Assembly (NCBI GenBank): GCA_026126105.1
Contig: JAHCJV010000018.1
Coordinates: 1 to 64,000, forward strand
Origin: Enhydrobacter sp.
Lineage (GTDB): Bacteria; Pseudomonadota; Alphaproteobacteria; Reyranellales; Reyranellaceae
Length of the DNA stretch: 64,000 nucleotides
Reading direction: 5' to 3'
This document shows positions 1 to 64,000 of this stretch, in pieces. Below the pieces are notes generated by a model, which had not been told where the DNA came from, did no database searches, and worked only from the letters and a program-made list of their open reading frames with translations. The position numbers and the translations under genes were made by a program. Positions within the stretch are counted from its first letter, which is position 1; every line of letters starts with the position of its first letter.

Positions 1-70
1 CCCTTCTTCGGCTTGTTCGAGCCCATGAGCGGCTCTGGAGAGCCGCGCTCCCAGCGACGACACACCACCA

Positions 71-817
71 TCAATGCCTCTGGATCTGGCCGATGAAGGC
101 GCGGGTGCGGTCGTGGCTCGGGTCCTCGAAGATCTGCAGCGGCGGTCCCTGCTCGACAATCAGGCCGTCGTCCATGAACACCACGCGGTCGGCGGCGGCG
201 CGCGCGAAGCCCATCTCGTGGCTGACGACGATCATGGTCATGCCGCTCTCGCGCAGGCTGCGCATCACCGCGAGCACCGATCCGACGAGCTCGGGATCGA
301 GCGCCGAGGTCGGTTCGTCGAACAGCATCACGCGCGGCTCGAGCGCGATCGCGCGCGCAATGGCGACGCGCTGCTGCTGGCCGCCGGACAGCTCGGCCGG
401 CCGATGGCCTGCCCGGTCGGCGAGACCGACGCGCTCCAGAGCGGCGCGCCCCAGGGCGTCCGCCTCGGTGCGCGACTTCCCGGCCACCTTGCGCAGCGCC
501 AGCGTGACGTTGCCGAGCGCCGTCATGTGCGGGTAAAGGTTGAAGGACTGGAACACCATGCCGATGCGCTGACGGGCATGATTGATGTCCGTCTTCGGGC
601 TCAGCATGTCGATGCCATCGACCACGATGCTGCCGGCGCTCGGCGCCTCGAGCCGGTTGAGGCAGCGCAGCAGCGTCGACTTGCCCGATCCCGACGGGCC
701 GATCACGAACACCAGCTCGCGCTCGGCGACGTCGAGGTCGACGCCCTTCAGGACGTGAAGGGCGCCGAAATGCTTGTGGATGCCATTGGCCGAGACGATC
801 GGTGACGTCACCCGCAT
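71..817 (-). CDS. Polar amino acid ABC transporter ATP-binding protein
   Basis: This 248-residue ATPase energises uptake of polar amino acids across the inner membrane. Walker [10 protein letters not shown] lies near residues 40-48, the signature LSGGQQQR near 142-149, Walker [14 protein letters not shown] follows, and the switch histidine is in VVSHEMG. Length and motifs fit the GlnQ/HisP family. Its ATG overlaps the last 10 bases of the binding-protein gene upstream, so the two are probably translated together. No permease is seen; it would be expected beyond the left edge of the window. The substrate cannot be read from the sequence. Confidence 0.93.
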
Positions 818-1647
818 TTCAGCTCGTGCGGCGTGGGGTCATAGCCCGGCATGCCGGGCACGCCGTAGCCCGGCGTGATCACCACGGAAAGATCGTCCGC
901 CGCCGGCTTCTTGCTGAACCACTTCTCGTAATAGGTGGCGAGCGTGCCGTCCTTCTTCATGCAGTCGAGCGCGTCCTGGAGCTGGTTGCGCAGCTGGACG
1001 TTGTCCTTGCGCACTGGTGCCGCCCAGTGTGCACGCGTCTCGGGGAGTTCGAGGTCGGCCACGAACTGCGGGTTCTTGGAGGCGGTGTAGACGATGACAG
1101 TGTTGCCGCCGAGCGTCGCATAGGCGCGGCCCGAGAGCACGGCCTGCGTCGCATCGGGCTGCGTGTCGTAGGCCTGCACCTCGAACCCGATCTCCTGGCC
1201 CTTCTTCTTGCTCAGCGTCTCGTAGGGCGTGCCCTTGTTGACGGCCACCGCCTTGCCCTTCAGGTCCTCCCAGCTCTTGATCGGTGCGGAGCCCTTCTTG
1301 ATGCCGAACTGGAAGGCGGTCCACAGATAGCCGGAGGTGAACAGCATCTGCTCGGCGCGCTCCTTGGTCACCGTCGTCGGCGCGGCGATGAAGTCGTAGC
1401 GGCCGGACTGCATGCCCGGGATCAGGGTCGAGAAGCTCACCGAATCGATCGTGATATCGCGCTTCATGCGCTTGGCGACCTCGGTGAACACGTCGATCTG
1501 GAAGCCCTGCGTCCCGCCGCCGAGCTTCGGGAAGGCGTGCGGCGCGAAGGTGCCGTCGACGCCGGTCTTGAGCGGCGGGTCGGCCGCCAGCACCGGCGAC
1601 GCGCAGAGCAGAACGGCGGCGGCAAAGGCCGCAAAACCTCGTGTCAT
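808..1647 (-). CDS. Amino acid ABC transporter substrate-binding protein
   Basis: This 279-residue periplasmic receptor belongs to the bacterial extracellular solute-binding family 3. A signal peptide ([21 protein letters not shown]) is followed by a mature protein with the expected two-lobe features: [13 protein letters not shown] near the N-terminus and GTPYETLSK and [20 protein letters not shown] towards the C-terminus. It is the first gene of a pair with the downstream ATPase and should bind an amino acid or a related small acid. Proximity to the hydantoin cluster hints at an amino acid released by, or feeding into, that pathway, but this is inference. Confidence 0.92.
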
Positions 1648-1682
1648 CTTGATTGGCTCCCTCTGTGAATCCCCGGCCGCGG

Positions 1683-1711
1683 ACGTTAGATCAGCAGTTG
1701 TTGAATAGCAA
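1683..1711 (-). promoter_or_regulatory. Candidate sigma70 promoter for the amino acid ABC genes
   Basis: On the minus strand TTGCTA (1706-1711) is followed after 17 bases by TAACGT (1683-1688), in the gap between the leftward transporter genes and the rightward racemase. Match to consensus is moderate and nothing else supports it. Confidence 0.35.
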
Positions 1712-1733
1712 TTTAGACGCCATGTTTGCCGCC

Positions 1734-2390
1734 ATGGAACGCATTCTCGTAATCAATCCCAATTCGACCCAGGCCGTGACCGACGGCATCGACCGGGCGA
1801 TGGATCCGCTGCGCATGAGTGGCGGCCCCCAGATCGAATGCGTGACGCTCAAGGAGGGTCCGCCCGGCATCCAGACACAGGCCGACGTCGAGAGCGTCGT
1901 GGCGCCGATCGGCGCGACGGTGAAGAGCCGCGACAACGACTGCTCGGCCTTCGTCATCGCCTGCTACTCCGATCCGGGCCTGCATGCCGCGCGCGAGATC
2001 ACGACCAAGCCGGTGCTCGGCATCGCCGAATGCGGCATCCTGACAGCGATGACGCTGGGCCAGCGCTTCGGCGTGATCTCGATCCTCAGCAAGTCGATCC
2101 CGCGCCACCTGCGCTATGTCGGCCAGATGGGCGTCGCCGACCGCATGGCCGGCGACCGCGCGATCGGTCTAGGCGTCGTCGAGCTTGCCGACGAGACACG
2201 CACTTTCAGCCGCATGGCCGAGGTGGCCGCGGAACTGCGCGACGAGGACGGTGCGGACGTGCTGATCATGGGCTGTGCCGGCATGGCGCGCTATCGTGAT
2301 CGCCTCCAGCGCCACGTCGGCCTGCCGGTGGTCGAACCGTCACAGGCCGCGGTCGCGATGGCGATCGGGCGCAGCCGCCTCCACTGGTAG
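1734..2390 (+). CDS. Asp/Glu/hydantoin racemase family protein
   Basis: This 218-residue protein has the hallmarks of the cofactor-independent two-cysteine racemase family. It starts MERILVINPNST, has a cysteine in CYSDPGL (near residue 80) and a second in MGCAGMA (near 182), the pair expected to act as acid and base. Substrates in the family are hydantoins, aspartate, glutamate and related acids, and maleate isomerases are relatives. The ATG at 1734 is preferred because the family begins with this RILVINPN strand; an earlier in-frame ATG adds an unconserved leader. Lying beside a D-hydantoinase and D-carbamoylase, it probably racemises a 5-substituted hydantoin so that both enantiomers are used. 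Confidence 0.88.
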   Translation: MERILVINPNSTQAVTDGIDRAMDPLRMSGGPQIECVTLKEGPPGIQTQADVESVVAPIGATVKSRDNDCSAFVIACYSDPGLHAAREITTKPVLGIAECGILTAMTLGQRFGVISILSKSIPRHLRYVGQMGVADRMAGDRAIGLGVVELADETRTFSRMAEVAAELRDEDGADVLIMGCAGMARYRDRLQRHVGLPVVEPSQAAVAMAIGRSRLHW

Positions 2391-2396
2391 GGAGCC

Positions 2397-3023
2397 CTAC
2401 TCCGCTGCTTTGGCCGTGACGACCGGCGCTGCAGGGAATTCCATGCGGTCGTCGGTGCGGCAGTAGCGGTCGGCGAACATGCGGCCAACGGGGTGATAGC
2501 GCTCCATGTGGACGCGCATCGCCTTGGGGTCCCACAGCTCGTCGCGGATGTGGAAGCGCACGCCCTCCCCGATCACCAGCTGGCGATCGTCCTTCACGTT
2601 GATGATCTGCCAGGTCTTGCATTCCATCGACCACGGCGCATCGGCGAGGCGCGGCGGCTCGATGTCGACCGACGGCGCGAGCTTCAGGCCGAGATAGTCC
2701 GGCTCGCCGACGTTCGGCGGAAAGTCGCCGCTGGAATCGTGCATCGCGCGCGCCAGCGGCTCGTCGGTAAGGTTGACCACGAACTCGCCGCTGCGCTGGA
2801 TGTTGAGCCAGGTGTCCTTGAGCCGCCCGTCCGGCCGCTTGTTGAGCGCGAACATGATCAGCGGCGGGTCCTCGGCGAAGACGTTGAAGAAGCTGAACGG
2901 CGCGGCATTGACCACACCGGTAGGCCCGAGCGTCGTCACCCAGGCGATCGGCCGCGGCAGCACGAAGGCGGCGAGAATCTTGTAGCGCTCGTGCGGCGCG
3001 ACGTCGGAAGCGGCGTATTGCAT
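2397..3023 (-). CDS. Flavin reductase-like domain protein (DIM6/NTAB family)
   Basis: This 208-residue protein matches the FMN-binding split-barrel flavin reductase family: LPRPIAWVTTLGPTGVVNAAPFS at residues 22-44 and the ERSGEFVVNL-like strand RSGEFVVNLTDEP near 87. Such proteins reduce flavin with NAD(P)H for a partner monooxygenase or bind flavin for their own chemistry. It is the last gene of the leftward hydantoin operon, 9 bases after the carbamoylase. No partner monooxygenase is present nearby, which leaves its role open. The family call is sound; the reaction is not. Confidence 0.88.
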   Translation of the reverse strand: MQYAASDVAPHERYKILAAFVLPRPIAWVTTLGPTGVVNAAPFSFFNVFAEDPPLIMFALNKRPDGRLKDTWLNIQRSGEFVVNLTDEPLARAMHDSSGDFPPNVGEPDYLGLKLAPSVDIEPPRLADAPWSMECKTWQIINVKDDRQLVIGEGVRFHIRDELWDPKAMRVHMERYHPVGRMFADRYCRTDDRMEFPAAPVVTAKAAE

Positions 3024-3032
3024 GTGATTTCC

Positions 3033-3983
3033 CTAGTTGGACGGCTCGAGCTTAACGCCCGCCCGTTCGCTGATCAGCTTGTAGTGCTCCGGGCGCCGGT
3101 GCTTGGCGAAATTGAAGGTGGTGTTGCGGATGTATTCGCCGAGCGCCAGGTCGCAGTCGTAGGAGATGACCTCGTCCTCCTCGGTCGTGCCCTTGGCCAC
3201 GACCTCGCCGGTCGGCGCCACGATTACCGAACCGCCATGCAGCCAGAAGCCGTCTTCCTTGCCGGCCTTGGCGGTGGCGACGACCCAGATGCCGTTCTGG
3301 TAGGCCGCCGCCTGCAGCGACAGCATGTGATGGAACACGCGCAGGTACGGCGGCTCGTGCGGGGCGTAGACGTTGTCGCTCGGCGTGTTGTAGCCCAGCA
3401 CGACCATCTCGGCGCCCTTCAGCCCCATAACGCGGAAGGTCTCGGGCCAGCGCCGGTCGTTGCAGATGCACTGGCCGACGATCACCTCCTCCTTGAACAT
3501 CTTCCAGACGTTGAAGCCGAGATCGCCGACCTCGAAATATTTCTTCTCGAGATGCTGGTACGGAACGTTCGGCCGGTGGTCGTCATGACCCGGCAGATGG
3601 ACCTTGCGATACTTGCCGATCAGCCTGCCGTCGGGTCCGACCAGGATCGAGGTGTTGAAATGATGCGGCGCGCCGCCCTCTTCCGTGCGCTCGGCATAGC
3701 CCAGGTAGAAACCGATCCCCTTGGAGCGCGCCAGCTCGAACAGCGGCGCCGTCTCCGGGCTCGGCATCTGGTTCTCGAAATACTTCTCGACCTCGTTCGG
3801 ATCGTCCATCCAGTAGCGCGGGAAGAACGTCGTGAGCGCGAGCTCCGGGAAGACCACGAACCTCGAGCCGCGCGAGTCGGCCTCCTTCAGCATCTCGATC
3901 ATGCGCTTCACGACACTCGCGCGGCTGTCGGCACGGTGAATGGGGCCCAGCTGGGCCGATGAGACTTTTAGACGACGCGACAT
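3033..3983 (-). CDS. N-carbamoyl-D-amino acid hydrolase (nitrilase superfamily)
   Basis: This 316-residue cytosolic enzyme is expected to hydrolyse N-carbamoyl-D-amino acids to the D-amino acid, CO2 and ammonia, the step after D-hydantoinase. The nitrilase triad is visible: Glu47 in FPELALTTFFP, Lys127 in GKYRKVHLPGHDDHRP and Cys174 in ICNDRRWPE. The stretch from that cysteine (ICNDRRWPETFRVMGLKGAE) and the following GYNTP closely resemble characterised D-carbamoylases. The ATG at 3983 has GAGGA eight bases upstream and shares one base with the stop of the preceding ORF (TGATG), so it is chosen over a TTG two codons earlier. Beta-ureidopropionase is a less likely alternative. Confidence 0.93.
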   Translation of the reverse strand: MSRRLKVSSAQLGPIHRADSRASVVKRMIEMLKEADSRGSRFVVFPELALTTFFPRYWMDDPNEVEKYFENQMPSPETAPLFELARSKGIGFYLGYAERTEEGGAPHHFNTSILVGPDGRLIGKYRKVHLPGHDDHRPNVPYQHLEKKYFEVGDLGFNVWKMFKEEVIVGQCICNDRRWPETFRVMGLKGAEMVVLGYNTPSDNVYAPHEPPYLRVFHHMLSLQAAAYQNGIWVVATAKAGKEDGFWLHGGSVIVAPTGEVVAKGTTEEDEVISYDCDLALGEYIRNTTFNFAKHRRPEHYKLISERAGVKLEPSN

Positions 3984-4309
3984 CACCAATTCCTCATTCC
4001 GTAAGGCTTGTCTGCAAATCGGTCCACGAGACCAGTTTGCCTGAGATGAGTTGGCCGGGTTCCTACCGTCCGATTGCGAGTCAGCCAGACCGTCATCGCC
4101 CCAATCCGGGGACGGATGCGTCCACGCTTGTCACGCAGGGCTTCGCGAACAGCGGACGCCTCATAAGCCTCGACGACTTGCTCCGGCAAGTATCTCAGCC
4201 TGACGTTTGGCAACGGCCCGACCGGATTGTTGACTAGGACCGTCGATCGCGAACGCACCAACTCGGTAACGTCCTCGTCTTCCCACTCATCGCTTTGCAC
4301 TTGCGCCAT
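3983..4309 (-). CDS. Hypothetical protein within the hydantoin operon
   Basis: This 108-residue ORF sits exactly between the hydantoinase (10-base gap) and the carbamoylase (stop and start share one base, TGATG). I do not recognise the family. The N-terminus is acidic (QSDEWEDEDVTEL) and the C-terminal half is basic (RDKRGRIRPRIG, WLTRNRTVGTRP). No signal peptide, membrane segment or cysteine is present. Third-position GC is clearly lower than in its neighbours, and the ATG lacks a convincing ribosome binding site. It may be a small recently acquired gene, a degraded relic, or a non-coding spacer with a chance ORF; the exact operonic fit is the argument for coding. Confidence 0.45.
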   Translation of the reverse strand: MAQVQSDEWEDEDVTELVRSRSTVLVNNPVGPLPNVRLRYLPEQVVEAYEASAVREALRDKRGRIRPRIGAMTVWLTRNRTVGTRPTHLRQTGLVDRFADKPYGMRNW

Positions 4310-4319
4310 TCGGAGCGAC

Positions 4320-5789
4320 TCAAAACAATGGCTTCAGGCCGAACCGGCTCATCGCCTGCAACTCGGGCGCGGCCATGCCTTTGGGCTTGGAAGAGTCGGG
4401 CGACTCGCAGGGCAGGAACTGGCCGGAGCCGCGTTCGGCGTTGAGCTTGCCGTCCTCCACCACCACACGGCCGCGGCTGATCACCGTGGTCGGCCAGCCT
4501 TTGATCTCCCGGCCCTCGTACGGTGTGTAACCGACATTATCGTGCAGGTCCTTCCAGCGGATCGTCACGTCCTTGTCGGCGTCCCAGATCGCAAGGTCGG
4601 CATCGGAGCCGACGGCGATCGTGCCCTTGCGCGGATAGAGGCCGTAGAGCCGGGCGTGATTGGTCGAGGAGAGCGCCACGAACTGCTGCAGGCTGATGCG
4701 GCCCTTCTGCACGCCCTCGCTGAACAGCAGCGGCAGGCGGATCTCGAGGCCGGGCACGCCGTTGGCCATCTCCTTGAAGGTCGTCTTGTCGCCCTTCGGG
4801 ATCTTGCCGCCCTCGTTGAACTGGTAGGGCGCGTGATCGGACGAGAAGGTCTGGAACGTGCCGTCTTTCAGCGCCGCCCACACCGCCTCCTGCGCGGCGC
4901 TGTCGCGCGGCGGCGGGCTGCAGCACCACATCGCGCCCTCGACGCCCGGTTTGTCCATGTCGTCGGCGGTCAGGCCGATATATTGCGGGCAGGTCTCGCC
5001 GAAGATCTTGAGGCCCTTCTTCTGCGCCTGGCGCAGCGTATCGATCGCCTCGATCTCCGACATGTGCACGATCAGCATCGGTGCATCGACCAGCCGCGCC
5101 AAGGAAATCGCGCGGTTGGTCGCCTCGGCTTCGGCCACCCGCGCATGGGCGATCGCATGGAACTTCGGCGCGCCATGGCCCTGCTCGACCAGGTGATGCG
5201 CCAGCCACTGGATCATGTCGTGGTTCTCGGCATGCACCATGACCAGCGCGCCCTCGCGCCGCGCCAGCGCCAGGATGTCGAGCATCTGGTAGTCGCTGAC
5301 CTTCATGGCGTCGTAGGTCATGTAGATCTTGAACGAGGTGTAGCCATCCTTGATCAGCGCCGGCAGGTCCTGGCCGAGTGCCTGAGGCGTGGGATCGGTG
5401 ATGATCAGGTGGAAGGCGTAGTCGATGACGGCCTTGGGCGTCGCCGCCTCGTGATAGTCGTTGACCACCTGGCGCAGCGACATGCCGCGATGCTGGGCAG
5501 CGAACGGAATGATGGTCGTGGTCCCGCCGAACGCGGCCGAAACCGTGCCGGTATAGAAATCGTCGGCGCACATCACGCCCATGCCGGATTTCTGCTCGAC
5601 GTGTACATGGCTGTCGATGCCGCCGGGCAGGACGAACTTGTGCCCGGCATCGATCTCGCGCGTCGCGCGGCCCTTCAAGCCGGGCTCGATCGCCGCGATG
5701 CGCTCGTCCTTGATCCCGATGTCCCCTTCGGCCTGGCGATCCTCGGTGACGATTTTTGCGTTTCGAACGATCAGATCATAGTCAGACAT
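4320..5789 (-). CDS. hydA: D-hydantoinase / dihydropyrimidinase
   Basis: This 489-residue amidohydrolase opens the ring of 5-substituted hydantoins or dihydropyrimidines to N-carbamoyl amino acids. The binuclear zinc site is recognisable: HVH just after GGIDS (near residue 62), the lysine to be carboxylated in SFKIYMTYD (near 154), the HAEN histidine, the HMSE histidine and the catalytic aspartate in FSSDHAP. Length and motifs are standard for the family. ATG at 5789 is chosen because GAGAGG lies six bases upstream; a GTG four codons earlier is also in frame. It follows the DapA-like gene by 8 bases and precedes the unknown ORF and the carbamoylase, forming the core of the hydantoin pathway. 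Confidence 0.94.
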   Translation of the reverse strand: MSDYDLIVRNAKIVTEDRQAEGDIGIKDERIAAIEPGLKGRATREIDAGHKFVLPGGIDSHVHVEQKSGMGVMCADDFYTGTVSAAFGGTTTIIPFAAQHRGMSLRQVVNDYHEAATPKAVIDYAFHLIITDPTPQALGQDLPALIKDGYTSFKIYMTYDAMKVSDYQMLDILALARREGALVMVHAENHDMIQWLAHHLVEQGHGAPKFHAIAHARVAEAEATNRAISLARLVDAPMLIVHMSEIEAIDTLRQAQKKGLKIFGETCPQYIGLTADDMDKPGVEGAMWCCSPPPRDSAAQEAVWAALKDGTFQTFSSDHAPYQFNEGGKIPKGDKTTFKEMANGVPGLEIRLPLLFSEGVQKGRISLQQFVALSSTNHARLYGLYPRKGTIAVGSDADLAIWDADKDVTIRWKDLHDNVGYTPYEGREIKGWPTTVISRGRVVVEDGKLNAERGSGQFLPCESPDSSKPKGMAAPELQAMSRFGLKPLF

Positions 5790-5797
5790 AAGCCCTC

Positions 5798-6757
5798 TCA
5801 CTCCGCCGCCAGCTTTTGCGACCGTCCCGATGCCGCCAATCGGCGCTCCAGCCGTGCCATCATCGCTTCCAGCTCCGCGCGATCGGTCGCGGTCAGCGAC
5901 GAGCCCGGCGCGCGCTGCTTCGGACTCTTGATCGCGCCGCGCTTGAACAGCACTTCCTTGCGCAATGCGAGCCCGATCCCCGGCTGCACCTCGTGCCGCA
6001 CCAGCGGCAGGTAGAGGTCGAACAGATCCTCCGCCTCCTCCGCCTTGCCTGATGCGAACAGCTCATAGACCTGCACCAGCATCTCGGGCCAGGCGAAGCC
6101 GGTCATCGCGCCATCGGCACCGCGCCGCATCTCCTGCGGCAGGTAGAGACCGCCATTGCCGACCAGGATCGAGACACGGCGGCGGCCGGGCTTCTTCTCG
6201 CCTTCGCGCACGCGCGTGAGCTTGGCGAGGCCGGGCGCATCCTCGTGCTTCAGCATGACGAGCTGCTTGAAGTCGTCGACCAGCCGCTCGAACACGGTCG
6301 GCGCCAGGTAGACTCCCGTCGCCTGCGGATAATCCTGATAGACGACCGGAATGTCCGGTCCGACTGCCTGGAAGACCTGCGCATAGTAGTTATAGACGCC
6401 GTCGTCACCCCTAAGCCCGGCCGGCGGCGCGACCATGACACCGGACGCGCCCGCGACCATGACCTCGTGCGACAGACGCCGCACGTTCTCCAGCCCGGCA
6501 TGGCTCACGCCGACGATAACCTGTCGATTGCCGGCACGGCCGATCACGCGCTTGACCACCTCGATCGACTCGTCGGCCGTGAGTTTGTGCGCCTCGCCCA
6601 TCATGCCGAGCAGCGTGAATCCGTGGACGCCGCATCGCAGGTAGAAATCCGTCAACGTATCGACACTCTGCAGATCAAGCGCGCCGTCGTCGGTGAACGG
6701 CGTGGCGGCGATGATATAGACACCCTTCGCGGTCTCGTTCAGTTTTGCGGCTGACAT
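5798..6757 (-). CDS. Dihydrodipicolinate synthase family aldolase, not a true DapA
   Basis: This 319-residue TIM-barrel lyase/hydratase has the Schiff-base lysine at 170 (MLKHED) and a tyrosine at 140 (VVYQDYP). Two DapA features are missing: the GTTGE loop is GMMGE (51-55), and the arginine that binds the aspartate-semialdehyde carboxylate is absent, the segment reading YPQATG. The reaction is therefore more likely a pyruvate- or other keto-acid-dependent aldolase, dehydratase or deaminase. It is the first gene of the leftward hydantoin operon, so it probably acts on the carbon skeleton of the pathway substrate or product. The C-terminal extension of about 25 residues is basic and unremarkable. 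Confidence 0.87.
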   Translation of the reverse strand: MSAAKLNETAKGVYIIAATPFTDDGALDLQSVDTLTDFYLRCGVHGFTLLGMMGEAHKLTADESIEVVKRVIGRAGNRQVIVGVSHAGLENVRRLSHEVMVAGASGVMVAPPAGLRGDDGVYNYYAQVFQAVGPDIPVVYQDYPQATGVYLAPTVFERLVDDFKQLVMLKHEDAPGLAKLTRVREGEKKPGRRRVSILVGNGGLYLPQEMRRGADGAMTGFAWPEMLVQVYELFASGKAEEAEDLFDLYLPLVRHEVQPGIGLALRKEVLFKRGAIKSPKQRAPGSSLTATDRAELEAMMARLERRLAASGRSQKLAAE

Positions 6758-6778
6758 GATTTACTCCCGGCGCGCTTC

Positions 6779-6806
6779 TTGCAGCACTTGTGCCATGCAC
6801 TATACG
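6779..6806 (+). promoter_or_regulatory. Candidate promoter for the dipeptide-type ABC operon
   Basis: TTGCAG (6779-6784) and TATACG (6801-6806) are separated by 16 bases in the 78-base gap between the divergent hydantoin and ABC operons. It is placed about 30 bases before the first permease ATG. No clear operator for a regulator was seen, and no regulator gene lies in the island. Confidence 0.45.
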
Positions 6807-6835
6807 ATTCTGCAGGGCAGCTGGTCCTGAAATAA

Positions 6836-7774
6836 ATGGCGCGCCATATCGCCCACCGATTGATGATTTCCATGCCCGTTCTGCTGGGCGTGTTGCTGAT
6901 CGGATTTCTGCTGCTTCAGGTCGTGCCCACGGATCCGGCAACCGTCTCTGCCGGGCCGAGCGCGACCAAGGCCGACATCGAGGCGATCCGCCAGCAGATG
7001 GGGCTCGACAAGCCGGTGTGGCTGCAGTTCGTGCTCTATCTCGGGCGCGTGCTGCAGCTCGATCTCGGGCGCTCGATGATCTCGAATCGTGCCGTCTCCG
7101 AGGAGATCGGCCTTACGCTGTGGCCGACCGTCGAGCTGATGCTCGCCTGCCTGATCTGGGCAGTGCCGCTCGGCATCTTGCTCGGAACATTGGCAGCGCG
7201 CCGGCGCGGCACTTTGATCGATCGCTTCATCATGGGGCTTTCCGTGATGGGTGTCTCCGTGCCGGTGTTCTGGGTCGGGCTGCTGCTGATCCAGTATGTC
7301 GGCGGCGCGGGCCTGCTGCCGTTCCAGGGCCGCGATGGCCCGATCTGGACCCCCTCGGGACTGCACAGCATCATCCTGCCCGCGATCACGCTCGGTGCGG
7401 TATTCGTCGGACCGGTCGCCCGCATGACGCGGACCTCGCTGCTCGAGACGTTGAGCGCCGACTATGTGCGCACGGCACGCGCCAAGGGCGCATCCGACTG
7501 GCGGGTGACCATCCACCACGCGTTGCGCAACGCGCTGATCCCGGTCGTCACGCTGGTCGGTCTGCAGATCGGCTTCCTGCTCGGGGGCTCGATCGTCACC
7601 GAGACCATGTTCGCCTGGCCTGGCGTCGGGCGCATGGCGGTGGGCGCCATCACTTCGAGCGACTTCCCTTTGGCGCAAGGCGCGATCCTCATCCTGGCCG
7701 TCGGCTTCATGACCGTGAACCTGATCGTCGACGTGCTCTACGCCTATCTCGATCCGCGAATCGCGCGCCGATGA
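6836..7774 (+). CDS. Dipeptide/oligopeptide-type ABC transporter permease (DppB-like)
   Basis: This 312-residue inner-membrane protein is the first permease of a peptide/nickel-type importer. It begins with a TM segment (MISMPVLLGVLLIGFLLLQ), carries the DppB-typical VPTDPA loop and about six TM segments, and has the EAA loop TARAKGASDWRVTIHHALRN near residues 213-232, where it contacts the ATPase. Start ATG follows the candidate promoter region. Its stop overlaps the next permease by ATGA. The operon order permease, permease, receptor, amidohydrolase, two ATPases encodes a complete importer that likely feeds the divergent hydantoin genes. Confidence 0.93.
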   Translation: MARHIAHRLMISMPVLLGVLLIGFLLLQVVPTDPATVSAGPSATKADIEAIRQQMGLDKPVWLQFVLYLGRVLQLDLGRSMISNRAVSEEIGLTLWPTVELMLACLIWAVPLGILLGTLAARRRGTLIDRFIMGLSVMGVSVPVFWVGLLLIQYVGGAGLLPFQGRDGPIWTPSGLHSIILPAITLGAVFVGPVARMTRTSLLETLSADYVRTARAKGASDWRVTIHHALRNALIPVVTLVGLQIGFLLGGSIVTETMFAWPGVGRMAVGAITSSDFPLAQGAILILAVGFMTVNLIVDVLYAYLDPRIARR

Positions 7775-8676
7775 CCGACGACGCGATTCCGCTGCAAAGC
7801 GACGCCGACCAGCGCGCCATCGCCGCGCTGCGGCGCAAGAACGCGGTGTGGCGGCGAATCCTCAAGGACCCGCCGGCCGCGCTCGCGGCACTGTTCCTGT
7901 TGCTCGTCGTCGCCGCGGCGATCCTGGCGCCCTGGATCGCGCCGTTCGATCCCTACTCCAACAACATGCGCCTGCGGCTGTGCCCGATCGGCGGCGCCCG
8001 CTGTCCGGATTTCCTGTTGGGTGCCGACCAGCAAGGCCGCGACATGGTCTCCCGCATGCTGTTCGGGCTGCGCTCGACCCTCGGCATCGGCGTCATCGCC
8101 GTGCTGATCGGTGGCAGCATCGGCGCGGGGATCGGCCTGATGGCGGCCTTCTACAGGCGCCTCGATACGCCGCTGATGCGGCTGGTCGACGTGCTGCTCT
8201 CCTTCCCCGCCATCCTGTTCGGCCTCGCCATCGCCGCCGTCGTCGGCACGGGCCTGTTCGGCCTGATCCTCGCTTTGTGCGTCACTTCGGTGCCGTCGAT
8301 CGCCCGTATCGCACGCGGTGCGGCGCAATCGGTCATGCAGCAGGAATACATGGAGGCGGGCCGGGCGGTCGGCCTGGGCGACGGCGCGCTGATCTGGCGC
8401 TACCTCGCGATCAACTGCTGGCCGACCATCCTGATCTACATGACCCTGCAGCTCGGCCAGGCGATCCTGCTCGGCGCCGCCCTCTCCTTCCTCGGGCTCG
8501 GCGCACAGGCGCCGACGGCGGAGCTCGGCAGCATGGCCGCCGACGGCCGCAAGTTCCTGTCGATCGCACCGCACGTCTCGACCCTGCCGTGCGCGGCAAT
8601 CTTCCTCGTGGTTCTCGCTTTCAACGTCCTGGGTGACGCCCTGCGCGACGCCCTCGACCCCAAGCTCAGGCAATAG
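7771..8676 (+). CDS. Dipeptide/oligopeptide-type ABC transporter permease (DppC-like)
   Basis: This 301-residue permease pairs with the preceding DppB-like gene. After a cytoplasmic leader and RRILKDPPAA comes the first TM (ALAALFLLLVVAAAILAPWIA), then the LGADQQGRDMVSR segment typical of DppC and the EAA loop EAGRAVGLGDGALIWRYLAINC near residues 195-216. The start is set at ATG 7771 because it overlaps the upstream stop (ATGA) and gives the normal family length; the reading frame stays open far upstream but that part is out-of-frame sequence of the first permease. Confidence 0.93.
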   Translation: MTDDAIPLQSDADQRAIAALRRKNAVWRRILKDPPAALAALFLLLVVAAAILAPWIAPFDPYSNNMRLRLCPIGGARCPDFLLGADQQGRDMVSRMLFGLRSTLGIGVIAVLIGGSIGAGIGLMAAFYRRLDTPLMRLVDVLLSFPAILFGLAIAAVVGTGLFGLILALCVTSVPSIARIARGAAQSVMQQEYMEAGRAVGLGDGALIWRYLAINCWPTILIYMTLQLGQAILLGAALSFLGLGAQAPTAELGSMAADGRKFLSIAPHVSTLPCAAIFLVVLAFNVLGDALRDALDPKLRQ

Positions 8677-8684
8677 GAGGCAGT

Positions 8685-10259
8685 ATGAGCAAGCGTTTGA
8701 TCTGGACCGCCCTGGCGGCACTCGCGGCGAGCGCCGCGACGCCGGCACTGGCGCAGAAGACCGTCACCATCGTGCGCGAGATCGATACAGACCGCTACGA
8801 TCCGCACAAGTCGACGGCCCGCTCCGGCGCCGAGGTCCTGCACATGATCGGCGACACGCTGGTCAACCTCGATTACGACATGAAGACGCTGAAGCCCGGG
8901 CTGGCGAAGAGCTGGACCGTGTCGCCCGACGGCCTCACCTACACCTTCAAGCTGCGCGATGACGTCACCTTCTGCTCCGGCAAGAAGATGACCGCGAAGG
9001 ACGTGGTCGCGACCTACGAGCGCTGGCTCGATCCGGAGACCAAGGGGCTGGTGAAGTGGCGCATGGGCGACGTCGACAAGGTCTCGGCGCCGGACGACGT
9101 CACGGTCGAGTACAAGCTCAAGAAGCCGTTCTCCGAGCTGCTCTACCAGATGACGCAGTACTTCCACACCATCCTCAACATCGAGCAGGCCAAGCAGCTC
9201 GGCGCCGATTTCGGCGTCAAGGCGATCGACGGGACAGGACCGTTCTGCCTGGAAAGCTGGACACCGCGCGATTCGACGGTGCTGACCAAGCATGCCGGCT
9301 ACAAGTGGGGTCCGCCGATCTACGACGCTACCGAGGCGCAGGTCGACAAGGTGATCTGGAAAGTCGTCCCGGAGGAGAACACGCGCGTGACCGCGCTGCA
9401 GGCTGGCCAGGCCGACGCCAGCCAGTACGTTCCCTACTGGTCGATCAAGGACCTGATGGCCGACAAGAAGCTCTCGGTCACCAAGGCCGAGAACTTCTTC
9501 TGGACCTACTTCATCGGCTTCAAGATCGACAAGGAATCGGTAAGCGATATCCGTGTGCGCAAGGCGATCAACCTCGCGGTCGACCAGAAGGCGATTTCCG
9601 ACGCCGTGACCTTCGGCTTCGCGGAACCCGCCAACACGATGCTGGTTTCCGGCGTGCTCGATTTCAACCCCAAGGTCGACAAGGCGATCTACGGCGAGAA
9701 CATCAAGGAAGCCGAGAAGCTGCTCGACGAGGCGGGCTGGAAGAAGGGTGCGGACGGCTTCCGCTACAAGGACGGCAAGAAGCTCGCGCCCCTGATCTAC
9801 GGCATCTCCGGCCAGTTCAAGGAGGTCGCCGAGGCGGTCCAGGGCGACCTGCGCAAGGTCGGGATCGACCTGCAGATCCAGCTCTTCGATTCGACAGTAG
9901 CGTGGGGCAAGCTCGCAACCCAGGAGTTCGACGCGTTCGGCATGAGCTTCCCGTATGTCTCGGCGGGCGACGCGCTCAACCTCTACTTCCGCTCGGCCAA
10001 CACGCCGACCCCCAACCGCATGAACTGGAAAGACAAGGAAACCGACGAGCTGCTCGACAAGGGCATGACCGCGACCGACGACGCGACCCGCGCGGCCGCC
10101 TACGCCGCCGTGCAGGAGAAGGTGACCAATGCGGCGGTATGGATCCCACTGTACCATGAGCCGCTGTTCGTCGTGAGCGGCGCGAAGCTGAAGCCAATCA
10201 AGGCGCACGGCATCTACGGCTGCGGCCTCTACAAGGGCCTCGGCATCGCGTTCAAGTAA
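8685..10259 (+). CDS. ABC transporter substrate-binding protein, peptide/nickel family 5
   Basis: This 524-residue periplasmic receptor begins with a signal peptide (MSKRLIWTALAALAASAATPALA) preceded by an AGGAGG ribosome binding site. Family 5 features include LAKSWTVSPDGLTYTFKLRDDVTF near residues 71-94 and the VRKAINLAVD segment near 290. These receptors bind di- and oligopeptides, nickel chelates, opines and various small amides. The gene lies between the permeases and an amidohydrolase, so its ligand is probably the substrate of that enzyme or of the neighbouring hydantoin pathway. Confidence 0.93.
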   Translation: MSKRLIWTALAALAASAATPALAQKTVTIVREIDTDRYDPHKSTARSGAEVLHMIGDTLVNLDYDMKTLKPGLAKSWTVSPDGLTYTFKLRDDVTFCSGKKMTAKDVVATYERWLDPETKGLVKWRMGDVDKVSAPDDVTVEYKLKKPFSELLYQMTQYFHTILNIEQAKQLGADFGVKAIDGTGPFCLESWTPRDSTVLTKHAGYKWGPPIYDATEAQVDKVIWKVVPEENTRVTALQAGQADASQYVPYWSIKDLMADKKLSVTKAENFFWTYFIGFKIDKESVSDIRVRKAINLAVDQKAISDAVTFGFAEPANTMLVSGVLDFNPKVDKAIYGENIKEAEKLLDEAGWKKGADGFRYKDGKKLAPLIYGISGQFKEVAEAVQGDLRKVGIDLQIQLFDSTVAWGKLATQEFDAFGMSFPYVSAGDALNLYFRSANTPTPNRMNWKDKETDELLDKGMTATDDATRAAAYAAVQEKVTNAAVWIPLYHEPLFVVSGAKLKPIKAHGIYGCGLYKGLGIAFK

Positions 10260-10278
10260 TCCCGGGGAAGAAACGTCC

Positions 10279-11742
10279 ATGAAAACGACCAAGATCGCCG
10301 GCCTCGATCACATCGTGGCGTGGGACGATTCCGAGCAGCACCACGTCTATCTCGACGGCGGCGACCTGGTGTTCAAGGATAACGAGGTGGTCCATGTCGG
10401 GCCGGGCTACGCCGGCCCCGCCGATACGACGATCGACGGCAAGGGGTTCATGGCGATCCCCGGCTTCGTCAACGTGCACTCCCACCCTTTCTCGGAACCG
10501 GCCAACAAGGGCCTGACCGAGGAGTACGGCTCGGACAAGCTGGGCCAGAGCTCGCTCTATGAGTACCTGACGGTCTACGGCCTCGCGCCCGAGGATGCCG
10601 GCCCCTCGACGCAGGTCGCGCTGTCGGAACTGCTGAAGAGCGGCGTCACCACCATCACCGACCTGTCGATGGCGCGCGACGGCTGGGTCGAAGATCTTGC
10701 TAAGACAGGCATCCGCGCCGTGGTCTGCCCGATGATGCGGCAGGGCGTGTGGTTCACCCAGAACGGCCACACGGTCGACTACGCCTGGGACGAGAAGGCC
10801 GGCGAGAAGGCCTTCGAGAGCTCGATGAAGACGATCGACGAGGCCATCAAGCATCCCAGTGGCCGCATCGGCGGAATGGCCGGCCCGGCGCAGATCGACA
10901 CCTGCCGCGAGGGCTTCTTCCGCGAGGCGCTGCAGGAAGCGAAGAAGCGCGGCATCCCGATGCAGACCCATGCCTGCCAGGCCGTCGTCGAGTTCTACGA
11001 GATGGTGCGCCGGCACGGCAGGACGCCGATCGAATGGCTCGAGGATATCGGCGTGCTGGGCCCCGACCTGGTGATCGGCCACGGCATCTTCCTCAACGAC
11101 CATCCCCAGATCCATCATCCGCACAGCAACGACTTCGAGCGTCTGCGCGATTCCGGCGCGGCGGTGGCCCACTGCCCGACGGTGTTCGCCCGGCGCGGCA
11201 TGGTGATGAACTCGATCGGCCGCTACATGAATGCCGGCATCACGGTCGGAATCGGGACCGACACCTTCCCGCACAACATGGTCGATGAGATCCGGCTGGT
11301 CTGCTACGCCGCCCGCGTCTTCACGGGCAACTACAAGATGGGCACGACGCGGCACGCCTTCGAGGCGGCGACGATCGGCGGCGCGAAGATCCTGCGCCGG
11401 CCCGACCTCGGACGGCTGGCGCCCGGCACCAAGGCCGACTTCTCGCTGGTCGATATGAGCCATCCCTACATGCAGCCGAGCCACGAGCCGGTGCGCAGCC
11501 TGATCTACTCGGCAAGCGAGCGCGCCATCCGCCACGTCTATGTCGATGGCAAGCAGGTGGTTAAGGACGGCAAGGTCCTGACCATCGACGTCGAGGCCGC
11601 GACCGCCGGCCTCATCGAGGGCCAGCGCAAGCGGCTCGCCACCGTCAGCCAGCGCGACTGGGCCGGCCGAGACGCCGACGGCCTCTCCCCGCCGGTGTAC
11701 GCGAAGAAGGACCGCCTACCGCAGTCGAGGCCGGTCACGTGA
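10279..11742 (+). CDS. Metal-dependent amidohydrolase/deaminase, TrzA/ATZ-like
   Basis: This 487-residue cytosolic enzyme belongs to the amidohydrolase superfamily group that includes guanine and S-adenosylhomocysteine deaminases and triazine hydrolases. Metal ligands are visible: His67 and His69 in VNVHSHP, a histidine in PMQTHACQ, one in IGHGIFLND and the aspartate in [11 protein letters not shown] mononuclear metal site with deaminase or dechlorinase chemistry is expected. It is embedded in the ABC operon between receptor and ATPase genes, so it probably acts on the imported compound, for example removing an exocyclic amino group. The exact substrate cannot be assigned from sequence. Confidence 0.88.
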
Positions 11743-11750
11743 TCTCTCAT

Positions 11751-11840
11751 GTCGTCCTGAACGCAGTGAAGGACCTCACCGAACGATCAAACACGGTCCG
11801 TTGGGGCAGGCGCGAGGTCCTTCGCTGCGCTCAGGACGAC
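11751..11840. repeat. Imperfect palindromic REP-like element
   Basis: Two 26-base arms (11751-11776 and 11815-11840) are inverted copies with only two mismatches, each containing GTCGTCCTGA...AAGGACCT or its complement, separated by about 38 bases. The outer end of the right arm stops 8 bases before the start codon of the following ATPase gene, so a folded transcript would present a long hairpin between the amidohydrolase and ATPase genes. It resembles the dispersed GTCCTGAGCGxAGCGAAGGAC-type intergenic repeats common in alphaproteobacteria; only this copy was seen in the window. Confidence 0.75.
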
Positions 11841-11848
11841 GGTCGCGC

Positions 11849-13908
<2,060 letters not shown>

Positions 13909-13956
13909 GATTGCACCTCAAGGCACTATCGCCTCACGCCTGCCTCAGCGGCCTCC

Positions 13957-13999
13957 TTGCGATTCGTCCTCCTTGAGGTAAACTGGTCAGAATGACCAG
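13957..13999 (+). promoter_or_regulatory. Promoter and palindromic operator of the Phd/PIN module
   Basis: TTGCGA (13957-13962) and TAAACT (13979-13984) are 16 bases apart. Immediately at the expected transcription start is a perfect 7-base inverted repeat, CTGGTCA and TGACCAG around GAA (13983-13999). Antitoxins of this type usually repress their own operon by binding such a palindrome. The first in-frame ATG of the antitoxin (13992) lies inside it, implying a nearly leaderless transcript or use of a later start. Confidence 0.5.
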
Positions 14000-14285
14000 A
14001 ACTGGTGCCCCCCCTTCGAAACGACGCATGCCTGGACGGTGGCTGCTTCAGGATGCCAAAGCGCGCTTCAGCGAGTTGGTGCGGCGCGTGCACAGTGAAG
14101 GGCCACAGCATGTAACGGTACATGGACGCGATGAAGTGGTCGTTGTCACAGCCGAGGAGTTTCGCCGTCTCAAGGGTGAGCACACCGGACGGGCGCTTAT
14201 CGAGGCAATGCAAGCGTCGCCCTATCGTGACATTGACATTGAGCCGAGGCGCGAGCGGATGCCCGTGCGCGACGTGGAGTTGTGA
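13992..14285 (+). CDS. Type II antitoxin, Phd/YefM family
   Basis: This protein of up to 97 residues has the Phd/YefM core WLLQDAKARFSELVRRV followed by VTVHGRDEVVVVTAEEFRRLKG, the fold that binds DNA and neutralises a toxin through its C-terminal tail. The first ATG lies within the operator palindrome; the ATG at 14028 (MPGRWLLQDAK) would match usual family N-termini better, so the true protein may be 85 residues. Its stop overlaps the toxin GTG by four bases. It should bind the PIN toxin and repress the shared promoter. Confidence 0.9.
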   Translation: MTRTGAPPSKRRMPGRWLLQDAKARFSELVRRVHSEGPQHVTVHGRDEVVVVTAEEFRRLKGEHTGRALIEAMQASPYRDIDIEPRRERMPVRDVEL

Positions 14286-14728
14286 CCGGGTGGTTGCTCG
14301 ACACGAATGTCCTGTCGGAGCTGCGCCGGCCGAGACCCGACAAGAAGGTCGTGGCGTTCATCGAAGCCCAAGCACTCGATCTTTTGTACGTCAGCACTGT
14401 GACTCTGGCAGAGATTCGATTCGGCATCGAGCTGCTTGACGATGCTGCGCGACGCGCCGAGCTGACCGACTGGTTGAGCCACAAGGTCCGGCCGATGTTC
14501 GAGCGACGGGTACTGGCAGTCAGCGAAGACGTGCTTTTCAAATGGCGCGTACTGGTGGAAGCGGGCCGCAAGGCTGGATACACCTACTCCCAGCCTGACC
14601 TGTTCATTGCTGCGACCGCTTTGCACCATGGCCTTGCGATCGTGACACGCAACGCTCTCGACTACGAGCGTGCGCATGTCCCGGTTCTCAATCCTTGGAA
14701 GCGGGAGACTTTGCTCGATCCGCGTTAG
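14282..14728 (+). CDS. Type II toxin, PIN domain ribonuclease (FitB/VapC family)
   Basis: This 148-residue protein carries the PIN acidic residues: Asp7 in LLDTNVLSEL, Glu44 in VTLAEIRFGIE, Asp106 in YSQPDLFIAATA and Asp127 (with Asn124) in VTRNALDYE. Such Mg2+-dependent RNases cleave tRNA, rRNA or mRNA when the antitoxin is degraded. It starts with GTG overlapping the antitoxin stop (GTGA). Its last four bases overlap the end of the convergent reductase gene. All catalytic residues are intact, so the module is probably functional. Confidence 0.92.
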   Translation: MTGWLLDTNVLSELRRPRPDKKVVAFIEAQALDLLYVSTVTLAEIRFGIELLDDAARRAELTDWLSHKVRPMFERRVLAVSEDVLFKWRVLVEAGRKAGYTYSQPDLFIAATALHHGLAIVTRNALDYERAHVPVLNPWKRETLLDPR

Positions 14729-15747
14729 ACTGAAGGCACGCCGGCGGTCGTCGAGTACTCGAAGTGCAGCGGCGTCTCGGGATGGACCAGCGCGTACGCT
14801 GAGCGGGCCGCGATTGCCGCCTCGGCAAAGCCGGTCAGGATCAGCTTCAGCTTGCCGGGATAGGTGACGACGTCGCCGACGGCGAAGATGCCGGCGAGGT
14901 TCGTCGCCGCCGTCGCGGGATCGACCGCGATCTGGTTGCGCTCGAGCGCCAACCCCCACTCGGCGATCGGCCCGAGCGACATCGACAGGCCGAAGAACGG
15001 CAGCAGCACGTCGGCCGGGATCTTCTTCTCCACGCCATCGAGGGTTGCTACATTCACGGCAGTGATCTGGCCGTTTGCACCGTCGAGACTGTGGAGCTGA
15101 TACGGCACGACGAGATCGATCTTGCCATCCTTCGCCAGCGCCTTCAGTCGCGCCTCGCTGTCGGGCGCGGCGCGGAAGCGGTCGCGCCGATGGATCACCG
15201 ACACGCGTGCGGCGATCTCGGCCAGCGACAGCGCCCAGTCGACCGCCGAATCGCCGCCGCCGGCGATCACCACGCGCTTGCCGCGGAAATTCTCGCGCTG
15301 GGTGACGTAGTAGAAGACGCTTCTGCCCTCGAAGGCCTCGATCCCCTCGAGCGGCGGACGGTTCGGCCCGAAGGCGCCGACCCCGGCGGCGAGGATGACG
15401 GCGCGGGCTTGCAGCACAGTGCCCTTCGCGGTCGTCAGCTTCCAGAAGCCGCCGGTCTGCGCTTCGAGCGCCTGGACTTGCTCGCCGAGATGATAGACCG
15501 GCCTGAACGGCGCCGCCTGCGCCCTCAGCCGCACGATCAGTTCCGCCGCGTCGACCTTGGGGAAGCCCGGGATGTCGTAGATCGGCTTCTCGGGATAGAG
15601 CGCGGTGCACTGCCCGCCCACGTCGTCGAGCACGTCGACCACGTGGCATTGGAGCCGCACCATGCCGCATTCGAAGACGGTGAAGAGCCCGACCGGCCCC
15701 GCCCCCACGATGATGACGTCGGTCTGATGATGATGTCCGTCGGCCAT
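14725..15747 (-). CDS. Ferredoxin--NADP(+) reductase, thioredoxin-reductase-like type
   Basis: This 340-residue flavoenzyme has an N-terminal FAD motif (VIIVGAGPVGLFTVFECG), the GGQCTALYPEKPIYDIPG segment characteristic of the YumC-type ferredoxin-NADP reductases, an NADPH motif (VVIAGGGDSAVDWALSL) near residues 158-174 and a C-terminal FAD contact (GIFAVGDVVTYPGK). It lacks the CxxC redox pair of thioredoxin reductases, supporting the FNR assignment. It would move electrons between NADPH and ferredoxin or flavodoxin. It is monocistronic and convergent with the toxin gene. Confidence 0.92.
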   Translation of the reverse strand: MADGHHHQTDVIIVGAGPVGLFTVFECGMVRLQCHVVDVLDDVGGQCTALYPEKPIYDIPGFPKVDAAELIVRLRAQAAPFRPVYHLGEQVQALEAQTGGFWKLTTAKGTVLQARAVILAAGVGAFGPNRPPLEGIEAFEGRSVFYYVTQRENFRGKRVVIAGGGDSAVDWALSLAEIAARVSVIHRRDRFRAAPDSEARLKALAKDGKIDLVVPYQLHSLDGANGQITAVNVATLDGVEKKIPADVLLPFFGLSMSLGPIAEWGLALERNQIAVDPATAATNLAGIFAVGDVVTYPGKLKLILTGFAEAAIAARSAYALVHPETPLHFEYSTTAGVPSV

Positions 15748-16052
15748 GATCCTAAATGGCGCAGACCCTTGGCAAAGGAAAGGTCCGCCGCATGGAAAGG
15801 CCCGGCCGAAGACGGTGCGTGGTCTCGATAATCATGGGCGCGACCGGCAATAACAGAGGGACTGAAGGCAATTCACGCGCGGCGCCTGCATTGCCCTCTT
15901 GGGCAGCGCCGAGCGTGCGTTGTATCTTATTGAGCGGATCGATCCCGGGCGTCGCTCGGCGCCACGCTTGGCCGAGGCACCTGCCGTCTCCGCGCCGGCA
16001 ATGCCCCTGACGGCCTAGGCGCCGCCGTACCGGTCGAATAGGAGGAGAGGCG
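15748..16052. other. Gap of about 300 bases with no convincing gene
   Basis: Short open frames on both strands here are rich in Arg, Ala and Pro and have no ribosome binding site or recognisable motif, as expected of antisense noise in GC-rich DNA. The stretch must hold the promoters of the leftward reductase and the rightward small ORF/barrel unit. Only the final AGGAGGAGAGG (16040-16050) is a clear signal. Confidence 0.5.
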
Positions 16053-16145
16053 ATGGCACTGTACCCGACGCGTTGTTCGTGCGTCACCGGCGCGAGCTGC
16101 GCCGGGCTCCTGCCAGACGTTTCAGCAACCTCGGCGGTGCCCTGA
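16053..16145 (+). CDS. Cys-rich 30-residue small ORF leading an outer-membrane gene
   Basis: A very strong ribosome binding site, AGGAGGAGAGG, ends two bases before ATG 16053. The ORF encodes 30 residues with three cysteines in a short span (RCSCVTGASCAG) and ends TGA at 16145, three bases before the ATG of the barrel gene. That barrel gene has no ribosome binding site of its own, so the small ORF most likely delivers ribosomes to it by termination-reinitiation. It could be a leader peptide sensing cysteine, metal or redox state, or simply a translational coupler. I do not recognise the peptide. Confidence 0.5.
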   Translation: MALYPTRCSCVTGASCAGLLPDVSATSAVP

Positions 16146-16148
16146 CGC

Positions 16149-16856
16149 ATGCGGCCTGCGACCGCCTTCGGCCTAGGCGCCTTCGTGCTCGCCTCGACGG
16201 TGCTGGCGGCGGGTGGCCCCCATGTCGTCGAGGACTCCGAGGTGCTCGAGCCCGGCCAATGCCAGGTCGATCTGTGGGTCACGCGGTTCGACCCGGGCGC
16301 GGGCTATGCCAACGCGACACCCGCCTGCACGCTCGCGAGCCTGCCGCGCCTGGAATTGGGGATGCAGTTCCAGCATTACTGGTTCAGCGAGTCGCCGTAC
16401 GACGAGCTGCTCGGTCCGAGTCTCAAGTTGAATCTCGTTCCTGAGGAGAAGGGCGTCGGCGTCGGCATCTACTTCAATTCAGAGGTTAACCTGCGCACCG
16501 GCAACCTCGAGGTGGCAACGCTGCTCCTGCCGGTGACGGTTCCACTGAGCGATCATCTCCGTGTGAACCTGAACGCGGGCTGGCAATATCTCCGGCTCGC
16601 CAACACGCCCAACGACTTCTTCTGGGGCGCGCAGGTCGAGGCGAAGCTGGGTGGGGAAACATCGTTGATGGTCGAAGCGTTCGGGCGCGCCCGCGGCGTC
16701 ACGGCTGGCCAGGTAGGTGTCCGCTGGCGCCCCGGGAACGGGCCGCTCGATCTCGATTTTCTCGCCGGAGAGTCGCAGGACAAGTTGCTGGCGGGAGGGC
16801 TCCTCGACAAGTTCAATTCGCTTTTCTTCACGGTGGGCGTGACGGTGCGCTGGTAG
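16149..16856 (+). CDS. Putative outer-membrane beta-barrel protein
   Basis: This 235-residue protein begins with a signal peptide (MRPATAFGLGAFVLASTVLA). The mature part alternates hydrophobic and polar residues in strands (LELGMQFQHYWF, KGVGVGIYFNSEVNL, HLRVNLNAGWQYL, TSLMVEAFGRARG) and finishes with an aromatic residue (VGVTVRW), the usual recognition signal for barrel insertion by BamA. No family was recognised and a transport or adhesion function cannot be assigned. It lacks its own ribosome binding site and is probably translated by coupling to the preceding small ORF. Confidence 0.75.
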   Translation: MRPATAFGLGAFVLASTVLAAGGPHVVEDSEVLEPGQCQVDLWVTRFDPGAGYANATPACTLASLPRLELGMQFQHYWFSESPYDELLGPSLKLNLVPEEKGVGVGIYFNSEVNLRTGNLEVATLLLPVTVPLSDHLRVNLNAGWQYLRLANTPNDFFWGAQVEAKLGGETSLMVEAFGRARGVTAGQVGVRWRPGNGPLDLDFLAGESQDKLLAGGLLDKFNSLFFTVGVTVRW

Positions 16857-16945
16857 AGGGCCGGCCCACACGTGTGTCGACGAGCCGGTCCACCCAATGA
16901 GGAACGTGCCCGCAACGCCGACCAGCGGCATGCGAAAGAGCCCCA

Positions 16946-17022
16946 TGGTAGCTGGGGGCGGACTTGAACCGCCGACCCCGGCATTATGAGTGCCGTGCTC
17001 TAACCAGCTGAGCTACCCAGCC
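16946..17022 (-). tRNA. tRNA-Met (anticodon CAT)
   Basis: The minus strand folds as a complete tRNA with encoded CCA. The acceptor stem is GGCTGGG paired with CCCAGCT (a G-U pair at 1-72, often seen in this tRNA), then TAGCTCAGCTGGTTAGAGC (D arm), an anticodon loop CTCATAA, and a GGTTCAAGTCC T arm. The ACTCATAATG anticodon region matches elongator tRNA-Met. A lysidine-modified tRNA-Ile2 also reads CAT and cannot be excluded without a covariance-model score. Confidence 0.93.
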
Positions 17023-17081
17023 ATGGGTGCGCGCTATTAAGGGGACGGGCGGCGGGCTGTCAAGAAAAGCACGAGCCGCCA

Positions 17082-18080
17082 TCAGTCGGCATACGCCTGC
17101 TGCGTGGCCACGAACTTCTCCCGCAGATGGCCGCCCGACGTCGTGGGCGCGTATCTCGGCGGGTTGGCCGCGTCGGTGCAACTCGGCAGACACGTCACCA
17201 GCGCGTCGTAATTTGGGTTCTGGAAGAACACGATGGATTGCCGGCGGCTCTCCGCCACGCGTTCGGCGGGCGGATTGACGACCCGGTGCAGGGTCGAGAC
17301 CCAGCGATCGTTGGTCCAGCGCGCCAGCATGTCGCCGATATTGACGACGAAGCAGCCCGGCCGGTGCGGCACGTCGAGCCACGCGCCGTCCTTGCCCTGC
17401 ACCTGCAGCCCGCCGGGCCGGTCCTCGGTCTTGAGGATGGTGAGGCTGCCATAGTCGCTGTGCGCGCCGGCACGGAGCTGGCCGGGCACCGGCGGCTCCA
17501 GCGGCGCCGGGTAGTTGCGCACCCGCAGGCGACTGATCGAGCGGTCGACGCTCGAGTCGAAGTATTTCTCGGGCAGGCCGAGCGCCAGGGCGAAGAGGCG
17601 CATGAGATCGATAGCGAGCGCATCCATGACGCGGTAGTAGCGCTCGTAGATCGGCCGCAGCGCCGCAGGGCGCTCGGGCCAGAGGTTTGTCGCGAAGTGC
17701 CGCCCGGCCTCGGGTGCGGTGTAGTACGGCGAGCCGTCGGCATCGACCGAGCCGATCATCAGGCTCTCGTTTAGATCGCCCGGCGCATTGCCGCCGCGGC
17801 TGCGCACCAGGACCTCGGCCTTCATCGGCATGTAGCCGCGCGTCACGTCGGGCGCCGGACGGACGATCCGCATCTTTTCCTCGAGCGGCAGATCGAAGAA
17901 GGCGCGGCTGACGTCCTCCACGGCTGCGATCAGGTCAGGATCGACTCCATGCCCGGAGATCACCATGAAACCGATCTCGCGGCAGGTCCGATCGACCTCG
18001 GCCGCGAGCGCCCGCCGGGCGGCTGCATCGCCGCTCCGAAAAGGCGAAATATCGACGACAGGAACCGCCGCCATGACCAT
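17082..18080 (-). CDS. 2-oxoglutarate/Fe(II)-dependent oxygenase, isopenicillin-N-synthase-like
   Basis: This 332-residue enzyme has the non-haem oxygenase N domain (VPVVDISPF...REIGFMVISGHGV) and the iron-binding facial triad: His and Asp in AGAHSDYGSLTIL and the distal His in STLHRVVNP, followed by the 2-oxoglutarate-binding arginine in ESRRQSIVFF. It would hydroxylate or oxidise a small molecule in the cytosol. ATG 18080 is selected because GAGAGGGAG lies six bases upstream; a GTG seven codons earlier is also in frame. It is separate from its neighbours, and its substrate is unknown. Confidence 0.9.
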   Translation of the reverse strand: MVMAAVPVVDISPFRSGDAAARRALAAEVDRTCREIGFMVISGHGVDPDLIAAVEDVSRAFFDLPLEEKMRIVRPAPDVTRGYMPMKAEVLVRSRGGNAPGDLNESLMIGSVDADGSPYYTAPEAGRHFATNLWPERPAALRPIYERYYRVMDALAIDLMRLFALALGLPEKYFDSSVDRSISRLRVRNYPAPLEPPVPGQLRAGAHSDYGSLTILKTEDRPGGLQVQGKDGAWLDVPHRPGCFVVNIGDMLARWTNDRWVSTLHRVVNPPAERVAESRRQSIVFFQNPNYDALVTCLPSCTDAANPPRYAPTTSGGHLREKFVATQQAYAD

Positions 18081-18157
18081 CGCGAGCTCCCTCTCGGGCA
18101 CGACGAGGTCGCAGCAAGCGACATGCCAAGCAACCTATCCGCTGCGCCGCACTTCGT

Positions 18158-19789
18158 TCAATCCGGTTCGAGTCGCCCCCTACTCCGCGTGCCGCGACCG
18201 AGCAAAGCTCGCATCTCGGCAAGCAACTGCTGGCGCTGGAGATCGTCAGGCGCCTCACGCAACGCGGCGCGCATGTCGAGCAACAGCTGAGCATAGTCGT
18301 TGTGCCAGTCGCGTCCAGCGCCGGCCTGCTCCGCGCCGAGCCGCGGTGGCTCGACCGCAGCCGGACTGGCCACAGCCGTCCAGCGGCCGTCGCGATGCTT
18401 GAAGCCGAAGCACTGGTCGAGCTGCGGAGCCGCGATGTTCGCCCGCGGCAGCCCCGCGCGCACGAGCGCGTCGGAGAGCCCGTCGATCGCGTTCTGCTCG
18501 CCATGCACGAGCAGCGCCGTGCCCAGCGCTCCCACCACTGGGTGCATCCAAGCCACGAGCTCGTCGCGGTCGGCATGGCCGGAATAGGCATCGATGCTGC
18601 GGATGCGCGCCTTGACCCGCACCTCCTCGCCGTGGATGCGCACGCTGGCCGCACCGCCGCGGATCACGGCGCCAAGGGTGCCGGGTGCCTGGTAGCCCAC
18701 GAAAAGCACGGTCGAGTCGGTGCGCCAGAGGTGGTCCTTGAGATGATGCTTCACCCGTCCCGCGTCGCACATTCCCGAGCCCGCCAGCACGATGGCGCCG
18801 CCATGGATGCGGCCGATGGCCTTGCTTTGCTCGACCGTGTCGGTGAGCCGGAAGTCGCCACCGGAAAAGGCGCCGCCGTCCGTGCCCCGCTCGAGGTCGC
18901 GGCGGTGACGAAGGAAGACCTCGGTCGTGTGACCCGCCAGCGGCGAGTCGAGGAAGACCGGAACGGACGCCAACGCCTTCGCACGCCTCAACTCCGCGAT
19001 GTCGTCGAGGATCTCCTGTGTGCGCTCGACGGCGAACACCGGCACGATGACGTTGCCGCCGGCAGCCAGGCCCGCGGCCAGCTCCTTCCCGAGCACACGG
19101 CGGCGCTCCGCGTCGCCAAGCCGGGCGCGCACCCTGTCGCCATAGGTCGACTCGACCACGGCAATGTCCGCCGGCGCAGGGAGTGACGGATCGGGCTGCA
19201 GCGCCTTGCTCTGAGGGCCGACGTCGCCGGAGAACACCATCCGCAGCGGTGCCGGTTCGGCATCGACTTCCAGCTCGATGAAGGCGCTGCCGAGAATGTG
19301 GCCCGCGTTGCGCAGCCGGGCGCGGACGCCGGGCATCGGCTCGAACCAGGTTTCGTAGCGTTGCGGCTGGATGAGAGCGAGCGAGGCCTCCGCATCGACC
19401 TTGGTGTAGATCGGCGTAACCCCGGGCTCGTCGCGCCGAGCGTTGCGCCGGTTCAGCCGCTCGACGTCGTTTTCCTGGATCGCGCCGGCATCGGGAAGCA
19501 GCCAGCGCAGCAGGTCGATCGTCGCAGGCGTCGCCGAGACGCGGCCGCGGAAGCCCGCGAGCGCGAGCTTTGGGAACAGACCCGTATGGTCGATGTGCGC
19601 ATGCGTGAGCAGCACCGCGGCGATGCGGGACGGATCGAAGGGAAAGGGCCGGTAGTTGAGCGACCGCAGCGACTTCGGGCCCTGGAACATTCCGCAATCG
19701 ACCAGTAGCTCGCCATGCGGCGTGACGAGGCGGTGGCATGATCCCGTCACCGTCCGCGCAGCGCCGTGAAAATGCAGTGAAATCGTCAT
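18158..19789 (-). CDS. MBL-fold beta-CASP ribonuclease (CPSF/YSH1-like)
   Basis: This 543-residue protein combines a metallo-beta-lactamase domain (TGSCHRLV, LLVDCGMFQGPK, then the zinc motif LTHAHIDHTG near residues 61-70 and FSGDVGPQ) with a beta-CASP insert and the returning motif SGHADRDEL. Bacterial members are RNA exo- or endonucleases. Its ATG overlaps the stop of the upstream phosphorylase gene (ATGA), so RNA cleavage and nucleotide phosphorolysis are co-produced. The C-terminal 60 residues are charged and may form an accessory helix. The target RNA is unknown. Confidence 0.92.
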   Translation of the reverse strand: MTISLHFHGAARTVTGSCHRLVTPHGELLVDCGMFQGPKSLRSLNYRPFPFDPSRIAAVLLTHAHIDHTGLFPKLALAGFRGRVSATPATIDLLRWLLPDAGAIQENDVERLNRRNARRDEPGVTPIYTKVDAEASLALIQPQRYETWFEPMPGVRARLRNAGHILGSAFIELEVDAEPAPLRMVFSGDVGPQSKALQPDPSLPAPADIAVVESTYGDRVRARLGDAERRRVLGKELAAGLAAGGNVIVPVFAVERTQEILDDIAELRRAKALASVPVFLDSPLAGHTTEVFLRHRRDLERGTDGGAFSGGDFRLTDTVEQSKAIGRIHGGAIVLAGSGMCDAGRVKHHLKDHLWRTDSTVLFVGYQAPGTLGAVIRGGAASVRIHGEEVRVKARIRSIDAYSGHADRDELVAWMHPVVGALGTALLVHGEQNAIDGLSDALVRAGLPRANIAAPQLDQCFGFKHRDGRWTAVASPAAVEPPRLGAEQAGAGRDWHNDYAQLLLDMRAALREAPDDLQRQQLLAEMRALLGRGTRSRGRLEPD

Positions 19790-21282
19790 GGCAAGCTCGC
19801 TACGGTGAAGCCGCTGGCCTCGGCCGCGAATCCGCAGGCAAAGCGGAAATCGGCTTCGAGCTCGGCATGGATACGATAGAGCGGCTCGCCCTGGGCGACC
19901 GGATCGCCGACCTTCTTGAACAGATCGACACCGGCGCCCTTGTCGAGCGGCGCCCCTGCCAGCCGCGCGACCCGCGAGAGGCGAAGGCAGTCGATCGCCG
20001 TAACGACACCATCGCGCGGCGCGGCAACGTCGTGGCTGCGTGCGCCCAGGGCGGCGGCGGCCGGCGGCGGTCCCTGCGCCGCCATGATACGCCGCATCCT
20101 GGCCAGCGCCGCGCCATTCTCCAGCAATTCGCGGGCCCGCGCGATGCCGCGGCCGCCACGCAGGGCCGGATCGAACTCCAGGATATGCCCGGCGAGCAAC
20201 AGGGCATGTTCCCTAAGGTCACGCGGCGCGGCTGGGTCGCCCTCGAGCACCTGCAGGACGTCGCGCGCCTCGAGCCAAGGTCCGATACCGCGACCCACCG
20301 GCTGGCTGCCGTCGGTGCGCAGGACGGCGGCCTGTATGCCGACCTGGTCGGCGATGTACTCGAACAGCTTGCGCAGCCGCACGAAGGAGTCCTGATGGCG
20401 AAGCTTCGCGGTCGGCCCGACCGGCAGATCGAGCACGAGATGCGTCGAGCCTGCCGCCAGCTTCTTCGACAGGATGGAGGCCACCATCTGCTCCGGCGTG
20501 TCGATCGACAGCGGACGCTCGACGGAGATCAGCACGTCATCGGCCGGCGACAGGTTCGCGTGCCCGCCCCATACCAGGCAGCCGTTCTCGGCGGCGACGA
20601 TCTCGCGCATCGCGTCGGCGCCGAGATCCACCTGCGCCAGCACTTCCATCGTATCGGCGGTGCCGGCCGGCGAGGTGATGGCGCGCGACGAGGTCTTGGG
20701 GATCTTGAGGCCGTGGGCTGCGACGATCGGCACCACGATCATCGAGGTGCGATTGCCCGGAATCCCGCCGATGCAATGCTTGTCGACGATCACGTCGCTA
20801 TCCCAATTCAGCCGGCCGCCGACAGCTGCCATGGCACGCGTCATCGACAGGACTTCCGGCGCGGTCGTGAAGCGACTCGCGGCGACCAGGAAGGCGGCGA
20901 TCTCCATCTTCGAGTAGCGGTGCGCGGCGAGGTCACGCACGATCTCGTGGTAGGCTTCGGGCGGCAATACCGCGCCGTCGATCTTGGCCCGCACATGATC
21001 GAGGCTGGCGGGCGGAGCGGCCTGCGCGATCTCGACTGGCGTCCCGTCGGGCAGGCCGAGCTGGCGATGCGCGAGGGATGACAGGCCGAGCTCGTCGGCC
21101 GCCATGATCGATTCGTCGTCGACGATGTTCAGGGTGGCGACGATGCGCCGCCCGCCGCCCGAGATCTCGATGCGGGCAAGCGCCACGAACTCCTGGGCAC
21201 GGTAGAGCGGGCAGCGCCGCGCGAGAAAGGCGACGGTTTCGTGACAGGTGTCGATGCCAAGCCGCTTGACCCGCAGCATCAT
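19786..21282 (-). CDS. Thymidine/AMP phosphorylase family protein
   Basis: This 498-residue enzyme contains the pyrimidine nucleoside phosphorylase signature SSRAITSPAGTADTMEVL, a phosphate site around KHCIGGIPGNRTS and a C-terminal domain with the family KKVGDPV turn. The extra N-terminal domain and length of about 500 residues match the archaeal-type AMP phosphorylase/DeoA family rather than the 440-residue enterobacterial DeoA, so nucleoside 5'-monophosphate is a plausible substrate, giving ribose 1,5-bisphosphate. ATG 21282 overlaps the stop of the two-TM gene (ATGA); an in-frame extension upstream is out-of-frame sequence of that gene. Which substrate is used cannot be settled here. Confidence 0.9.
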   Translation of the reverse strand: MMLRVKRLGIDTCHETVAFLARRCPLYRAQEFVALARIEISGGGRRIVATLNIVDDESIMAADELGLSSLAHRQLGLPDGTPVEIAQAAPPASLDHVRAKIDGAVLPPEAYHEIVRDLAAHRYSKMEIAAFLVAASRFTTAPEVLSMTRAMAAVGGRLNWDSDVIVDKHCIGGIPGNRTSMIVVPIVAAHGLKIPKTSSRAITSPAGTADTMEVLAQVDLGADAMREIVAAENGCLVWGGHANLSPADDVLISVERPLSIDTPEQMVASILSKKLAAGSTHLVLDLPVGPTAKLRHQDSFVRLRKLFEYIADQVGIQAAVLRTDGSQPVGRGIGPWLEARDVLQVLEGDPAAPRDLREHALLLAGHILEFDPALRGGRGIARARELLENGAALARMRRIMAAQGPPPAAAALGARSHDVAAPRDGVVTAIDCLRLSRVARLAGAPLDKGAGVDLFKKVGDPVAQGEPLYRIHAELEADFRFACGFAAEASGFTVASLP

Positions 21283-21851
21283 GCTTCCCGCATCGTTCTG
21301 ACCTCGACCGGCATGACCGCAAGCCTCGCATAGAGGCGCGCGCGATTCCTGATCGGCCACCAGTCGTAGAGCATCACCTGAAGCGGGCGCCACATCGCGA
21401 CCCAGCCGAGGATCAGCAGCCCCTCCTGCACGATCCGGGCAGCGGTTCCTGGCGGGACGACGAAGGCGAGCTGGCGGACCGTCATGCACACGACGAGGAA
21501 GACGACACCAATGGTCAGCGCGGCTCGCCCTTCCCGGAAATGAGAGCGCATGGTGCGACGAGTCTCCTCGAGCCTGTAGGCGAAATAGTTGCGGATCGCC
21601 TTCTCCAGGTCGAACTCCGAGGCCGCCGGCCATTGGTGGGCCGGCAGATGGACGACGAGCCGTAGCGGCCGGTGTGGGGAGAACTCATCGGCGGTGCCGA
21701 CGATGTACTCCTCGGCGTCGCGGTCGAGATCCTTCTCGAGAAAGGGTGAAGGATCGAACGAATTGAACAGCTGCTGCACCTTCGCCAGCCAGACTTCGAT
21801 CGTGGCGACGTCCGAATCGTCGACGGCGGGGCTGGCAGTGCTTGGTGTCAT
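21279..21851 (-). CDS. Two-TM membrane protein of the RNase/phosphorylase unit
   Basis: This 190-residue protein is not assigned to a named family. An acidic soluble N-terminal part (residues 1-105) contains VVHLP and an amphipathic helix FDLEKAIRNYFAYRLEETRRTMRS, followed by two TM helices (LTIGVVFLVVCMTVRQLAFVV near 111-131 and IVQEGLLILGWVAMW near 140-154) and a basic tail. It is the first gene of the coupled trio and overlaps the phosphorylase by ATGA. It may tether the RNase and phosphorylase to the inner membrane, which is an inference from gene order only. Confidence 0.8.
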   Translation of the reverse strand: MTPSTASPAVDDSDVATIEVWLAKVQQLFNSFDPSPFLEKDLDRDAEEYIVGTADEFSPHRPLRLVVHLPAHQWPAASEFDLEKAIRNYFAYRLEETRRTMRSHFREGRAALTIGVVFLVVCMTVRQLAFVVPPGTAARIVQEGLLILGWVAMWRPLQVMLYDWWPIRNRARLYARLAVMPVEVRTMREA

Positions 21852-21897
21852 GGCGTTGGCACCGTCACCGCTTCACCGGCTGGCGCCTTGTCCTGGA

Positions 21898-23031
21898 TCA
21901 TGGCCCTCGAGGTCTTCCGATGAAGCCCCCGCCCAGGACGCGGCTGCCGGTTGCGCGGTCGTGGATCACGCAGGCCTGCCCCGGAGAGACGCCGACCTCG
22001 GGCTCGACGAAGCGGACGGTGAGGGTTTCGCCGCTACGCTCGACCTCGGCGGGCCGCAACGCCTGCGACGACCGCACCCGGACCTGCACTGGCAGCGCGC
22101 CATCGAAATCCGGGCCGAGCCAGTTGACGTCGTAGAGCCCGATTTCGCTTCGGCCAAGCGCGCTGCGCGGACCGACGACGACGCGGCGCGCTTCGGGTTC
22201 GAGCCTGACGACATAGAGCGGGTCGTTGGCGGTGCCGCTGCGCTCGCCGAGCGCCAGGCCGCGGCGCTGGCCGACGGTGAAGCGCACGATGCCGTCGTGG
22301 CGGCCGATCACATGGCCGGCCAGGTCGACGATCTCGCCCGGATCGTTAGCTTCCGGCCGCAGCTTCTGCACGACGCTCGCATAGTCGCCGTTGGGCACGA
22401 AGCAGATGTCCTGGCTGTCGGGCTTGTCGGCGACGGGCAGGTCGAAACGCTCGGCCAGCGCGCGGGTCGCGCTCTTGGGCAGGTCGCCGAGCGGAAAGCG
22501 CAGGAAGTCGAGCTGCTCGGCCGTGGTGCCGAAAAGGAAATAGCTTTGGTCGCGGGTGGGATCGGCGCCGCGATGCAACTCGGGTCCCGCCTCGCCTCGC
22601 ACGCGGCGGACATAGTGACCCGTCGCCAGCGCCTCGGCGCCGAGTTCGCGCGCGGTCCGGAGAAGGTCGCGGAACTTCACCGTTCGATTGCAGGCAATGC
22701 AGGGTACCGGCGTCTCGCCGCGCAAATAGGCGTCGGCGAAGGAATCCATCACGTCGGCGCGGAAGCGGCTCTCGTAGTCGAGGACGTAGTGCGGGATGCC
22801 GAGCCGGGCGGCGACCTGGCGGGCGTCCTGGATATCCTGGCCGGCGCAGCAGGCGCCCCTCCTGCCGACCGCGACGCCATGGTCGTAGAGCTGCAGGGTG
22901 ACGCCCACGACGTCATAGCCCTGCTCCTTGAGGAGCGCTGCGGTGACCGAGGAATCGACCCCGCCGGACATCGCGACGACCACGCGGGTGTCGCTCGGAG
23001 GCTTGTCCAGATCGAGGGAGTTGCGGGCCAT
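21898..23031 (-). CDS. mnmA: tRNA-specific 2-thiouridylase MnmA
   Basis: This 377-residue enzyme adds sulfur to C2 of the wobble uridine in tRNA-Lys, -Glu and -Gln. The PP-loop SGGVDSS is at residues 22-28, and the two catalytic cysteines are in IACNRTVKF and [13 protein letters not shown]. The C-terminal beta domain ends [11 protein letters not shown] 23031 ([16 protein letters not shown]) is used because the longer upstream frame is rich in Arg/Ala and unlike the family. The sulfur donor chain starts from cysteine desulfurase IscS, encoded a few kilobases upstream. Confidence 0.95.
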
Positions 23032-23113
23032 GACGGCGGGTATATAGGCCCGGCGCCATGGGTGCGCCATGGCCGCGATTGTCGTGCTGGAGACCCGTGC
23101 TCCCCGCGGAGGA

Positions 23114-23620
23114 TCAGATGTCGCGGCGGCGGCCGGTGTCGCGGACCACGCGCGCCACACCATTTCGGTCGTAGACGATGATGGCCCGGTCGCCCATCTG
23201 AATGCTCCCGTCGTCGCGCTGGGCGATGACGACCGACGTGCCGTCGTCCTTCTGGACAGTCACCTCGATGCCCTGGCGGGTCGAGCTGCGGTCGATGGCG
23301 GTGCCGGCGATAGCGCCGCCCACGGCGCCGAGAACGCCACCCAGTACCGCGCTGCCGGCATTGCCGCCGATGGCAGCACCGGCGATCGCACCGCCCGCCG
23401 CGCCGACGCCGCCGCCAATCAAGGTGCCGTCGCTGACACCCTGCTGGTTGCTGCGGACCGCGACCTCGCGGATCGACACCACGCGCCCTGCTTCGCCCCG
23501 GAAGCCTTCATACGCAGACGTCTGAACGACACCCGGCTGCACGCCCTGCTCGTTGCAGGCACTCAGAGTGGCGGTGAGCGCGAGCGGCGCGAAGAGAGCG
23601 AAAAGCCATTTGCCGAACAT
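23114..23620 (-). CDS. Glycine-zipper outer-membrane lipoprotein
   Basis: This 168-residue protein has a lipoprotein signal (ALTATLSAC, acylated Cys22), then [10 protein letters not shown] and a glycine-zipper double helix ([17 protein letters not shown] and [14 protein letters not shown]) like SlyB/17-kDa surface antigens, followed by a C-terminal beta domain ([22 protein letters not shown]). Such proteins sit in the outer membrane and influence envelope stability. It is a shorter paralogue of the next gene, 42 bases away, with the same order of elements. Confidence 0.88.
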
Positions 23621-23662
23621 CGATCCAGTCCTCTTGGAAGCAACAAGAACTAACGTAGCAGG

Positions 23663-24526
23663 CTAATCCAGAGTGCCGTAGCGCGGATCGTCAGCCGGCT
23701 GAGGATAGACTTGCCGATAAGCCTGGCTGCCGCCCCGCTGATAGGGAGTCGGGGTACGGGTGCTGCTCACCGGCGGGGCATACTGCGACTGGCGGTAATC
23801 CTGCGGTGGCGGGTCGTAGGTCGTGCGGTAGTCCTGTGGCGCTGGGTCGTAGGTGCCGGGCGGCTGGCGATAGTCCTGCGGCGCCGGGGCGGCCTGATAA
23901 TCGGGCTGGCGCGAAAGGTCCCGTACGACCTTGGGGACGCCGCCCCGGTCCTGGATGATCTGCACGCGATCGCCAAGCTGGACGTCTCCGTCGTCCCGCT
24001 GAGCAACCGTGACGGTGTCGCCGCTATCTTTCTGGACCGTGACTTCGATACCGCGCCCGCCACTGCCCATGCTGGTGTGATTTTGGAGGATGTTGCCGGC
24101 AATCGCGCCACCCACTGCGCCCAGTACGCCACCGATCAGCCCGCCGCCGACCCCGCGGCCGCTGGAGGCGCCGATGGCGATACCGCCCAGCCCGCCCAGC
24201 AGGCCGCCGATCATCGTCCCGTTACCCGAACCACCGCCGCCACCGCCGCCGCGGAGGCTGACATCGTTGATGGACACCACCCGACCGGTGTCGCCGGGCT
24301 GGGCACTGGAATAGCTCTGGGCGCCGCCATTCGCCTGGTTTCCGTAGGATTGGCCGCCATAAGACTGGCTGCCATAGGGTTGTGCAGCGGCGTAAGGCGG
24401 CGCGCTCGCCACGCTGCTTCCCGACGTGCTTACGATGCCCGGCTGCACGGCGTTGTTGGCGCACGCACCGAGGCCCGCCACCAGCGCAATCGGCAGCAGG
24501 AGCGTCCGTAATGTCTTGCCCCTCAT
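23663..24526 (-). CDS. Glycine-zipper lipoprotein with proline-rich tail
   Basis: This 287-residue paralogue of the neighbouring lipoprotein has a lipobox (LVAGLGAC, Cys22), a low-complexity Ser/Gly/Tyr stretch (PYGSQSYGGQSYGNQ), the zipper (GGLLGGLGGIAIGAS and [15 protein letters not shown]), the conserved [25 protein letters not shown] domain, and a C-terminal tail with three PAPQDYR/PPPQDYR-like repeats. The tail and Tyr-rich linker are absent from the shorter paralogue and may span the periplasm or bind peptidoglycan. GGGAGG precedes the ATG. It lies downstream of iscX but is probably a separate unit. Confidence 0.87.
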   Translation of the reverse strand: MRGKTLRTLLLPIALVAGLGACANNAVQPGIVSTSGSSVASAPPYAAAQPYGSQSYGGQSYGNQANGGAQSYSSAQPGDTGRVVSINDVSLRGGGGGGGSGNGTMIGGLLGGLGGIAIGASSGRGVGGGLIGGVLGAVGGAIAGNILQNHTSMGSGGRGIEVTVQKDSGDTVTVAQRDDGDVQLGDRVQIIQDRGGVPKVVRDLSRQPDYQAAPAPQDYRQPPGTYDPAPQDYRTTYDPPPQDYRQSQYAPPVSSTRTPTPYQRGGSQAYRQVYPQPADDPRYGTLD

Positions 24527-24537
24527 CTGAACCTCCC

Positions 24538-24569
24538 GGTCACACTCCTTTACGAGTGGAAATCTGACC
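24538..24569 (-). other. Stem-loop between iscX and the lipoprotein genes
   Basis: On the minus strand GGTCA, six unpaired bases, then CACTC/GAGTG around a six-base loop and TGACC form a bulged hairpin that ends just before the GGGAGG ribosome binding site of the lipoprotein gene. No run of T follows, so a classic terminator is unlikely. It could affect processing or ribosome access. Confidence 0.3.
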
Positions 24570-24581
24570 GAATTGGGGCGT

Positions 24582-24788
24582 CTACCCTCTTTCTTCGATC
24601 CAGGCGGCCTGAATCGCTTCGAGGATCTTCTCGTTGGAACGCCCCGGATCGTCTTCGAAACCCGGTATCGCCATTACCCAGCGGTGCAGATCGGTGAAGC
24701 GCAGGTTGATGTTGTCCGCTTCAGGATGAGCTTCCTCGAGCTCGATGGCAATGTCGTGCACGTCCGTCCAGCGCAGCTTGCGGGCCAT
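24582..24788 (-). CDS. iscX: Fe-S cluster assembly protein IscX
   Basis: This 68-residue acidic protein matches IscX/YfhJ across its full length: LRWTDVHDIAIELEEAHPE near the start and the characteristic FTDLHRWVMAIPGFEDDP followed by SNEKILEAIQAAWIEE. IscX binds IscS and iron and tunes the rate of cluster assembly. It is the last gene of the isc operon, nine bases after fdx. Confidence 0.95.
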   Translation of the reverse strand: MARKLRWTDVHDIAIELEEAHPEADNINLRFTDLHRWVMAIPGFEDDPGRSNEKILEAIQAAWIEERG

Positions 24789-24797
24789 CGAGGTCTC

Positions 24798-25133
24798 CTA
24801 CCTGTCGACCATCATGTTGCGGGTGGCGGCCGGCAGCTTCACCACCAGTCCATCCAGCTCATTGGTCATGCGGATCTGGCAACCGAGCCGGGAGGTGTGG
24901 GTCAGGCCGAAGGCGAGGTCGAGCATGTCCTCCTCGTCCTCGCTCGCCGGAGCAAGCTTCTCGAACCATGCATTCTCGACGACGACATGGCAGGTCGAGC
25001 AGGCGAGCGATCCTTCGCAGGCACCCTCGATGTCGACGTGATTGCGGTGGGCGATCTCGAGCACTGAAAGGCCAAGCGGCGCATCGACTTCCTTGCGCGA
25101 GCCGTCCCTCAGGATGAACGTCATCTTCGGCAT
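24798..25133 (-). CDS. fdx: ISC-type [2Fe-2S] ferredoxin
   Basis: This 111-residue adrenodoxin-like ferredoxin supplies electrons to cluster assembly on IscU. The four cluster ligands are Cys39, Cys45 and Cys48 in [16 protein letters not shown] and Cys85 in SRLGCQIRM. The acidic patch between them ([11 protein letters not shown]) is the usual partner-binding surface. It follows hscA by 13 bases and precedes iscX. Confidence 0.95.
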
Positions 25134-25146
25134 TCAAGCAACCTCG

Positions 25147-27042
25147 TTAGTCGCCGACCCGGCTTGCCAGGTCGGTCACCGCCATGCCGGCCAGCGCCTC
25201 GCGGATGCCGCGATCCATGCGCCGCTCGGCGAAAGGCTTCGAAAGGGCCTCGAGCGCCTCGGCAGCGGCGTTGATCTCTTCGCGATCTTCACCGGCAATC
25301 GACTTCTCCAGCCGCGCTCGTGCCGCGTCGAGGAGCTCGCGTTCCTCGACCGACAGAAGCGCGCCGTCCCTGGCGAGCGCCGCCTCGAGCGCAAGCAAAT
25401 TCCTTCGTGCCTCGACCCGCGCCTCGGCGAGCAGGCGCCGCGCCATGTCCTGCTCGGCATTGTCGAGGCTGTCATAGAGCATGTCGGCCATGTCGTCGTG
25501 GCTGAGGCCGTAGGACGGCTTCACCTCGATGCGCTGCGACACGCCCGTCGTGCGCTCCTCGGCGGACACCGTGAGCAGGCCGTCGGCATCGACCGCAAAA
25601 GTGACCCGGATGCGCGCGGCGCCGGCCGTCATCGGCGGGATGCCCGACAGCTCGAAGCGCGCCAGGCTGCGGCAATCCTCGACCATCTCGCGCTCGCCCT
25701 GCACGACATGGATCGCCATGGCACTCTGGCCGTCCTGGTAGGTGGTGAATTCCTGCGCGAGCTGAACGGGGATCGGCGTGTTGCGCGGCACGATCTTCTC
25801 GACCAGCCCACCCATCGTCTCGAGCCCGAGCGACAGCGGCGTCACGTCGAGCAGCAGCGTGTCCGATCCGCCGGTGAGCGCCTCGGCCTGCAAGGCCGCG
25901 CCGAGCGCGACGACTTCGTCAGGATCGATGTCGACGAGCGGCGGCTTGCCCAGCATCCCGGCGACAGCGCTGCGCGCGAGCGGCACGCGGGTCGAGCCGC
26001 CGACCAGCACCACGCCCTGGATCTCGTCCGCGGTCATGCCGGCATCGGCCAGCACGTTGCGGGCGATGGCGAGAGTGCGCTCGATGTAGGTCGCGATCAT
26101 CGCGTCGAACTCGGCACGCGTAAGAGAATGAAAGGACGGCACGCCGTCCAGCTCGAGCCGGCCCGATGTCTGGTCGCGGTCGGACAGCTGCTCCTTCATG
26201 TGCCGCGCCAGCGCGAGCGCGTTCTTGACCGCTGCCTCGTCCACAGTGTCGGCGAGGCCATCCGTCTTGCGCTCCTCCAGCATCCGCTCGGCGATTGCGC
26301 GGTCGAAATCGTCGCCGCCGAGCGCCGTGTCGCCTCCGGTCGCGAGGACCTGGAAGACTCCCTTCTCGAGCCGCAACAAAGAGAAATCGAACGTGCCGCC
26401 CCCAAGGTCGTAGACCGCGTAGAGCCCCTCGGAGCCCTTGTCGAGGCCGTAAGCCAGCGCCGCCGCGGTCGGCTCATTGACCAGGCGGAGCACCTGCAGG
26501 CCGGCGACTCTTGCGGCATCGCGGGTCGCAGTGCGGGCGGCATCGTCGAAATACGCCGGCACGGTGATGACGGCGCGATCGACCGGCTTTTCCAACGCCG
26601 CCTCGGCGCGGGCCCGCAGTGCTTTCAGGATTTCAGCCGATATTTCGACCGGCGAGCGCGCCTTGCCGCCAATGCGCAGCTTGACCATGTCGGTTTCGCC
26701 GGTGCCCGGCTCGATTTCATAAGGCATCACGCCGGCGACCGCGTGGAGGTCGGCCGCGCCCCGGCCCATGAGGCGCTTCACCGAAGCAACGACGTTCCTG
26801 GGCTCCTTCGCCGTCAGCAGGCGCGCTTCTTCGCCGACAAGCACACCGCCCGCAGCAGGATAGGCGACGACCGACGGCACCAAGGCCTTGCCGGTCTCGT
26901 CGTGCAGCGCGGCAGGCTTACCTTCGCGCGCGATTGCGACGACGGAGTTGGTCGTGCCGAGATCGATGCCGATCGCCAGCGTCCCCTCGTCCGCATGCGG
27001 CAGCGGCGTTTCGCCCGGCTCGTGGATTTCCAGCAGGCTCAT
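25147..27042 (-). CDS. hscA: Fe-S protein assembly Hsp70 chaperone HscA
   Basis: This 631-residue specialised Hsp70 uses ATP to release clusters from IscU. The nucleotide-binding domain shows [14 protein letters not shown] near residue 24, [33 protein letters not shown] and [12 protein letters not shown]; the substrate-binding domain begins [13 protein letters not shown]. HscA rather than DnaK is indicated by the N-terminal extension, absence of a DnaK-style EEVD-like tail and location directly after hscB, which it overlaps by ATGA. Its client motif LPPVK is present in the IscU of the same operon. Confidence 0.95.
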
Positions 27043-27548
27043 GCCTTGCGTTCCAGGTTGGTGCGGCGCGCCCGCGCTTCCTCGGCGAACTTTTCGAGAT
27101 AGCGCAGGCGAAGGAGCGCCTTTCTGATGGCCGGCTTGTCGCTTGCCAAGAACAAACTGGGCAACCGGGCCAGCGAGGATCTCATCTCGTCGCGTGACTT
27201 CGCGGCCAGCCCCTCGATCGCCTGGATCGTGCTCGCCTCATGCAGTTCCTCGCGAGCTTCCATGGCTTCCATCAGCAGTTCCGGATCGTCGATCGTCTTG
27301 CCGTCAGCCGGCATGTCGACCCCCTTCAAACCTGCAAGATAAACCGCGCGCGCCAGCGGATCCTTTAGCGTGCGATAGGCATCGTTGAGGGCCGCTGCCT
27401 CCGCCGAGGCCTTAGCGCGTTCTTCGGGAGGCTTGGCGACGAAACGGTCGGGATGCCAGAGCCGCTGCTGGGCGAAGTAGGCCTTGTCGAGCGCGCCGGC
27501 GTCCAGATCGAGCGCCGCCGGCAGCCCCAGCCGCGCAAAATGGTCCAT
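27039..27548 (-). CDS. hscB: Fe-S assembly co-chaperone HscB
   Basis: This 169-residue J-domain protein brings IscU to HscA and stimulates ATP hydrolysis. The J-domain HPD is at residues 32-34 (RLWHPDRF), followed by the family's [18 protein letters not shown]. The C-terminal three-helix bundle that contacts IscU covers roughly residues 85-165. It lies 12 bases after iscA. Confidence 0.94.
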
Positions 27549-27560
27549 GACGCGCCAGCT

Positions 27561-27956
27561 TCAGACGTGAAAGGATTCGCCGCAGCCGCAGCGGCCCTTC
27601 TCGTTCGGATTCCTGAAGACGAAACCCGACTTCAGCTTCTCCTCCTCGTAGTCCATCTCCGTGCCGATCAGGAACAGCGAGGCCTTCGGGTCGATCAGCA
27701 GCTTGATGCCGGCGGTGTCGACGATCTCGTCCATCGGCTCCTGCTTGTCGGCGAACTCGAGCGTGTAGCTCAAGCCCGAGCAGCCCTTGGTGCGCACGCC
27801 GATCCGGATACCGGCAGTCGGCTTGCCGCGCCCGTCGATCAGCGCCTTGGCGCGCTCGGCAGCGGCCGGCGTGACCGACATCAGCTGCGGGCGCGGCCTG
27901 CGCGGCCGCAGCTGAGCGACCGGCTTCGGGGCATCGGTGGTTACGGGCGTGCTCAT
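27561..27956 (-). CDS. iscA: A-type Fe-S carrier IscA
   Basis: This 131-residue protein carries iron or an Fe-S cluster to target proteins. The three ligands are Cys59 in TKGCSGLSYTLEF and Cys123 and Cys125 in GRCGCGESF. The first 25 residues form a Pro/Arg-rich extension not found in E. coli IscA; MSVTPAAAERA at residue 26 is an in-frame ATG that would give the standard 106-residue length, so the true start may be 27881. Gene order (iscU upstream, hscB downstream) supports IscA. Confidence 0.92.
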   Translation of the reverse strand: MSTPVTTDAPKPVAQLRPRRPRPQLMSVTPAAAERAKALIDGRGKPTAGIRIGVRTKGCSGLSYTLEFADKQEPMDEIVDTAGIKLLIDPKASLFLIGTEMDYEEEKLKSGFVFRNPNEKGRCGCGESFHV

Positions 27957-27963
27957 TACGCTG

Positions 27964-28374
27964 TTACTCCGCGGCGTCCTTGGTCTCGTCCTTCTTGGCG
28001 GTCTTGGCGCGGTAGTCGGCGATTGCCGCCTTGATCGCGTCCTCGGCCAGGACCGAGCAGTGAATCTTCACCGGCGGCAAAGCCAGGTGCTTGGCGATGT
28101 CGGTGTTCTTGATCGTCTCGGCCTCGTCGATGGTCTTGCCCTTCACCCACTCGGTGACGAGCGAGCTGGACGCGATCGCCGAGCCGCAGCCGAAGGTCTT
28201 GAACTTGGCATCCTCGATCAGCCCCTCAGGGCTCACCTTGATCTGCAGCTTCATGACGTCCCCGCAAGCCGGCGCACCCACAAGGCCCGTCCCGACATCC
28301 TCGGAATTCTTGTCGAGCGACCCGATGTTGCGCGGGTTCTCGTAGTGATCGATCAGCTTTTCGCTATAGGCCAT
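27964..28374 (-). CDS. iscU: Fe-S scaffold protein IscU
   Basis: This 136-residue scaffold assembles [2Fe-2S] clusters from sulfur delivered by IscS. Ligands are Cys37 with Asp39 (APACGDVM), Cys63 (FGCGSAIASSS) and Cys106 (KIHCSVLAED). The HscA recognition motif LPPVK is at residues 99-103. A Lys/Glu-rich tail follows. It lies 25 bases after iscS. Confidence 0.96.
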   Translation of the reverse strand: MAYSEKLIDHYENPRNIGSLDKNSEDVGTGLVGAPACGDVMKLQIKVSPEGLIEDAKFKTFGCGSAIASSSLVTEWVKGKTIDEAETIKNTDIAKHLALPPVKIHCSVLAEDAIKAAIADYRAKTAKKDETKDAAE

Positions 28375-28399
28375 GACGCTCTCCTCGAATTCCTGGTTG

Positions 28400-29638
28400 C
28401 TAGTGGGCGGCCCACTCGATGGACTTGATGTCGATGCCTTCCTGGGACATCTCCCAGAGCGGGCTCATCTCGCGCAGCTTGGTCACCTGATGCACCAGAT
28501 CGGCGACCGCGGTATCGACTTCCTGCTCGGTCGTGAAGCGGCCGAGCCCGATACGCAGCGAGGTGTGCGCCATCTCCTCCTCGACGCCCAGCGCGCGCAG
28601 CACGTAGCTGGGCTCGAGCGAGGCCGAGGTGCAGGCCGAACCCGACGACACCGACAGGCCCTTGATGCCCATCATCAGCGACTCGCCCTCGACATGGGCG
28701 AAGCTGATGTTGAGATTGCCCGGAATGCGCTGCTCGAGGTCACCGTTGACGTAGATCTCCGGCAGCCTGGCGTGCAGGCCCTTCAGCATGCGCTCCTGCA
28801 GCTTCTTGAGCCGCTTGGCCTCGCCGTCCATCTCCTTCATGCAGATCTCGGCGGCCTCGCCCAGCCCGACGCAGAGCGGCGTCGGCAGGGTGCCCGAGCG
28901 GAAGCCGCGCTCCTGGCCACCGCCGACGATCAGCGGGACGAGACGGACACGCGGCTTGCGGCGAACGTAGAGAGCGCCGATGCCCTTGGGGCCGTAGATC
29001 TTGTGGCCCGAGATGCTCAGCAGGTCGATGTTCATCGCCTCGACATCGAGCGGAATCTTGCCGGCAGCCTGCGCCGCGTCGGTGTGGAAGAAGACCTTCT
29101 TCTCGCGGCAGATCTTGCCGATCTCGGCCAGCGGCTGGATTACGCCGATCTCGTTGTTCACAGCCATGATCGATACGACCACCGTCTTGTCGGTGATGGC
29201 GTCGCGCAGCACCTGAAGGTCGATCAGGCCGTTCTTCTGCACCGGCAGGTAGGTGACCTCGAAGCCGTTCTGCTCGAGATGGCGGCAGGTATCGAGCACG
29301 CATTTGTGCTCCGTCACGGTGGTGACAATGTGGTTCTTGCGGTCCTTGTAGAACTCGGCGACGCCACGGATGGCGAGATTGTTCGACTCGGTCGCGCCCG
29401 ACGTGAAGATGACTTCCTTCTCGTCCGCACCGATCAGCCTTGCGAGTTGGCCACGCGCCTTCTCGACACCCTCTTCCGCCTCCCAGCCATAGGAATGGCT
29501 GCGCGAATGCGGATTGCCGAACTTGTACGTAAAGTAGGGCATCATCGCTTCGAGGACGCGCGGGTCCATTGGCGTGGTGGCCTGGTAATCCAGGTAGATC
29601 GGCTGATCGTTGCGCCGGATCTGGGAAAACGCGTTCAT
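28400..29638 (-). CDS. iscS: Cysteine desulfurase IscS
   Basis: This 412-residue PLP enzyme converts cysteine to alanine and a persulfide for Fe-S clusters, tRNA thiolation and other pathways. The PLP lysine is Lys213 ([12 protein letters not shown]) and the persulfide cysteine is Cys336 in the long flexible loop [17 protein letters not shown] that defines group I enzymes. The C-terminus contains the IscU-binding tail. It is preceded by its own IscR-like box and candidate promoter within the end of the upstream desulfurase gene. Confidence 0.96.
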
Positions 29639-29656
29639 GCTAACCCCTTGAAATTC

Positions 29657-30772
29657 CTAGGCCGCGTGGGCTTGGGATAAATCCGAGTGCGTTACTCGGA
29701 TATATAGGCCCTTCCACGCGGCGATCAAGCAATCAATGTCCTCTGAAACCGTGTTCCAGCCCGAACTTATCCGGATCGCAGTCGCCGCTTCGGCAGGGTC
29801 CACGCCCATCGCCGTCAACACCGACGATCGCGTAACCTTGCCGGACGAACAGGCGGCGCCGGCGCTGACGCAGACTCCTGCCAGATCCAACGCCATGACC
29901 TGGGTTTCGGCCTTCACGCCCGGCATGGAAATGCAGGTCGTATTGGGCAGCCGCGGTACACCGGCGCCATAGACCGTTGCCGTGGGCGCGATGGCGCGCA
30001 GCCCGATCTCGATCCGGTCGCGTAGCGAAGCCACGTCAAGCCCGTCCCGTGAAGCCTCTGCCGCGGCGCCAAAGCCGACGATCCCGGCGACATTCTCGGT
30101 GCCGGCCCGACGATTCGATTCCTGGCTTCCACCCTTGCGGTCGGAAGCAAACGGGGCGTCGGCGCGCACCGCCAGGGCGCCGACGCCGGTCGGGCCGCCG
30201 AGCTTGTGGGCGGACAAGCTGAGATAGTCGACGCCCAGTCGATGCAGATCGAGAGGCACCTTGCCCGCGGCCTGAACGGCATCGCAGTGAACCAGAGCAC
30301 CCGCGACCCGGGCGAGGCGCACGATCTCGGCGATGGGCTGGAGGACGCCCGTCTCATTGTTCGCGAACATCACCGAAACCAGCGCAGGCTCGGAACCGGC
30401 CAGCATCCGCTCGAGCGCCGCGAGATCGACGACGCCGTTACGATCGACGGGAATGATCTCGGCCCGCGGCACCGCCTTAAGCACGCTCTCATGCTCGACG
30501 GCCGACACGAGTATCCGTTCGCGGTGCGTGCACGCCACGGCGATGTTGTTGGCCTCCGTGCCGCCGGAGGTGAAAATCACTTCGGATGGCAGCGCTCCCG
30601 CAAGCGCGGCCACCTGCCGGCGCGCGGCATCGACACGCCCCCGCGCGGCCCGGCCGGCGCGATGAACCGACGACGGATTGCCCCCTGCGCCCAGAGCCTC
30701 AAGCATGGCGTCGAGCACCGCCGGCCGCACCGGGCTGGTGGCATTATGATCGAGATACGCGAACGCGGGCAT
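29657..30772 (-). CDS. Second cysteine desulfurase (NifS/IscS-like)
   Basis: This 371-residue aminotransferase class V enzyme is encoded between iscR and iscS. Lys190 (LSAHKLGGPTG) should bind PLP, and Cys308 (SAGAACSSGKV) is the candidate persulfide residue. The loop around it is shorter than in the IscS of the same operon. The protein is clearly diverged from IscS, so it is not a recent duplication. A paralogous desulfurase next to iscS is known from other alphaproteobacteria, for example Rickettsia. It may have a separate acceptor, or support the same scaffold under stress. The last 15 codons overlap an IscR-like box. Confidence 0.92.
   Translation of the reverse strand: MPAFAYLDHNATSPVRPAVLDAMLEALGAGGNPSSVHRAGRAARGRVDAARRQVAALAGALPSEVIFTSGGTEANNIAVACTHRERILVSAVEHESVLKAVPRAEIIPVDRNGVVDLAALERMLAGSEPALVSVMFANNETGVLQPIAEIVRLARVAGALVHCDAVQAAGKVPLDLHRLGVDYLSLSAHKLGGPTGVGALAVRADAPFASDRKGGSQESNRRAGTENVAGIVGFGAAAEASRDGLDVASLRDRIEIGLRAIAPTATVYGAGVPRLPNTTCISMPGVKAETQVMALDLAGVCVSAGAACSSGKVTRSSVLTAMGVDPAEAATAIRISSGWNTVSEDIDCLIAAWKGLYIRVTHSDLSQAHAA
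29679..29728 (-). promoter_or_regulatory. Internal IscR type-1-like box and promoter before iscS
   Basis: At 29679-29703 the minus strand reads ATATCCGAGT, five bases, then ACTCGGATTT. The central part is a perfect inverted repeat with 8-base arms and a 5-base spacer (29681-29701), the same 10-5-10 layout as the E. coli IscR type 1 site (ATASYYGACT and AGTCRRSTAT). TTGATC (29723-29728) lies 16-18 bases upstream of TATATATC, so a promoter overlaps the box. It is inside the 3' end of the upstream desulfurase gene and 41 bases before the iscS ATG. Confidence 0.55.
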
Positions 30773-30784
30773 CGGCTGGCCTGA

Positions 30785-31258
30785 TCAGCTGGCAGCGGCC
30801 ATCGTGTCGGAATTCGCGGGCGTCGGTGCCTCGACGATGCGCGGGGCCAGCTTTCGCTCCAGCACGTCATGCAGGCTGACGGAACTGAGGAAGACGTGGA
30901 TCTGATTGCCCAGCTCTTCCCACAGGTCGTGCGTCAGGCACTTGCTCCGATCCGCGCGACAGCCGGACTGCCCCATCTCGGTGCAGCGCGTCGCCTTGAT
31001 CGGTTCGTCGACAGCCAGAATGATTTCCGAAACACGGGTTTCGGCCGAGCCGCGCGCGAGGCGATAGCCACCGCCCGGACCGCGCACGCTCTTCACCAGT
31101 TCGGCACGGCGCAGGCGCGCAAAAAGCTGCTCCAGATAGGATAAAGAAATCTCCTGACGGGCGGCGATGTCCGACAGGGATACGGGCTTGGCCTGGGCAT
31201 GACGGGCCAGGTCGACCATCGCCATGACCGCATAACGGCCCTTGGTGCTGAGCTTCAC
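30785..31258 (-). CDS. iscR: Fe-S cluster-sensing regulator IscR (Rrf2 family)
   Basis: This 157-residue winged-helix regulator starts MKLSTKGRYAVMAMVDLA and contains the wing motif GPGGGYRLAR. The cluster ligands are Cys92, Cys100 and Cys107 with His110 (KCLTH); spacing is seven and six residues between cysteines, slightly longer than the five and five of E. coli IscR. With [2Fe-2S] bound it should repress the isc operon from the type-1-like site upstream. It is the first gene of the operon, 12 bases before the second desulfurase. RirA and NsrR relatives were considered, but operon context favours IscR. Confidence 0.94.
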   Translation of the reverse strand: MKLSTKGRYAVMAMVDLARHAQAKPVSLSDIAARQEISLSYLEQLFARLRRAELVKSVRGPGGGYRLARGSAETRVSEIILAVDEPIKATRCTEMGQSGCRADRSKCLTHDLWEELGNQIHVFLSSVSLHDVLERKLAPRIVEAPTPANSDTMAAAS

Positions 31259-31355
31259 AGCATCCTCCTCCGCCTAAAGTTCTTGAAAACAAAGGCGTTG
31301 CTACGATATTCCAGCCCCCCGGACAGGGTTCTGGGAAAACCAACTCGTCTGCTCA

Positions 31356-31388
31356 GATTTAATAAACCCGAGTAGGCGGGTCAAGTAT
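31356..31388 (-). promoter_or_regulatory. iscR promoter with IscR type-1-like operator
   Basis: The minus strand at 31364-31388 reads ATACTTGACC, five bases, ACTCGGGTTT, matching 17 of 20 half-site positions of the E. coli IscR type 1 consensus with the same spacing. It contains the candidate -35 TTGACC (31379-31384), with TAAATC (31356-31361) 17 bases downstream as -10. The box over the -35 region suggests autorepression by cluster-loaded IscR. A weaker inverted repeat (31352-31372) overlaps the -10. Confidence 0.65.
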
Positions 31389-31471
31389 CAAGATTCCTGC
31401 CCGATTTGCAGCTGTCGGCCCCAACCCGGCGGTCCGAGGCGGCCAAAAACGACAAAGAAACCGGAGACTCT

Positions 31472-32146
31472 ATGCCTGACGTGATGTTCATCGGCCCAGA
31501 GGGGCGCCTCGAAGGCCGCTATCACCAGAGCAAAGAAGAACACGCGCCGATCGCGCTCATCCTCCATCCTCACCCGCAATATGGCGGGACGATGAACCAC
31601 AAGGTCGTCTTCTCGCTATTCCACGTGTTCGTCAGCCGCGGTTTCTCGGTACTCCGCTTCAACACGCGCGGCGTGGGTCGCAGCCAGGGCCGGTTCGACA
31701 ACGGCATGGGCGAACTGTCCGATGCCGCTGCGGCACTCGACTGGCTGCAGGCGATGAACGCCGACGCCAAGTCGTGCTGGATCGCCGGTTATTCGTTCGG
31801 CGCCTGGATCGGCATGCAGCTTCTGATGCGCCGTCCCGAAATCGACTGCTTCATCTCGGTGGCGCCGCCGGCGAACTCCTACGATTTCAATTTCCTCGCC
31901 CCCTGCCCCTCCTCCGGCCTGATCGTCGGCGCGGAGAGGGACGAGGTCGTGCCGCTCGCCGACATCCAGAAGCTGGTCGCCCGGCTGTCGCTGCAGAAGG
32001 GCATCACGGTCGAGTCGCGCACCATCAAGGGCGCCAATCACTTCTTCCACGACTCGCTCGACACGCTCGCGGTCGAAGTCGACAAATATGTACAGAAGTG
32101 CCTGATCACGCCGCCCGGCCGCGCCACGAGCAACAAGGAACCGTAA
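31472..32146 (+). CDS. Alpha/beta hydrolase (COG2945-type)
   Basis: This 224-residue hydrolase has the oxyanion segment LHPHPQYGGTMNHKVV near residues 32-47, the nucleophile elbow GYSFGA (Ser near 110), a catalytic aspartate in GAERDEVVPL and histidine in KGANHFFHD. COG2945 members are small cytosolic esterases of unknown substrate. ATG 31472 with GGAGA upstream is taken as the start; the extra upstream frame lies in the iscR control region. It is transcribed away from iscR, a neighbourhood often seen in alphaproteobacteria. Confidence 0.88.
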   Translation: MPDVMFIGPEGRLEGRYHQSKEEHAPIALILHPHPQYGGTMNHKVVFSLFHVFVSRGFSVLRFNTRGVGRSQGRFDNGMGELSDAAAALDWLQAMNADAKSCWIAGYSFGAWIGMQLLMRRPEIDCFISVAPPANSYDFNFLAPCPSSGLIVGAERDEVVPLADIQKLVARLSLQKGITVESRTIKGANHFFHDSLDTLAVEVDKYVQKCLITPPGRATSNKEP

Positions 32147-32187
32147 CTCCGGCGTCCCTCGTCGAATCGGGACGGCGCGGTGTGGTG

Positions 32188-33273
32188 TCAGGACGGTAGA
32201 TGGAGCCGCCCGCCGGTCGCCGGCTGCGATACGCCCGTCGTCGTCGGATAGGTGAGAGGCAGGCCGCGTAGCGAGCGCACGGCAAGAAAGCCAAAGGCTT
32301 GCGCCTCGAGCGCGTCGCCATCCCAGCCGAGCGCGGGGGCCAGGATCACCGGGTTGCGCGTCTCCTCCGCGATGGCGGCGACCAATGTCGGATTGCGCGC
32401 ACCACCGCCGGTGATGATCCATTGCCTTGCCGGTGCCGGAAAGTGGCAGGCCGCCAGGGCGAGCGCGCGAGCGGTGGCACGCGTCAGCGTTGCCGCACCG
32501 TCAGCCACAGAAAGGCCTTCCACCCAACCCTCGTTGAAATCCCCCCGGTCGAGCGACTTGGGCGGCATGCGCGCAAAATACCGATGCTCGGTCCAACGCT
32601 CCAGCCGTGCCCGATCGACCTTGCCGCTTGCCGCGAGCCCGCCGTCGCGATCGAAGCGCTGGCCCGCGCGCCGCGCGCACCAGTCGTCGAGCGGCCCGTT
32701 ACCCGGTCCAGTATCGAACGCAAGGAGCTGGTCGCCTTCGCCTATCCAGGTAACGTTCGCCACGCCACCGATATTCGCCACGGCGACGGGCCGGGCGAGG
32801 TCGTGCGCGAGGGCTGCATGAAACACCGGCACCAAGGGGGCCCCCTGCCCGCCCGCCGCAACATCGGCGCTGCGCAGGTCGTTCACGACGCGTATGCCGA
32901 GCGATCTCGCAAGCAGGGAGCCATCCCCCAGCTGCCAGGTAAAGCGCCGCTCGGGCCGATGCGTGATCGTCTGACCGTGAAAGCCGACGATGTCGATCGA
33001 GGAGATCGGGACTCCGTTTGCCGAAGACCACTCCGCGACGGCGTCGACGTGCGCCTCCGTCACGGCACGCTCTGCGGCGGCAGTGACCATGTTGGGCCGA
33101 TCGGCGCCAAAGGCAGCCCGGATCACACGGCGGACCTTCTCGGGATAGGTGACCGTCAAGGTGGGCCCGAACGAGGCGATCCGCTCGCCGTCGGTCTCCA
33201 GCAAGGCGACATCGACGCCATCGACCGACGTGCCGCTCATCAGACCGAGGGTCCGAAGGAAAGATGATGACAT
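32188..33273 (-). CDS. anmK: Anhydro-N-acetylmuramic acid kinase
   Basis: This 361-residue kinase recycles peptidoglycan by converting 1,6-anhydro-MurNAc and ATP to MurNAc 6-phosphate. It starts with the family hallmark [21 protein letters not shown], contains the sugar/phosphate segment [13 protein letters not shown] and the ATP site [10 protein letters not shown] near residues 294-303. Length is normal. It is divergent from tyrS with a gap of only 54 bases. Confidence 0.95.
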
Positions 33274-33327
33274 GCCGGGAATGTGTTACACCCGCGGCCC
33301 TTTACGGACAAATTGCCGGGCGGAGAG

Positions 33328-34581
33328 ATGGCGGCCTTCAAGTCGGACTTCATGCAGATCGTGCACGAGCGCGGCATGGTGCATCAGTGCAGCGATGCCG
33401 CGCGTCTCGACGAGCTGCTGTCGAGCGGCATCCGCACGGCCTATATCGGGTTCGACTGCACCGCCGATTCCCTTCACGTCGGACATCTGCTGCAGATCAT
33501 GCTGCTGCGCTGGTGGCAGAAGGCCGGTCACAAGCCGATCGCCCTGATGGGCGGAGGCACGACCAAGGTCGGCGATCCGTCCGGCCGCGACGAGACGCGT
33601 CAGCTTCTCACGACCGACCAGATCGATGCCAACATGGCCAAGATCAAGCTCAGCTTCTCGAATTACCTGACATTCGGCACCGGCCCGACCGATGCGGTGA
33701 TGGCTAACAACGCCGAATGGCTCGACACCCTGCTCTACATTCCCCTGTTGCGCGACGTCGGCCGGCACTTCTCGGTCAACCGCATGCTGACGATGGATTC
33801 GGTGAAGCTCAGGCTGGATCGCGACCAGCCGCTCAGCTTCCTCGAATTCAACTACATGATCCTCCAGTCGTACGACTACGTGGAGCTGTTCAAGCGCCAC
33901 AACTGCATCCTGCAGATGGGCGGCTCGGACCAATGGGGCAATATCGTCATGGGCGCCGACCTCGGCCGCCGCATGGCCGGTGCCGAGCTGTTCGCGCTGA
34001 CCTCACCCCTCCTCGCCACCGCCTCCGGCGCCAAGATGGGCAAGACCGCCGCCGGCGCGGTATGGCTCAATCCCGAGCGGCTGACCCCGTACGACTTCTG
34101 GCAATACTGGCGCAATACCGAGGACGCCGATGTCGGCCGTTTTCTCAAGATCTTCACCGAGCTGCCGCTGCCGGAGATCGCCCGCCTGGAGGCGTTGCAG
34201 GGCCAGGAGATCAACGAGGCGAAGAAGATCCTCGCGACCGAGGTGACGAAGCTCGCTCATGGTGACGCTGCGGCGATGCAGGCGGTCGAAACGGCGCGAC
34301 GCACTTTCGAGGAAGGCGGCAAGGCCGATACCCTGCCGACGGTCGAGGTGCCACGTGCGCAGCTCGCCGCCGGGCTGGCCGCGTTCGAGCTGTTCCATCA
34401 GGCTGGCCTCGCCGAGAGTCGCACCGAGGCGCGCAAGCTGATCAAGGGCGGCGGCGGCCGGCTGAACGACAAGCCGATCGCCTCGGATACGTCCGTGATC
34501 AACGTCAACGACCTCGGTCCGGATGGCACGCTGAAACTGTCCGCGGGGCGCAAGCGCCACGTGCTGGTCCGCGCCGCGTAG
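33328..34581 (+). CDS. tyrS: Tyrosyl-tRNA synthetase
   Basis: This 417-residue class I synthetase charges tRNA-Tyr. The HIGH motif is HVGH (residues 50-53), the tyrosine pocket includes [12 protein letters not shown] and [10 protein letters not shown], and KMSKS appears as KMGKT (236-240). The C-terminal S4-like RNA-binding domain includes [26 protein letters not shown] 33328 follows GGCGGAGAG directly; an ATG 15 codons earlier is possible. The gene ends 12 bases from the convergent AsmA-like gene. Confidence 0.95.
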
Positions 34582-34593
34582 AGCCCTCCGACC

Positions 34594-37500
34594 TCAGGGC
34601 GCGCGGCTGCCCGGCGTCTCGGCGTTCGATGGCGCCGCCGGCGCGCCGCCGATGAACAACTCGCGCAACGCTCCCGGAGTCATCGCGGCCATCACGTTGA
34701 CGTCGGTCTGGAGCGCGTCGAGCGGCCCCTCGAGCCGGTAGGAAATCGCGAACACCCCGCCGTTCTTGCCGCCGGTCAGGAGTGGGCCGAGCAGGGGTAC
34801 GTTCGACAAGAGATTGTTGAGAGCAAAGCCCGGCACGACGATGCCGCGCAAATTCGCATGGTCGGTCGCGAGGTCGATGACGCCGGCAGTCGTCAGCCCG
34901 ATCGACTTGCCGGAGGTGTGACCGTCCTTGAGCTCGATGCGATCGCCGATCTTGGTAACCGACGCTTCGAGACCGTCGAACTGCTGCAGCGCGTCGCCGG
35001 CCCGGTTCAGCCCGTCGATGGCGGAATTGAGCGTGCCGACCTCGGCTCGGGGCGTCACCTTCTCCAGACGATAGGGTCCGATCTTCAGCTGGCCGGTCAG
35101 CGGGATCGTCGCGAACGTGTCGTCGAACTGGCCGCGAAAATCGAGATAGCCTCCGACCATCCCGTCGAGCCAGCCGGTCTCCTTCAGCAGGGCGCCGAAA
35201 TCGGCGACGTAGACGTTGATGTTGCGGCCCGGCCCGGCGGGCGTGATCCGGACGGTGCCCCCCTTGCCGGCGCCGATCGTGAGCTCGGCCGCCGTCATCC
35301 TGTCGCCGGAGAGGTCCAGCCGTCCGTTCAAGGCGCCCAGGCTGCCTTCGGCCAGGACGACGCGATCGAGGTGAACCGTGAAGCGCGTGTTCTCGCGCGC
35401 TGCCGCCGCGGCGCCCCCGGGAGCCGTCTTCGCGATATCGTCGCGCGCCCTGAGCGCCTGGCGCACGCGCGCCAGTTCGAGCGAACGGCCGCGCAAGGTG
35501 ATCGCTACCCCGCCCGCGATCCGTCGCCATTCGGCGGACATGTCGGTCCGGCCGAGGACGAACTGGCTCACCGATATCTGCTGGATCGCGCCGTCCGCGC
35601 CAACCCGTACCTGCCCCTTGGCAGAGAGGCCACTGCCCCGCCCCTCGATATCCGCAGTCGTCAGCTTGGCACCGGCCGCGAACTTCAATCCGAGCGTAAG
35701 CTGGCCTTCCGCGCCGGCTTCCTTCGTCCAGCCGAGCGGCGCCAGCGCGACCTTGGCTCCTTTGAGGTCGATGCGTCCCTGCAGGTCGCTCGTCCCGTTC
35801 TGGCTGGTCTGGTAGACGAGGCTGGTCACGCCGAGCGCGCCGGAGACATAGGGGTCCACCGACGGAAATCCCGCCTTGGCGATCAGCGTCGCGGGAATCG
35901 TGCCCTTCAGTTCGTAGCGCTGTCGGTAAGGCGCGCGCGGTGCGAACTGCTCGCGCCAGGCGATGTCCACGACACTGCCGTCCAGCTTGCCCGTCCCCGT
36001 GACGGCGAGCTGCGAGTTGCCATAGACCAGCCTGGCTGCGGCATCCGTCAAGTCGACGGCTCCGATCACGCTCTTGAGCGAGAAGCCCGACAAGGCCGCC
36101 TCTGCCTTGACCTCGATGTCGGACACGGCAAGCGCATTCAACAGCGGAAATGCGAGGGCAAGATCGATGGCGACGTCTCCGCCCAACCGCTTGGGATCGT
36201 AGAGCGCATCGCGCTGCAGGCCGAGCTTGGGTCGAGCGAGCAGCGCCATGACCGCCGGCGCCGGTCCGGTGATCGGAATCCGCATCGACGCGTGCTGGGT
36301 CGGACCATCGAGACCCGTCAGTTCGACGGTGGCGCCCGCCACGCCCAATCCGACGGCCGTCGCCCCCGCGATGTCGAAGCGCAGGACGCTGCCCTCGAAG
36401 CGCCCCTTGCCGGACAGATTCTTCAACTCGGGCATATGAGCCATGTAATGGACAGTCATGCCGCGGTAATCGAGGGAGGCGACAGTCCGATCGACCGAAA
36501 GCCGGGAGAGGTCGTCGGCGGGTGCGCTGAGGTCGAACTCGCCCGCGAGATCGATGGTGCCGCCGCTTACATTCGCCAGCGCCCATTCGCGTCCGCCCGG
36601 AGCAAGCGGGAGCGGCCAGTAGTCGCCGATCTTGTCGACCGGGATCTCCTTGATCTCGGCCCGCCCGCTGAAGGTTTGCCCGTGCTCCGTACGCAGGCCG
36701 GTGCCGGTCATGGAAACCTTCGGGCCATCCAGGTCGATCGTGATGTGGTCGATACGCGCCGTGTGCGAAGCGGCATCGACATGCGCCATCGCGTGAACCG
36801 ACCGGACCTGCTGGGGAGCGGCAAGTATCCCCGGCAGCGTAATGGTGCCGGCACCGGCGGTGACTTCCAGCGCGATGCTGCGAATGTCTCCTTCGCCGCT
36901 CGCTTCGATTCGCAATCGGCCGGACAGGGCGATGTCGACCCCGCGAAGCAGCGCCACATCGTCCGACAGGGGAGCCAGCGACAACGGCTTGAATCCATCG
37001 ATGCTCGCTTCGGCCGAGATGCGGCTGCGGTCGCGGCCATAGGTACCCGAGAGCCGCACTTCCACCGGGCTGTCGAGGGCGCCGCTGAACCGCGCGCTGG
37101 CCGAAACAACGACGCCCGCCTGATCGCGCTGAAGGCGCGCGCGGGCGTTCGGGGCGATCCATATCAGACCCGTGGAGATGTCACGCAGCGAGACGCGGGC
37201 ATTTGTCACTTCGACGGTATCGAGCTGCCCCAGCAGCGAATTGTTGTTGTGCTCGGCCAGGAGCTGTTCGACCAGCAGGGTCACGAACTCGCCCTGTGTG
37301 TTGGAGTCGGACTCCGCCAGCACGCGCTTCAGCATCCCGCCATCCCGCGTAATCCCCACGTCGAGTGTCGGGCGATCGACCACGATGGACGTCGGGAGGA
37401 GCTGACCGCGCACGACACTGCGCGGGTCGAAGGACAGCGCGACGCTGGGCGCCGTGGCAATCTCCTCGTGCTCCGCGTTCCTCACATGGAGCCCTGCGAA

Positions 37501-37731
37501 GACGACCCGAATCGGCTCCCTCAGGCCGCCCCATTCGGCATAAAGCCGGTCGGCATCGACGCGTACCCGCCCGTCGGGCGTGTCGTACTCGGTCAAAAAA
37601 CGTGGCTTCAGGAAGTCGAGATCGATCGGGCCTGCCATCAGACGAAGTGTGCAGGCCGTCGTCACCACCGCTGCCAGGATGGCGACACCCGTCACCATGC
37701 GTGCGCAAATCCGAAATGTCCGTTTGACCAA
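34594..37731 (-). CDS. Large AsmA/YhdP-like envelope protein
   Basis: This protein of about 1045 residues has one N-terminal signal anchor (MVTGVAILAAVVTTACTLRLMAGPIDLDFLKP), then a DUF3971-type region and a C-terminal AsmA-like domain (GDRIELKDGHTSGKSIGLTTAGVIDLATDHANLRGIVVP). Repetitive beta strands throughout suggest the long hydrophobic groove of AsmA/TamB/YhdP proteins, which carry phospholipids between membranes. No ATG has a good ribosome binding site; TTG 37731 (GGAAG nine bases upstream) gives a basic KRTFRICAR leader, and ATG 37698 is the alternative. It is divergent from glnE. Confidence 0.88.
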   Translation of the reverse strand: MVKRTFRICARMVTGVAILAAVVTTACTLRLMAGPIDLDFLKPRFLTEYDTPDGRVRVDADRLYAEWGGLREPIRVVFAGLHVRNAEHEEIATAPSVALSFDPRSVVRGQLLPTSIVVDRPTLDVGITRDGGMLKRVLAESDSNTQGEFVTLLVEQLLAEHNNNSLLGQLDTVEVTNARVSLRDISTGLIWIAPNARARLQRDQAGVVVSASARFSGALDSPVEVRLSGTYGRDRSRISAEASIDGFKPLSLAPLSDDVALLRGVDIALSGRLRIEASGEGDIRSIALEVTAGAGTITLPGILAAPQQVRSVHAMAHVDAASHTARIDHITIDLDGPKVSMTGTGLRTEHGQTFSGRAEIKEIPVDKIGDYWPLPLAPGGREWALANVSGGTIDLAGEFDLSAPADDLSRLSVDRTVASLDYRGMTVHYMAHMPELKNLSGKGRFEGSVLRFDIAGATAVGLGVAGATVELTGLDGPTQHASMRIPITGPAPAVMALLARPKLGLQRDALYDPKRLGGDVAIDLALAFPLLNALAVSDIEVKAEAALSGFSLKSVIGAVDLTDAAARLVYGNSQLAVTGTGKLDGSVVDIAWREQFAPRAPYRQRYELKGTIPATLIAKAGFPSVDPYVSGALGVTSLVYQTSQNGTSDLQGRIDLKGAKVALAPLGWTKEAGAEGQLTLGLKFAAGAKLTTADIEGRGSGLSAKGQVRVGADGAIQQISVSQFVLGRTDMSAEWRRIAGGVAITLRGRSLELARVRQALRARDDIAKTAPGGAAAAARENTRFTVHLDRVVLAEGSLGALNGRLDLSGDRMTAAELTIGAGKGGTVRITPAGPGRNINVYVADFGALLKETGWLDGMVGGYLDFRGQFDDTFATIPLTGQLKIGPYRLEKVTPRAEVGTLNSAIDGLNRAGDALQQFDGLEASVTKIGDRIELKDGHTSGKSIGLTTAGVIDLATDHANLRGIVVPGFALNNLLSNVPLLGPLLTGGKNGGVFAISYRLEGPLDALQTDVNVMAAMTPGALRELFIGGAPAAPSNAETPGSRAP

Positions 37732-37793
37732 TGCCCGATACTTCCGCGTTGACCGATGGCGGCCGCGCTGCAATCTAGCGGCCGAAACCTCAC

Positions 37794-40736
37794 ATGTCTT
37801 GGCTTTCGACCGCTCACCTGCCCCGCCCGTTCGACTCCGGACGTGCGACCGTGGCCTGGACGCGCTGGCGCGAGAAGGCGTCGGTGCCCGACGACCCCAC
37901 ATTCGAGGCGTTATTGGACGCCCTCTTCGGCAACAGCCCGTACCTCACAGAGACGGCGCTACAGAAGCCGGATTTCTTGGCCGATCTATGGCGTCGCGGC
38001 CCCGATGCCGCGCTCGTCACGCTCGAGTGCGAGCTCGCGACCGTGCGGGCTGACGCAGCCGCCGGAGCTGCACCGGATGCGATCGCAGCACGCCTGCGGC
38101 GCCTAAAGCGCAGTGTCGCCCTTACCGTGGCGGTGGCTGACATCGCCGGATCCTGGCCGCTCGAGAGAGTCACCGGGACGCTGAGCCGCTTCGCCGGCAC
38201 CTGTCTCGACGCCGTCACCGATTCGATCATGCTCCAGCTCGAGCGCGACGGTCAGCTGACACTCGGTGGCGATCCCCAGGCGGCGGCCTTCACGGTATTG
38301 GGCATGGGCAAGCTCGGCGCCGGCGAGCTCAACTACTCGAGCGACATCGACCTCATCCTGCTGTACGACCGCGAGGCGCCGGCGCTGGCCGGCAACGAGC
38401 AGATCGCGCGGCATTTCGTGCGCGCCTCCCGGCTGCTGGTGCAGCTCATGTCGGAGGCCTCGGCCGACGGTTACATCTTCCGAACCGACCTGCGCCTGCG
38501 GCCCGATCCCGGTTCCACGCCGCTGGCCATGTCGGTGCAGGCGGCGGAACTCTATTACGAGAGTGTCGGGCAGAACTGGGAGCGTGCCGCGATGATCAAG
38601 GCGCACCCGGTCGCCGGCAACCTCGACGTCGGCGCCGAGTTCCTCGGCACGCTTCGCCCCTACATATGGCGGCGGCATCTCGATTTCGCTGCGATCCACG
38701 ACATCCATTCGATCAAGCGCCAGATCGATGCCCATCGCGGCGGCGGCACCGTCAAGGTCGCGGGACACAACGTCAAGCTCGGCCGCGGCGGCATCCGCGA
38801 GATCGAGTTCTTCGCGCAGACCCAGCAGCTCATCTTTGGCGGCCGCAATCCGGCGCTCCGCCTGCGCGGCACCTGCGAGACGCTGCGCGCGCTCGCGACG
38901 GCGGGTCATGTCGAGTCGCGCGCAGCGGACGAACTGATCGTGGCCTATGGCTTCCTGCGCCGGGTCGAGCACCGTCTGCAGATGGTCGACGATCGCCAGA
39001 CCCACAGCCTTCCGGAGGACAAGGCCGGGCTCGCCGCGATCGCTACCTTCCTCGGCTATCCCGACGCATCGGCCTTCGAGGCGGAGATGCTGGCGACACT
39101 TCGCTGCGTCGAGGGCCACTATGCGCACCTGTTCGAGGAGGCGCCGAGCCTCGCTGGACCCGGCGGCAATCTGGTCTTCACCGGCACCGACGACGATCCC
39201 GGCACGCTGGAGACGCTTCGGACCCTGGGGTTTCGCGATCCGGCCGCCGCCGCGGGCATCGTCCGCCGCTGGCACCACGGGCGCTACCGCTCCACGACCT
39301 CCGCCCGGGCGCGCGAGCTCCTCACCGAATTGATGCCGGCGCTGCTCGGGGCGCTCGGCCAAACGGCGTCGCCCGACCAGGCGTTGCTGAACTTCGACCA
39401 GTTCCTGGGCAACCTGCCGGCGGGCGTGCAGCTCTTCTCGCTGTTCAAGTCGAACCCGGCGCTGCTGGAACTCGTCGCAACGATCATGGGCAGCGCGCCG
39501 GGACTGGCGGCGCAGCTCGCCCGGCGGGCCGTGCTGCTCGATTCGGTGCTGTCGCCGGCGTTCTACGACCGCCTGCCGCCGGCGGCGGAAATGACGGCAG
39601 ATCTGACCGCGACCCTGGCCCTGGTCGACGACGAGCAGGACATCCTCGATGCCGCACGGCGCTGGACCAACGATCGCCGCTTCCAGATCGGCGTCCAGCA
39701 GCTCAAGCGCATCGTGCGCCCCGCCGAGGCCGGCCTGGCCTACTCCGACGTGGCACAGGCGACGATCTCGGCGCTGTGCGACAGGGTCGAGAAACGCTTC
39801 GCCACGGCTCACGGCGCGTTTCGCGGCCAGCGCTTCGCTGTGCTCGGGATGGGCAAGCTCGGCAGTCGCGAGATGTCGGCTACCTCCGACCTCGACCTGA
39901 TCTTCGTCTACGACATCCCGCCCGACCTCGAAGCGTCCGACGGGCCTCAGCCGCTGGGGCCGATACAATACTACACGCGTCTCAGCGCCAAGATCGTGAC
40001 CGCCCTGACCGCCTTGACCAACGAAGGCGCCCTCTACGAGGTCGACATGCGGCTACGCCCCTCGGGGCGGGCCGGGCCGCTGGCCAACTCCCTCCAGGGT
40101 TTCGAAAGCTATCAAGCACAATCGGCCTGGACCTGGGAGCACATGGCGCTGACCCGCGCGCGCGTGATCCATGGTCCGCCCGACCTTGTCGAGCGGCTAC
40201 GCACCATCATCCTCGGCACGCTCCGCCGGCCGCGCGATGCCGAGGCCCTGTTGCGCGACGTGGCCGACATGCGCGACCGGATCGCCCGCCACGCGCCGCC
40301 CAAGAGCCCATGGGATTTCAAACACTTGCCCGGCGGGCTGTTCGACATCGACTTCGTCGCCCAGTACCTCGCCCTGCGTCACGCCGCGACGCGGCCCGAG
40401 ATCCTCGATCCGCACCCGGCCAAGGTACTTCGCCGCGCCGCCGAGCTAGGCCTGTTCGATGCGGCGGACGCCGAGCGGCTGTGCGCGGCGCGCCAGTTGA
40501 TGTCGGATGTCCAGAGCCTGCTCCGCCTCACCCTGAATGGGGACGAGGCCGCGTTCGATGCCGCAAAGGCGCCGGAAGGTCAGCGCCGCCTGATCGCCCA
40601 GACCCAGGATGTTCCCGACATCGACGGGTTGCGCATTCTGATCGAGGCCGAGGCGGCAGCGGCACGTGCTATATACGAGCGCATCGTGGAGGCACCGGCA
40701 CGTGCTGCCGGCTGGACATCGAGGAGCGGGACATGA
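37794..40736 (+). CDS. glnE: Glutamine synthetase adenylyltransferase/adenylyl-removing enzyme
   Basis: This 980-residue bifunctional enzyme controls glutamine synthetase in response to PII. Two nucleotidyltransferase domains are visible: the N-terminal deadenylylation domain with GMGKLGAGELNYSSDIDLILLY and the C-terminal adenylylation domain with GMGKLGSREMSATSDLDLIFVY. The GlnD-type helical domain lies between and after them. Full family length. It overlaps the peroxiredoxin gene by ATGA. Confidence 0.95.
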   Translation: MSWLSTAHLPRPFDSGRATVAWTRWREKASVPDDPTFEALLDALFGNSPYLTETALQKPDFLADLWRRGPDAALVTLECELATVRADAAAGAAPDAIAARLRRLKRSVALTVAVADIAGSWPLERVTGTLSRFAGTCLDAVTDSIMLQLERDGQLTLGGDPQAAAFTVLGMGKLGAGELNYSSDIDLILLYDREAPALAGNEQIARHFVRASRLLVQLMSEASADGYIFRTDLRLRPDPGSTPLAMSVQAAELYYESVGQNWERAAMIKAHPVAGNLDVGAEFLGTLRPYIWRRHLDFAAIHDIHSIKRQIDAHRGGGTVKVAGHNVKLGRGGIREIEFFAQTQQLIFGGRNPALRLRGTCETLRALATAGHVESRAADELIVAYGFLRRVEHRLQMVDDRQTHSLPEDKAGLAAIATFLGYPDASAFEAEMLATLRCVEGHYAHLFEEAPSLAGPGGNLVFTGTDDDPGTLETLRTLGFRDPAAAAGIVRRWHHGRYRSTTSARARELLTELMPALLGALGQTASPDQALLNFDQFLGNLPAGVQLFSLFKSNPALLELVATIMGSAPGLAAQLARRAVLLDSVLSPAFYDRLPPAAEMTADLTATLALVDDEQDILDAARRWTNDRRFQIGVQQLKRIVRPAEAGLAYSDVAQATISALCDRVEKRFATAHGAFRGQRFAVLGMGKLGSREMSATSDLDLIFVYDIPPDLEASDGPQPLGPIQYYTRLSAKIVTALTALTNEGALYEVDMRLRPSGRAGPLANSLQGFESYQAQSAWTWEHMALTRARVIHGPPDLVERLRTIILGTLRRPRDAEALLRDVADMRDRIARHAPPKSPWDFKHLPGGLFDIDFVAQYLALRHAATRPEILDPHPAKVLRRAAELGLFDAADAERLCAARQLMSDVQSLLRLTLNGDEAAFDAAKAPEGQRRLIAQTQDVPDIDGLRILIEAEAAAARAIYERIVEAPARAAGWTSRSGT

Positions 40737-41197
40737 GTGTCGAGGAAGGCAAGAAGGCGCCGGATTTCACCGCCGCGACCGATGGCGGCGGAACGCTCAA
40801 GCTCTCCGAGCTGCGCGGCGCGCCGGTGGTGCTCTATTTCTATCCCAAGGACGACACGCCAGGCTGCACCACCGAGGCCTGCGGCTTCCGCGATGGGGCG
40901 GCCGCGTTCAAGAAGCTGAAGGCGCGCGTGATCGGCGTCAGCAAGGACAGCGTCGCGCGCCACGACAAGTTCAAGGCCAAGTACGAGCTCAACTTCCCGC
41001 TGGTGTCCGACGAGGACGGCAAGGTCTGCGAGAAATACGGCACGTGGATCGAGAAGAGCCTATACGGCCGCAAGTACATGGGCATAGACCGCGCGACCTT
41101 CCTGATCGACAAGGACGGCGTGGTCCGCAGGATCTGGCGCAAGGTAAAGGTCGCGAAGCACGTCGCCGAAGTCGAGGAAGCGCTCAAGGCGCTCTGA
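40733..41197 (+). CDS. bcp: Peroxiredoxin, Bcp/PrxQ type
   Basis: This 154-residue thiol peroxidase removes H2O2 and organic peroxides with thioredoxin. The peroxidatic Cys45 and resolving Cys50 are in DDTPGCTTEACGFRD, the PrxQ alpha-helix arrangement. ATG 40733 overlaps the glnE stop, and the resulting length is standard; the same frame is open far upstream but as an out-of-frame shadow of glnE. The glnE-bcp pairing recurs in alphaproteobacteria. Confidence 0.95.
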   Translation: MSVEEGKKAPDFTAATDGGGTLKLSELRGAPVVLYFYPKDDTPGCTTEACGFRDGAAAFKKLKARVIGVSKDSVARHDKFKAKYELNFPLVSDEDGKVCEKYGTWIEKSLYGRKYMGIDRATFLIDKDGVVRRIWRKVKVAKHVAEVEEALKAL

Positions 41198-41364
41198 CCT
41201 CCTCCCCACCCGAGCCCTCGTCACGTCCGCCAGGCATCCCGGAGCGCCATCAGCGCGACTTGAAAAGAAACGTCGACCGTTGCCATTTCCGGACTCGGAT
41301 GATGCAGTCCCGACGTGGCAAGACCCGCCGCCGGGCCGCGGGCGCTGCTCCCGAGGAGGCACTG

Positions 41365-42213
41365 ATGGGAAGGCTGCTGATTGCAACTGTACTGGCATTC
41401 ACGGCGCCTTTCGCCGGCTGCGCGGCTGCGGCGACGCTCGACGACATGCGAAACAACGGTACTCTGCGCATCGCCTATCGCGAGGACGCGCCGCCCTTCG
41501 CCTACAAGGCCGCGACGGGAACGCCGGCGGGATTCATGGTCGAGCTCTGCCGTGCCGTGGCACAAGGGATCGGCCGGAAGCTTGGACTTGCCGAGCTCAA
41601 GGTCGTCTACGTTCCGGTAACGTCGACCGATCGCTTCGAGGCGATCGCGTCCGGCAAGGCGGATCTGCTCTGCGAGGCGACGACCCATACTCTCGAACGG
41701 CGTCGCCTGGTCGACTTCTCGATCGCGACCTTCGCCGACGGGGCCAGCTTCATGACTCTCCCTGACGGCCCGGACGATCTGGGCAATCTGAACGGCAAGA
41801 AGGTCGGGGTCCTGGCGAACACGACGACCGAAGCGGGTCTGCGCCGCGCCCTGGCCGACGCAGGGAGCACCGCCGAGGTCGTGCCTGCCAGGACTCATCA
41901 GGAAGGCCTGGATGCCCTGGAGAACCGCACTGTTTCCGCCTATTTCGCCGATCGTGCCATCCTGGCCTACCTCGCGAGGGACGCAAAGGCGCCGTCCAAC
42001 CTGCAGCTCGCCGATGTCTATCTCAGCATCGAACCCTATGCGTTGGCGATGCGACGGGGAGACAGCGATTTCCGTCTCGCCGTCGACAGCGAGCTCAGCC
42101 GGATCTACCGCTCGGGCGAGATCGACAGGATCTTTACCGCCGTCTTCGGTCCTTCCATCCGGCCCTCGCCTCAGGTCGAAAACCTCTACGCAACCGGGGC
42201 GCTGCCGGACTGA
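41365..42213 (+). CDS. Amino acid-type periplasmic substrate-binding protein
   Basis: This 282-residue protein is an extracellular solute-binding family 3 receptor. GAGGAGG precedes ATG 41365, and a signal peptide (MGRLLIATVLAFTAPFAGCAAAA) leads into LDDMRNNGTLRIAYREDAPPFAYK and the family motif CEATTHTLERRRLVDFS. No permease or ATPase gene is next to it, so it is an orphan receptor that would need a transporter elsewhere or act in signalling. The ligand is unknown. Confidence 0.88.
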   Translation: MGRLLIATVLAFTAPFAGCAAAATLDDMRNNGTLRIAYREDAPPFAYKAATGTPAGFMVELCRAVAQGIGRKLGLAELKVVYVPVTSTDRFEAIASGKADLLCEATTHTLERRRLVDFSIATFADGASFMTLPDGPDDLGNLNGKKVGVLANTTTEAGLRRALADAGSTAEVVPARTHQEGLDALENRTVSAYFADRAILAYLARDAKAPSNLQLADVYLSIEPYALAMRRGDSDFRLAVDSELSRIYRSGEIDRIFTAVFGPSIRPSPQVENLYATGALPD

Positions 42214-42226
42214 CCGCACCCCGTAT

Positions 42227-43075
42227 TCATTTTTCTGGCGCCCACCCGTAGATTCTCTGAAGACTGCCGCCCATCAGCGTCGCGCGGTCGGAGTTGCTCA
42301 GGCGGTCGGTGACGCGAAAAGCGTCGACACCTTCCTTGTAGGTGAGCAAAGCCGTCGCGCGGGTCCAGTCGGTACCCCACAGACAGCGCTCGATGCCGAA
42401 GGCATCGAACACGCGGGCAAGCGGATCCCAGATGTCACGATAGGGAAATGGCTCGTGACTGTAGGTGCAGGCGCCGGTGATCTTGATCGCGAGATTGCTG
42501 TGCTGCGCCAATGCCAGCACATTCTCGATATCATCGAACGGCTGTGGGCGCGCAGGGGGCGCGAAAACCTGCGTCATGCCGACATGGTCGACCACGATCT
42601 GCGTGCCCGGATTGCGCGCGGCGAGCGCGCCGACCTGCGGCAGCCGTCCCCAGCACTGGATGTTGACCGGCAAGTCATGCCGGGCTCCGGCGGCCAGAAC
42701 ACGGTTCAAGCCGGGATCGGCAGGGTCGGCGGAAATCTCCGGCCGCATCATGATGCGCACTCCGACCGTGCCAGGCATCGCGGCCCACTCCGCGATGATG
42801 TCCGCCACGGCCGGATCGTTCGCGTCGACCGGCTTGATCAGCGCGAACCGGCCGGGATGCTTCTTCTGGACGGTGATCGCGTAGCTCGCGTCGAAGCGGT
42901 AGATCGCGAACACCGACGTGAGCAACGCGCCATCGACGCCGACCTCGTCCATGGCCTTCACCATGTCCTCGCCCGTCATCTCCGCAGGTCCGGGAAACGG
43001 GTCGGCCCACGGACGTTCGGGAGTGTTGCGCCCGTAGCAGTGAACTTGGGCGTCGATGACGGGCACGCTCGTCAC
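42227..43075 (-). CDS. Amidohydrolase family protein, copy 2 of a tandem pair
   Basis: This 282-residue protein belongs to the amidohydrolase_2 (COG3618/COG2159) group of metal-dependent lactonases and decarboxylases. It begins PVIDAQVHCYGRN, has VDHVGMTQ and AIKITGACTYSHEPFPYRDIWDP in the middle and CLWGTDWTRA with the likely catalytic aspartate. The metal site opens with QVH rather than the common HxH. Start is GTG 43075 overlapping the stop of the upstream copy (GTGA). It is closely similar to that copy along its whole length, so the pair arose by duplication. The substrate is unknown. Confidence 0.85.
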   Translation of the reverse strand: MTSVPVIDAQVHCYGRNTPERPWADPFPGPAEMTGEDMVKAMDEVGVDGALLTSVFAIYRFDASYAITVQKKHPGRFALIKPVDANDPAVADIIAEWAAMPGTVGVRIMMRPEISADPADPGLNRVLAAGARHDLPVNIQCWGRLPQVGALAARNPGTQIVVDHVGMTQVFAPPARPQPFDDIENVLALAQHSNLAIKITGACTYSHEPFPYRDIWDPLARVFDAFGIERCLWGTDWTRATALLTYKEGVDAFRVTDRLSNSDRATLMGGSLQRIYGWAPEK

Positions 43076-43914
43076 GCCTTCTTCGGCGCCCACCCGTAGA
43101 TCTTCTGGAGCGAGCCCCCCATCAGGATGGCGCGGTCGCCGTCGGACAGACGATCGGTGACACGAAAGGCTTCGACGCCGTCCCTGTAGCTCAAGACATT
43201 GACCGCGCGCGTCCAGTCGGTGCCCCACATGCAGCGGTCGAGACCGTAGGCATCGAAGATGCGGCCAAGCGGATCCCAGATGTCCTTGAACGGGAACTTC
43301 TCGTGGCTGAGCGTGCAGGCGCCGGTGATCTTGATGGCGACGTTCTTGTTCTCGGCGAGCTTCAGGACCTTGGGCAGCTCGTGCCACGGCTCCCTGGGGG
43401 CGGGCGGCTCGAACGGCTGCTCCAGGCCCAGATGGTCGAGCACGATCTGTGTGTCGGGATTGCGCTTGGCAAGCTCGCCGAGCTGCTCGAGCCGGTCGCG
43501 CGCCAGCATGTTGACCGGCAGGCCGTGCCTGGCCGCCGCAGAGAGGATACGGTTGATGCCGGGATCGGCCGCGTCGGTCGAGATTTCGGGTGTCATCATG
43601 ATTCGGATGGCGACCGTCCCCGGCATTGCCTTCCACTCGGCGATCGTGTCGGCGACGTTGGGATCGTTGGCATTGACCGGCTTGATGACGCCGAAGCGGT
43701 CGGGATGCGCCTTCTGGACGGCCACCGCGTAGGACGCATCCCAGCGATACATCGTGTAGACCGAGACCAGCAGGGCGCCATCGACGCCGACCGAGTCCAT
43801 CGCCTTGATCATGTCCTCGGCCGTAACTTCAGGCGGACCGGCAAGAACCGCCGTCCAGGGCCGGCCGGGATGGTTGCGCTCGTAGCAGTGGACCTGAGCG
43901 TCGATCGTCAACAT
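43072..43914 (-). CDS. Amidohydrolase family protein, copy 1 of a tandem pair
   Basis: This 280-residue paralogue of the next gene opens LTIDAQVHCYERNHPGRPW and shares AEDMIKAMDSVGVDGALL, VLDHLGLEQPF, KITGACTLSHEKFPFKDIWDP, RCMWGTDWTRAVNVLSY and the C-terminal LMGGSLQKIYGWAPKK. Family members hydrolyse lactones or decarboxylate aromatic acids. Both copies keep the same QVH and WGTDW elements, suggesting both are active but with different loops in the substrate region (LARDRLEQLGE versus QCWGRLPQVGA). Confidence 0.85.
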   Translation of the reverse strand: MLTIDAQVHCYERNHPGRPWTAVLAGPPEVTAEDMIKAMDSVGVDGALLVSVYTMYRWDASYAVAVQKAHPDRFGVIKPVNANDPNVADTIAEWKAMPGTVAIRIMMTPEISTDAADPGINRILSAAARHGLPVNMLARDRLEQLGELAKRNPDTQIVLDHLGLEQPFEPPAPREPWHELPKVLKLAENKNVAIKITGACTLSHEKFPFKDIWDPLGRIFDAYGLDRCMWGTDWTRAVNVLSYRDGVEAFRVTDRLSDGDRAILMGGSLQKIYGWAPKKA

Positions 43915-44160
43915 GGCGTTTCCTCTGGTTGGCCTTCGCAGGCGTACACGTGCCGTTCTCCGTCCGGAGGCGCAATGCCGTGTGTCAGCATCAGGCCGGG
44001 ACGGCGGTCGATCTTATCTTCGTACTCGGTGTTGGAAACGATAAAGGCGGATCGCTCTTCGGAAATCCTTCAACGAGCCAGATCGCTGCCTTCCGGTTCT
44101 TGCAGTGGAATTGAAAATCCCGACCGGCCTGTCATGATCGCGCCAGTGGGAGAAATCCGA

Positions 44161-44823
44161 ATGTCGAAGTGGCTTGCCGCGGTGGCGGTGCTCTTGATCG
44201 TGGGTGGATGCGACGCGCCGAGGACGAGCGTAAGCGGCAGTCTCATCGCGAGCTGCGCCACGCCTGCCGCGACAACGACCACGACCGCCGCCACCGGCGG
44301 CAGGCCCGTTCATGGCTACGCCGGCCCCTGCTTCGACGGCACGGACCGCACGGACCGGACCGATCGCATGGACCGTACGGATCGTACCGATCGCAAGAAC
44401 CGAGACGACGTCACCGATCGCACCGATCGCAAGAATCGCGACGACACCACCGACCGCACGGTCTGGTGCGTCGAGCCGGCGATGATCATCACGGCACCAT
44501 CCTTCATCGTGTTCTTCGACTTCGACAAGGCAGACCTGACGTCAGCCGCGCAGGACACGATCGCCAAGGCCGCGATGGCCTACAGGACCAAAGGCGGTGC
44601 ACAGATCAAGGCGAGCGGCCACACCGACCGCGCGGGCACGGAGGCCTACAACATGGCCCTGTCGCTGCGCCGCGCGAATGCCGTGAGGGACCAGTTGATT
44701 CGCGAGGGCGTCGCCGCGTCGGACATCTCCGTCGTCGCCCTCGGCGAAAGCCATCCAATGATCCAGACCGCTGACGGCGTGCGCGAGGCGCAGAACCGCC
44801 GGGTCGAGATCGTCGTTCAGTAG
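44161..44823 (+). CDS. OmpA-family lipoprotein with DRT-repeat linker
   Basis: This 220-residue protein has a lipoprotein-type signal (MSKWLAAVAVLLIVGGC, Cys17), a Thr/Ala-rich stretch, then a 40-residue segment (61-100) made of DRT and KNRDD repeats, and a C-terminal OmpA domain (IVFFDFDKADLTSAAQDTI, SGHTDRAGTEAYNMALSLRRANAVRDQL) that binds peptidoglycan. It should anchor the outer membrane to the cell wall. The highly charged repeat is unlike usual Pro/Ala OmpA linkers and may bind a metal or a polyanion. ATG 44161 has GGGAGAA upstream. Confidence 0.9.
   Translation: MSKWLAAVAVLLIVGGCDAPRTSVSGSLIASCATPAATTTTTAATGGRPVHGYAGPCFDGTDRTDRTDRMDRTDRTDRKNRDDVTDRTDRKNRDDTTDRTVWCVEPAMIITAPSFIVFFDFDKADLTSAAQDTIAKAAMAYRTKGGAQIKASGHTDRAGTEAYNMALSLRRANAVRDQLIREGVAASDISVVALGESHPMIQTADGVREAQNRRVEIVVQ
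44337..44463 (+). repeat. Tandem 9-base-type repeat encoding DRT units
   Basis: Degenerate copies of GGACCGNACG/CGATCGCACC recur through 44337-44463 with two longer KNRDD-coding interruptions. The codons vary between copies while Asp-Arg-Thr is kept, indicating selection on the protein rather than simple recent slippage. Confidence 0.8.
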
Positions 44824-44853
44824 GGCGCCGCGCCCGCCGGTCTCGGCGGACCT

Positions 44854-45744
44854 TCACCTTTGACGCTGCAGGTAATCGATCAGGGCCCGGAGCTTGGGCG
44901 CGATATTCCGCCGCGTCGGATAGTAAAGATAGAAGCCGGCGAAGTAGGGACTGTATTCCTCGAGGATCGGCGCAAGCTCCCGCCGTGCAAATGACGGGCG
45001 AAAGCTCTCTTCCATGCCAAAGGTGATTCCTGCGCCGGCGGTCGCGAGCTTGATCATGAGCGCCATGTCATTGGTGGTGACTCTGGGCGCGACATCGACG
45101 CTGAACTCCTTGCCGCCGTCGGCAAACTCCCAGCGATAGGGCGCCGCCTTGGGCGATGGCCGCCAACCGATGCACGCATGTGACGCGAGGTCGGCCGGGT
45201 GCTTCGGGACGCCGAAGCGGTCACGGTAGGACGGCGCGCAGACGGCCAGCTGCCGTTCATCCCCCGCCACGGGCACCGCGATCATGTCCTGCTCGATCAC
45301 CTCCCCGAGACGCACGCCCGCGTCAAAGCCCTCGGCGACGATATCGAACTCTTCGTCGGTTACCGTGATGTCGAGTTCAACGTCGGGATAGGCCTCGGCG
45401 AAGCCGGCAATAAATGGCCCCGAGAGGAAACGCTCGGCGATCGACGATACCGCAAGCCGCAATCGCCCGCGCGGACTTCCCGTGAATGTACCCGTCTTCT
45501 CGAGGGCAGCCCGCATCTCGGCGACGGCGGGAGCGATCTCCGCATATAGACGTTCACCAGCTTCGGTCAGGCTGACACTGCGCGTCGTGCGCAGAACGAG
45601 CGCGATACCGACACTGCCCTCCAGGCGTTTGATCGTCTGGCTGACGGCCGAACGCGTCACGCCCAGTCGGGTGGCGGCAGCGCGAAAGCTCCGCTCCTCG
45701 GCCACCAAGGCGAACACCGAGAGGGCGTTGAGATCGGGCTCCAT
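44854..45744 (-). CDS. LysR-family transcriptional regulator
   Basis: This 296-residue regulator has the N-terminal winged helix (LNALSVFALVAEERSFRAAATRLGVTRSAVSQTIKRLEGSVG) and the C-terminal effector domain (GRLRLAVSSIAERF onward). It is divergently transcribed from the exported CMD-like and Atu4866-like genes and most likely controls them. The effector domain resembles the common CrgA-type group; the ligand is unknown. Confidence 0.93.
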   Translation of the reverse strand: MEPDLNALSVFALVAEERSFRAAATRLGVTRSAVSQTIKRLEGSVGIALVLRTTRSVSLTEAGERLYAEIAPAVAEMRAALEKTGTFTGSPRGRLRLAVSSIAERFLSGPFIAGFAEAYPDVELDITVTDEEFDIVAEGFDAGVRLGEVIEQDMIAVPVAGDERQLAVCAPSYRDRFGVPKHPADLASHACIGWRPSPKAAPYRWEFADGGKEFSVDVAPRVTTNDMALMIKLATAGAGITFGMEESFRPSFARRELAPILEEYSPYFAGFYLYYPTRRNIAPKLRALIDYLQRQR

Positions 45745-45778
45745 TGGTTAGGGATTCTTTCCAGGCTGGCCGCAATTC

Positions 45779-45788
45779 ATAGGCTTAT
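45779..45788. promoter_or_regulatory. Possible LysR operator
   Basis: ATAGGCTTAT in the 138-base divergent gap has the T-N11-A/ATA-N4-TAT character of LysR binding sites and lies about 95 bases before the CMD gene start. It is a weak, single-site match. Confidence 0.25.
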
Positions 45789-45882
45789 CTCGACAGTGGC
45801 ACTGACCCATGTTCGGGGCAAGCGCTTCACTTCGCCGGCACGAACACCCAACCGCCACCTCCAAGCCCATGAGGAGATGACC

Positions 45883-46365
45883 ATGAGCATGCATAAGCCC
45901 CTTCGCGAAGTCGCCGCGGCCTTGCTCGTCGCTGCGGCAGCTGTCCCCGCCATCGCCGACACCACGGAGGAGCGGCGAAAGCGCGGCGACGCGGTGATCA
46001 GGAGCCTCAATAACGGCCAGCCCCAGCAGGTGCTGGAGCGCATGCGGCAGGAGTTCCCCTTCCTAGCCGATGCGACCGAGGCTTATGCGCTCGGCGACGT
46101 CTGGTCTCGTCCGGGACTCGACGATCGAACCCGCCAGCTGGCGGCGGTGGCGGCCTTCGCCGCCATCGGCCAGCCGGCGTTCATGAAGGTCCATGCCGGC
46201 TATGCGCTCAATATCGGCGTCTCCGAGAATGAGTTGAAGGAGGTCATCTACATGGTGACCGTCCCGGCCGGGTTCCCCCGTGCGATCGCAGCCTCGCAGG
46301 CGCTCGCGGAGCTTTTCGCCGAGCGGCGAGCCGCCCAGCCCGCCAGCAGGAGGACGTCGCCATGA
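45883..46365 (+). CDS. Exported carboxymuconolactone decarboxylase-like protein
   Basis: This 160-residue protein combines a signal peptide (MSMHKPLREVAAALLVAAAAVPAIA) with a CMD/AhpD-like helical domain: RPGLDDRTRQLAAVAAFAAIGQPAFMKVHAGYALNIGVSENELKEVIY. AhpD-type CxxC cysteines are absent, so peroxidase activity is unlikely; it is nearer the gamma-carboxymuconolactone decarboxylase branch. ATG 45883 has GAGGAG six bases upstream; ATG 45877 is too close to it. Export of a CMD protein is unusual. Its stop overlaps the next ATG (ATGA). Confidence 0.85.
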   Translation: MSMHKPLREVAAALLVAAAAVPAIADTTEERRKRGDAVIRSLNNGQPQQVLERMRQEFPFLADATEAYALGDVWSRPGLDDRTRQLAAVAAFAAIGQPAFMKVHAGYALNIGVSENELKEVIYMVTVPAGFPRAIAASQALAELFAERRAAQPASRRTSP

Positions 46366-46721
46366 AGGGCTTTCGCCTCCTGCCGCTCGCCGTCACCGCC
46401 AGTGTCGCCGTCATTACCGCACAGAAGGTCAACGCCCAGATGTCCGATACGCCGATGACTCCCGCTGGCATGCAGCAAGCCTCCTCCTACGTTGGCCTGT
46501 GGGTCACGGCCGACCGTCATATCCGGCATGAGCTGCTGCCGAACGGCCGCTACGACGAAGCCCGCGGAACGCGTGAAAGCGCGTACCGCGGCCGCTACGA
46601 AATCCGCGGCAATCATATCGACTACTGGGACGATACCGGCTTCACGGCCGACGGCACCTTCGTTGACCCCAATACCCTGCACCATGGCGGCATGGTCTTC
46701 TACCGCGAGGGCCCACGCTGA
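46362..46721 (+). CDS. Exported Atu4866-like protein
   Basis: This 119-residue protein has a signal peptide (MKGFRLLPLAVTASVAVITAQKVNA) and then the Atu4866-type domain: YVGLWVTADRHIRHELLPNGRYDEARGTRESAYRGRYEIRGNHIDYWDDTGFTADG. The family is a small beta-barrel of unknown, possibly ligand-binding, role; the strongly conserved NHIDYWDDTGFTADGTF implies a binding pocket. It is translationally coupled to the exported CMD-like gene, and both are probably controlled by the adjacent LysR regulator. Confidence 0.85.
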   Translation: MKGFRLLPLAVTASVAVITAQKVNAQMSDTPMTPAGMQQASSYVGLWVTADRHIRHELLPNGRYDEARGTRESAYRGRYEIRGNHIDYWDDTGFTADGTFVDPNTLHHGGMVFYREGPR

Positions 46722-46743
46722 GCGCGATGCGTAGCGCGCCAAC

Positions 46744-46820
46744 GGGCCGTCCTGCCGGACGGCCCATCCATCCTGCGCCGGGGCCGCCGAGGAGCGCTTT
46801 CGGAAGTCGTTTGCGACTTC
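46744..46820. terminator. Pair of hairpins between convergent genes
   Basis: GGGCCGTC and GACGGCCC form an 8-base stem around CTGCCG (46744-46765), and GAAGTCG and CGACTTC form a 7-base stem around TTTG (46803-46820). Both lie in the gap between the rightward Atu4866-like gene and the leftward 66-residue gene. T-runs are weak, as is common at high GC. Confidence 0.5.
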
Positions 46821-47019
46821 AGGTCGGCACGGTCATGTCCACGGCGCGTGCCTTGTGGGCATAGATGTCGATCTTGGCCCACATGCGGGCGCGCACGACC
46901 TTGTCGGCCTCTTCGAAGGACTCGTACGGTCCGTGCCACGCCATCGTCTCCGGCACCGGCCTGTTCCAGTTGGCGCGACCGTTCTCGATGGCGTACTCGG
47001 CCTCGAACACGAACCACAT
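46819..47019 (-). CDS. Small conserved-looking hypothetical protein
   Basis: This 66-residue protein starts at ATG 47019 with GAGGAG eight bases upstream, so it is likely real. The sequence is rich in aromatic residues (MWFVFEAEYAIEN, NRPVPETMAWHGPYESFEEADKVVRARMW). The YESFEEADKVV segment suggests an alpha/beta fold. No signal peptide or membrane segment is present, and no family is recognised. The upstream frame stays open but lacks features of coding sequence. Confidence 0.65.
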   Translation of the reverse strand: MWFVFEAEYAIENGRANWNRPVPETMAWHGPYESFEEADKVVRARMWAKIDIYAHKARAVDMTVPT

Positions 47020-47088
47020 CGCACACTCTCCTCTGGATGACGGTCCACTCCCTATACCGCACAATCGCCGACGCGCTAGGATGGCACA

Positions 47089-47553
47089 ATGACCGTCGAG
47101 ACAGTCCGCGCGTTCCTTGCAGTCCATGCTCCCGATATCGAGATCCTCGAAACGGACGCCAGCACCGCCACGGTCGACATGGCGGCAAAAGGCCACGGCG
47201 TACAGCCGGCGCAGATCGCCAAGACGCTGTCGCTGCGCATCAAGGACCGCACGTTGCTGATCGTGGCCTCCGGCACGGCGCGGCTCAACAATCGCAAGTT
47301 CAAGGACGTCCTGGGCGGCAAGCCGCGTATGCTGACCGCCGACGAGGTCGTGTCGATGACAGGCCATCCGGTCGGCGGCGTGTGCCCGTTCGGCCTTGCG
47401 ACGCCCCTTCCCGTCTATTGCGACGTCTCGCTCAAGGCATTCGACGAAGTCCTACCGGCCGCCGGCTCGGCCAACTCGGCGCTGCGCATCGATCCGGCGC
47501 GCATGGCGGAGCTGGCGAGAGCCGAATGGGTCGATGTCTGCGACGCAGGGTGA
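47089..47553 (+). CDS. YbaK/EbsC-family aminoacyl-tRNA deacylase
   Basis: This 154-residue protein matches the YbaK/ProX editing domain: AAKGHGVQPAQIAKTLSLRI with the conserved lysine, LIVASGTARLNNRKFKDVLG, and the GHPVGGVCPFGLATPLPVYCDVSL motif. Members clear mischarged Cys- or Ala-tRNA-Pro or related species in trans. It precedes the GMC dehydrogenase by six bases and may be cotranscribed by position only. Confidence 0.92.
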   Translation: MTVETVRAFLAVHAPDIEILETDASTATVDMAAKGHGVQPAQIAKTLSLRIKDRTLLIVASGTARLNNRKFKDVLGGKPRMLTADEVVSMTGHPVGGVCPFGLATPLPVYCDVSLKAFDEVLPAAGSANSALRIDPARMAELARAEWVDVCDAG

Positions 47554-47559
47554 ACGACG

Positions 47560-49164
47560 ATGAACGACAAGGTCGACGTGCTGATCATCGGCTCCGGCGC
47601 TTCCGGCGCCGCCGCGGCCTGGAGCCTGGCCGAGAGCAGGATGCGTATCCTCTGTCTCGAGCAGGGCGACTGGGTGAAGCCGACCGACTATCCCAGCAAC
47701 GGCCGGGACTGGGAGGCGCGGCTGTTCTCCGATTTCGCGATCAGCCCCAACCGACGGGCGCGCGAGACGGACTATCCGATCAACGACGCCAACTCGCCGA
47801 TCAAGGTGGTGAACTTCAACGGGGTCGGCGGCAGCACCATCATGTACACGGCGCACTATCCGCGTCTGAAGCCGGCCGACTTCAAGGTGCGCAGCCTCGA
47901 CGGCGTCGCCGACGACTGGCCGGTCGACTACGACACGCTCGAGCCGTTCTTCGCCGAGAACGACCGTATGATGGGCGTCTCGGGCCTCGCGGGCGATCCC
48001 GGCTATCCGTACCATCAGCCGCCCATGCCGCCGATGCCGCTCGGCAGGACCGGCCAACGTATCGGCCGGGCGATGAACCAGCTCGGCTGGCACTGGTGGC
48101 CGTCGGATTCGACGATCGCCACCGTCGACTACGAGGGCCGCGGGCGCTGCATCAATCTAGGCCATTGCACGCCGGGCTGCGCGCAGGGCGCCAAGGCCAG
48201 CACCGACATCACCTATTGGCCGGCGGCAATCCGCGCCGGCGTCGAGCTGCGCACGCGCTGCCGGGTGCGCGAGATCACGCTCGACGAAAACGGAATGGCG
48301 TCCGGCGCGATCTACTACGATGCCAGGGGCGAGGAGCAGTTCCAGCCGGCCGAGCTGGTGATCGTCGCCTGCAACGGCGTCGGCACGCCGCGCCTGCTGC
48401 TCAACTCGCAATCCGGACGTTTCCCCAACGGGCTCGCCAACTCGACGGATCTGGTCGGCCGCAACCTGATGTTCCATCCCTACGCCTACACCTACGGCTA
48501 CGTCGACGAGGAGATGGACGGCAATCGCGGGCCGACCCTCTGCCTGTGGAGCCAGGAGTTCTACGAAACCGACGCGGCGCGCGACTTCGTGCGCGGCTAC
48601 ACCTTCCAGATCAATCGCGGCACGGCCTCGATCGTCGAGGCGATCTCGAGCACAGCGGCCGGCCGGCTGCCGTTCGGCGAGGATCACCACGCCGTCTATC
48701 GCCGGCTGCTCAACCATCGCATTGGCCTCAGCGCGATCTGCGAGGACCTGCCGGAAGCGCACAACCGCGTGACGCTCGATCCAGTGCTGAAGGATTCCAG
48801 CGGCATCCCCGCGCCGCGCATCGACTACACGCTGAGCGACAACAGCCGCCGCATGATGGCGCACGGCATTGCCCGCGCGACGCAGGTGCTGGAGACCGCC
48901 GGCGCGAGGGACATCTCGACCGAGGCGCCGATCCTCAACGGCGGCTGGCACCTGCTCGGCACCGCGCGCATGGGCAACGATCCCGAACGCTCGGTGGTCA
49001 ACGGCTGGGGCCGAAGCCATGACGTGAAGAACCTGTTCATCGTCGACGGCAGCATTTGGGTGACCTCGGGCGGCGTGAACCCGACCTCGACCATCCAGGC
49101 GCTCACGCTCTGGATCGCCGACAACATCAAGCGTCGCGCGGCGGACGGGACGCTGTTCGACTGA
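47560..49164 (+). CDS. GMC-family FAD-dependent dehydrogenase
   Basis: This 534-residue flavoprotein has the FAD motif LIIGSGASGAAAAWSLAES near residues 8-26, an FNGVGGSTIMYTAHYPRLK segment and the C-terminal GMC signature with the catalytic-site pattern GWHLLGTARMG and VDGSIWVTSGGVNPTSTIQAL. It resembles the large subunit of gluconate 2-dehydrogenase-type enzymes, and the small helical protein downstream is the matching partner. No Tat signal or cytochrome c subunit is seen in the window, so the electron acceptor is unknown. Confidence 0.9.
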   Translation: MNDKVDVLIIGSGASGAAAAWSLAESRMRILCLEQGDWVKPTDYPSNGRDWEARLFSDFAISPNRRARETDYPINDANSPIKVVNFNGVGGSTIMYTAHYPRLKPADFKVRSLDGVADDWPVDYDTLEPFFAENDRMMGVSGLAGDPGYPYHQPPMPPMPLGRTGQRIGRAMNQLGWHWWPSDSTIATVDYEGRGRCINLGHCTPGCAQGAKASTDITYWPAAIRAGVELRTRCRVREITLDENGMASGAIYYDARGEEQFQPAELVIVACNGVGTPRLLLNSQSGRFPNGLANSTDLVGRNLMFHPYAYTYGYVDEEMDGNRGPTLCLWSQEFYETDAARDFVRGYTFQINRGTASIVEAISSTAAGRLPFGEDHHAVYRRLLNHRIGLSAICEDLPEAHNRVTLDPVLKDSSGIPAPRIDYTLSDNSRRMMAHGIARATQVLETAGARDISTEAPILNGGWHLLGTARMGNDPERSVVNGWGRSHDVKNLFIVDGSIWVTSGGVNPTSTIQALTLWIADNIKRRAADGTLFD

Positions 49165-49209
49165 TCGCGCCCTTCATCCTCAGCCGGACCAAGACGCAAC
49201 GAGCATCAA

Positions 49210-49653
49210 ATGACGAACGACAAGTCCCTGACCGCCACCGAGACCCGCGACCTGCGGGCTTTCGCCGGCACGATGATTCCCGCCAGCGAACGCCATGGCG
49301 TGCCGGGCGCCGATAATGAAAAGATTTTCGCCGATATCGTGAAGAGCCTCGGGCGGGACCGTGACGATATCGGCCTTGCCCTCCGGCGGCTCGCGGTCCT
49401 CGCCGGCGGCGCCTTTGCCGATCTGCCGGCCGACCGCCGACTGCTTGTGGCCAACGAATTGCGCGCCGAGGGTGGCCTGCCGCTCGCCGCGCTGACGCGC
49501 GTCATCCTGCTTTGCTATTACCGGGACGACCGGGTGATGCGCTCGCTCGGCCAGGAGCCGCGCCCGCCCTTCCCCATCGGCCATGTCGTCGAGCAGGGCG
49601 ACTGGTCCCTTCTCGACCCGGTCAGGAAGCGCGCGCCGTTCTACCGGCGCTGA
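49210..49653 (+). CDS. Small partner subunit of the GMC dehydrogenase
   Basis: This 147-residue protein is mostly helical and ends with LGQEPRPPFPIGHVVEQGDWSLLDPVRKRAPFYRR, a tail common in small proteins encoded next to GMC dehydrogenases and related to the gluconate 2-dehydrogenase small-subunit group. It lacks a twin-arginine signal. It begins 45 bases after the large subunit. The final codons are part of a duplicated segment (49631-49676) that reappears next to the molybdopterin gene. Confidence 0.8.
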   Translation: MTNDKSLTATETRDLRAFAGTMIPASERHGVPGADNEKIFADIVKSLGRDRDDIGLALRRLAVLAGGAFADLPADRRLLVANELRAEGGLPLAALTRVILLCYYRDDRVMRSLGQEPRPPFPIGHVVEQGDWSLLDPVRKRAPFYRR

Positions 49654-49676
49654 GCCAGTTCAACCTCGACGAGGTT
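49631..49676. repeat. Left copy of a duplicated convergent gene-end junction
   Basis: This 46-base segment contains the end of the GMC small-subunit gene and, on the minus strand, a relic encoding NLVEVELAQRR and a TAG stop, nearly the same as the C-terminus (NLVEVELAQGR) of the molybdopterin oxidoreductase 2.9 kb away. It matches 52541-52586 at 39 of 46 positions in the same orientation. The relic has no gene upstream of it apart from the RTX gene. Confidence 0.85.
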
Positions 49677-49683
49677 CACCGCG

Positions 49684-52404
49684 TCAAATGAAGGTCGCGG
49701 TCGACAGTGCCGACACGTTGGCGTGGGCTTCGAGGTGCAGCACGTAGTCCTGTCCCCCCTGGTAGCCGGCGGCGCCGTTGGCATCGACAATGAGATAGAA
49801 GTCGCCGGCAAGCGTGCCGGCGTTCGGCTTGAACAGCATCGCATGACTTGCCGCGAGACGGTCCGCCGTCACGGTGGCGGCAAGATCGGCATTGAAGCTC
49901 GCCTCGGACAGGCTGCCGGTATTCACCTTCTCGTCGATGCCCGTGACGCCGACGTCGAGGTCGATCAGGTCGACCGTGGCGTCGAAGCCCACCAACGTGT
50001 CGTGCTGAAGGCCCATGGAATCGCGCAGGTTGTCGTAGGCGAACGTGTCGGCGCCCGCTCCACCGTTCAGCCGGTCGGCTCCAACGCCACCGCGCAGCCA
50101 GTCGTCGCCGGCACCGGCCGTGATCGAGTCGGCGGCCCGCCCGCCGGTGATCGCGAACCGGCCGTCGAGTTCCGGCGAGCCATCGAACGTCAGCACATCG
50201 GCCGCCACCAGTTCGTGCGCGTCCACCGTCAGTGTCTCACCCGCTGCGACTGTGGAATCGTGGGTCGTCAGCCGGTAGCTGTGCCCCTGGGCGAGCGACA
50301 GGAACTCCACCTCCGTCATCGTCGGTCTGCCGAGATAAGGCAGAACACCGAATGTCAGGCCCTTGGAGTAGTCGCCGTCCAGCCTGACCTTGTCGACGCC
50401 GGTGCCCCCAATGACCGAATCACGATACTTGAGTTCGCCGCCCATGTTGAAGACGTCATTGCCGTCGCCGCCATAGGCCAGCTTGTCGCCGTGCAGGCCA
50501 AGATTGAAGACGTCGTTGCCGCCATTTCCGTAGATCACGTTGCCTCTGCCGCCAGTCACTGTGTCATTGCCGGCACCGCCGTAGACGACCAGCTGGCCGT
50601 CGGTTGCGGCCGCACAGTTGAGTATCAGCTTGTCGCCGGCTCCCAGAGCTGACGCATTGACGACGAAATCGAGGTGATCGAACGTCGCGTCGTCGGTTGT
50701 CAGGTTGTAGCTGTGGCCGCCCGCGAGGGACAGGGTGTGCACCCGCACGATCGTGGTCGGGGCAAAAACCAGTCCCGCCGAATAGTCGCCGTCGAGACGG
50801 ACGGTATCGGGTTCGTTCTTCGAATTCCTGTCATAGCCGCCGTCAATCCTGTCGGCAGCCGTCAGCGCCGCGCCCATGTAGAAATAGTCGCTCTCTCCGC
50901 CGCCGATTGCCACGTCGTCGCCGCCGCGCGACAGATCGAACCTGTCGCCGCGCCCGGCCCCCACCAGAACGTCGTCGCCCGCCCCGGCGCTAACGTAGAA
51001 CCTAGCGTCGCTCGCGCTGCCGTTCAGCGCCAGCACCTCGCCGGCAGCAAACGATGCGGCTTCGACGAATACGGTGTTGTTCAGGACTCCCAGCGCCCCG
51101 ATCGCCGTGAGGTCGTAGCTGTGGCCCGAGGCAAGCGACAGCCGTTCGATGCTCCCGAAGCTCGAGCCACTCAACGACACCCCGCCCGAGTAATCGCCGT
51201 CGAGCAGCATGGTGTCCATCGTGCCGCCGCCGCTGCCTCCGTCGATGCGATCGTCGGCCGTGAAGGCGGCGCCAAGATCGAACACGTCGGGTCCACGCCC
51301 GCCATAAGCCGCGTCGTCGCCGCCCTTCGTCAGGTCGAAGCGGTCGTCGAGCTCGCCGCCGGTCAGAACGTCGTTGCCCGCGCCACCGGTCATGGCGAAA
51401 CGGCCATCGGTCTCGCCCCCACCGCTGAAGGTCAGCACATCGGCGGTGCCCAGGGCAGCGCCGTCGACCGTCAGGGTGCGGCCTGCCCCCACCGTGGCCG
51501 TGCTGGTCTTCACGTCGTAGTCGTGTCCGGCGAGGAACCGGAGGTTTTCGATGTTGGTCAAGGTCTTCGAGCTCAGGGCGAGCCCGGCGCTATAGTCGCC
51601 GTCCATGATGACGGTGTCGTAACCAGACCCGCCGTTGATCGCGTCCGCGGCATCGAGCGTGGTGCCGAGCGCGAAGCTGTCGTCGCCGCCGCCGCCGCTG
51701 GCGCGGTCGCGGCCCCCTATCGTCAGGTCGACCAAATCGCCAAGCGCGCCGCCGGTCAGCACATCGTCGCCCGCGCCGCCGATCAGTTCGAAGCTGCCAT
51801 CGGCTTCGGATCCCCCGTCGAAGGCGAGCTTGTTCGCAGGGCCCAGCGCGGCACCGTCGACCGTCAGCGTCCTGCCCGCGGCGACCGTCGCATCGTCGGT
51901 CGTCAGCTTGTAGGTGTGTCCGGCGCCGAGCGCGAGCGTCTCCACGTTGACCATCGTCGTCGCGCCGAACGTCACGCGCGCCGAATAGGGGCCGCTGAGA
52001 ATGACCCGATCGGTGCCGGCGCCCCCGTCGATGACATCGGCGGCGGTGAACGACGCGCCCATGTCAATGACGTCGTTGCCGGCATCGCCGTTGAGAATGT
52101 CGTTGCCGCCGGCCTGTGCGTTCAGCAGGTCGTCGCCGGTGCCGCCAGAGAGACTATCCGTGCCGGCGTTGCCCGTCAGGGTGTCGTTGCCGTCGCCACC
52201 GCCCAGCGTCGTCGTGAAGGTGGCATAGCGATCTCCGACCCAGACGCTTCCCGGGAGAGATGTGGAGAGCACGTCGTCTCCTCCCAGGCCTCTCGCGACG
52301 TTCTCGATGAAATAGGTGTCGGAACCCGCGTCGTAGCTGTAGCCCAGCATCCTGCTGTCGGCAAAGGCCGTGCCAGTCCAGGTTCGATAGACGACCGTCG
52401 ACAT
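49684..52404 (-). CDS. RTX-like calcium-binding repeat protein, likely type I secreted
   Basis: This 906-residue acidic protein has no N-terminal signal peptide and is full of GGxGxD-type nonapeptides (GGDGNDTLTGNAGTD, GGAGDDVLTGG, GNGGNDVF). Five modules of about 130-150 residues recur, each with a DxIDGGxGxDxVxLDGDYSAGL start, GHSYxLTTDDATVAAGxTLTVDGAAL core and DGRFxxTGGAGNDVLTGG end. The C-terminal part (GADTFAYDNLRDSMGLQHDTLVGFDATVDLIDLD) is typical of RTX secretion regions. ATG 52404 has AGAGGAG nine bases upstream. Function could be adhesion, surface layer or enzyme scaffold; no catalytic domain was found. No HlyB/HlyD genes are nearby. Confidence 0.9.
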   Translation of the reverse strand: MSTVVYRTWTGTAFADSRMLGYSYDAGSDTYFIENVARGLGGDDVLSTSLPGSVWVGDRYATFTTTLGGGDGNDTLTGNAGTDSLSGGTGDDLLNAQAGGNDILNGDAGNDVIDMGASFTAADVIDGGAGTDRVILSGPYSARVTFGATTMVNVETLALGAGHTYKLTTDDATVAAGRTLTVDGAALGPANKLAFDGGSEADGSFELIGGAGDDVLTGGALGDLVDLTIGGRDRASGGGGDDSFALGTTLDAADAINGGSGYDTVIMDGDYSAGLALSSKTLTNIENLRFLAGHDYDVKTSTATVGAGRTLTVDGAALGTADVLTFSGGGETDGRFAMTGGAGNDVLTGGELDDRFDLTKGGDDAAYGGRGPDVFDLGAAFTADDRIDGGSGGGTMDTMLLDGDYSGGVSLSGSSFGSIERLSLASGHSYDLTAIGALGVLNNTVFVEAASFAAGEVLALNGSASDARFYVSAGAGDDVLVGAGRGDRFDLSRGGDDVAIGGGESDYFYMGAALTAADRIDGGYDRNSKNEPDTVRLDGDYSAGLVFAPTTIVRVHTLSLAGGHSYNLTTDDATFDHLDFVVNASALGAGDKLILNCAAATDGQLVVYGGAGNDTVTGGRGNVIYGNGGNDVFNLGLHGDKLAYGGDGNDVFNMGGELKYRDSVIGGTGVDKVRLDGDYSKGLTFGVLPYLGRPTMTEVEFLSLAQGHSYRLTTHDSTVAAGETLTVDAHELVAADVLTFDGSPELDGRFAITGGRAADSITAGAGDDWLRGGVGADRLNGGAGADTFAYDNLRDSMGLQHDTLVGFDATVDLIDLDVGVTGIDEKVNTGSLSEASFNADLAATVTADRLAASHAMLFKPNAGTLAGDFYLIVDANGAAGYQGGQDYVLHLEAHANVSALSTATFI

Positions 52405-52540
52405 GGCGGACACTCCTCTGCATGCCGTAATGAGAAACAGCCTCACGACTGCGCTGCGTCATGCTTCGCCGCATTGATGCAGGTCAACATCGCCGCGATG
52501 ACGACCATCCCGGCGACCTGAGAAATCCGATCAGGGAATT

Positions 52541-52586
52541 GCGCGCCGTTCTAGCGCCCCTGAGCCAGCTCGACCTCGACCAGATT
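52541..52586. repeat. Right copy of a duplicated convergent gene-end junction
   Basis: This segment holds the true 3' end of the molybdopterin oxidoreductase gene (stop at 52551) plus bases that resemble, with one indel, the last codons of the GMC small subunit (CCGATCAGGGAATT beside CCGGTCAGGAAGC). It is the direct-repeat partner of 49631-49676, 2910 bases apart, with the RTX gene between them. Confidence 0.85.
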
Positions 52587-54770
52587 GGTGTTGTAGGTCG
52601 TGGCGCCGCTCGGCGCCGCGCGATCCTCGGCCAGGGCATTGGCGCAGCCGCTGGTGTCCGTGCCGTCCGCGTCGGGCGCGAACCACGCACCCTCCTTGAT
52701 CGAGATCACGCCCGCCGCGATGTCTCGCGTCACCTTCGCCGGCAGGAACGTCGCGCCGCGATCGTTGAACACGCGCACCCTGTCGCCGTTCGCAATGCCG
52801 CGCGCTGACGCGTCGTCGGCATGCATCCAGACATCGTCGGGGTCGACCCGCGCGAGCAGCGGCTGGTTGCCGTGGATCGAATGGGTGCGCGCGCGCGACT
52901 TGGGGCTGCAAAGCATGAGCGGATGGCGCGGATCGGCCTCGACCGGCGGGATCCAGGTCGGGATCGGCGGTATGACGCCGAGGCCATAGGGATCGGGCTT
53001 GGCCGCCAGCGCCATCGAATAGATCTCGATCTTGCCCGAGGGCGTCGTGAACCTGTGGTTCTCCGGATCGCGGATCTGCCTTGCGAAGGCCACGGCGTCT
53101 TCCGGCGGCGCAAAGCGCGCGACGCCCTGCGCGGCGAAGGCATCGAAGTCGTCGACGACATCGGCCGTCAGCTCGCGCAGCCACTGCTCCTCGCTCAGCT
53201 CGTTGTAATCGTTGATGCCGACCCGGGCAGCAAGATCGGCAAAGATGTCGATGTCGTTGCGGCACTCGTACATCGGCCGGATCGCCTGCTTCATGTAGAT
53301 CGCGTAGTGCCCGGCGCCGGCCCACGGCGTATGCACGTCGTTGCGCTCCCAGAAGGTCGTCGCTGGCAGCACGATGTCGGCGTACCGCGCGGTCGGAGTC
53401 AGGAAATGGTCCTGCACGACGATGAACTCGACGCCGTCGAGCGAGGCCGCCATCTTGCCGGCGTTGGGGCACTGGTTGAACAGGTCGCCGCCAGCCGAAT
53501 AGATCAGCTTGATGTCGGCCGGATAGCCGCCAGCGGTGCCCTTGGCGAGCAGGTCGGCGAGCAACGGCGTTGCCACCTTCGAATCGACCGGGTTGGTGCC
53601 CGGCGGCAGGCTCCTGATACCGCTCCGGCCGGTGACGCCGTTGCTCACGCCCGTATTGCCACCGACCACGCCGATGTTGCCGGTGATCGCCGCCAGCGCG
53701 TAGGCGGCACGATGGAACTGCTCGCCGAACGCGGTGCGGCCCGGCGCATAACCGCATTGCAGCGCCGCCGGCTTGGCCGAGCCGAACTCGATGGCCAATC
53801 GGCGGATGGTCTCGGCCGGGATGCCGCACAACGGCGCAGCCCACTCCGGGGTCTTGGGCACGCCGTCTCTTTCGCCCATCAGGTACGCGCGGTAGGACGA
53901 GCCGGGCGACGCGCCCTCCGGCAGATGCGCATCGTCGAAACCGAGAACATGACGGTCGCAGTAGCCCTGGTCATGCAGGCCCTCGCTCACGATGACGTAG
54001 GCCATCGCAATCAGCGCGGCAGCATCGGTCGACGGCCGGATGAAGATGTGCTCGTCGGCGAGCAGGCGGCTGGTCCGCGTCCGCCGCGGATCGACACAGA
54101 CGATCCGCACGCCCTTCTTCTTTGCTTCCCTGAGATATTGCGGCGTGCCGGTGCCGAAAGTGCCGTCGGCCGGGCTCCAGCCCCACATCAGGATGAACTT
54201 CGAATTCACGTAGTCGGTCGGCTCGCGGCCGGCGGTCTTGTAGTCGGCCTTGGCACCGAAGGTCATGCGCACGGCAAAGACTTCGGCCTCCGCCGACATG
54301 TTGGACCATAAAGTGGTGCAACCGCCGAACTTGTGGAAAAAGCGCTTGGCGACGCCGCCGCCATGGAGCATCGACAGGCTGCCCGAGCGCGAGGCGTCGA
54401 GGATGGCCCGGTTGCCGTAGCGGTGCTTCACGCGTTGCAGCTCGCCGGAGACCTGCTCCATGGCCTCGTCCCAGGAAATCCGCTCCCAGCCGCCCGCGCC
54501 GCGCGCGCCGACGCGGCGCATGGGGAATTTCAGCCGATCGGGATGATAGACACGCTCGAGCTGACCGACGCCGCGCGCGCAGGCATGCAGCGGCGGCAAA
54601 TCGGGCTGCCAGCGTGCCGGATCGGTCGAGATCCTGACGATCCTGTCCTCGACCACGTGCGCGTTGACCACGCAGCGGCCACCGCAATTGTGGCCGCAGG
54701 TGCTGGTGACGATCGTCTCACCCGGACGCTCGGCACGCCGGGGTGTCTGGTACATTGTCTGGTCGGGCAC
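52551..54770 (-). CDS. Molybdopterin oxidoreductase (DMSO reductase family)
   Basis: This 739-residue protein carries an N-terminal [4Fe-4S] site, Cys25, Cys29, Cys33 (CGHNCGGRC) and Cys64 (HACARG), followed by molybdopterin-binding segments (LMWGWSPADGTFGTGTPQYL, IVCVDPRRTRTSRLLADEH) and a C-terminal MopB domain (VRVFNDRGATFLPAKVT). No Tat signal is evident, suggesting a cytoplasmic enzyme. No iron-sulfur or membrane-anchor subunit is adjacent. GTG 54770 has GGAGAGG eight bases upstream, better placed than ATG 54755. The substrate (S- or N-oxide, formate, thiosulfate) cannot be assigned. Confidence 0.92.
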   Translation of the reverse strand: MPDQTMYQTPRRAERPGETIVTSTCGHNCGGRCVVNAHVVEDRIVRISTDPARWQPDLPPLHACARGVGQLERVYHPDRLKFPMRRVGARGAGGWERISWDEAMEQVSGELQRVKHRYGNRAILDASRSGSLSMLHGGGVAKRFFHKFGGCTTLWSNMSAEAEVFAVRMTFGAKADYKTAGREPTDYVNSKFILMWGWSPADGTFGTGTPQYLREAKKKGVRIVCVDPRRTRTSRLLADEHIFIRPSTDAAALIAMAYVIVSEGLHDQGYCDRHVLGFDDAHLPEGASPGSSYRAYLMGERDGVPKTPEWAAPLCGIPAETIRRLAIEFGSAKPAALQCGYAPGRTAFGEQFHRAAYALAAITGNIGVVGGNTGVSNGVTGRSGIRSLPPGTNPVDSKVATPLLADLLAKGTAGGYPADIKLIYSAGGDLFNQCPNAGKMAASLDGVEFIVVQDHFLTPTARYADIVLPATTFWERNDVHTPWAGAGHYAIYMKQAIRPMYECRNDIDIFADLAARVGINDYNELSEEQWLRELTADVVDDFDAFAAQGVARFAPPEDAVAFARQIRDPENHRFTTPSGKIEIYSMALAAKPDPYGLGVIPPIPTWIPPVEADPRHPLMLCSPKSRARTHSIHGNQPLLARVDPDDVWMHADDASARGIANGDRVRVFNDRGATFLPAKVTRDIAAGVISIKEGAWFAPDADGTDTSGCANALAEDRAAPSGATTYNTNLVEVELAQGR

Positions 54771-54856
54771 GGCATTTACCTCTCCGATGAACTATGCCCG
54801 CGAAATGCCGCGCTGTCGTGCGTTCGCTGTATCGGCGGCTGCGACCCTGTTCGTGA

Positions 54857-55777
54857 TCAGTAGATCTTCGGGACGTACAAATCCGGCGGAACCGGCGAGC
54901 GGAGATAATCGGGCTTATGCTCGCGCACTGGCAGCACGATCGGGGAACGGGGCACGTCCTCGTAGGGAATCTGCTGCAGCAGGTGGTGGATACAGTTGAG
55001 CCGCGCCGCTTTCTTGTTCACGCCTTCGACAACCCACCAGCGCGCTTCGGGGATGTGTGTCCGGTGCAGCATCTCTTCCTTGGCCTTGGTGTACTCTTCC
55101 CAGCGGCGTCGTGATTCCAGGTCCATCGGGCTGAGCTTCCATTGCTTGAGCGGGTCGCGGATGCGCATCAGGAAACGCAGGTTCTGCTCATGGTCCGTGA
55201 TCGAGAACCAATATTTGATCAGGATTATGCCCGAGCGCACCAGCATGCGCTCGAATTCGGGCACGGTGCGGAAGAATTCCTCGACATCCTCGGCCGCGCA
55301 GAATCCCATCACCCGCTCGACGCCGGCGCGGTTGTACCAGCTCCGGTCGAACAGCACGATTTCGCCGGCCGCCGGCAAATGGGCGACGTAGCGCTGGAAA
55401 TACCATTGGCTGCGCTCGCGCTCGGTCGGCGCGGACAACGCCACCGTCCGGCAGACGCGCGGATTGAGACGTTGCGTCACGCGCTTGATCACGCCGCCCT
55501 TGCCCGCGGCATCGCGGCCCTCGAACAGCACGACGACCTTGAGGCCCTTGTGCACGACCCAGTCCTGCAGCCTGATCAGCTCGCGCTGCAGGCGCAGCAG
55601 CTCCTTGAAATAGTTGTGGCGGCCGGCGCTGTCCGGCAGGGGACTGTCGCCTTCCTCGTCGAGCAGCCGCGCCAGGCGCTCGTCGTCCATCTCGAGCTCC
55701 CGCTCCTCGTCGATACTGTCGGCCATCTCTTCGTGAAGGCGCGCGCGCAGTGCCTGGTCGTCCTTGTCTTCAGTCAT
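54857..55777 (-). CDS. ppk2: Polyphosphate kinase 2
   Basis: This 306-residue kinase transfers phosphate between polyphosphate and nucleoside diphosphates or monophosphates. Walker A FEGRDAAGKGG is near residues 86-96, with the lid and Walker B segments TERERSQWYFQRYVAHLPAAGEIVLFDRSWYNRAGVERVMGF typical of PPK2. The N-terminus is very acidic. ATG 55777 has GAGGAG about nine bases upstream. It could supply GTP or ATP from polyphosphate; the class is not certain. Confidence 0.94.
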   Translation of the reverse strand: MTEDKDDQALRARLHEEMADSIDEERELEMDDERLARLLDEEGDSPLPDSAGRHNYFKELLRLQRELIRLQDWVVHKGLKVVVLFEGRDAAGKGGVIKRVTQRLNPRVCRTVALSAPTERERSQWYFQRYVAHLPAAGEIVLFDRSWYNRAGVERVMGFCAAEDVEEFFRTVPEFERMLVRSGIILIKYWFSITDHEQNLRFLMRIRDPLKQWKLSPMDLESRRRWEEYTKAKEEMLHRTHIPEARWWVVEGVNKKAARLNCIHHLLQQIPYEDVPRSPIVLPVREHKPDYLRSPVPPDLYVPKIY

Positions 55778-55936
55778 GTGCAATGCTCCTCAAGGCTTCA
55801 CGAGCCGTCGCGCGCCCGCATTTCGAGTTTGCCAGATTCCGACGTCGTTCCGTCGGCCTCGTCGCCAACCCAAGAGCACAACTGGCCATTGCCGCGTGAC
55901 AGCATCGTGACGGTGGGAAGGCGGCCGAGAAGCGCC

Positions 55937-57571
55937 TCATCCCCTCATTCGCTCCAGCATCCGCTCGGCAATTTCGCGCTCGCCGGAAACAACGAGGTTC
56001 GCACCGAGCGTGTCGAGGTGCGCGACCGTGGCGTCCGAATGGGCACGCGCGAGGATCTCCAGGGAGCGGCTGCCGGCGCGCGCCTGCTCTACGACCTGGC
56101 CCGCCTCGAAGGCCTCGGGAATGGTCACGACGACCCGCTGCGCCCCGGCGACGTTGGCAGCCACGAGGATGTCGGGCGCGGCGGCATTGCCGACGATGAC
56201 CTCGGCGCCGTCGCGGCGCGCCTGGGCAATCGCCGGTTCTCTGGTCTCGATGACGACGAAGGCTTTGCCCGTGCGCGCCAACTCGGCCCCGATATAGGAG
56301 CCGACACGCCCATAGCCGATCAGTACGGAATGCCCGGTCAGTCCGGTGGGCACGACCTCGGGCGGCTGCCCCGATACATCGGCCTGTCGTGCCGGGCGCA
56401 GCCGGTCCACGAGAGCGAAGAGCAGCGGGTTGAGGACGATCGAGATAATCGCCCCGGCCAGCACGAGGTCGCGCGCCTCGGCCGGCACCAGCGCAAGCGA
56501 TATGCCGAGCCCGATCAGGATGAAGGAGAATTCGCCGATCTGCGCCAGGCTGGCGGAGATCGTGAGCGCCGTCGCGCTCGGGTAGCCGAAGGCGCGGACG
56601 ATCAGATAGGCCGCCGCCGACTTGCCGACCATGATGATCGCGACCGTGGCGAGCACCGCCAGGGGCGACTGAACGAACACCATGGGATTGAGCAGCATCC
56701 CGACCGAAACGAAGAAGAGGACGGCGAACGCATCGCGGAGCGGCATCGCTTCCTCGGTTGCCTGCTGGCTGAGCTCGCTCTCCCCCATCACCATGCCGGC
56801 GAAGAAGGCCCCGAGAGCGAACGAGACGTCGAACATCTTGGCAGCACCGAACGCCACTCCGATCGCGATGGCATAGACGGACAGCCGGAACAGCTCGCGG
56901 GAGCCGCTCTGGGCAGTGTAGTGCATGATCCACGGGATGACCCGCCGCCCCACCAGCAGCATCAACGTCACGAATATTCCGACCTTGGCCAGCGTCACCA
57001 GGAGCGCGAAGAGCATGCGGGTCAGCGGAACGTCGTCCCCGGCCATCATGGTTGCAGCCGCTGGCACGAGGACCAGCGCCAGCACCATCGCCAGGTCCTC
57101 GACGATCAACCAGCCGACGGCGATGCGCCCGCGATCCGTGTCGAGGATGTGCCGGTCCTGCAGCGCACGGATAAGGACGACCGTGCTCGCGACGGAAAGC
57201 GCCAGCCCGAACACCAGACCCGCCGCCAGCGGCCAGCCGAGCAAACGCGCCAGTCCCACTCCCATCGCGGTCGCGACGGCAATCTGCCCGATGGCGCCCG
57301 GAACGGCGATGTGGGCGACGGACATCAGGTCCTTCAGCGAGAAATGCAGGCCGACGCCGAACATCAGCAGTATGACGCCGATCTCCGCCAGCTCGGAAGC
57401 AAGCGCAAGGTCGGCAGTGAATCCCGGCGTAAAAGGCCCAACGGCCACGCCGGCAAGCAAGTAGCCGACGATCGGCTGGATCCGCAACCGGTGTGCAACG
57501 GCGCCGAGCACGAAAGCGAGCGCCAGACCGGCGGCGATGGTGGCGATGAGTGGAGTCTGGTGGTCGAGCAT
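55937..57571 (-). CDS. CPA2-type cation:proton antiporter with TrkA-N domain
   Basis: This 544-residue protein has about twelve TM segments (IQPIVGYLLAGVAVGPFTPGF, ALGAFFAGMVMGES and others) followed by a cytosolic NAD-binding RCK/TrkA-N domain (HSVLIGYGRVGSYIGAELARTGKAFVVIE) near residues 415-443. It resembles YbaL/KefB K+/H+ antiporters. No KefF/KefG ancillary oxidoreductase is adjacent. It should contribute to K+ or pH homeostasis. Confidence 0.92.
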   Translation of the reverse strand: MLDHQTPLIATIAAGLALAFVLGAVAHRLRIQPIVGYLLAGVAVGPFTPGFTADLALASELAEIGVILLMFGVGLHFSLKDLMSVAHIAVPGAIGQIAVATAMGVGLARLLGWPLAAGLVFGLALSVASTVVLIRALQDRHILDTDRGRIAVGWLIVEDLAMVLALVLVPAAATMMAGDDVPLTRMLFALLVTLAKVGIFVTLMLLVGRRVIPWIMHYTAQSGSRELFRLSVYAIAIGVAFGAAKMFDVSFALGAFFAGMVMGESELSQQATEEAMPLRDAFAVLFFVSVGMLLNPMVFVQSPLAVLATVAIIMVGKSAAAYLIVRAFGYPSATALTISASLAQIGEFSFILIGLGISLALVPAEARDLVLAGAIISIVLNPLLFALVDRLRPARQADVSGQPPEVVPTGLTGHSVLIGYGRVGSYIGAELARTGKAFVVIETREPAIAQARRDGAEVIVGNAAAPDILVAANVAGAQRVVVTIPEAFEAGQVVEQARAGSRSLEILARAHSDATVAHLDTLGANLVVSGEREIAERMLERMRG

Positions 57572-57649
57572 TGGGCTCCTCAGGACGTGCGGGGCATGGA
57601 ACTCCGGCCGTTCAGATCCGTCCGTAAAGGCTCGACGAGAATCCTAGGG

Positions 57650-57997
57650 TTACGTTCGCTCCGTTTGACTTGGCTTGGCACCCGCGCGAGGCGGTCCGCG
57701 CGTAAGATACCCCACGGACGACGCACCGGTCGGCGGCCAGAACGACCCAACGGCGGCATTCGTTCCGATGCGAAGGAACGGAATTTCCGCCTGCGTGGAA
57801 ACAGCGCCGACGGGCGGCAACGGATCGTACGGTCCATCCAGCTGACGCATGCGCCCCGCTACCCGCAATAGCGGCTTGCCGGGCAGCAATCCACGCTCCT
57901 GCTGGCTCGCGTCCAGAGCGAAACCCGTGTTCACGGGCGCGCGAGCGGAGCGCGGCGGTCCTCCGGACCAGATGATCGCGCCACCGGCAAGCAACAA
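57650..57997 (-). CDS. Possible small exported or membrane-anchored protein
   Basis: This 115-residue open frame starts at a TTG inside a hydrophobic stretch; the same frame continues upstream without a normal start codon and would add ISAVRAACVAILLLAGG, giving a full TM segment that overlaps the end of the aldo/keto reductase gene. The rest is rich in Gly, Pro and Arg (LLPGKPLLRVAGRMRQLDGPYDPLPPVG, GTNAAVGSFWPP). No family is recognised. The whole 57572-58044 gap otherwise shows nothing, so this may be a gene with a missed start or only noise. Confidence 0.3.
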   Translation of the reverse strand: MLLAGGAIIWSGGPPRSARAPVNTGFALDASQQERGLLPGKPLLRVAGRMRQLDGPYDPLPPVGAVSTQAEIPFLRIGTNAAVGSFWPPTGASSVGYLTRGPPRAGAKPSQTERT

Positions 57998-58044
57998 TAT
58001 CGCGACGCAAGCGGCGCGAACGGCAGAGATGAGGACGGGGCCGA

Positions 58045-59019
58045 TCAGCGGGCGACCGCCTTCTGCTCTTCGAGCCGGTCCGTCGCCGGAGGCGGCGTGC
58101 GCGACAAGTCGGAGATCTCCTGGCGCAGTTCCGGCGTCATCGCGACGTCGACCGATGCGAGCGAGTCCTTGAGCTGGTCGAGATTGCGCGCACCGACGAT
58201 CGGCGCGGTGATCGCCGGATGCGCCGAGACCCAGGCGATCGCCGCGCTCACCGGATGCAGACCCTTATTCCGGCACAAGGCGACGTACTTCTCCGCCGTC
58301 TCGAACGCCCACTGCTCGCCGTAGCGCGCCTCGTACATCTTGTTGGTCCTGAGCCGGCCCGAGGCCTGGCGGAAATACTTGCCCGACAGCAGGCCGGCCG
58401 CGGCGGGGCTGTAGGGAATGACGCCGATGCCGTTGTGCTCGGCCATCGGCAGAATCTCGACCTCGGCCTGGCGCTTGACCAGGCTGTACATCGGCTGGAT
58501 GACCTGCAGGCGCGCCCAGTTGTTGCGCTCCTGGATGTCGACCGCCCGCTGGGTCTGCCACGCCGACCAGTTGCTGACGGCGGGGTAGATCACCTTGCCC
58601 GCGCGCACCAGATCCTCGAGCCCGCGCATCGACTCCTCGATCGGCACCATCGCGTCGTAGCGATGCAGGAACAGCACGTCGATGCGATCGGTCTGCAGGC
58701 GGCGCAGGCAGCCCTCGATCGCCTCGACCATGTGCCGCCGCGAGGTGCCGCGCGCGTTGAGGTCGGGGCGGATCTGGGCATTGACCTTGGTGGTGATCAC
58801 CAGATCGTTGCGGTGATCCTTCGCGAGCCGGCCGAGGATCTCTTCCGACACGCCCTTGTTGTATTCGTTCGCGGTGTCGAAGAAATTGATGCCGGCGTCA
58901 CGCACCGCCTTGTACATCGCCGCCGACGTCGCCTCGTCGGCATCGCCGCCGAACGACATGGTGCCGAAGCAGAGCTGGGAGACCTGAACGCCGGTGCGAC
59001 CGAGAAGCTTGTATTTCAT
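58045..59019 (-). CDS. Aldo/keto reductase
   Basis: This 324-residue NADPH-dependent oxidoreductase has the complete AKR tetrad: Asp48 (FFDTANEY), Tyr53, Lys78 (VITTKVN) and His119 (VLFLHRYD). The cofactor-binding segment is near IVGARNLDQLKDSL. It resembles the YajO/YhdN-like group acting on sugars or aldehydes. It stands alone next to the toxin-antitoxin relic. Confidence 0.93.
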   Translation of the reverse strand: MKYKLLGRTGVQVSQLCFGTMSFGGDADEATSAAMYKAVRDAGINFFDTANEYNKGVSEEILGRLAKDHRNDLVITTKVNAQIRPDLNARGTSRRHMVEAIEGCLRRLQTDRIDVLFLHRYDAMVPIEESMRGLEDLVRAGKVIYPAVSNWSAWQTQRAVDIQERNNWARLQVIQPMYSLVKRQAEVEILPMAEHNGIGVIPYSPAAAGLLSGKYFRQASGRLRTNKMYEARYGEQWAFETAEKYVALCRNKGLHPVSAAIAWVSAHPAITAPIVGARNLDQLKDSLASVDVAMTPELRQEISDLSRTPPPATDRLEEQKAVAR

Positions 59020-59027
59020 GGCCCGTT

Positions 59028-59246
59028 CTAGGCCAGCCAGTTCTCGACCCGCAAGCCCGGCACGCGACGGAACTCGCGCATGGTGTTTGTGACGACCGCT
59101 GCACCGAGCGCGACGGCTGCGTGGCGATAAGCATGTCGAGGGTGCGAATGCGCTTCGGGCGAATGCTCGTGCAGAGGTCTGAGCAGCTGCGCAGAACGGC
59201 GGCGCAGCGCCTCAATGCAGATGTCCGTGTCCAGCACATGGGTCAC
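59028..59246 (-). pseudogene. vapC: Truncated VapC PIN-domain toxin relic
   Basis: The frame starts GTG 59246, overlapping the vapB stop (GTGA), and reads a normal PIN N-terminus VTHVLDTDICIEALRRRSAQLL. It then jumps, after HSPEA, to the C-terminal AVALGAAVVTNTMREFRRVPGLRVENW. In the neighbouring frame TLDMLIAT, the third PIN motif, is readable just before this, so a base has been lost there and about 60 residues with the second motif are deleted. At 72 residues it cannot form a complete active site. It is a decayed toxin. Confidence 0.85.
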
Positions 59247-59566
59247 CGCCACTTGAACGTTCGCTTCTGCGCCGGGGCTTTGACGCGGCGGATCGGGTGC
59301 TCGGGATCGGCAAGCGCATAGGCCTCGGCAATCGATTCCCAAGGATCGTTCTTTGACAGGAGCACCACGCCTCCCGGAACGCGCTGCACGTAGACCTACT
59401 CACCCTCGAAGCGGAACTCCTTGGGCAGGCGCACGGCTTGGCTGCGGCCGTTCTTGAAGAGCTTGGCGGTCTGCTTTGGTTTCGGAGGTTGGTCTATATC
59501 GCTTGGTATATATTGAGTGGCCTCGTCGTTCACCACTCTCGCCGGCCGGGGCTTGCGCTTCGTCAT
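59243..59566 (-). pseudogene. vapB: VapB antitoxin with an in-frame nonsense codon
   Basis: From ATG 59566 the minus strand encodes a VapB/MazE-type antitoxin: AKLFKNGRSQAVRLPKEFRFEGE, then TAG at 59396-59398, then VYVQRVPGGVVLLSKNDPWESI to TGA at 59243. GAG-to-TAG at codon 57 fits one substitution, since functional relatives have an acidic residue there. The N-terminus carries an unusual 30-residue extension. The truncated 56-residue product would lack the toxin-binding half. Confidence 0.88.
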
Positions 59567-59826
59567 TTCCTGGTTGCCTCCAGGAACTTCACCCCGTCGC
59601 CGGTCAGCGTGATCGACACCGGCGGATCGCCGTCGACACGTAGCCAGCGGCGTGCGGCGGCGAGCCGGATCGCGGCATCGAGCGCGTCGCGGTTGGCGGT
59701 GCCCAGCCTGGTCTGGACCTTGTCGACGTGCGTCCAGGTCGGCGGCGGGCGGCGCCCGGTCAGCTCATGGACGGCATTCAGCAGGGCGAGCAGGAAATCG
59801 CCGGGACTGGTCGGTGTGTTTGCCAT
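59563..59826 (-). CDS. Small protein coupled to the vapB relic
   Basis: This 87-residue protein has two helices followed by a short basic helix and a beta turn ([44 protein letters not shown]) that resembles a winged helix-turn-helix, with ITLTGDG as the wing. Its stop overlaps the vapB start by ATGA, which suggests it was the first gene of the same cassette. I do not recognise the family. It could be a regulator of the decayed module that now has another role. Confidence 0.6.
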
Positions 59827-59886
59827 AGCGAAAGTATAGGAGCGGACCGGCTCGCGCGTCCGCCCGAATCGCTCTACGCTCCGTGC

Positions 59887-61491
59887 ATGGATACTTACGA
59901 TTTCATCGTCACCGGCGCGGGCTCAGCCGGTTGTGCCGTCGCCGGCCGCCTCTCCGAGGATGGCCGTTTTCGCGTGCTGCTGCTCGAGGCCGGGCCGCGC
60001 GACTCCTATCCGTGGATCCACGTCCCGCTCGGCTACCACAAGACCTTCAACAATCCGAAGGTGAACTGGATGTTCGACTCGGAGCCCGAGCCCGAGCTGA
60101 ACAACCGCGTCATGTACCAGCCGCGCGGCAAGGTGCTGGGCGGCACCAGCTCGATCAACGGCATGGTCTACATGCGCGGCAATGCCGCCGATTACGACGA
60201 ATGGCGCCAGCGCGGCTGCGAGGGCTGGGACTACGACTCGGTGCTGCCCTACTTCAAGAAGGCCGAGGACAACGTCCGCGGCGCCGACGAATTCCATGGC
60301 ACTGGCGGGCCGCTCAAAGTGTCCGATCATGCCTGGCAGCCCACGCTGGCGAAGGCGTTGCACGATGCAGCAGTGCAGGCCGGCATTCCCGACAATCCCG
60401 ATTTCAACGGCGCCAACCAGGAAGGCGTCGGCTTCTACCAGACGACCATCAACCGGTCGCGGCGGTGGTCGAGCGCCCGGGCGTACCTGTCCGGCGCGAA
60501 GCAGCGCAAGAACCTGACGATCGCCACCTCGGCGCACGCGACACGCCTGCTGATCGAGAACGGGCGCTGCGTCGGGGTCGAGTACCGGACTCCGGGCGGC
60601 CTCGAGCAGGCTCGGGCCAAGCGCGAGGTGATCGTGTCCGGCGGTGTCTATGGCTCGCCGCAGCTCCTGATGCTGTCGGGCCTGGGGCCGGCCGAGCATC
60701 TCAGGAAGCACGGCATCGAGGTCGTGCGCGACATGCCGGGCGTCGGCAGCCACCTGCATGACCACTTCAACACTTACGTCGCCTACAAGTGCTCGCAGCC
60801 GGTGACCATGAACGACCTGGTGAACAGCCTGCCGCGCCGCATCCTGGCGGCGGCGCAATACGCCTTCGGCCGAACCGGCCCACTTGCCAGCATGGGACTT
60901 TATGTCGGCGCCATGGTGCGCAGCGACAAGCGGCTTGAGAGGCCGGACCTGCAGATCAACATGACCGCCTGGGCGATCAAGGATCGCAATCGCCACGGCG
61001 TCGTCGCCCAACCCTTCTCCGCCTTTGGCCTGAGCCCGGTACACCTGCGGCCCGACGGGCGCGGAACGGTGCGGCTGAAGTCGCCCGACCCGCTGGCGGC
61101 GCCGGAGATCCGCTTCAACTTCCTGAAGAGCGCCAACGACTACAGCGCGATGATCCAGGGCATGCGCATCTGCCGCGAGATCGCCAGGCAGCCGGCGCTC
61201 AAGCCGTTCGTCGTCGAGGAGATCCTGCCGGGCCCGCAGGTCACCGAGGAGGCCGACCTCAAGGCCGACATTCGCGCCCGCGGCGTCTCCAATCTGCATC
61301 CCGTCGGCACGTGCCGCATGGGTCGCGGCGCCGACGACGTGGTCGATCCGCAACTCAAGGTCTACGGCATCGAGGGCCTGCGCATCGCTGACGCGTCCGT
61401 CATGCCGTCGATCGTCGCGGGCAACACCAACGCCCCGTCGATCATGATCGGCGAGAAATGCGCCGATATGGTGCGGCAGGCGGTTAGGTAG
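59887..61491 (+). CDS. GMC-family oxidoreductase (choline/alcohol dehydrogenase-like)
   Basis: This 534-residue flavoenzyme shows the FAD motif [19 protein letters not shown] at residues 6-24, both GMC signatures ([18 protein letters not shown] and [18 protein letters not shown]) and the catalytic histidine in [15 protein letters not shown]. It is close to choline dehydrogenase-like alcohol oxidoreductases of broad range. ATG 59887 starts right at the FAD-binding strand; an earlier in-frame ATG is less likely. It precedes the xanthine-dehydrogenase-type gene by 87 bases. Confidence 0.93.
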
Positions 61492-61578
61492 TTCCGCAGG
61501 CCGACGAACGGGCGGCCCTTGAGTGCACTGCCCCGATGGGGTCTTATGGCGCATCTTTGCCCATGAAGGATTTCGCGC

Positions 61579-63843
61579 ATGACCGACGAGAACCCTGACA
61601 ACAAGTGGATCGGCAAACGCACCCCGCGTCCGGACGGCGCCGACAAGGTGACGGGCCGCGCCGCCTACGCCGCCGACACGACCATGCCCGGCATGATCTG
61701 GGGCAAGGTGCTGCGTAGCCCCCATCCGCATGCCGTCATCAGGTCGATCGACACGTCGAAGGCCGAGAAGCTGCCGGGCGTCAAAGCGGTCGTCACGTCG
61801 AAGGACATCCTCGACTTCCCGATCGAGAAGGGTCCGGTGATGCTGGGCATCCAGGACATGCGCTGGATGTGCCGCAACGTCATGGCGCGCGACAAGGCGC
61901 TGTTCCACGGCCATCCGGTTGCCGCCGTGGCGGCCGATACTCAGGCGATCGCCGCGGAAGCCTGCAAGCTGATCGAGGTCGACTACGAGGTGTTGCCGTT
62001 CGTCATCGACGTCGACGAGGCGAAGAAGGACGGCGCACCCATCCTGTTCGACCACATCAAGTTCGACGGCAAGCCCTCGAACATCGCCGGCACGCTCGAG
62101 CACAAGCTGGGCGACGTCGAGGCCGGCTTCAAGGAAGCCGAGGTGATCGTCGAGCGCAGCTTCAAGACCGAGGCGGTGCATCAGGGCTACATCGAGCCGC
62201 ATGCCTGCCTGGTCAGCTACAGCGACGGCAAGGTCACGGTGTGGAGCTCGAGCCAGGGCCAGTTCATGGTCCGCGCCATGTGCTCGCTGATGTCGGGGAT
62301 TTCCCAGAGCAACATCCGCGCAATTCCCGCCGAGATCGGCGGCGGCTTCGGCGGCAAGACCATCGTCTATCTCGAGCCGGTCGCGCTGGCGCTCTCGCGC
62401 AAGGCGGGCCGCCCGGTCAAGATGGTGATGACGCGCGAGGAAGTCATGCGGGCGTCGGGCCCGACCTCGGGCTCCTCCTCCACCGTGAAGATCGGTGCGA
62501 AGAAGGACGGCACCATCGTCGCTGGCCAGGGAACCTGGTATCTGCAGGCGGGCGCATTTCCCGGCTCGCCAATCCGCGGGGCCGCGGGCTGCGCGTTCGC
62601 GCCCTACAACATCCCCAACGTGCACTCCAAGGGCTACGACGTCGTCTCCAACCGGTCCAAGGTCGCAGCCTATCGCGCGCCGGGCGCGCCGATCGGCGCC
62701 TTCTCGGTCGAAAGCGTGCTCGACGAGCTCGCAGAGAAGCTTGGCATGGATCCGCTCGAGCTGCGGCTGAAGAACGCCGCCAAGCAGGGCACCAAGGCCG
62801 CCCATGGCCCTGTCTATCCGGTGATCGGCTACGAGGAGACGCTGCGCCAGGCTCTTGCCAGCGACCACTACAAGGCGCCCCTGGGCAAGAACCAGGGCCG
62901 CGGCGTCGCCTCCGGTTACTGGTTCAATGCCGGTGGCGAATCGAGTGCGCAGGTCAACATCACCGAGGACGGCAACGTCGTGGTGATGACCGGCCATCCC
63001 GATATCGGCGGATCGCGTGCCTCGACCGCCAACATCGCGGCCGAGCTGCTCGGCATCCATCCCAGCCGGGTGAACGTGCTGATCGGCGACACCGCCAGCG
63101 TCGGCTTCTCCAACCTGACGGGTGGCAGCCGTGTCACTTTCGCGTCGGCGATGGTGGTCACGCAGTCGGCCGAAACGGTCATCAAGCAGCTTTGCTCGCG
63201 CGCGGCGAAGATATGGAAGATCGAAGAGGACGCGGTCACGTGGGAGAACGGCTACGCCAAGCCTGCCGGCGACAACGCCGGCAAGTTCGAGCCGTTGTCG
63301 CTCGCACAGATCGCGGCCAAGGCGACGGAGACCGGAGGACCGATCGGCGCCGGCACGCAGCTCAACACGATCGGCGCGGAGGGCGGTTTCTCCACCCACA
63401 TCGCCGACGTCGAGGTCGATCCGGCCACGGGCTGCACGCGCGTGATCCGCATGACCTGCTTCCAGGATGTCGGCCGCGCCATCCACCCGGACTATGTCGA
63501 GGGCCAGCTCCAGGGCGCGATGGCGCAGGCGATCGGCTGGGCCTTGACCGAGGAGTATATCTACAACAAGCGCGGTGAGGTCGATAACGCGGGCTTCCTC
63601 GACTACCGGATGCCCGTGGCCTCGGACCTCGGCAAGCTAGAATGCGGGATCATCGAGATTCCTAACCCGAAGCACCCGCAGGGCGTCAAAGGCGTCGGCG
63701 AAGTACCGCTGGTGCCTGGCATGGCCGCGATCGCGAACGCCATGTACAAGGCCCTCGGCGTCCGCTTCAGCCACCTGCCGATGTCGCCGCCGAAGGTGCT
63801 CGAGGCGCTCGAGCCCGAGCCGCACAAGCTCGCGGCAGACTAG
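61579..63843 (+). CDS. Xanthine dehydrogenase family molybdopterin-binding subunit
   Basis: This 754-residue protein is the large molybdenum subunit of the CO dehydrogenase/xanthine oxidase family. It begins KWIGKRTPRPDGADKVTGRAAYAAD, has the molybdopterin segments IGGGFGGKTIVYLEP and the region AYRAPGAP, and ends with the base catalyst in GVKGVGEVPLVPG. CoxL-specific AYRCSFR is absent, so hydroxylation of a heterocycle or aldehyde is more likely than CO oxidation. The FAD and [2Fe-2S] subunits are not in the window. GAAGGA is upstream of the ATG. Confidence 0.92.
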   Translation: MTDENPDNKWIGKRTPRPDGADKVTGRAAYAADTTMPGMIWGKVLRSPHPHAVIRSIDTSKAEKLPGVKAVVTSKDILDFPIEKGPVMLGIQDMRWMCRNVMARDKALFHGHPVAAVAADTQAIAAEACKLIEVDYEVLPFVIDVDEAKKDGAPILFDHIKFDGKPSNIAGTLEHKLGDVEAGFKEAEVIVERSFKTEAVHQGYIEPHACLVSYSDGKVTVWSSSQGQFMVRAMCSLMSGISQSNIRAIPAEIGGGFGGKTIVYLEPVALALSRKAGRPVKMVMTREEVMRASGPTSGSSSTVKIGAKKDGTIVAGQGTWYLQAGAFPGSPIRGAAGCAFAPYNIPNVHSKGYDVVSNRSKVAAYRAPGAPIGAFSVESVLDELAEKLGMDPLELRLKNAAKQGTKAAHGPVYPVIGYEETLRQALASDHYKAPLGKNQGRGVASGYWFNAGGESSAQVNITEDGNVVVMTGHPDIGGSRASTANIAAELLGIHPSRVNVLIGDTASVGFSNLTGGSRVTFASAMVVTQSAETVIKQLCSRAAKIWKIEEDAVTWENGYAKPAGDNAGKFEPLSLAQIAAKATETGGPIGAGTQLNTIGAEGGFSTHIADVEVDPATGCTRVIRMTCFQDVGRAIHPDYVEGQLQGAMAQAIGWALTEEYIYNKRGEVDNAGFLDYRMPVASDLGKLECGIIEIPNPKHPQGVKGVGEVPLVPGMAAIANAMYKALGVRFSHLPMSPPKVLEALEPEPHKLAAD

Positions 63844-63878
63844 CGCGCGCGATACGACGGGCGCCGGCCCTCCCCTTG

Positions 63879-63949
63879 CCTCTCCCTTGTACGGGAGAGG
63901 ACCATGGGGTGTCGAAGGGAGCATGGGTACGCTCAAGCGACCCATGCTC
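63879..63949. terminator. Two strong hairpins downstream of the molybdenum subunit gene
   Basis: CCTCTCCC and GGGAGAGG form an 8-base stem around TTGTAC (63879-63900). GAGCATGGGT and ACCCATGCTC form a perfect 10-base stem around 11 bases (63919-63949), followed by GGGTCTTTC. The second is a plausible terminator; the first resembles CTCTCCC...GGGAGAG intergenic repeats common in GC-rich proteobacteria. Confidence 0.55.
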
Positions 63950-64000
63950 GGGTCTTTCAGACTATCATCCGTCGCACGCGGCAGGCGAGAAAGCCTGCGA

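Follow-up and report, generated by a model that had tools for sequence, protein, structure and literature searches.

The isc operon of this alphaproteobacterium, which belongs to the Reyranella group as judged by its closest loci, raises the question of whether its assembly genes depend on the iscR promoter alone, or whether they also possess a control region of their own within the coding sequence that precedes iscS. The window analysed is a stretch of 64,000 nt, in which the operon lies on the minus strand in the order iscR, NifS-like desulfurase, iscS, iscU, iscA, hscB, hscA, and fdx. The original prediction placed an IscR-type box and a promoter inside the end of the second desulfurase gene. 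The site does lie inside a gene end; however, the gene is NifS-like and is the first desulfurase after iscR, while the true IscS, by TIGR02006, is encoded by the next gene. Nothing resembling a terminator was found between iscR and iscS on this strand, and an Rfam search of 24500-32500 gave no match. The operon and the parts of the internal element are as follows.

30785..31258, minus: iscR, encoding a regulator of the Rrf2 family whose cluster site has three Cys and one His
29657..30772, minus: gene for the NifS-like cysteine desulfurase, with the predicted promoter and the proposed operator in its last codons
28400..29638, minus: iscS (TIGR02006, 702 bits), first gene served by the predicted internal promoter
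24798..28374, minus: iscU, iscA, hscB, hscA, and fdx, downstream in the same operon (fdx ends at 24798)
29723..29728, minus: -35 element TTGATC, encoding Leu349-Ile350
29699..29706, minus: -10 element TATATATC (TATATA at 29706-29701, extending to 29699), 16 nt after the -35 element
29679..29703, minus: proposed IscR operator ATATCCGAGT-AACGC-ACTCGGATTT, a 25-bp box overlapping the -10 element
29639..29698, minus: predicted 5' leader of the internal transcript, with its start placed from the -10 element and including the conserved TTTCAAGGGGTTAGC

The internal element and its proposed role

The promoter sequence and the box sit inside the desulfurase reading frame (30772-29657), and the box ends 40 nt before the iscS ATG (29638). 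As had been described, the inverted repeat is perfect in its 8-5-8 form (arms 29681-29688 and 29694-29701) and has type-1 geometry; the 12-nt arms 29677-29688 and 29694-29705 are 92% complementary. The overlap with a TTGATC promoter is also borne out, since TTGATC-N16-TATATA (29728-29701) runs into the box at 29703-29679. The geometry of a type-1 site is present, with a 25-bp dyad, A/T ends, and the YYGAST-N5-ASTCRR core. A first-order Markov sequence of 64 kb would contain about 2.8 repeats of the 8-5-8 kind by chance, and the repeat taken by itself carries no statistical weight; the significance of the element comes from its conservation and from the genome scans, not from repeat statistics. 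A sigma-70 consensus scan of the window did not flag the internal promoter because its -10 element is without the final T that the scan requires. The only other repeat of at least 8-5-8 with this spacing in the window is a perfect 9-5-9 inverted repeat at 742-764.

The element is very probably an internal promoter, repressed by cluster-loaded IscR, that drives iscS-iscU-iscA-hscB-hscA-fdx. According to this proposal, a sigma-70-type promoter (TTGATY-N16-TATATA) would lie in the 3' end of the desulfurase gene, with its -10 element and start site under a near-perfect type-1 operator. In the presence of ample Fe-S clusters, [2Fe-2S]-IscR would occupy the dyad and RNA polymerase would be blocked; when clusters are scarce, IscR would lose its cluster and leave, and the promoter would open. 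Its transcripts would begin some 55-60 nt before iscS and would supplement read-through from the iscR promoter. The level of iscS-iscU-iscA-hscB-hscA-fdx would thereby rise over that of iscR and the first desulfurase, both of which would depend on the iscR promoter. The sequence firmly shows the element, its position, its conservation, the synonymous constraint, and a motif in common with iscR and rpoH; the binding of IscR, a preference for the holo-form, repression, the start site, and read-through are inferred.

Conservation and codon constraint

In a whole-genome search of the order, 64 of the 65 genus members carried the full -35/16/-10/box pattern with zero mismatches, and one related genus had it with a single mismatch. 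The sole genome of the genus without the element (G037) is 77% complete and its desulfurase gene is missing; a weak box elsewhere in that genome was rejected as the element, as nothing there matched the operon genes. The same search showed the element to be absent from genera g2, g3, g5, and g6. The desulfurase gene and iscS are nevertheless adjacent in the g2, g3, and g5 genomes, therefore the element is not essential to this type of operon. Among more distant bacteria with the same desulfurase, the box pattern was absent from all of the loci L040-L080, and visual reading of 24 junctions revealed no such element.

Across 39 aligned loci, the -35 element reads either TTGATC or TTGATT and the -10 element follows it after 16 nt in every case, being TATATA in 37 and TATATG in two. 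The geometry of the box is fixed, with CCGAG and TCGG invariant in all 39 loci and the five central bases variable, which gives the genus consensus ATATCCGAGT-N5-A[C/G]TCGGATAT. The desulfurase gene itself has a mean pairwise third-position identity of 55% (38 aligned genes). The aligned loci are related and their counts are not independent events, the control being the ranking of codons within the same gene: among 371 codon columns, the strongest bias is found at Leu356, whose codon combines the -10 element with the base preceding it (CTA or TTA in 38/38 against a background of 1.3%), followed by Arg359 in the half-site (CGA in 38/38 against 5%), Leu349 in the -35 element (TTG in 38/38 against 14%), and Val360 (GTA in 21 of 38). 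The -35 and -10 elements, which keep a fixed spacing and overlap the box, are conserved beyond coding need.

Directly 5' of the iscS ATG, TTTCAAGGGGTTAGC (29639-29653, minus) is near invariant in the Reyranella group. It is equally so in the one other genus with the internal promoter, and differs in genera without the promoter. Its conservation exceeds the apparent need of a ribosome-binding site, and it is possible that it is an sRNA target.

The fixed promoter elements bear on whether the box has a promoter of its own at all. It might be an IscR operator that mainly obstructs passing polymerase (a roadblock), or an auxiliary one that forms a loop with the iscR promoter, 1.7 kb distant; both sites are within one operon, and the dyad is far nearer perfect than the iscR promoter boxes (matrix scores are given below), so its occupancy could be high. 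However, a -35 hexamer and a 16-nt spacing held fixed through rare synonymous codons are needless for a roadblock or a loop, and this role is considered unlikely.

It is very unlikely that the dyad acts in RNA, where a hairpin in the read-through mRNA would be an attenuator, a processing site, or a stabiliser of the iscR-desulfurase segment. The dyad could form a hairpin of 10 bp with a 5-nt loop, and segments of the isc mRNA are known to differ in stability in E. coli, with a similar suggestion for Caulobacter. However, one inner pair is broken, with G facing G, in 11 of the 39 loci (9 of 32 rows in a separate count), because the right half may read either ACTCGG or AGTCGG. AGTC is the half-site form of E. 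coli, therefore both variants fit a protein that reads DNA. The covariation of the hairpin equals that of shuffled controls (343 of 500 shuffles are at least as high) and several species break the stem with no compensating change; the stem changes follow the one-sided choice of ACTC or AGTC in IscR half-sites. A hairpin would also leave the fixed upstream TTG and CTATAT codons unexplained.

IscR as the candidate repressor

Related boxes lie at other promoters of this genome and of related genomes, as follows.

31364..31388, minus: iscR promoter box A, ATACTTGACC-CGCCT-ACTCGGGTTT, containing the -35 element TTGACC
31336..31360, minus: iscR promoter box B, AAATCTGAGC-AGACG-AGTTGGTTTT, weak in the window, 28 bp downstream of box A
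L119:2030-2098 (G000:C151), L115:1976-2040, L116, L117, L118, L122, and L127: boxes at rpoH

The claim that the internal box has its right half in common with the site upstream of iscR holds, as ACTCGGATTT at the internal site corresponds to ACTCGGGTTT in box A. Relatives, L006 and L003 among them, have a stronger box B. A matrix built from the internal boxes rose above threshold only at the internal site and the iscR promoter in the 64-kb window, with a score of 38 for the internal box and 7 for the iscR promoter boxes, a comparison that favours the internal box as the matrix was trained on that class of site. Matches to the E. coli type-1 consensus ATASYYGACTRWWWYAGTCRRSTAT are equal, at 18/25, for the internal box and the iscR promoter box; the internal box ranges from 16 to 22 across loci, and 18/25 is also reached at one unrelated position of the window. 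With a relaxed type-1 pattern, the 6.3-Mb genome gave the iscR promoter, the internal site, a site upstream of rpoH, and one atypical contig, the best match being box A of the iscR promoter. The match in the atypical contig (G000:C63, 6.8 kb) was rejected, since it lies beside an unrelated long low-G+C reading frame and looks foreign or contaminant. The long low-G+C protein of this contig (L120:2-2299) is unlike the rest of the genome, possibly owing to contamination.

The promoter of rpoH (sigma-32) carries one or two IscR-type boxes in Reyranella and g3, about 40 bp apart where they are paired, and the regulatory region of rpoH is also bound by IscR in Caulobacter (PMC11475020). Next to the rpoH boxes of Reyranella lies a CIRCE-like repeat, TTAGCAGTC-N9-GAGTGCTAA, which suggests that rpoH may be under the joint control of HrcA and IscR.

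The iscR leader (31259-31345, minus) is strongly conserved (GGAATATCGTAGCAACGCCTTTGTTTTCAAGAACTTTAGGCG). A short stem of the leader shows a paired change from C-G to U-A in 6 of 27 loci, and no Rfam match was found; the region is possibly a structured leader or a further protein site.

The IscR of the window has C92, C100, C107, and H110, with a spacing slightly longer than in E. coli. It aligns ungapped with 4hf0 over the DNA-binding domain and keeps S40, Y41, E43, Q44, and R59, which have been named as critical for DNA binding by E. coli IscR at a type-2 site (PMC11475020). Its score of 193 bits is below the curated cut-off of TIGR02010 (207.6), as is the case for most non-enterobacterial IscR members in the control genomes. 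The iscR promoter of genus g3 contains the E. coli-like ATATCCGACT-N5-AGTCGGCTTT in the same CTATATCCGA setting. In P. aeruginosa, the proven IscR sites match the E. coli consensus at 68% and 76%; site B of iscR (ATAGTTGACCTAATTACTCGGATAA), which has the same ACTCGGAT half-site as Reyranella, is the main footprinted site there, and binding is lost when its ends are changed (PMC6599224). IscR would be the binder because of the matrix scan, the genome scan including rpoH, the form of the iscR site in g3, and this half-site of P. aeruginosa.

The palindrome could instead be bound by a different regulator, either another Rrf2 protein, for which the genome offers five other Rrf2-like matches (one with an internal stop), or one of the Fur, Irr, or RirA type. 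This is highly improbable, since the same box occurs at the iscR promoter and at rpoH, the site at iscR in a related genus is E. coli-like, and the half-site belongs to a proven IscR site of P. aeruginosa, with the recognition residues of IscR conserved. Taken as a whole, the prediction of a type-1-like operator over a promoter for iscS onward is supported by all computational tests run, through the genus-invariant element, the fixed rare codons, the same box at iscR and rpoH, and the IscR recognition residues.

The proposed codon-embedded control in relation to known systems

That selection on the protein alone explains the nucleotides, through the C-terminal peptide LYIRVxxSDI conserved in the genus, can be given almost no weight, as the codon choice itself is fixed to rare codons and the synonymous-site result contradicts it. 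The half-sites encode conserved residues (0.79-1.00), whereas variable residues come from the spacer (0.55 and 0.34) and from just after the box, and in genera without the box the tail of the desulfurase differs (e.g. YRRLSPASRPA). Because the rare codons are fixed, the spacer residues vary, and the tail differs where the box is missing, it appears that the DNA element dictates the end of the protein, and not the reverse.

A further interpretation is rather less likely than not. The strongest IscR operator of the genome might be the internal box, and not that of iscR, and it might dictate the C-terminal residues of the desulfurase; the usual hierarchy would then be reversed, with the assembly machine under tighter cluster-sensing control than the sensor, iscR and the desulfurase being kept steady and iscS-fdx having a separate switch. 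The tighter control of the assembly genes is a guess that would hold if the quality of the dyad tracks affinity.

IscR-controlled internal promoters are already known. The element resembles P3 of the R. sphaeroides isc-suf operon, an internal promoter within the first desulfurase gene, next to iscR, with assembly genes downstream; P3 is bound and repressed by IscR, being 2.5- to 2.8-fold higher without IscR, and its response to iron was not significant in wild-type cells (PMC6956336). However, P3 serves suf genes, its box GACTATTTCTGTCGG is imperfect, and Irr also binds (PMC6956336), whereas in Reyranella a near-perfect dyad at the 3' end of the gene would serve iscS-iscU-iscA-hscB-hscA-fdx. 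The regulators differ as well: the IscR of R. sphaeroides is of the single-cysteine Rhodobacter type, while that of Reyranella has three Cys and one His.

In P. aeruginosa, sites A and B of iscR are tandem type-1 boxes with the ACTCGGAT half-site, as in Reyranella, and site B is close to the Reyranella iscR box A, including its TTGACC left half; these sites control iscR itself, and the accessible part of the study describes no internal operator before iscS (PMC6599224). As given in the same source, E. coli type-1 sites are 25-bp dyads with A/T ends and YYGA..TCRR cores, like the Reyranella box, and have a higher affinity for holo-IscR (PMC6599224). The inner base of the half-site is swapped in Reyranella (GAGT/ACTC, versus GACT/AGTC in E. 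coli), and the centre is G+C-rich, not A/T-rich. In Caulobacter crescentus, IscR occupies the isc-suf promoter, the rpoH regulatory region, and a further place within the operon, at the end of sufB; the motifs are given in other terms there, and no role is assigned to the internal peak (PMC11475020). A literature search on IscR and an internal isc-operon promoter found nothing. As far as the literature was searched, a near-perfect, codon-embedded operator serving the ISC set across a genus is new, as is an internal dyad that is better than the iscR promoter boxes.

E. coli splits iscR from iscSUA through mRNA decay directed by the sRNA RyhB (PMC6956336). In Reyranella, by contrast, the uncoupling of iscR from the assembly genes appears to be achieved by DNA, through a second operator and promoter placed in codons. 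The locus would be a clean case of a DNA operator that shapes both codon choice and protein sequence. Considered alongside P3 of Rhodobacter, which divides the operon near the same position, it suggests that the assembly genes were set apart from iscR and its first desulfurase more than once among alphaproteobacteria.
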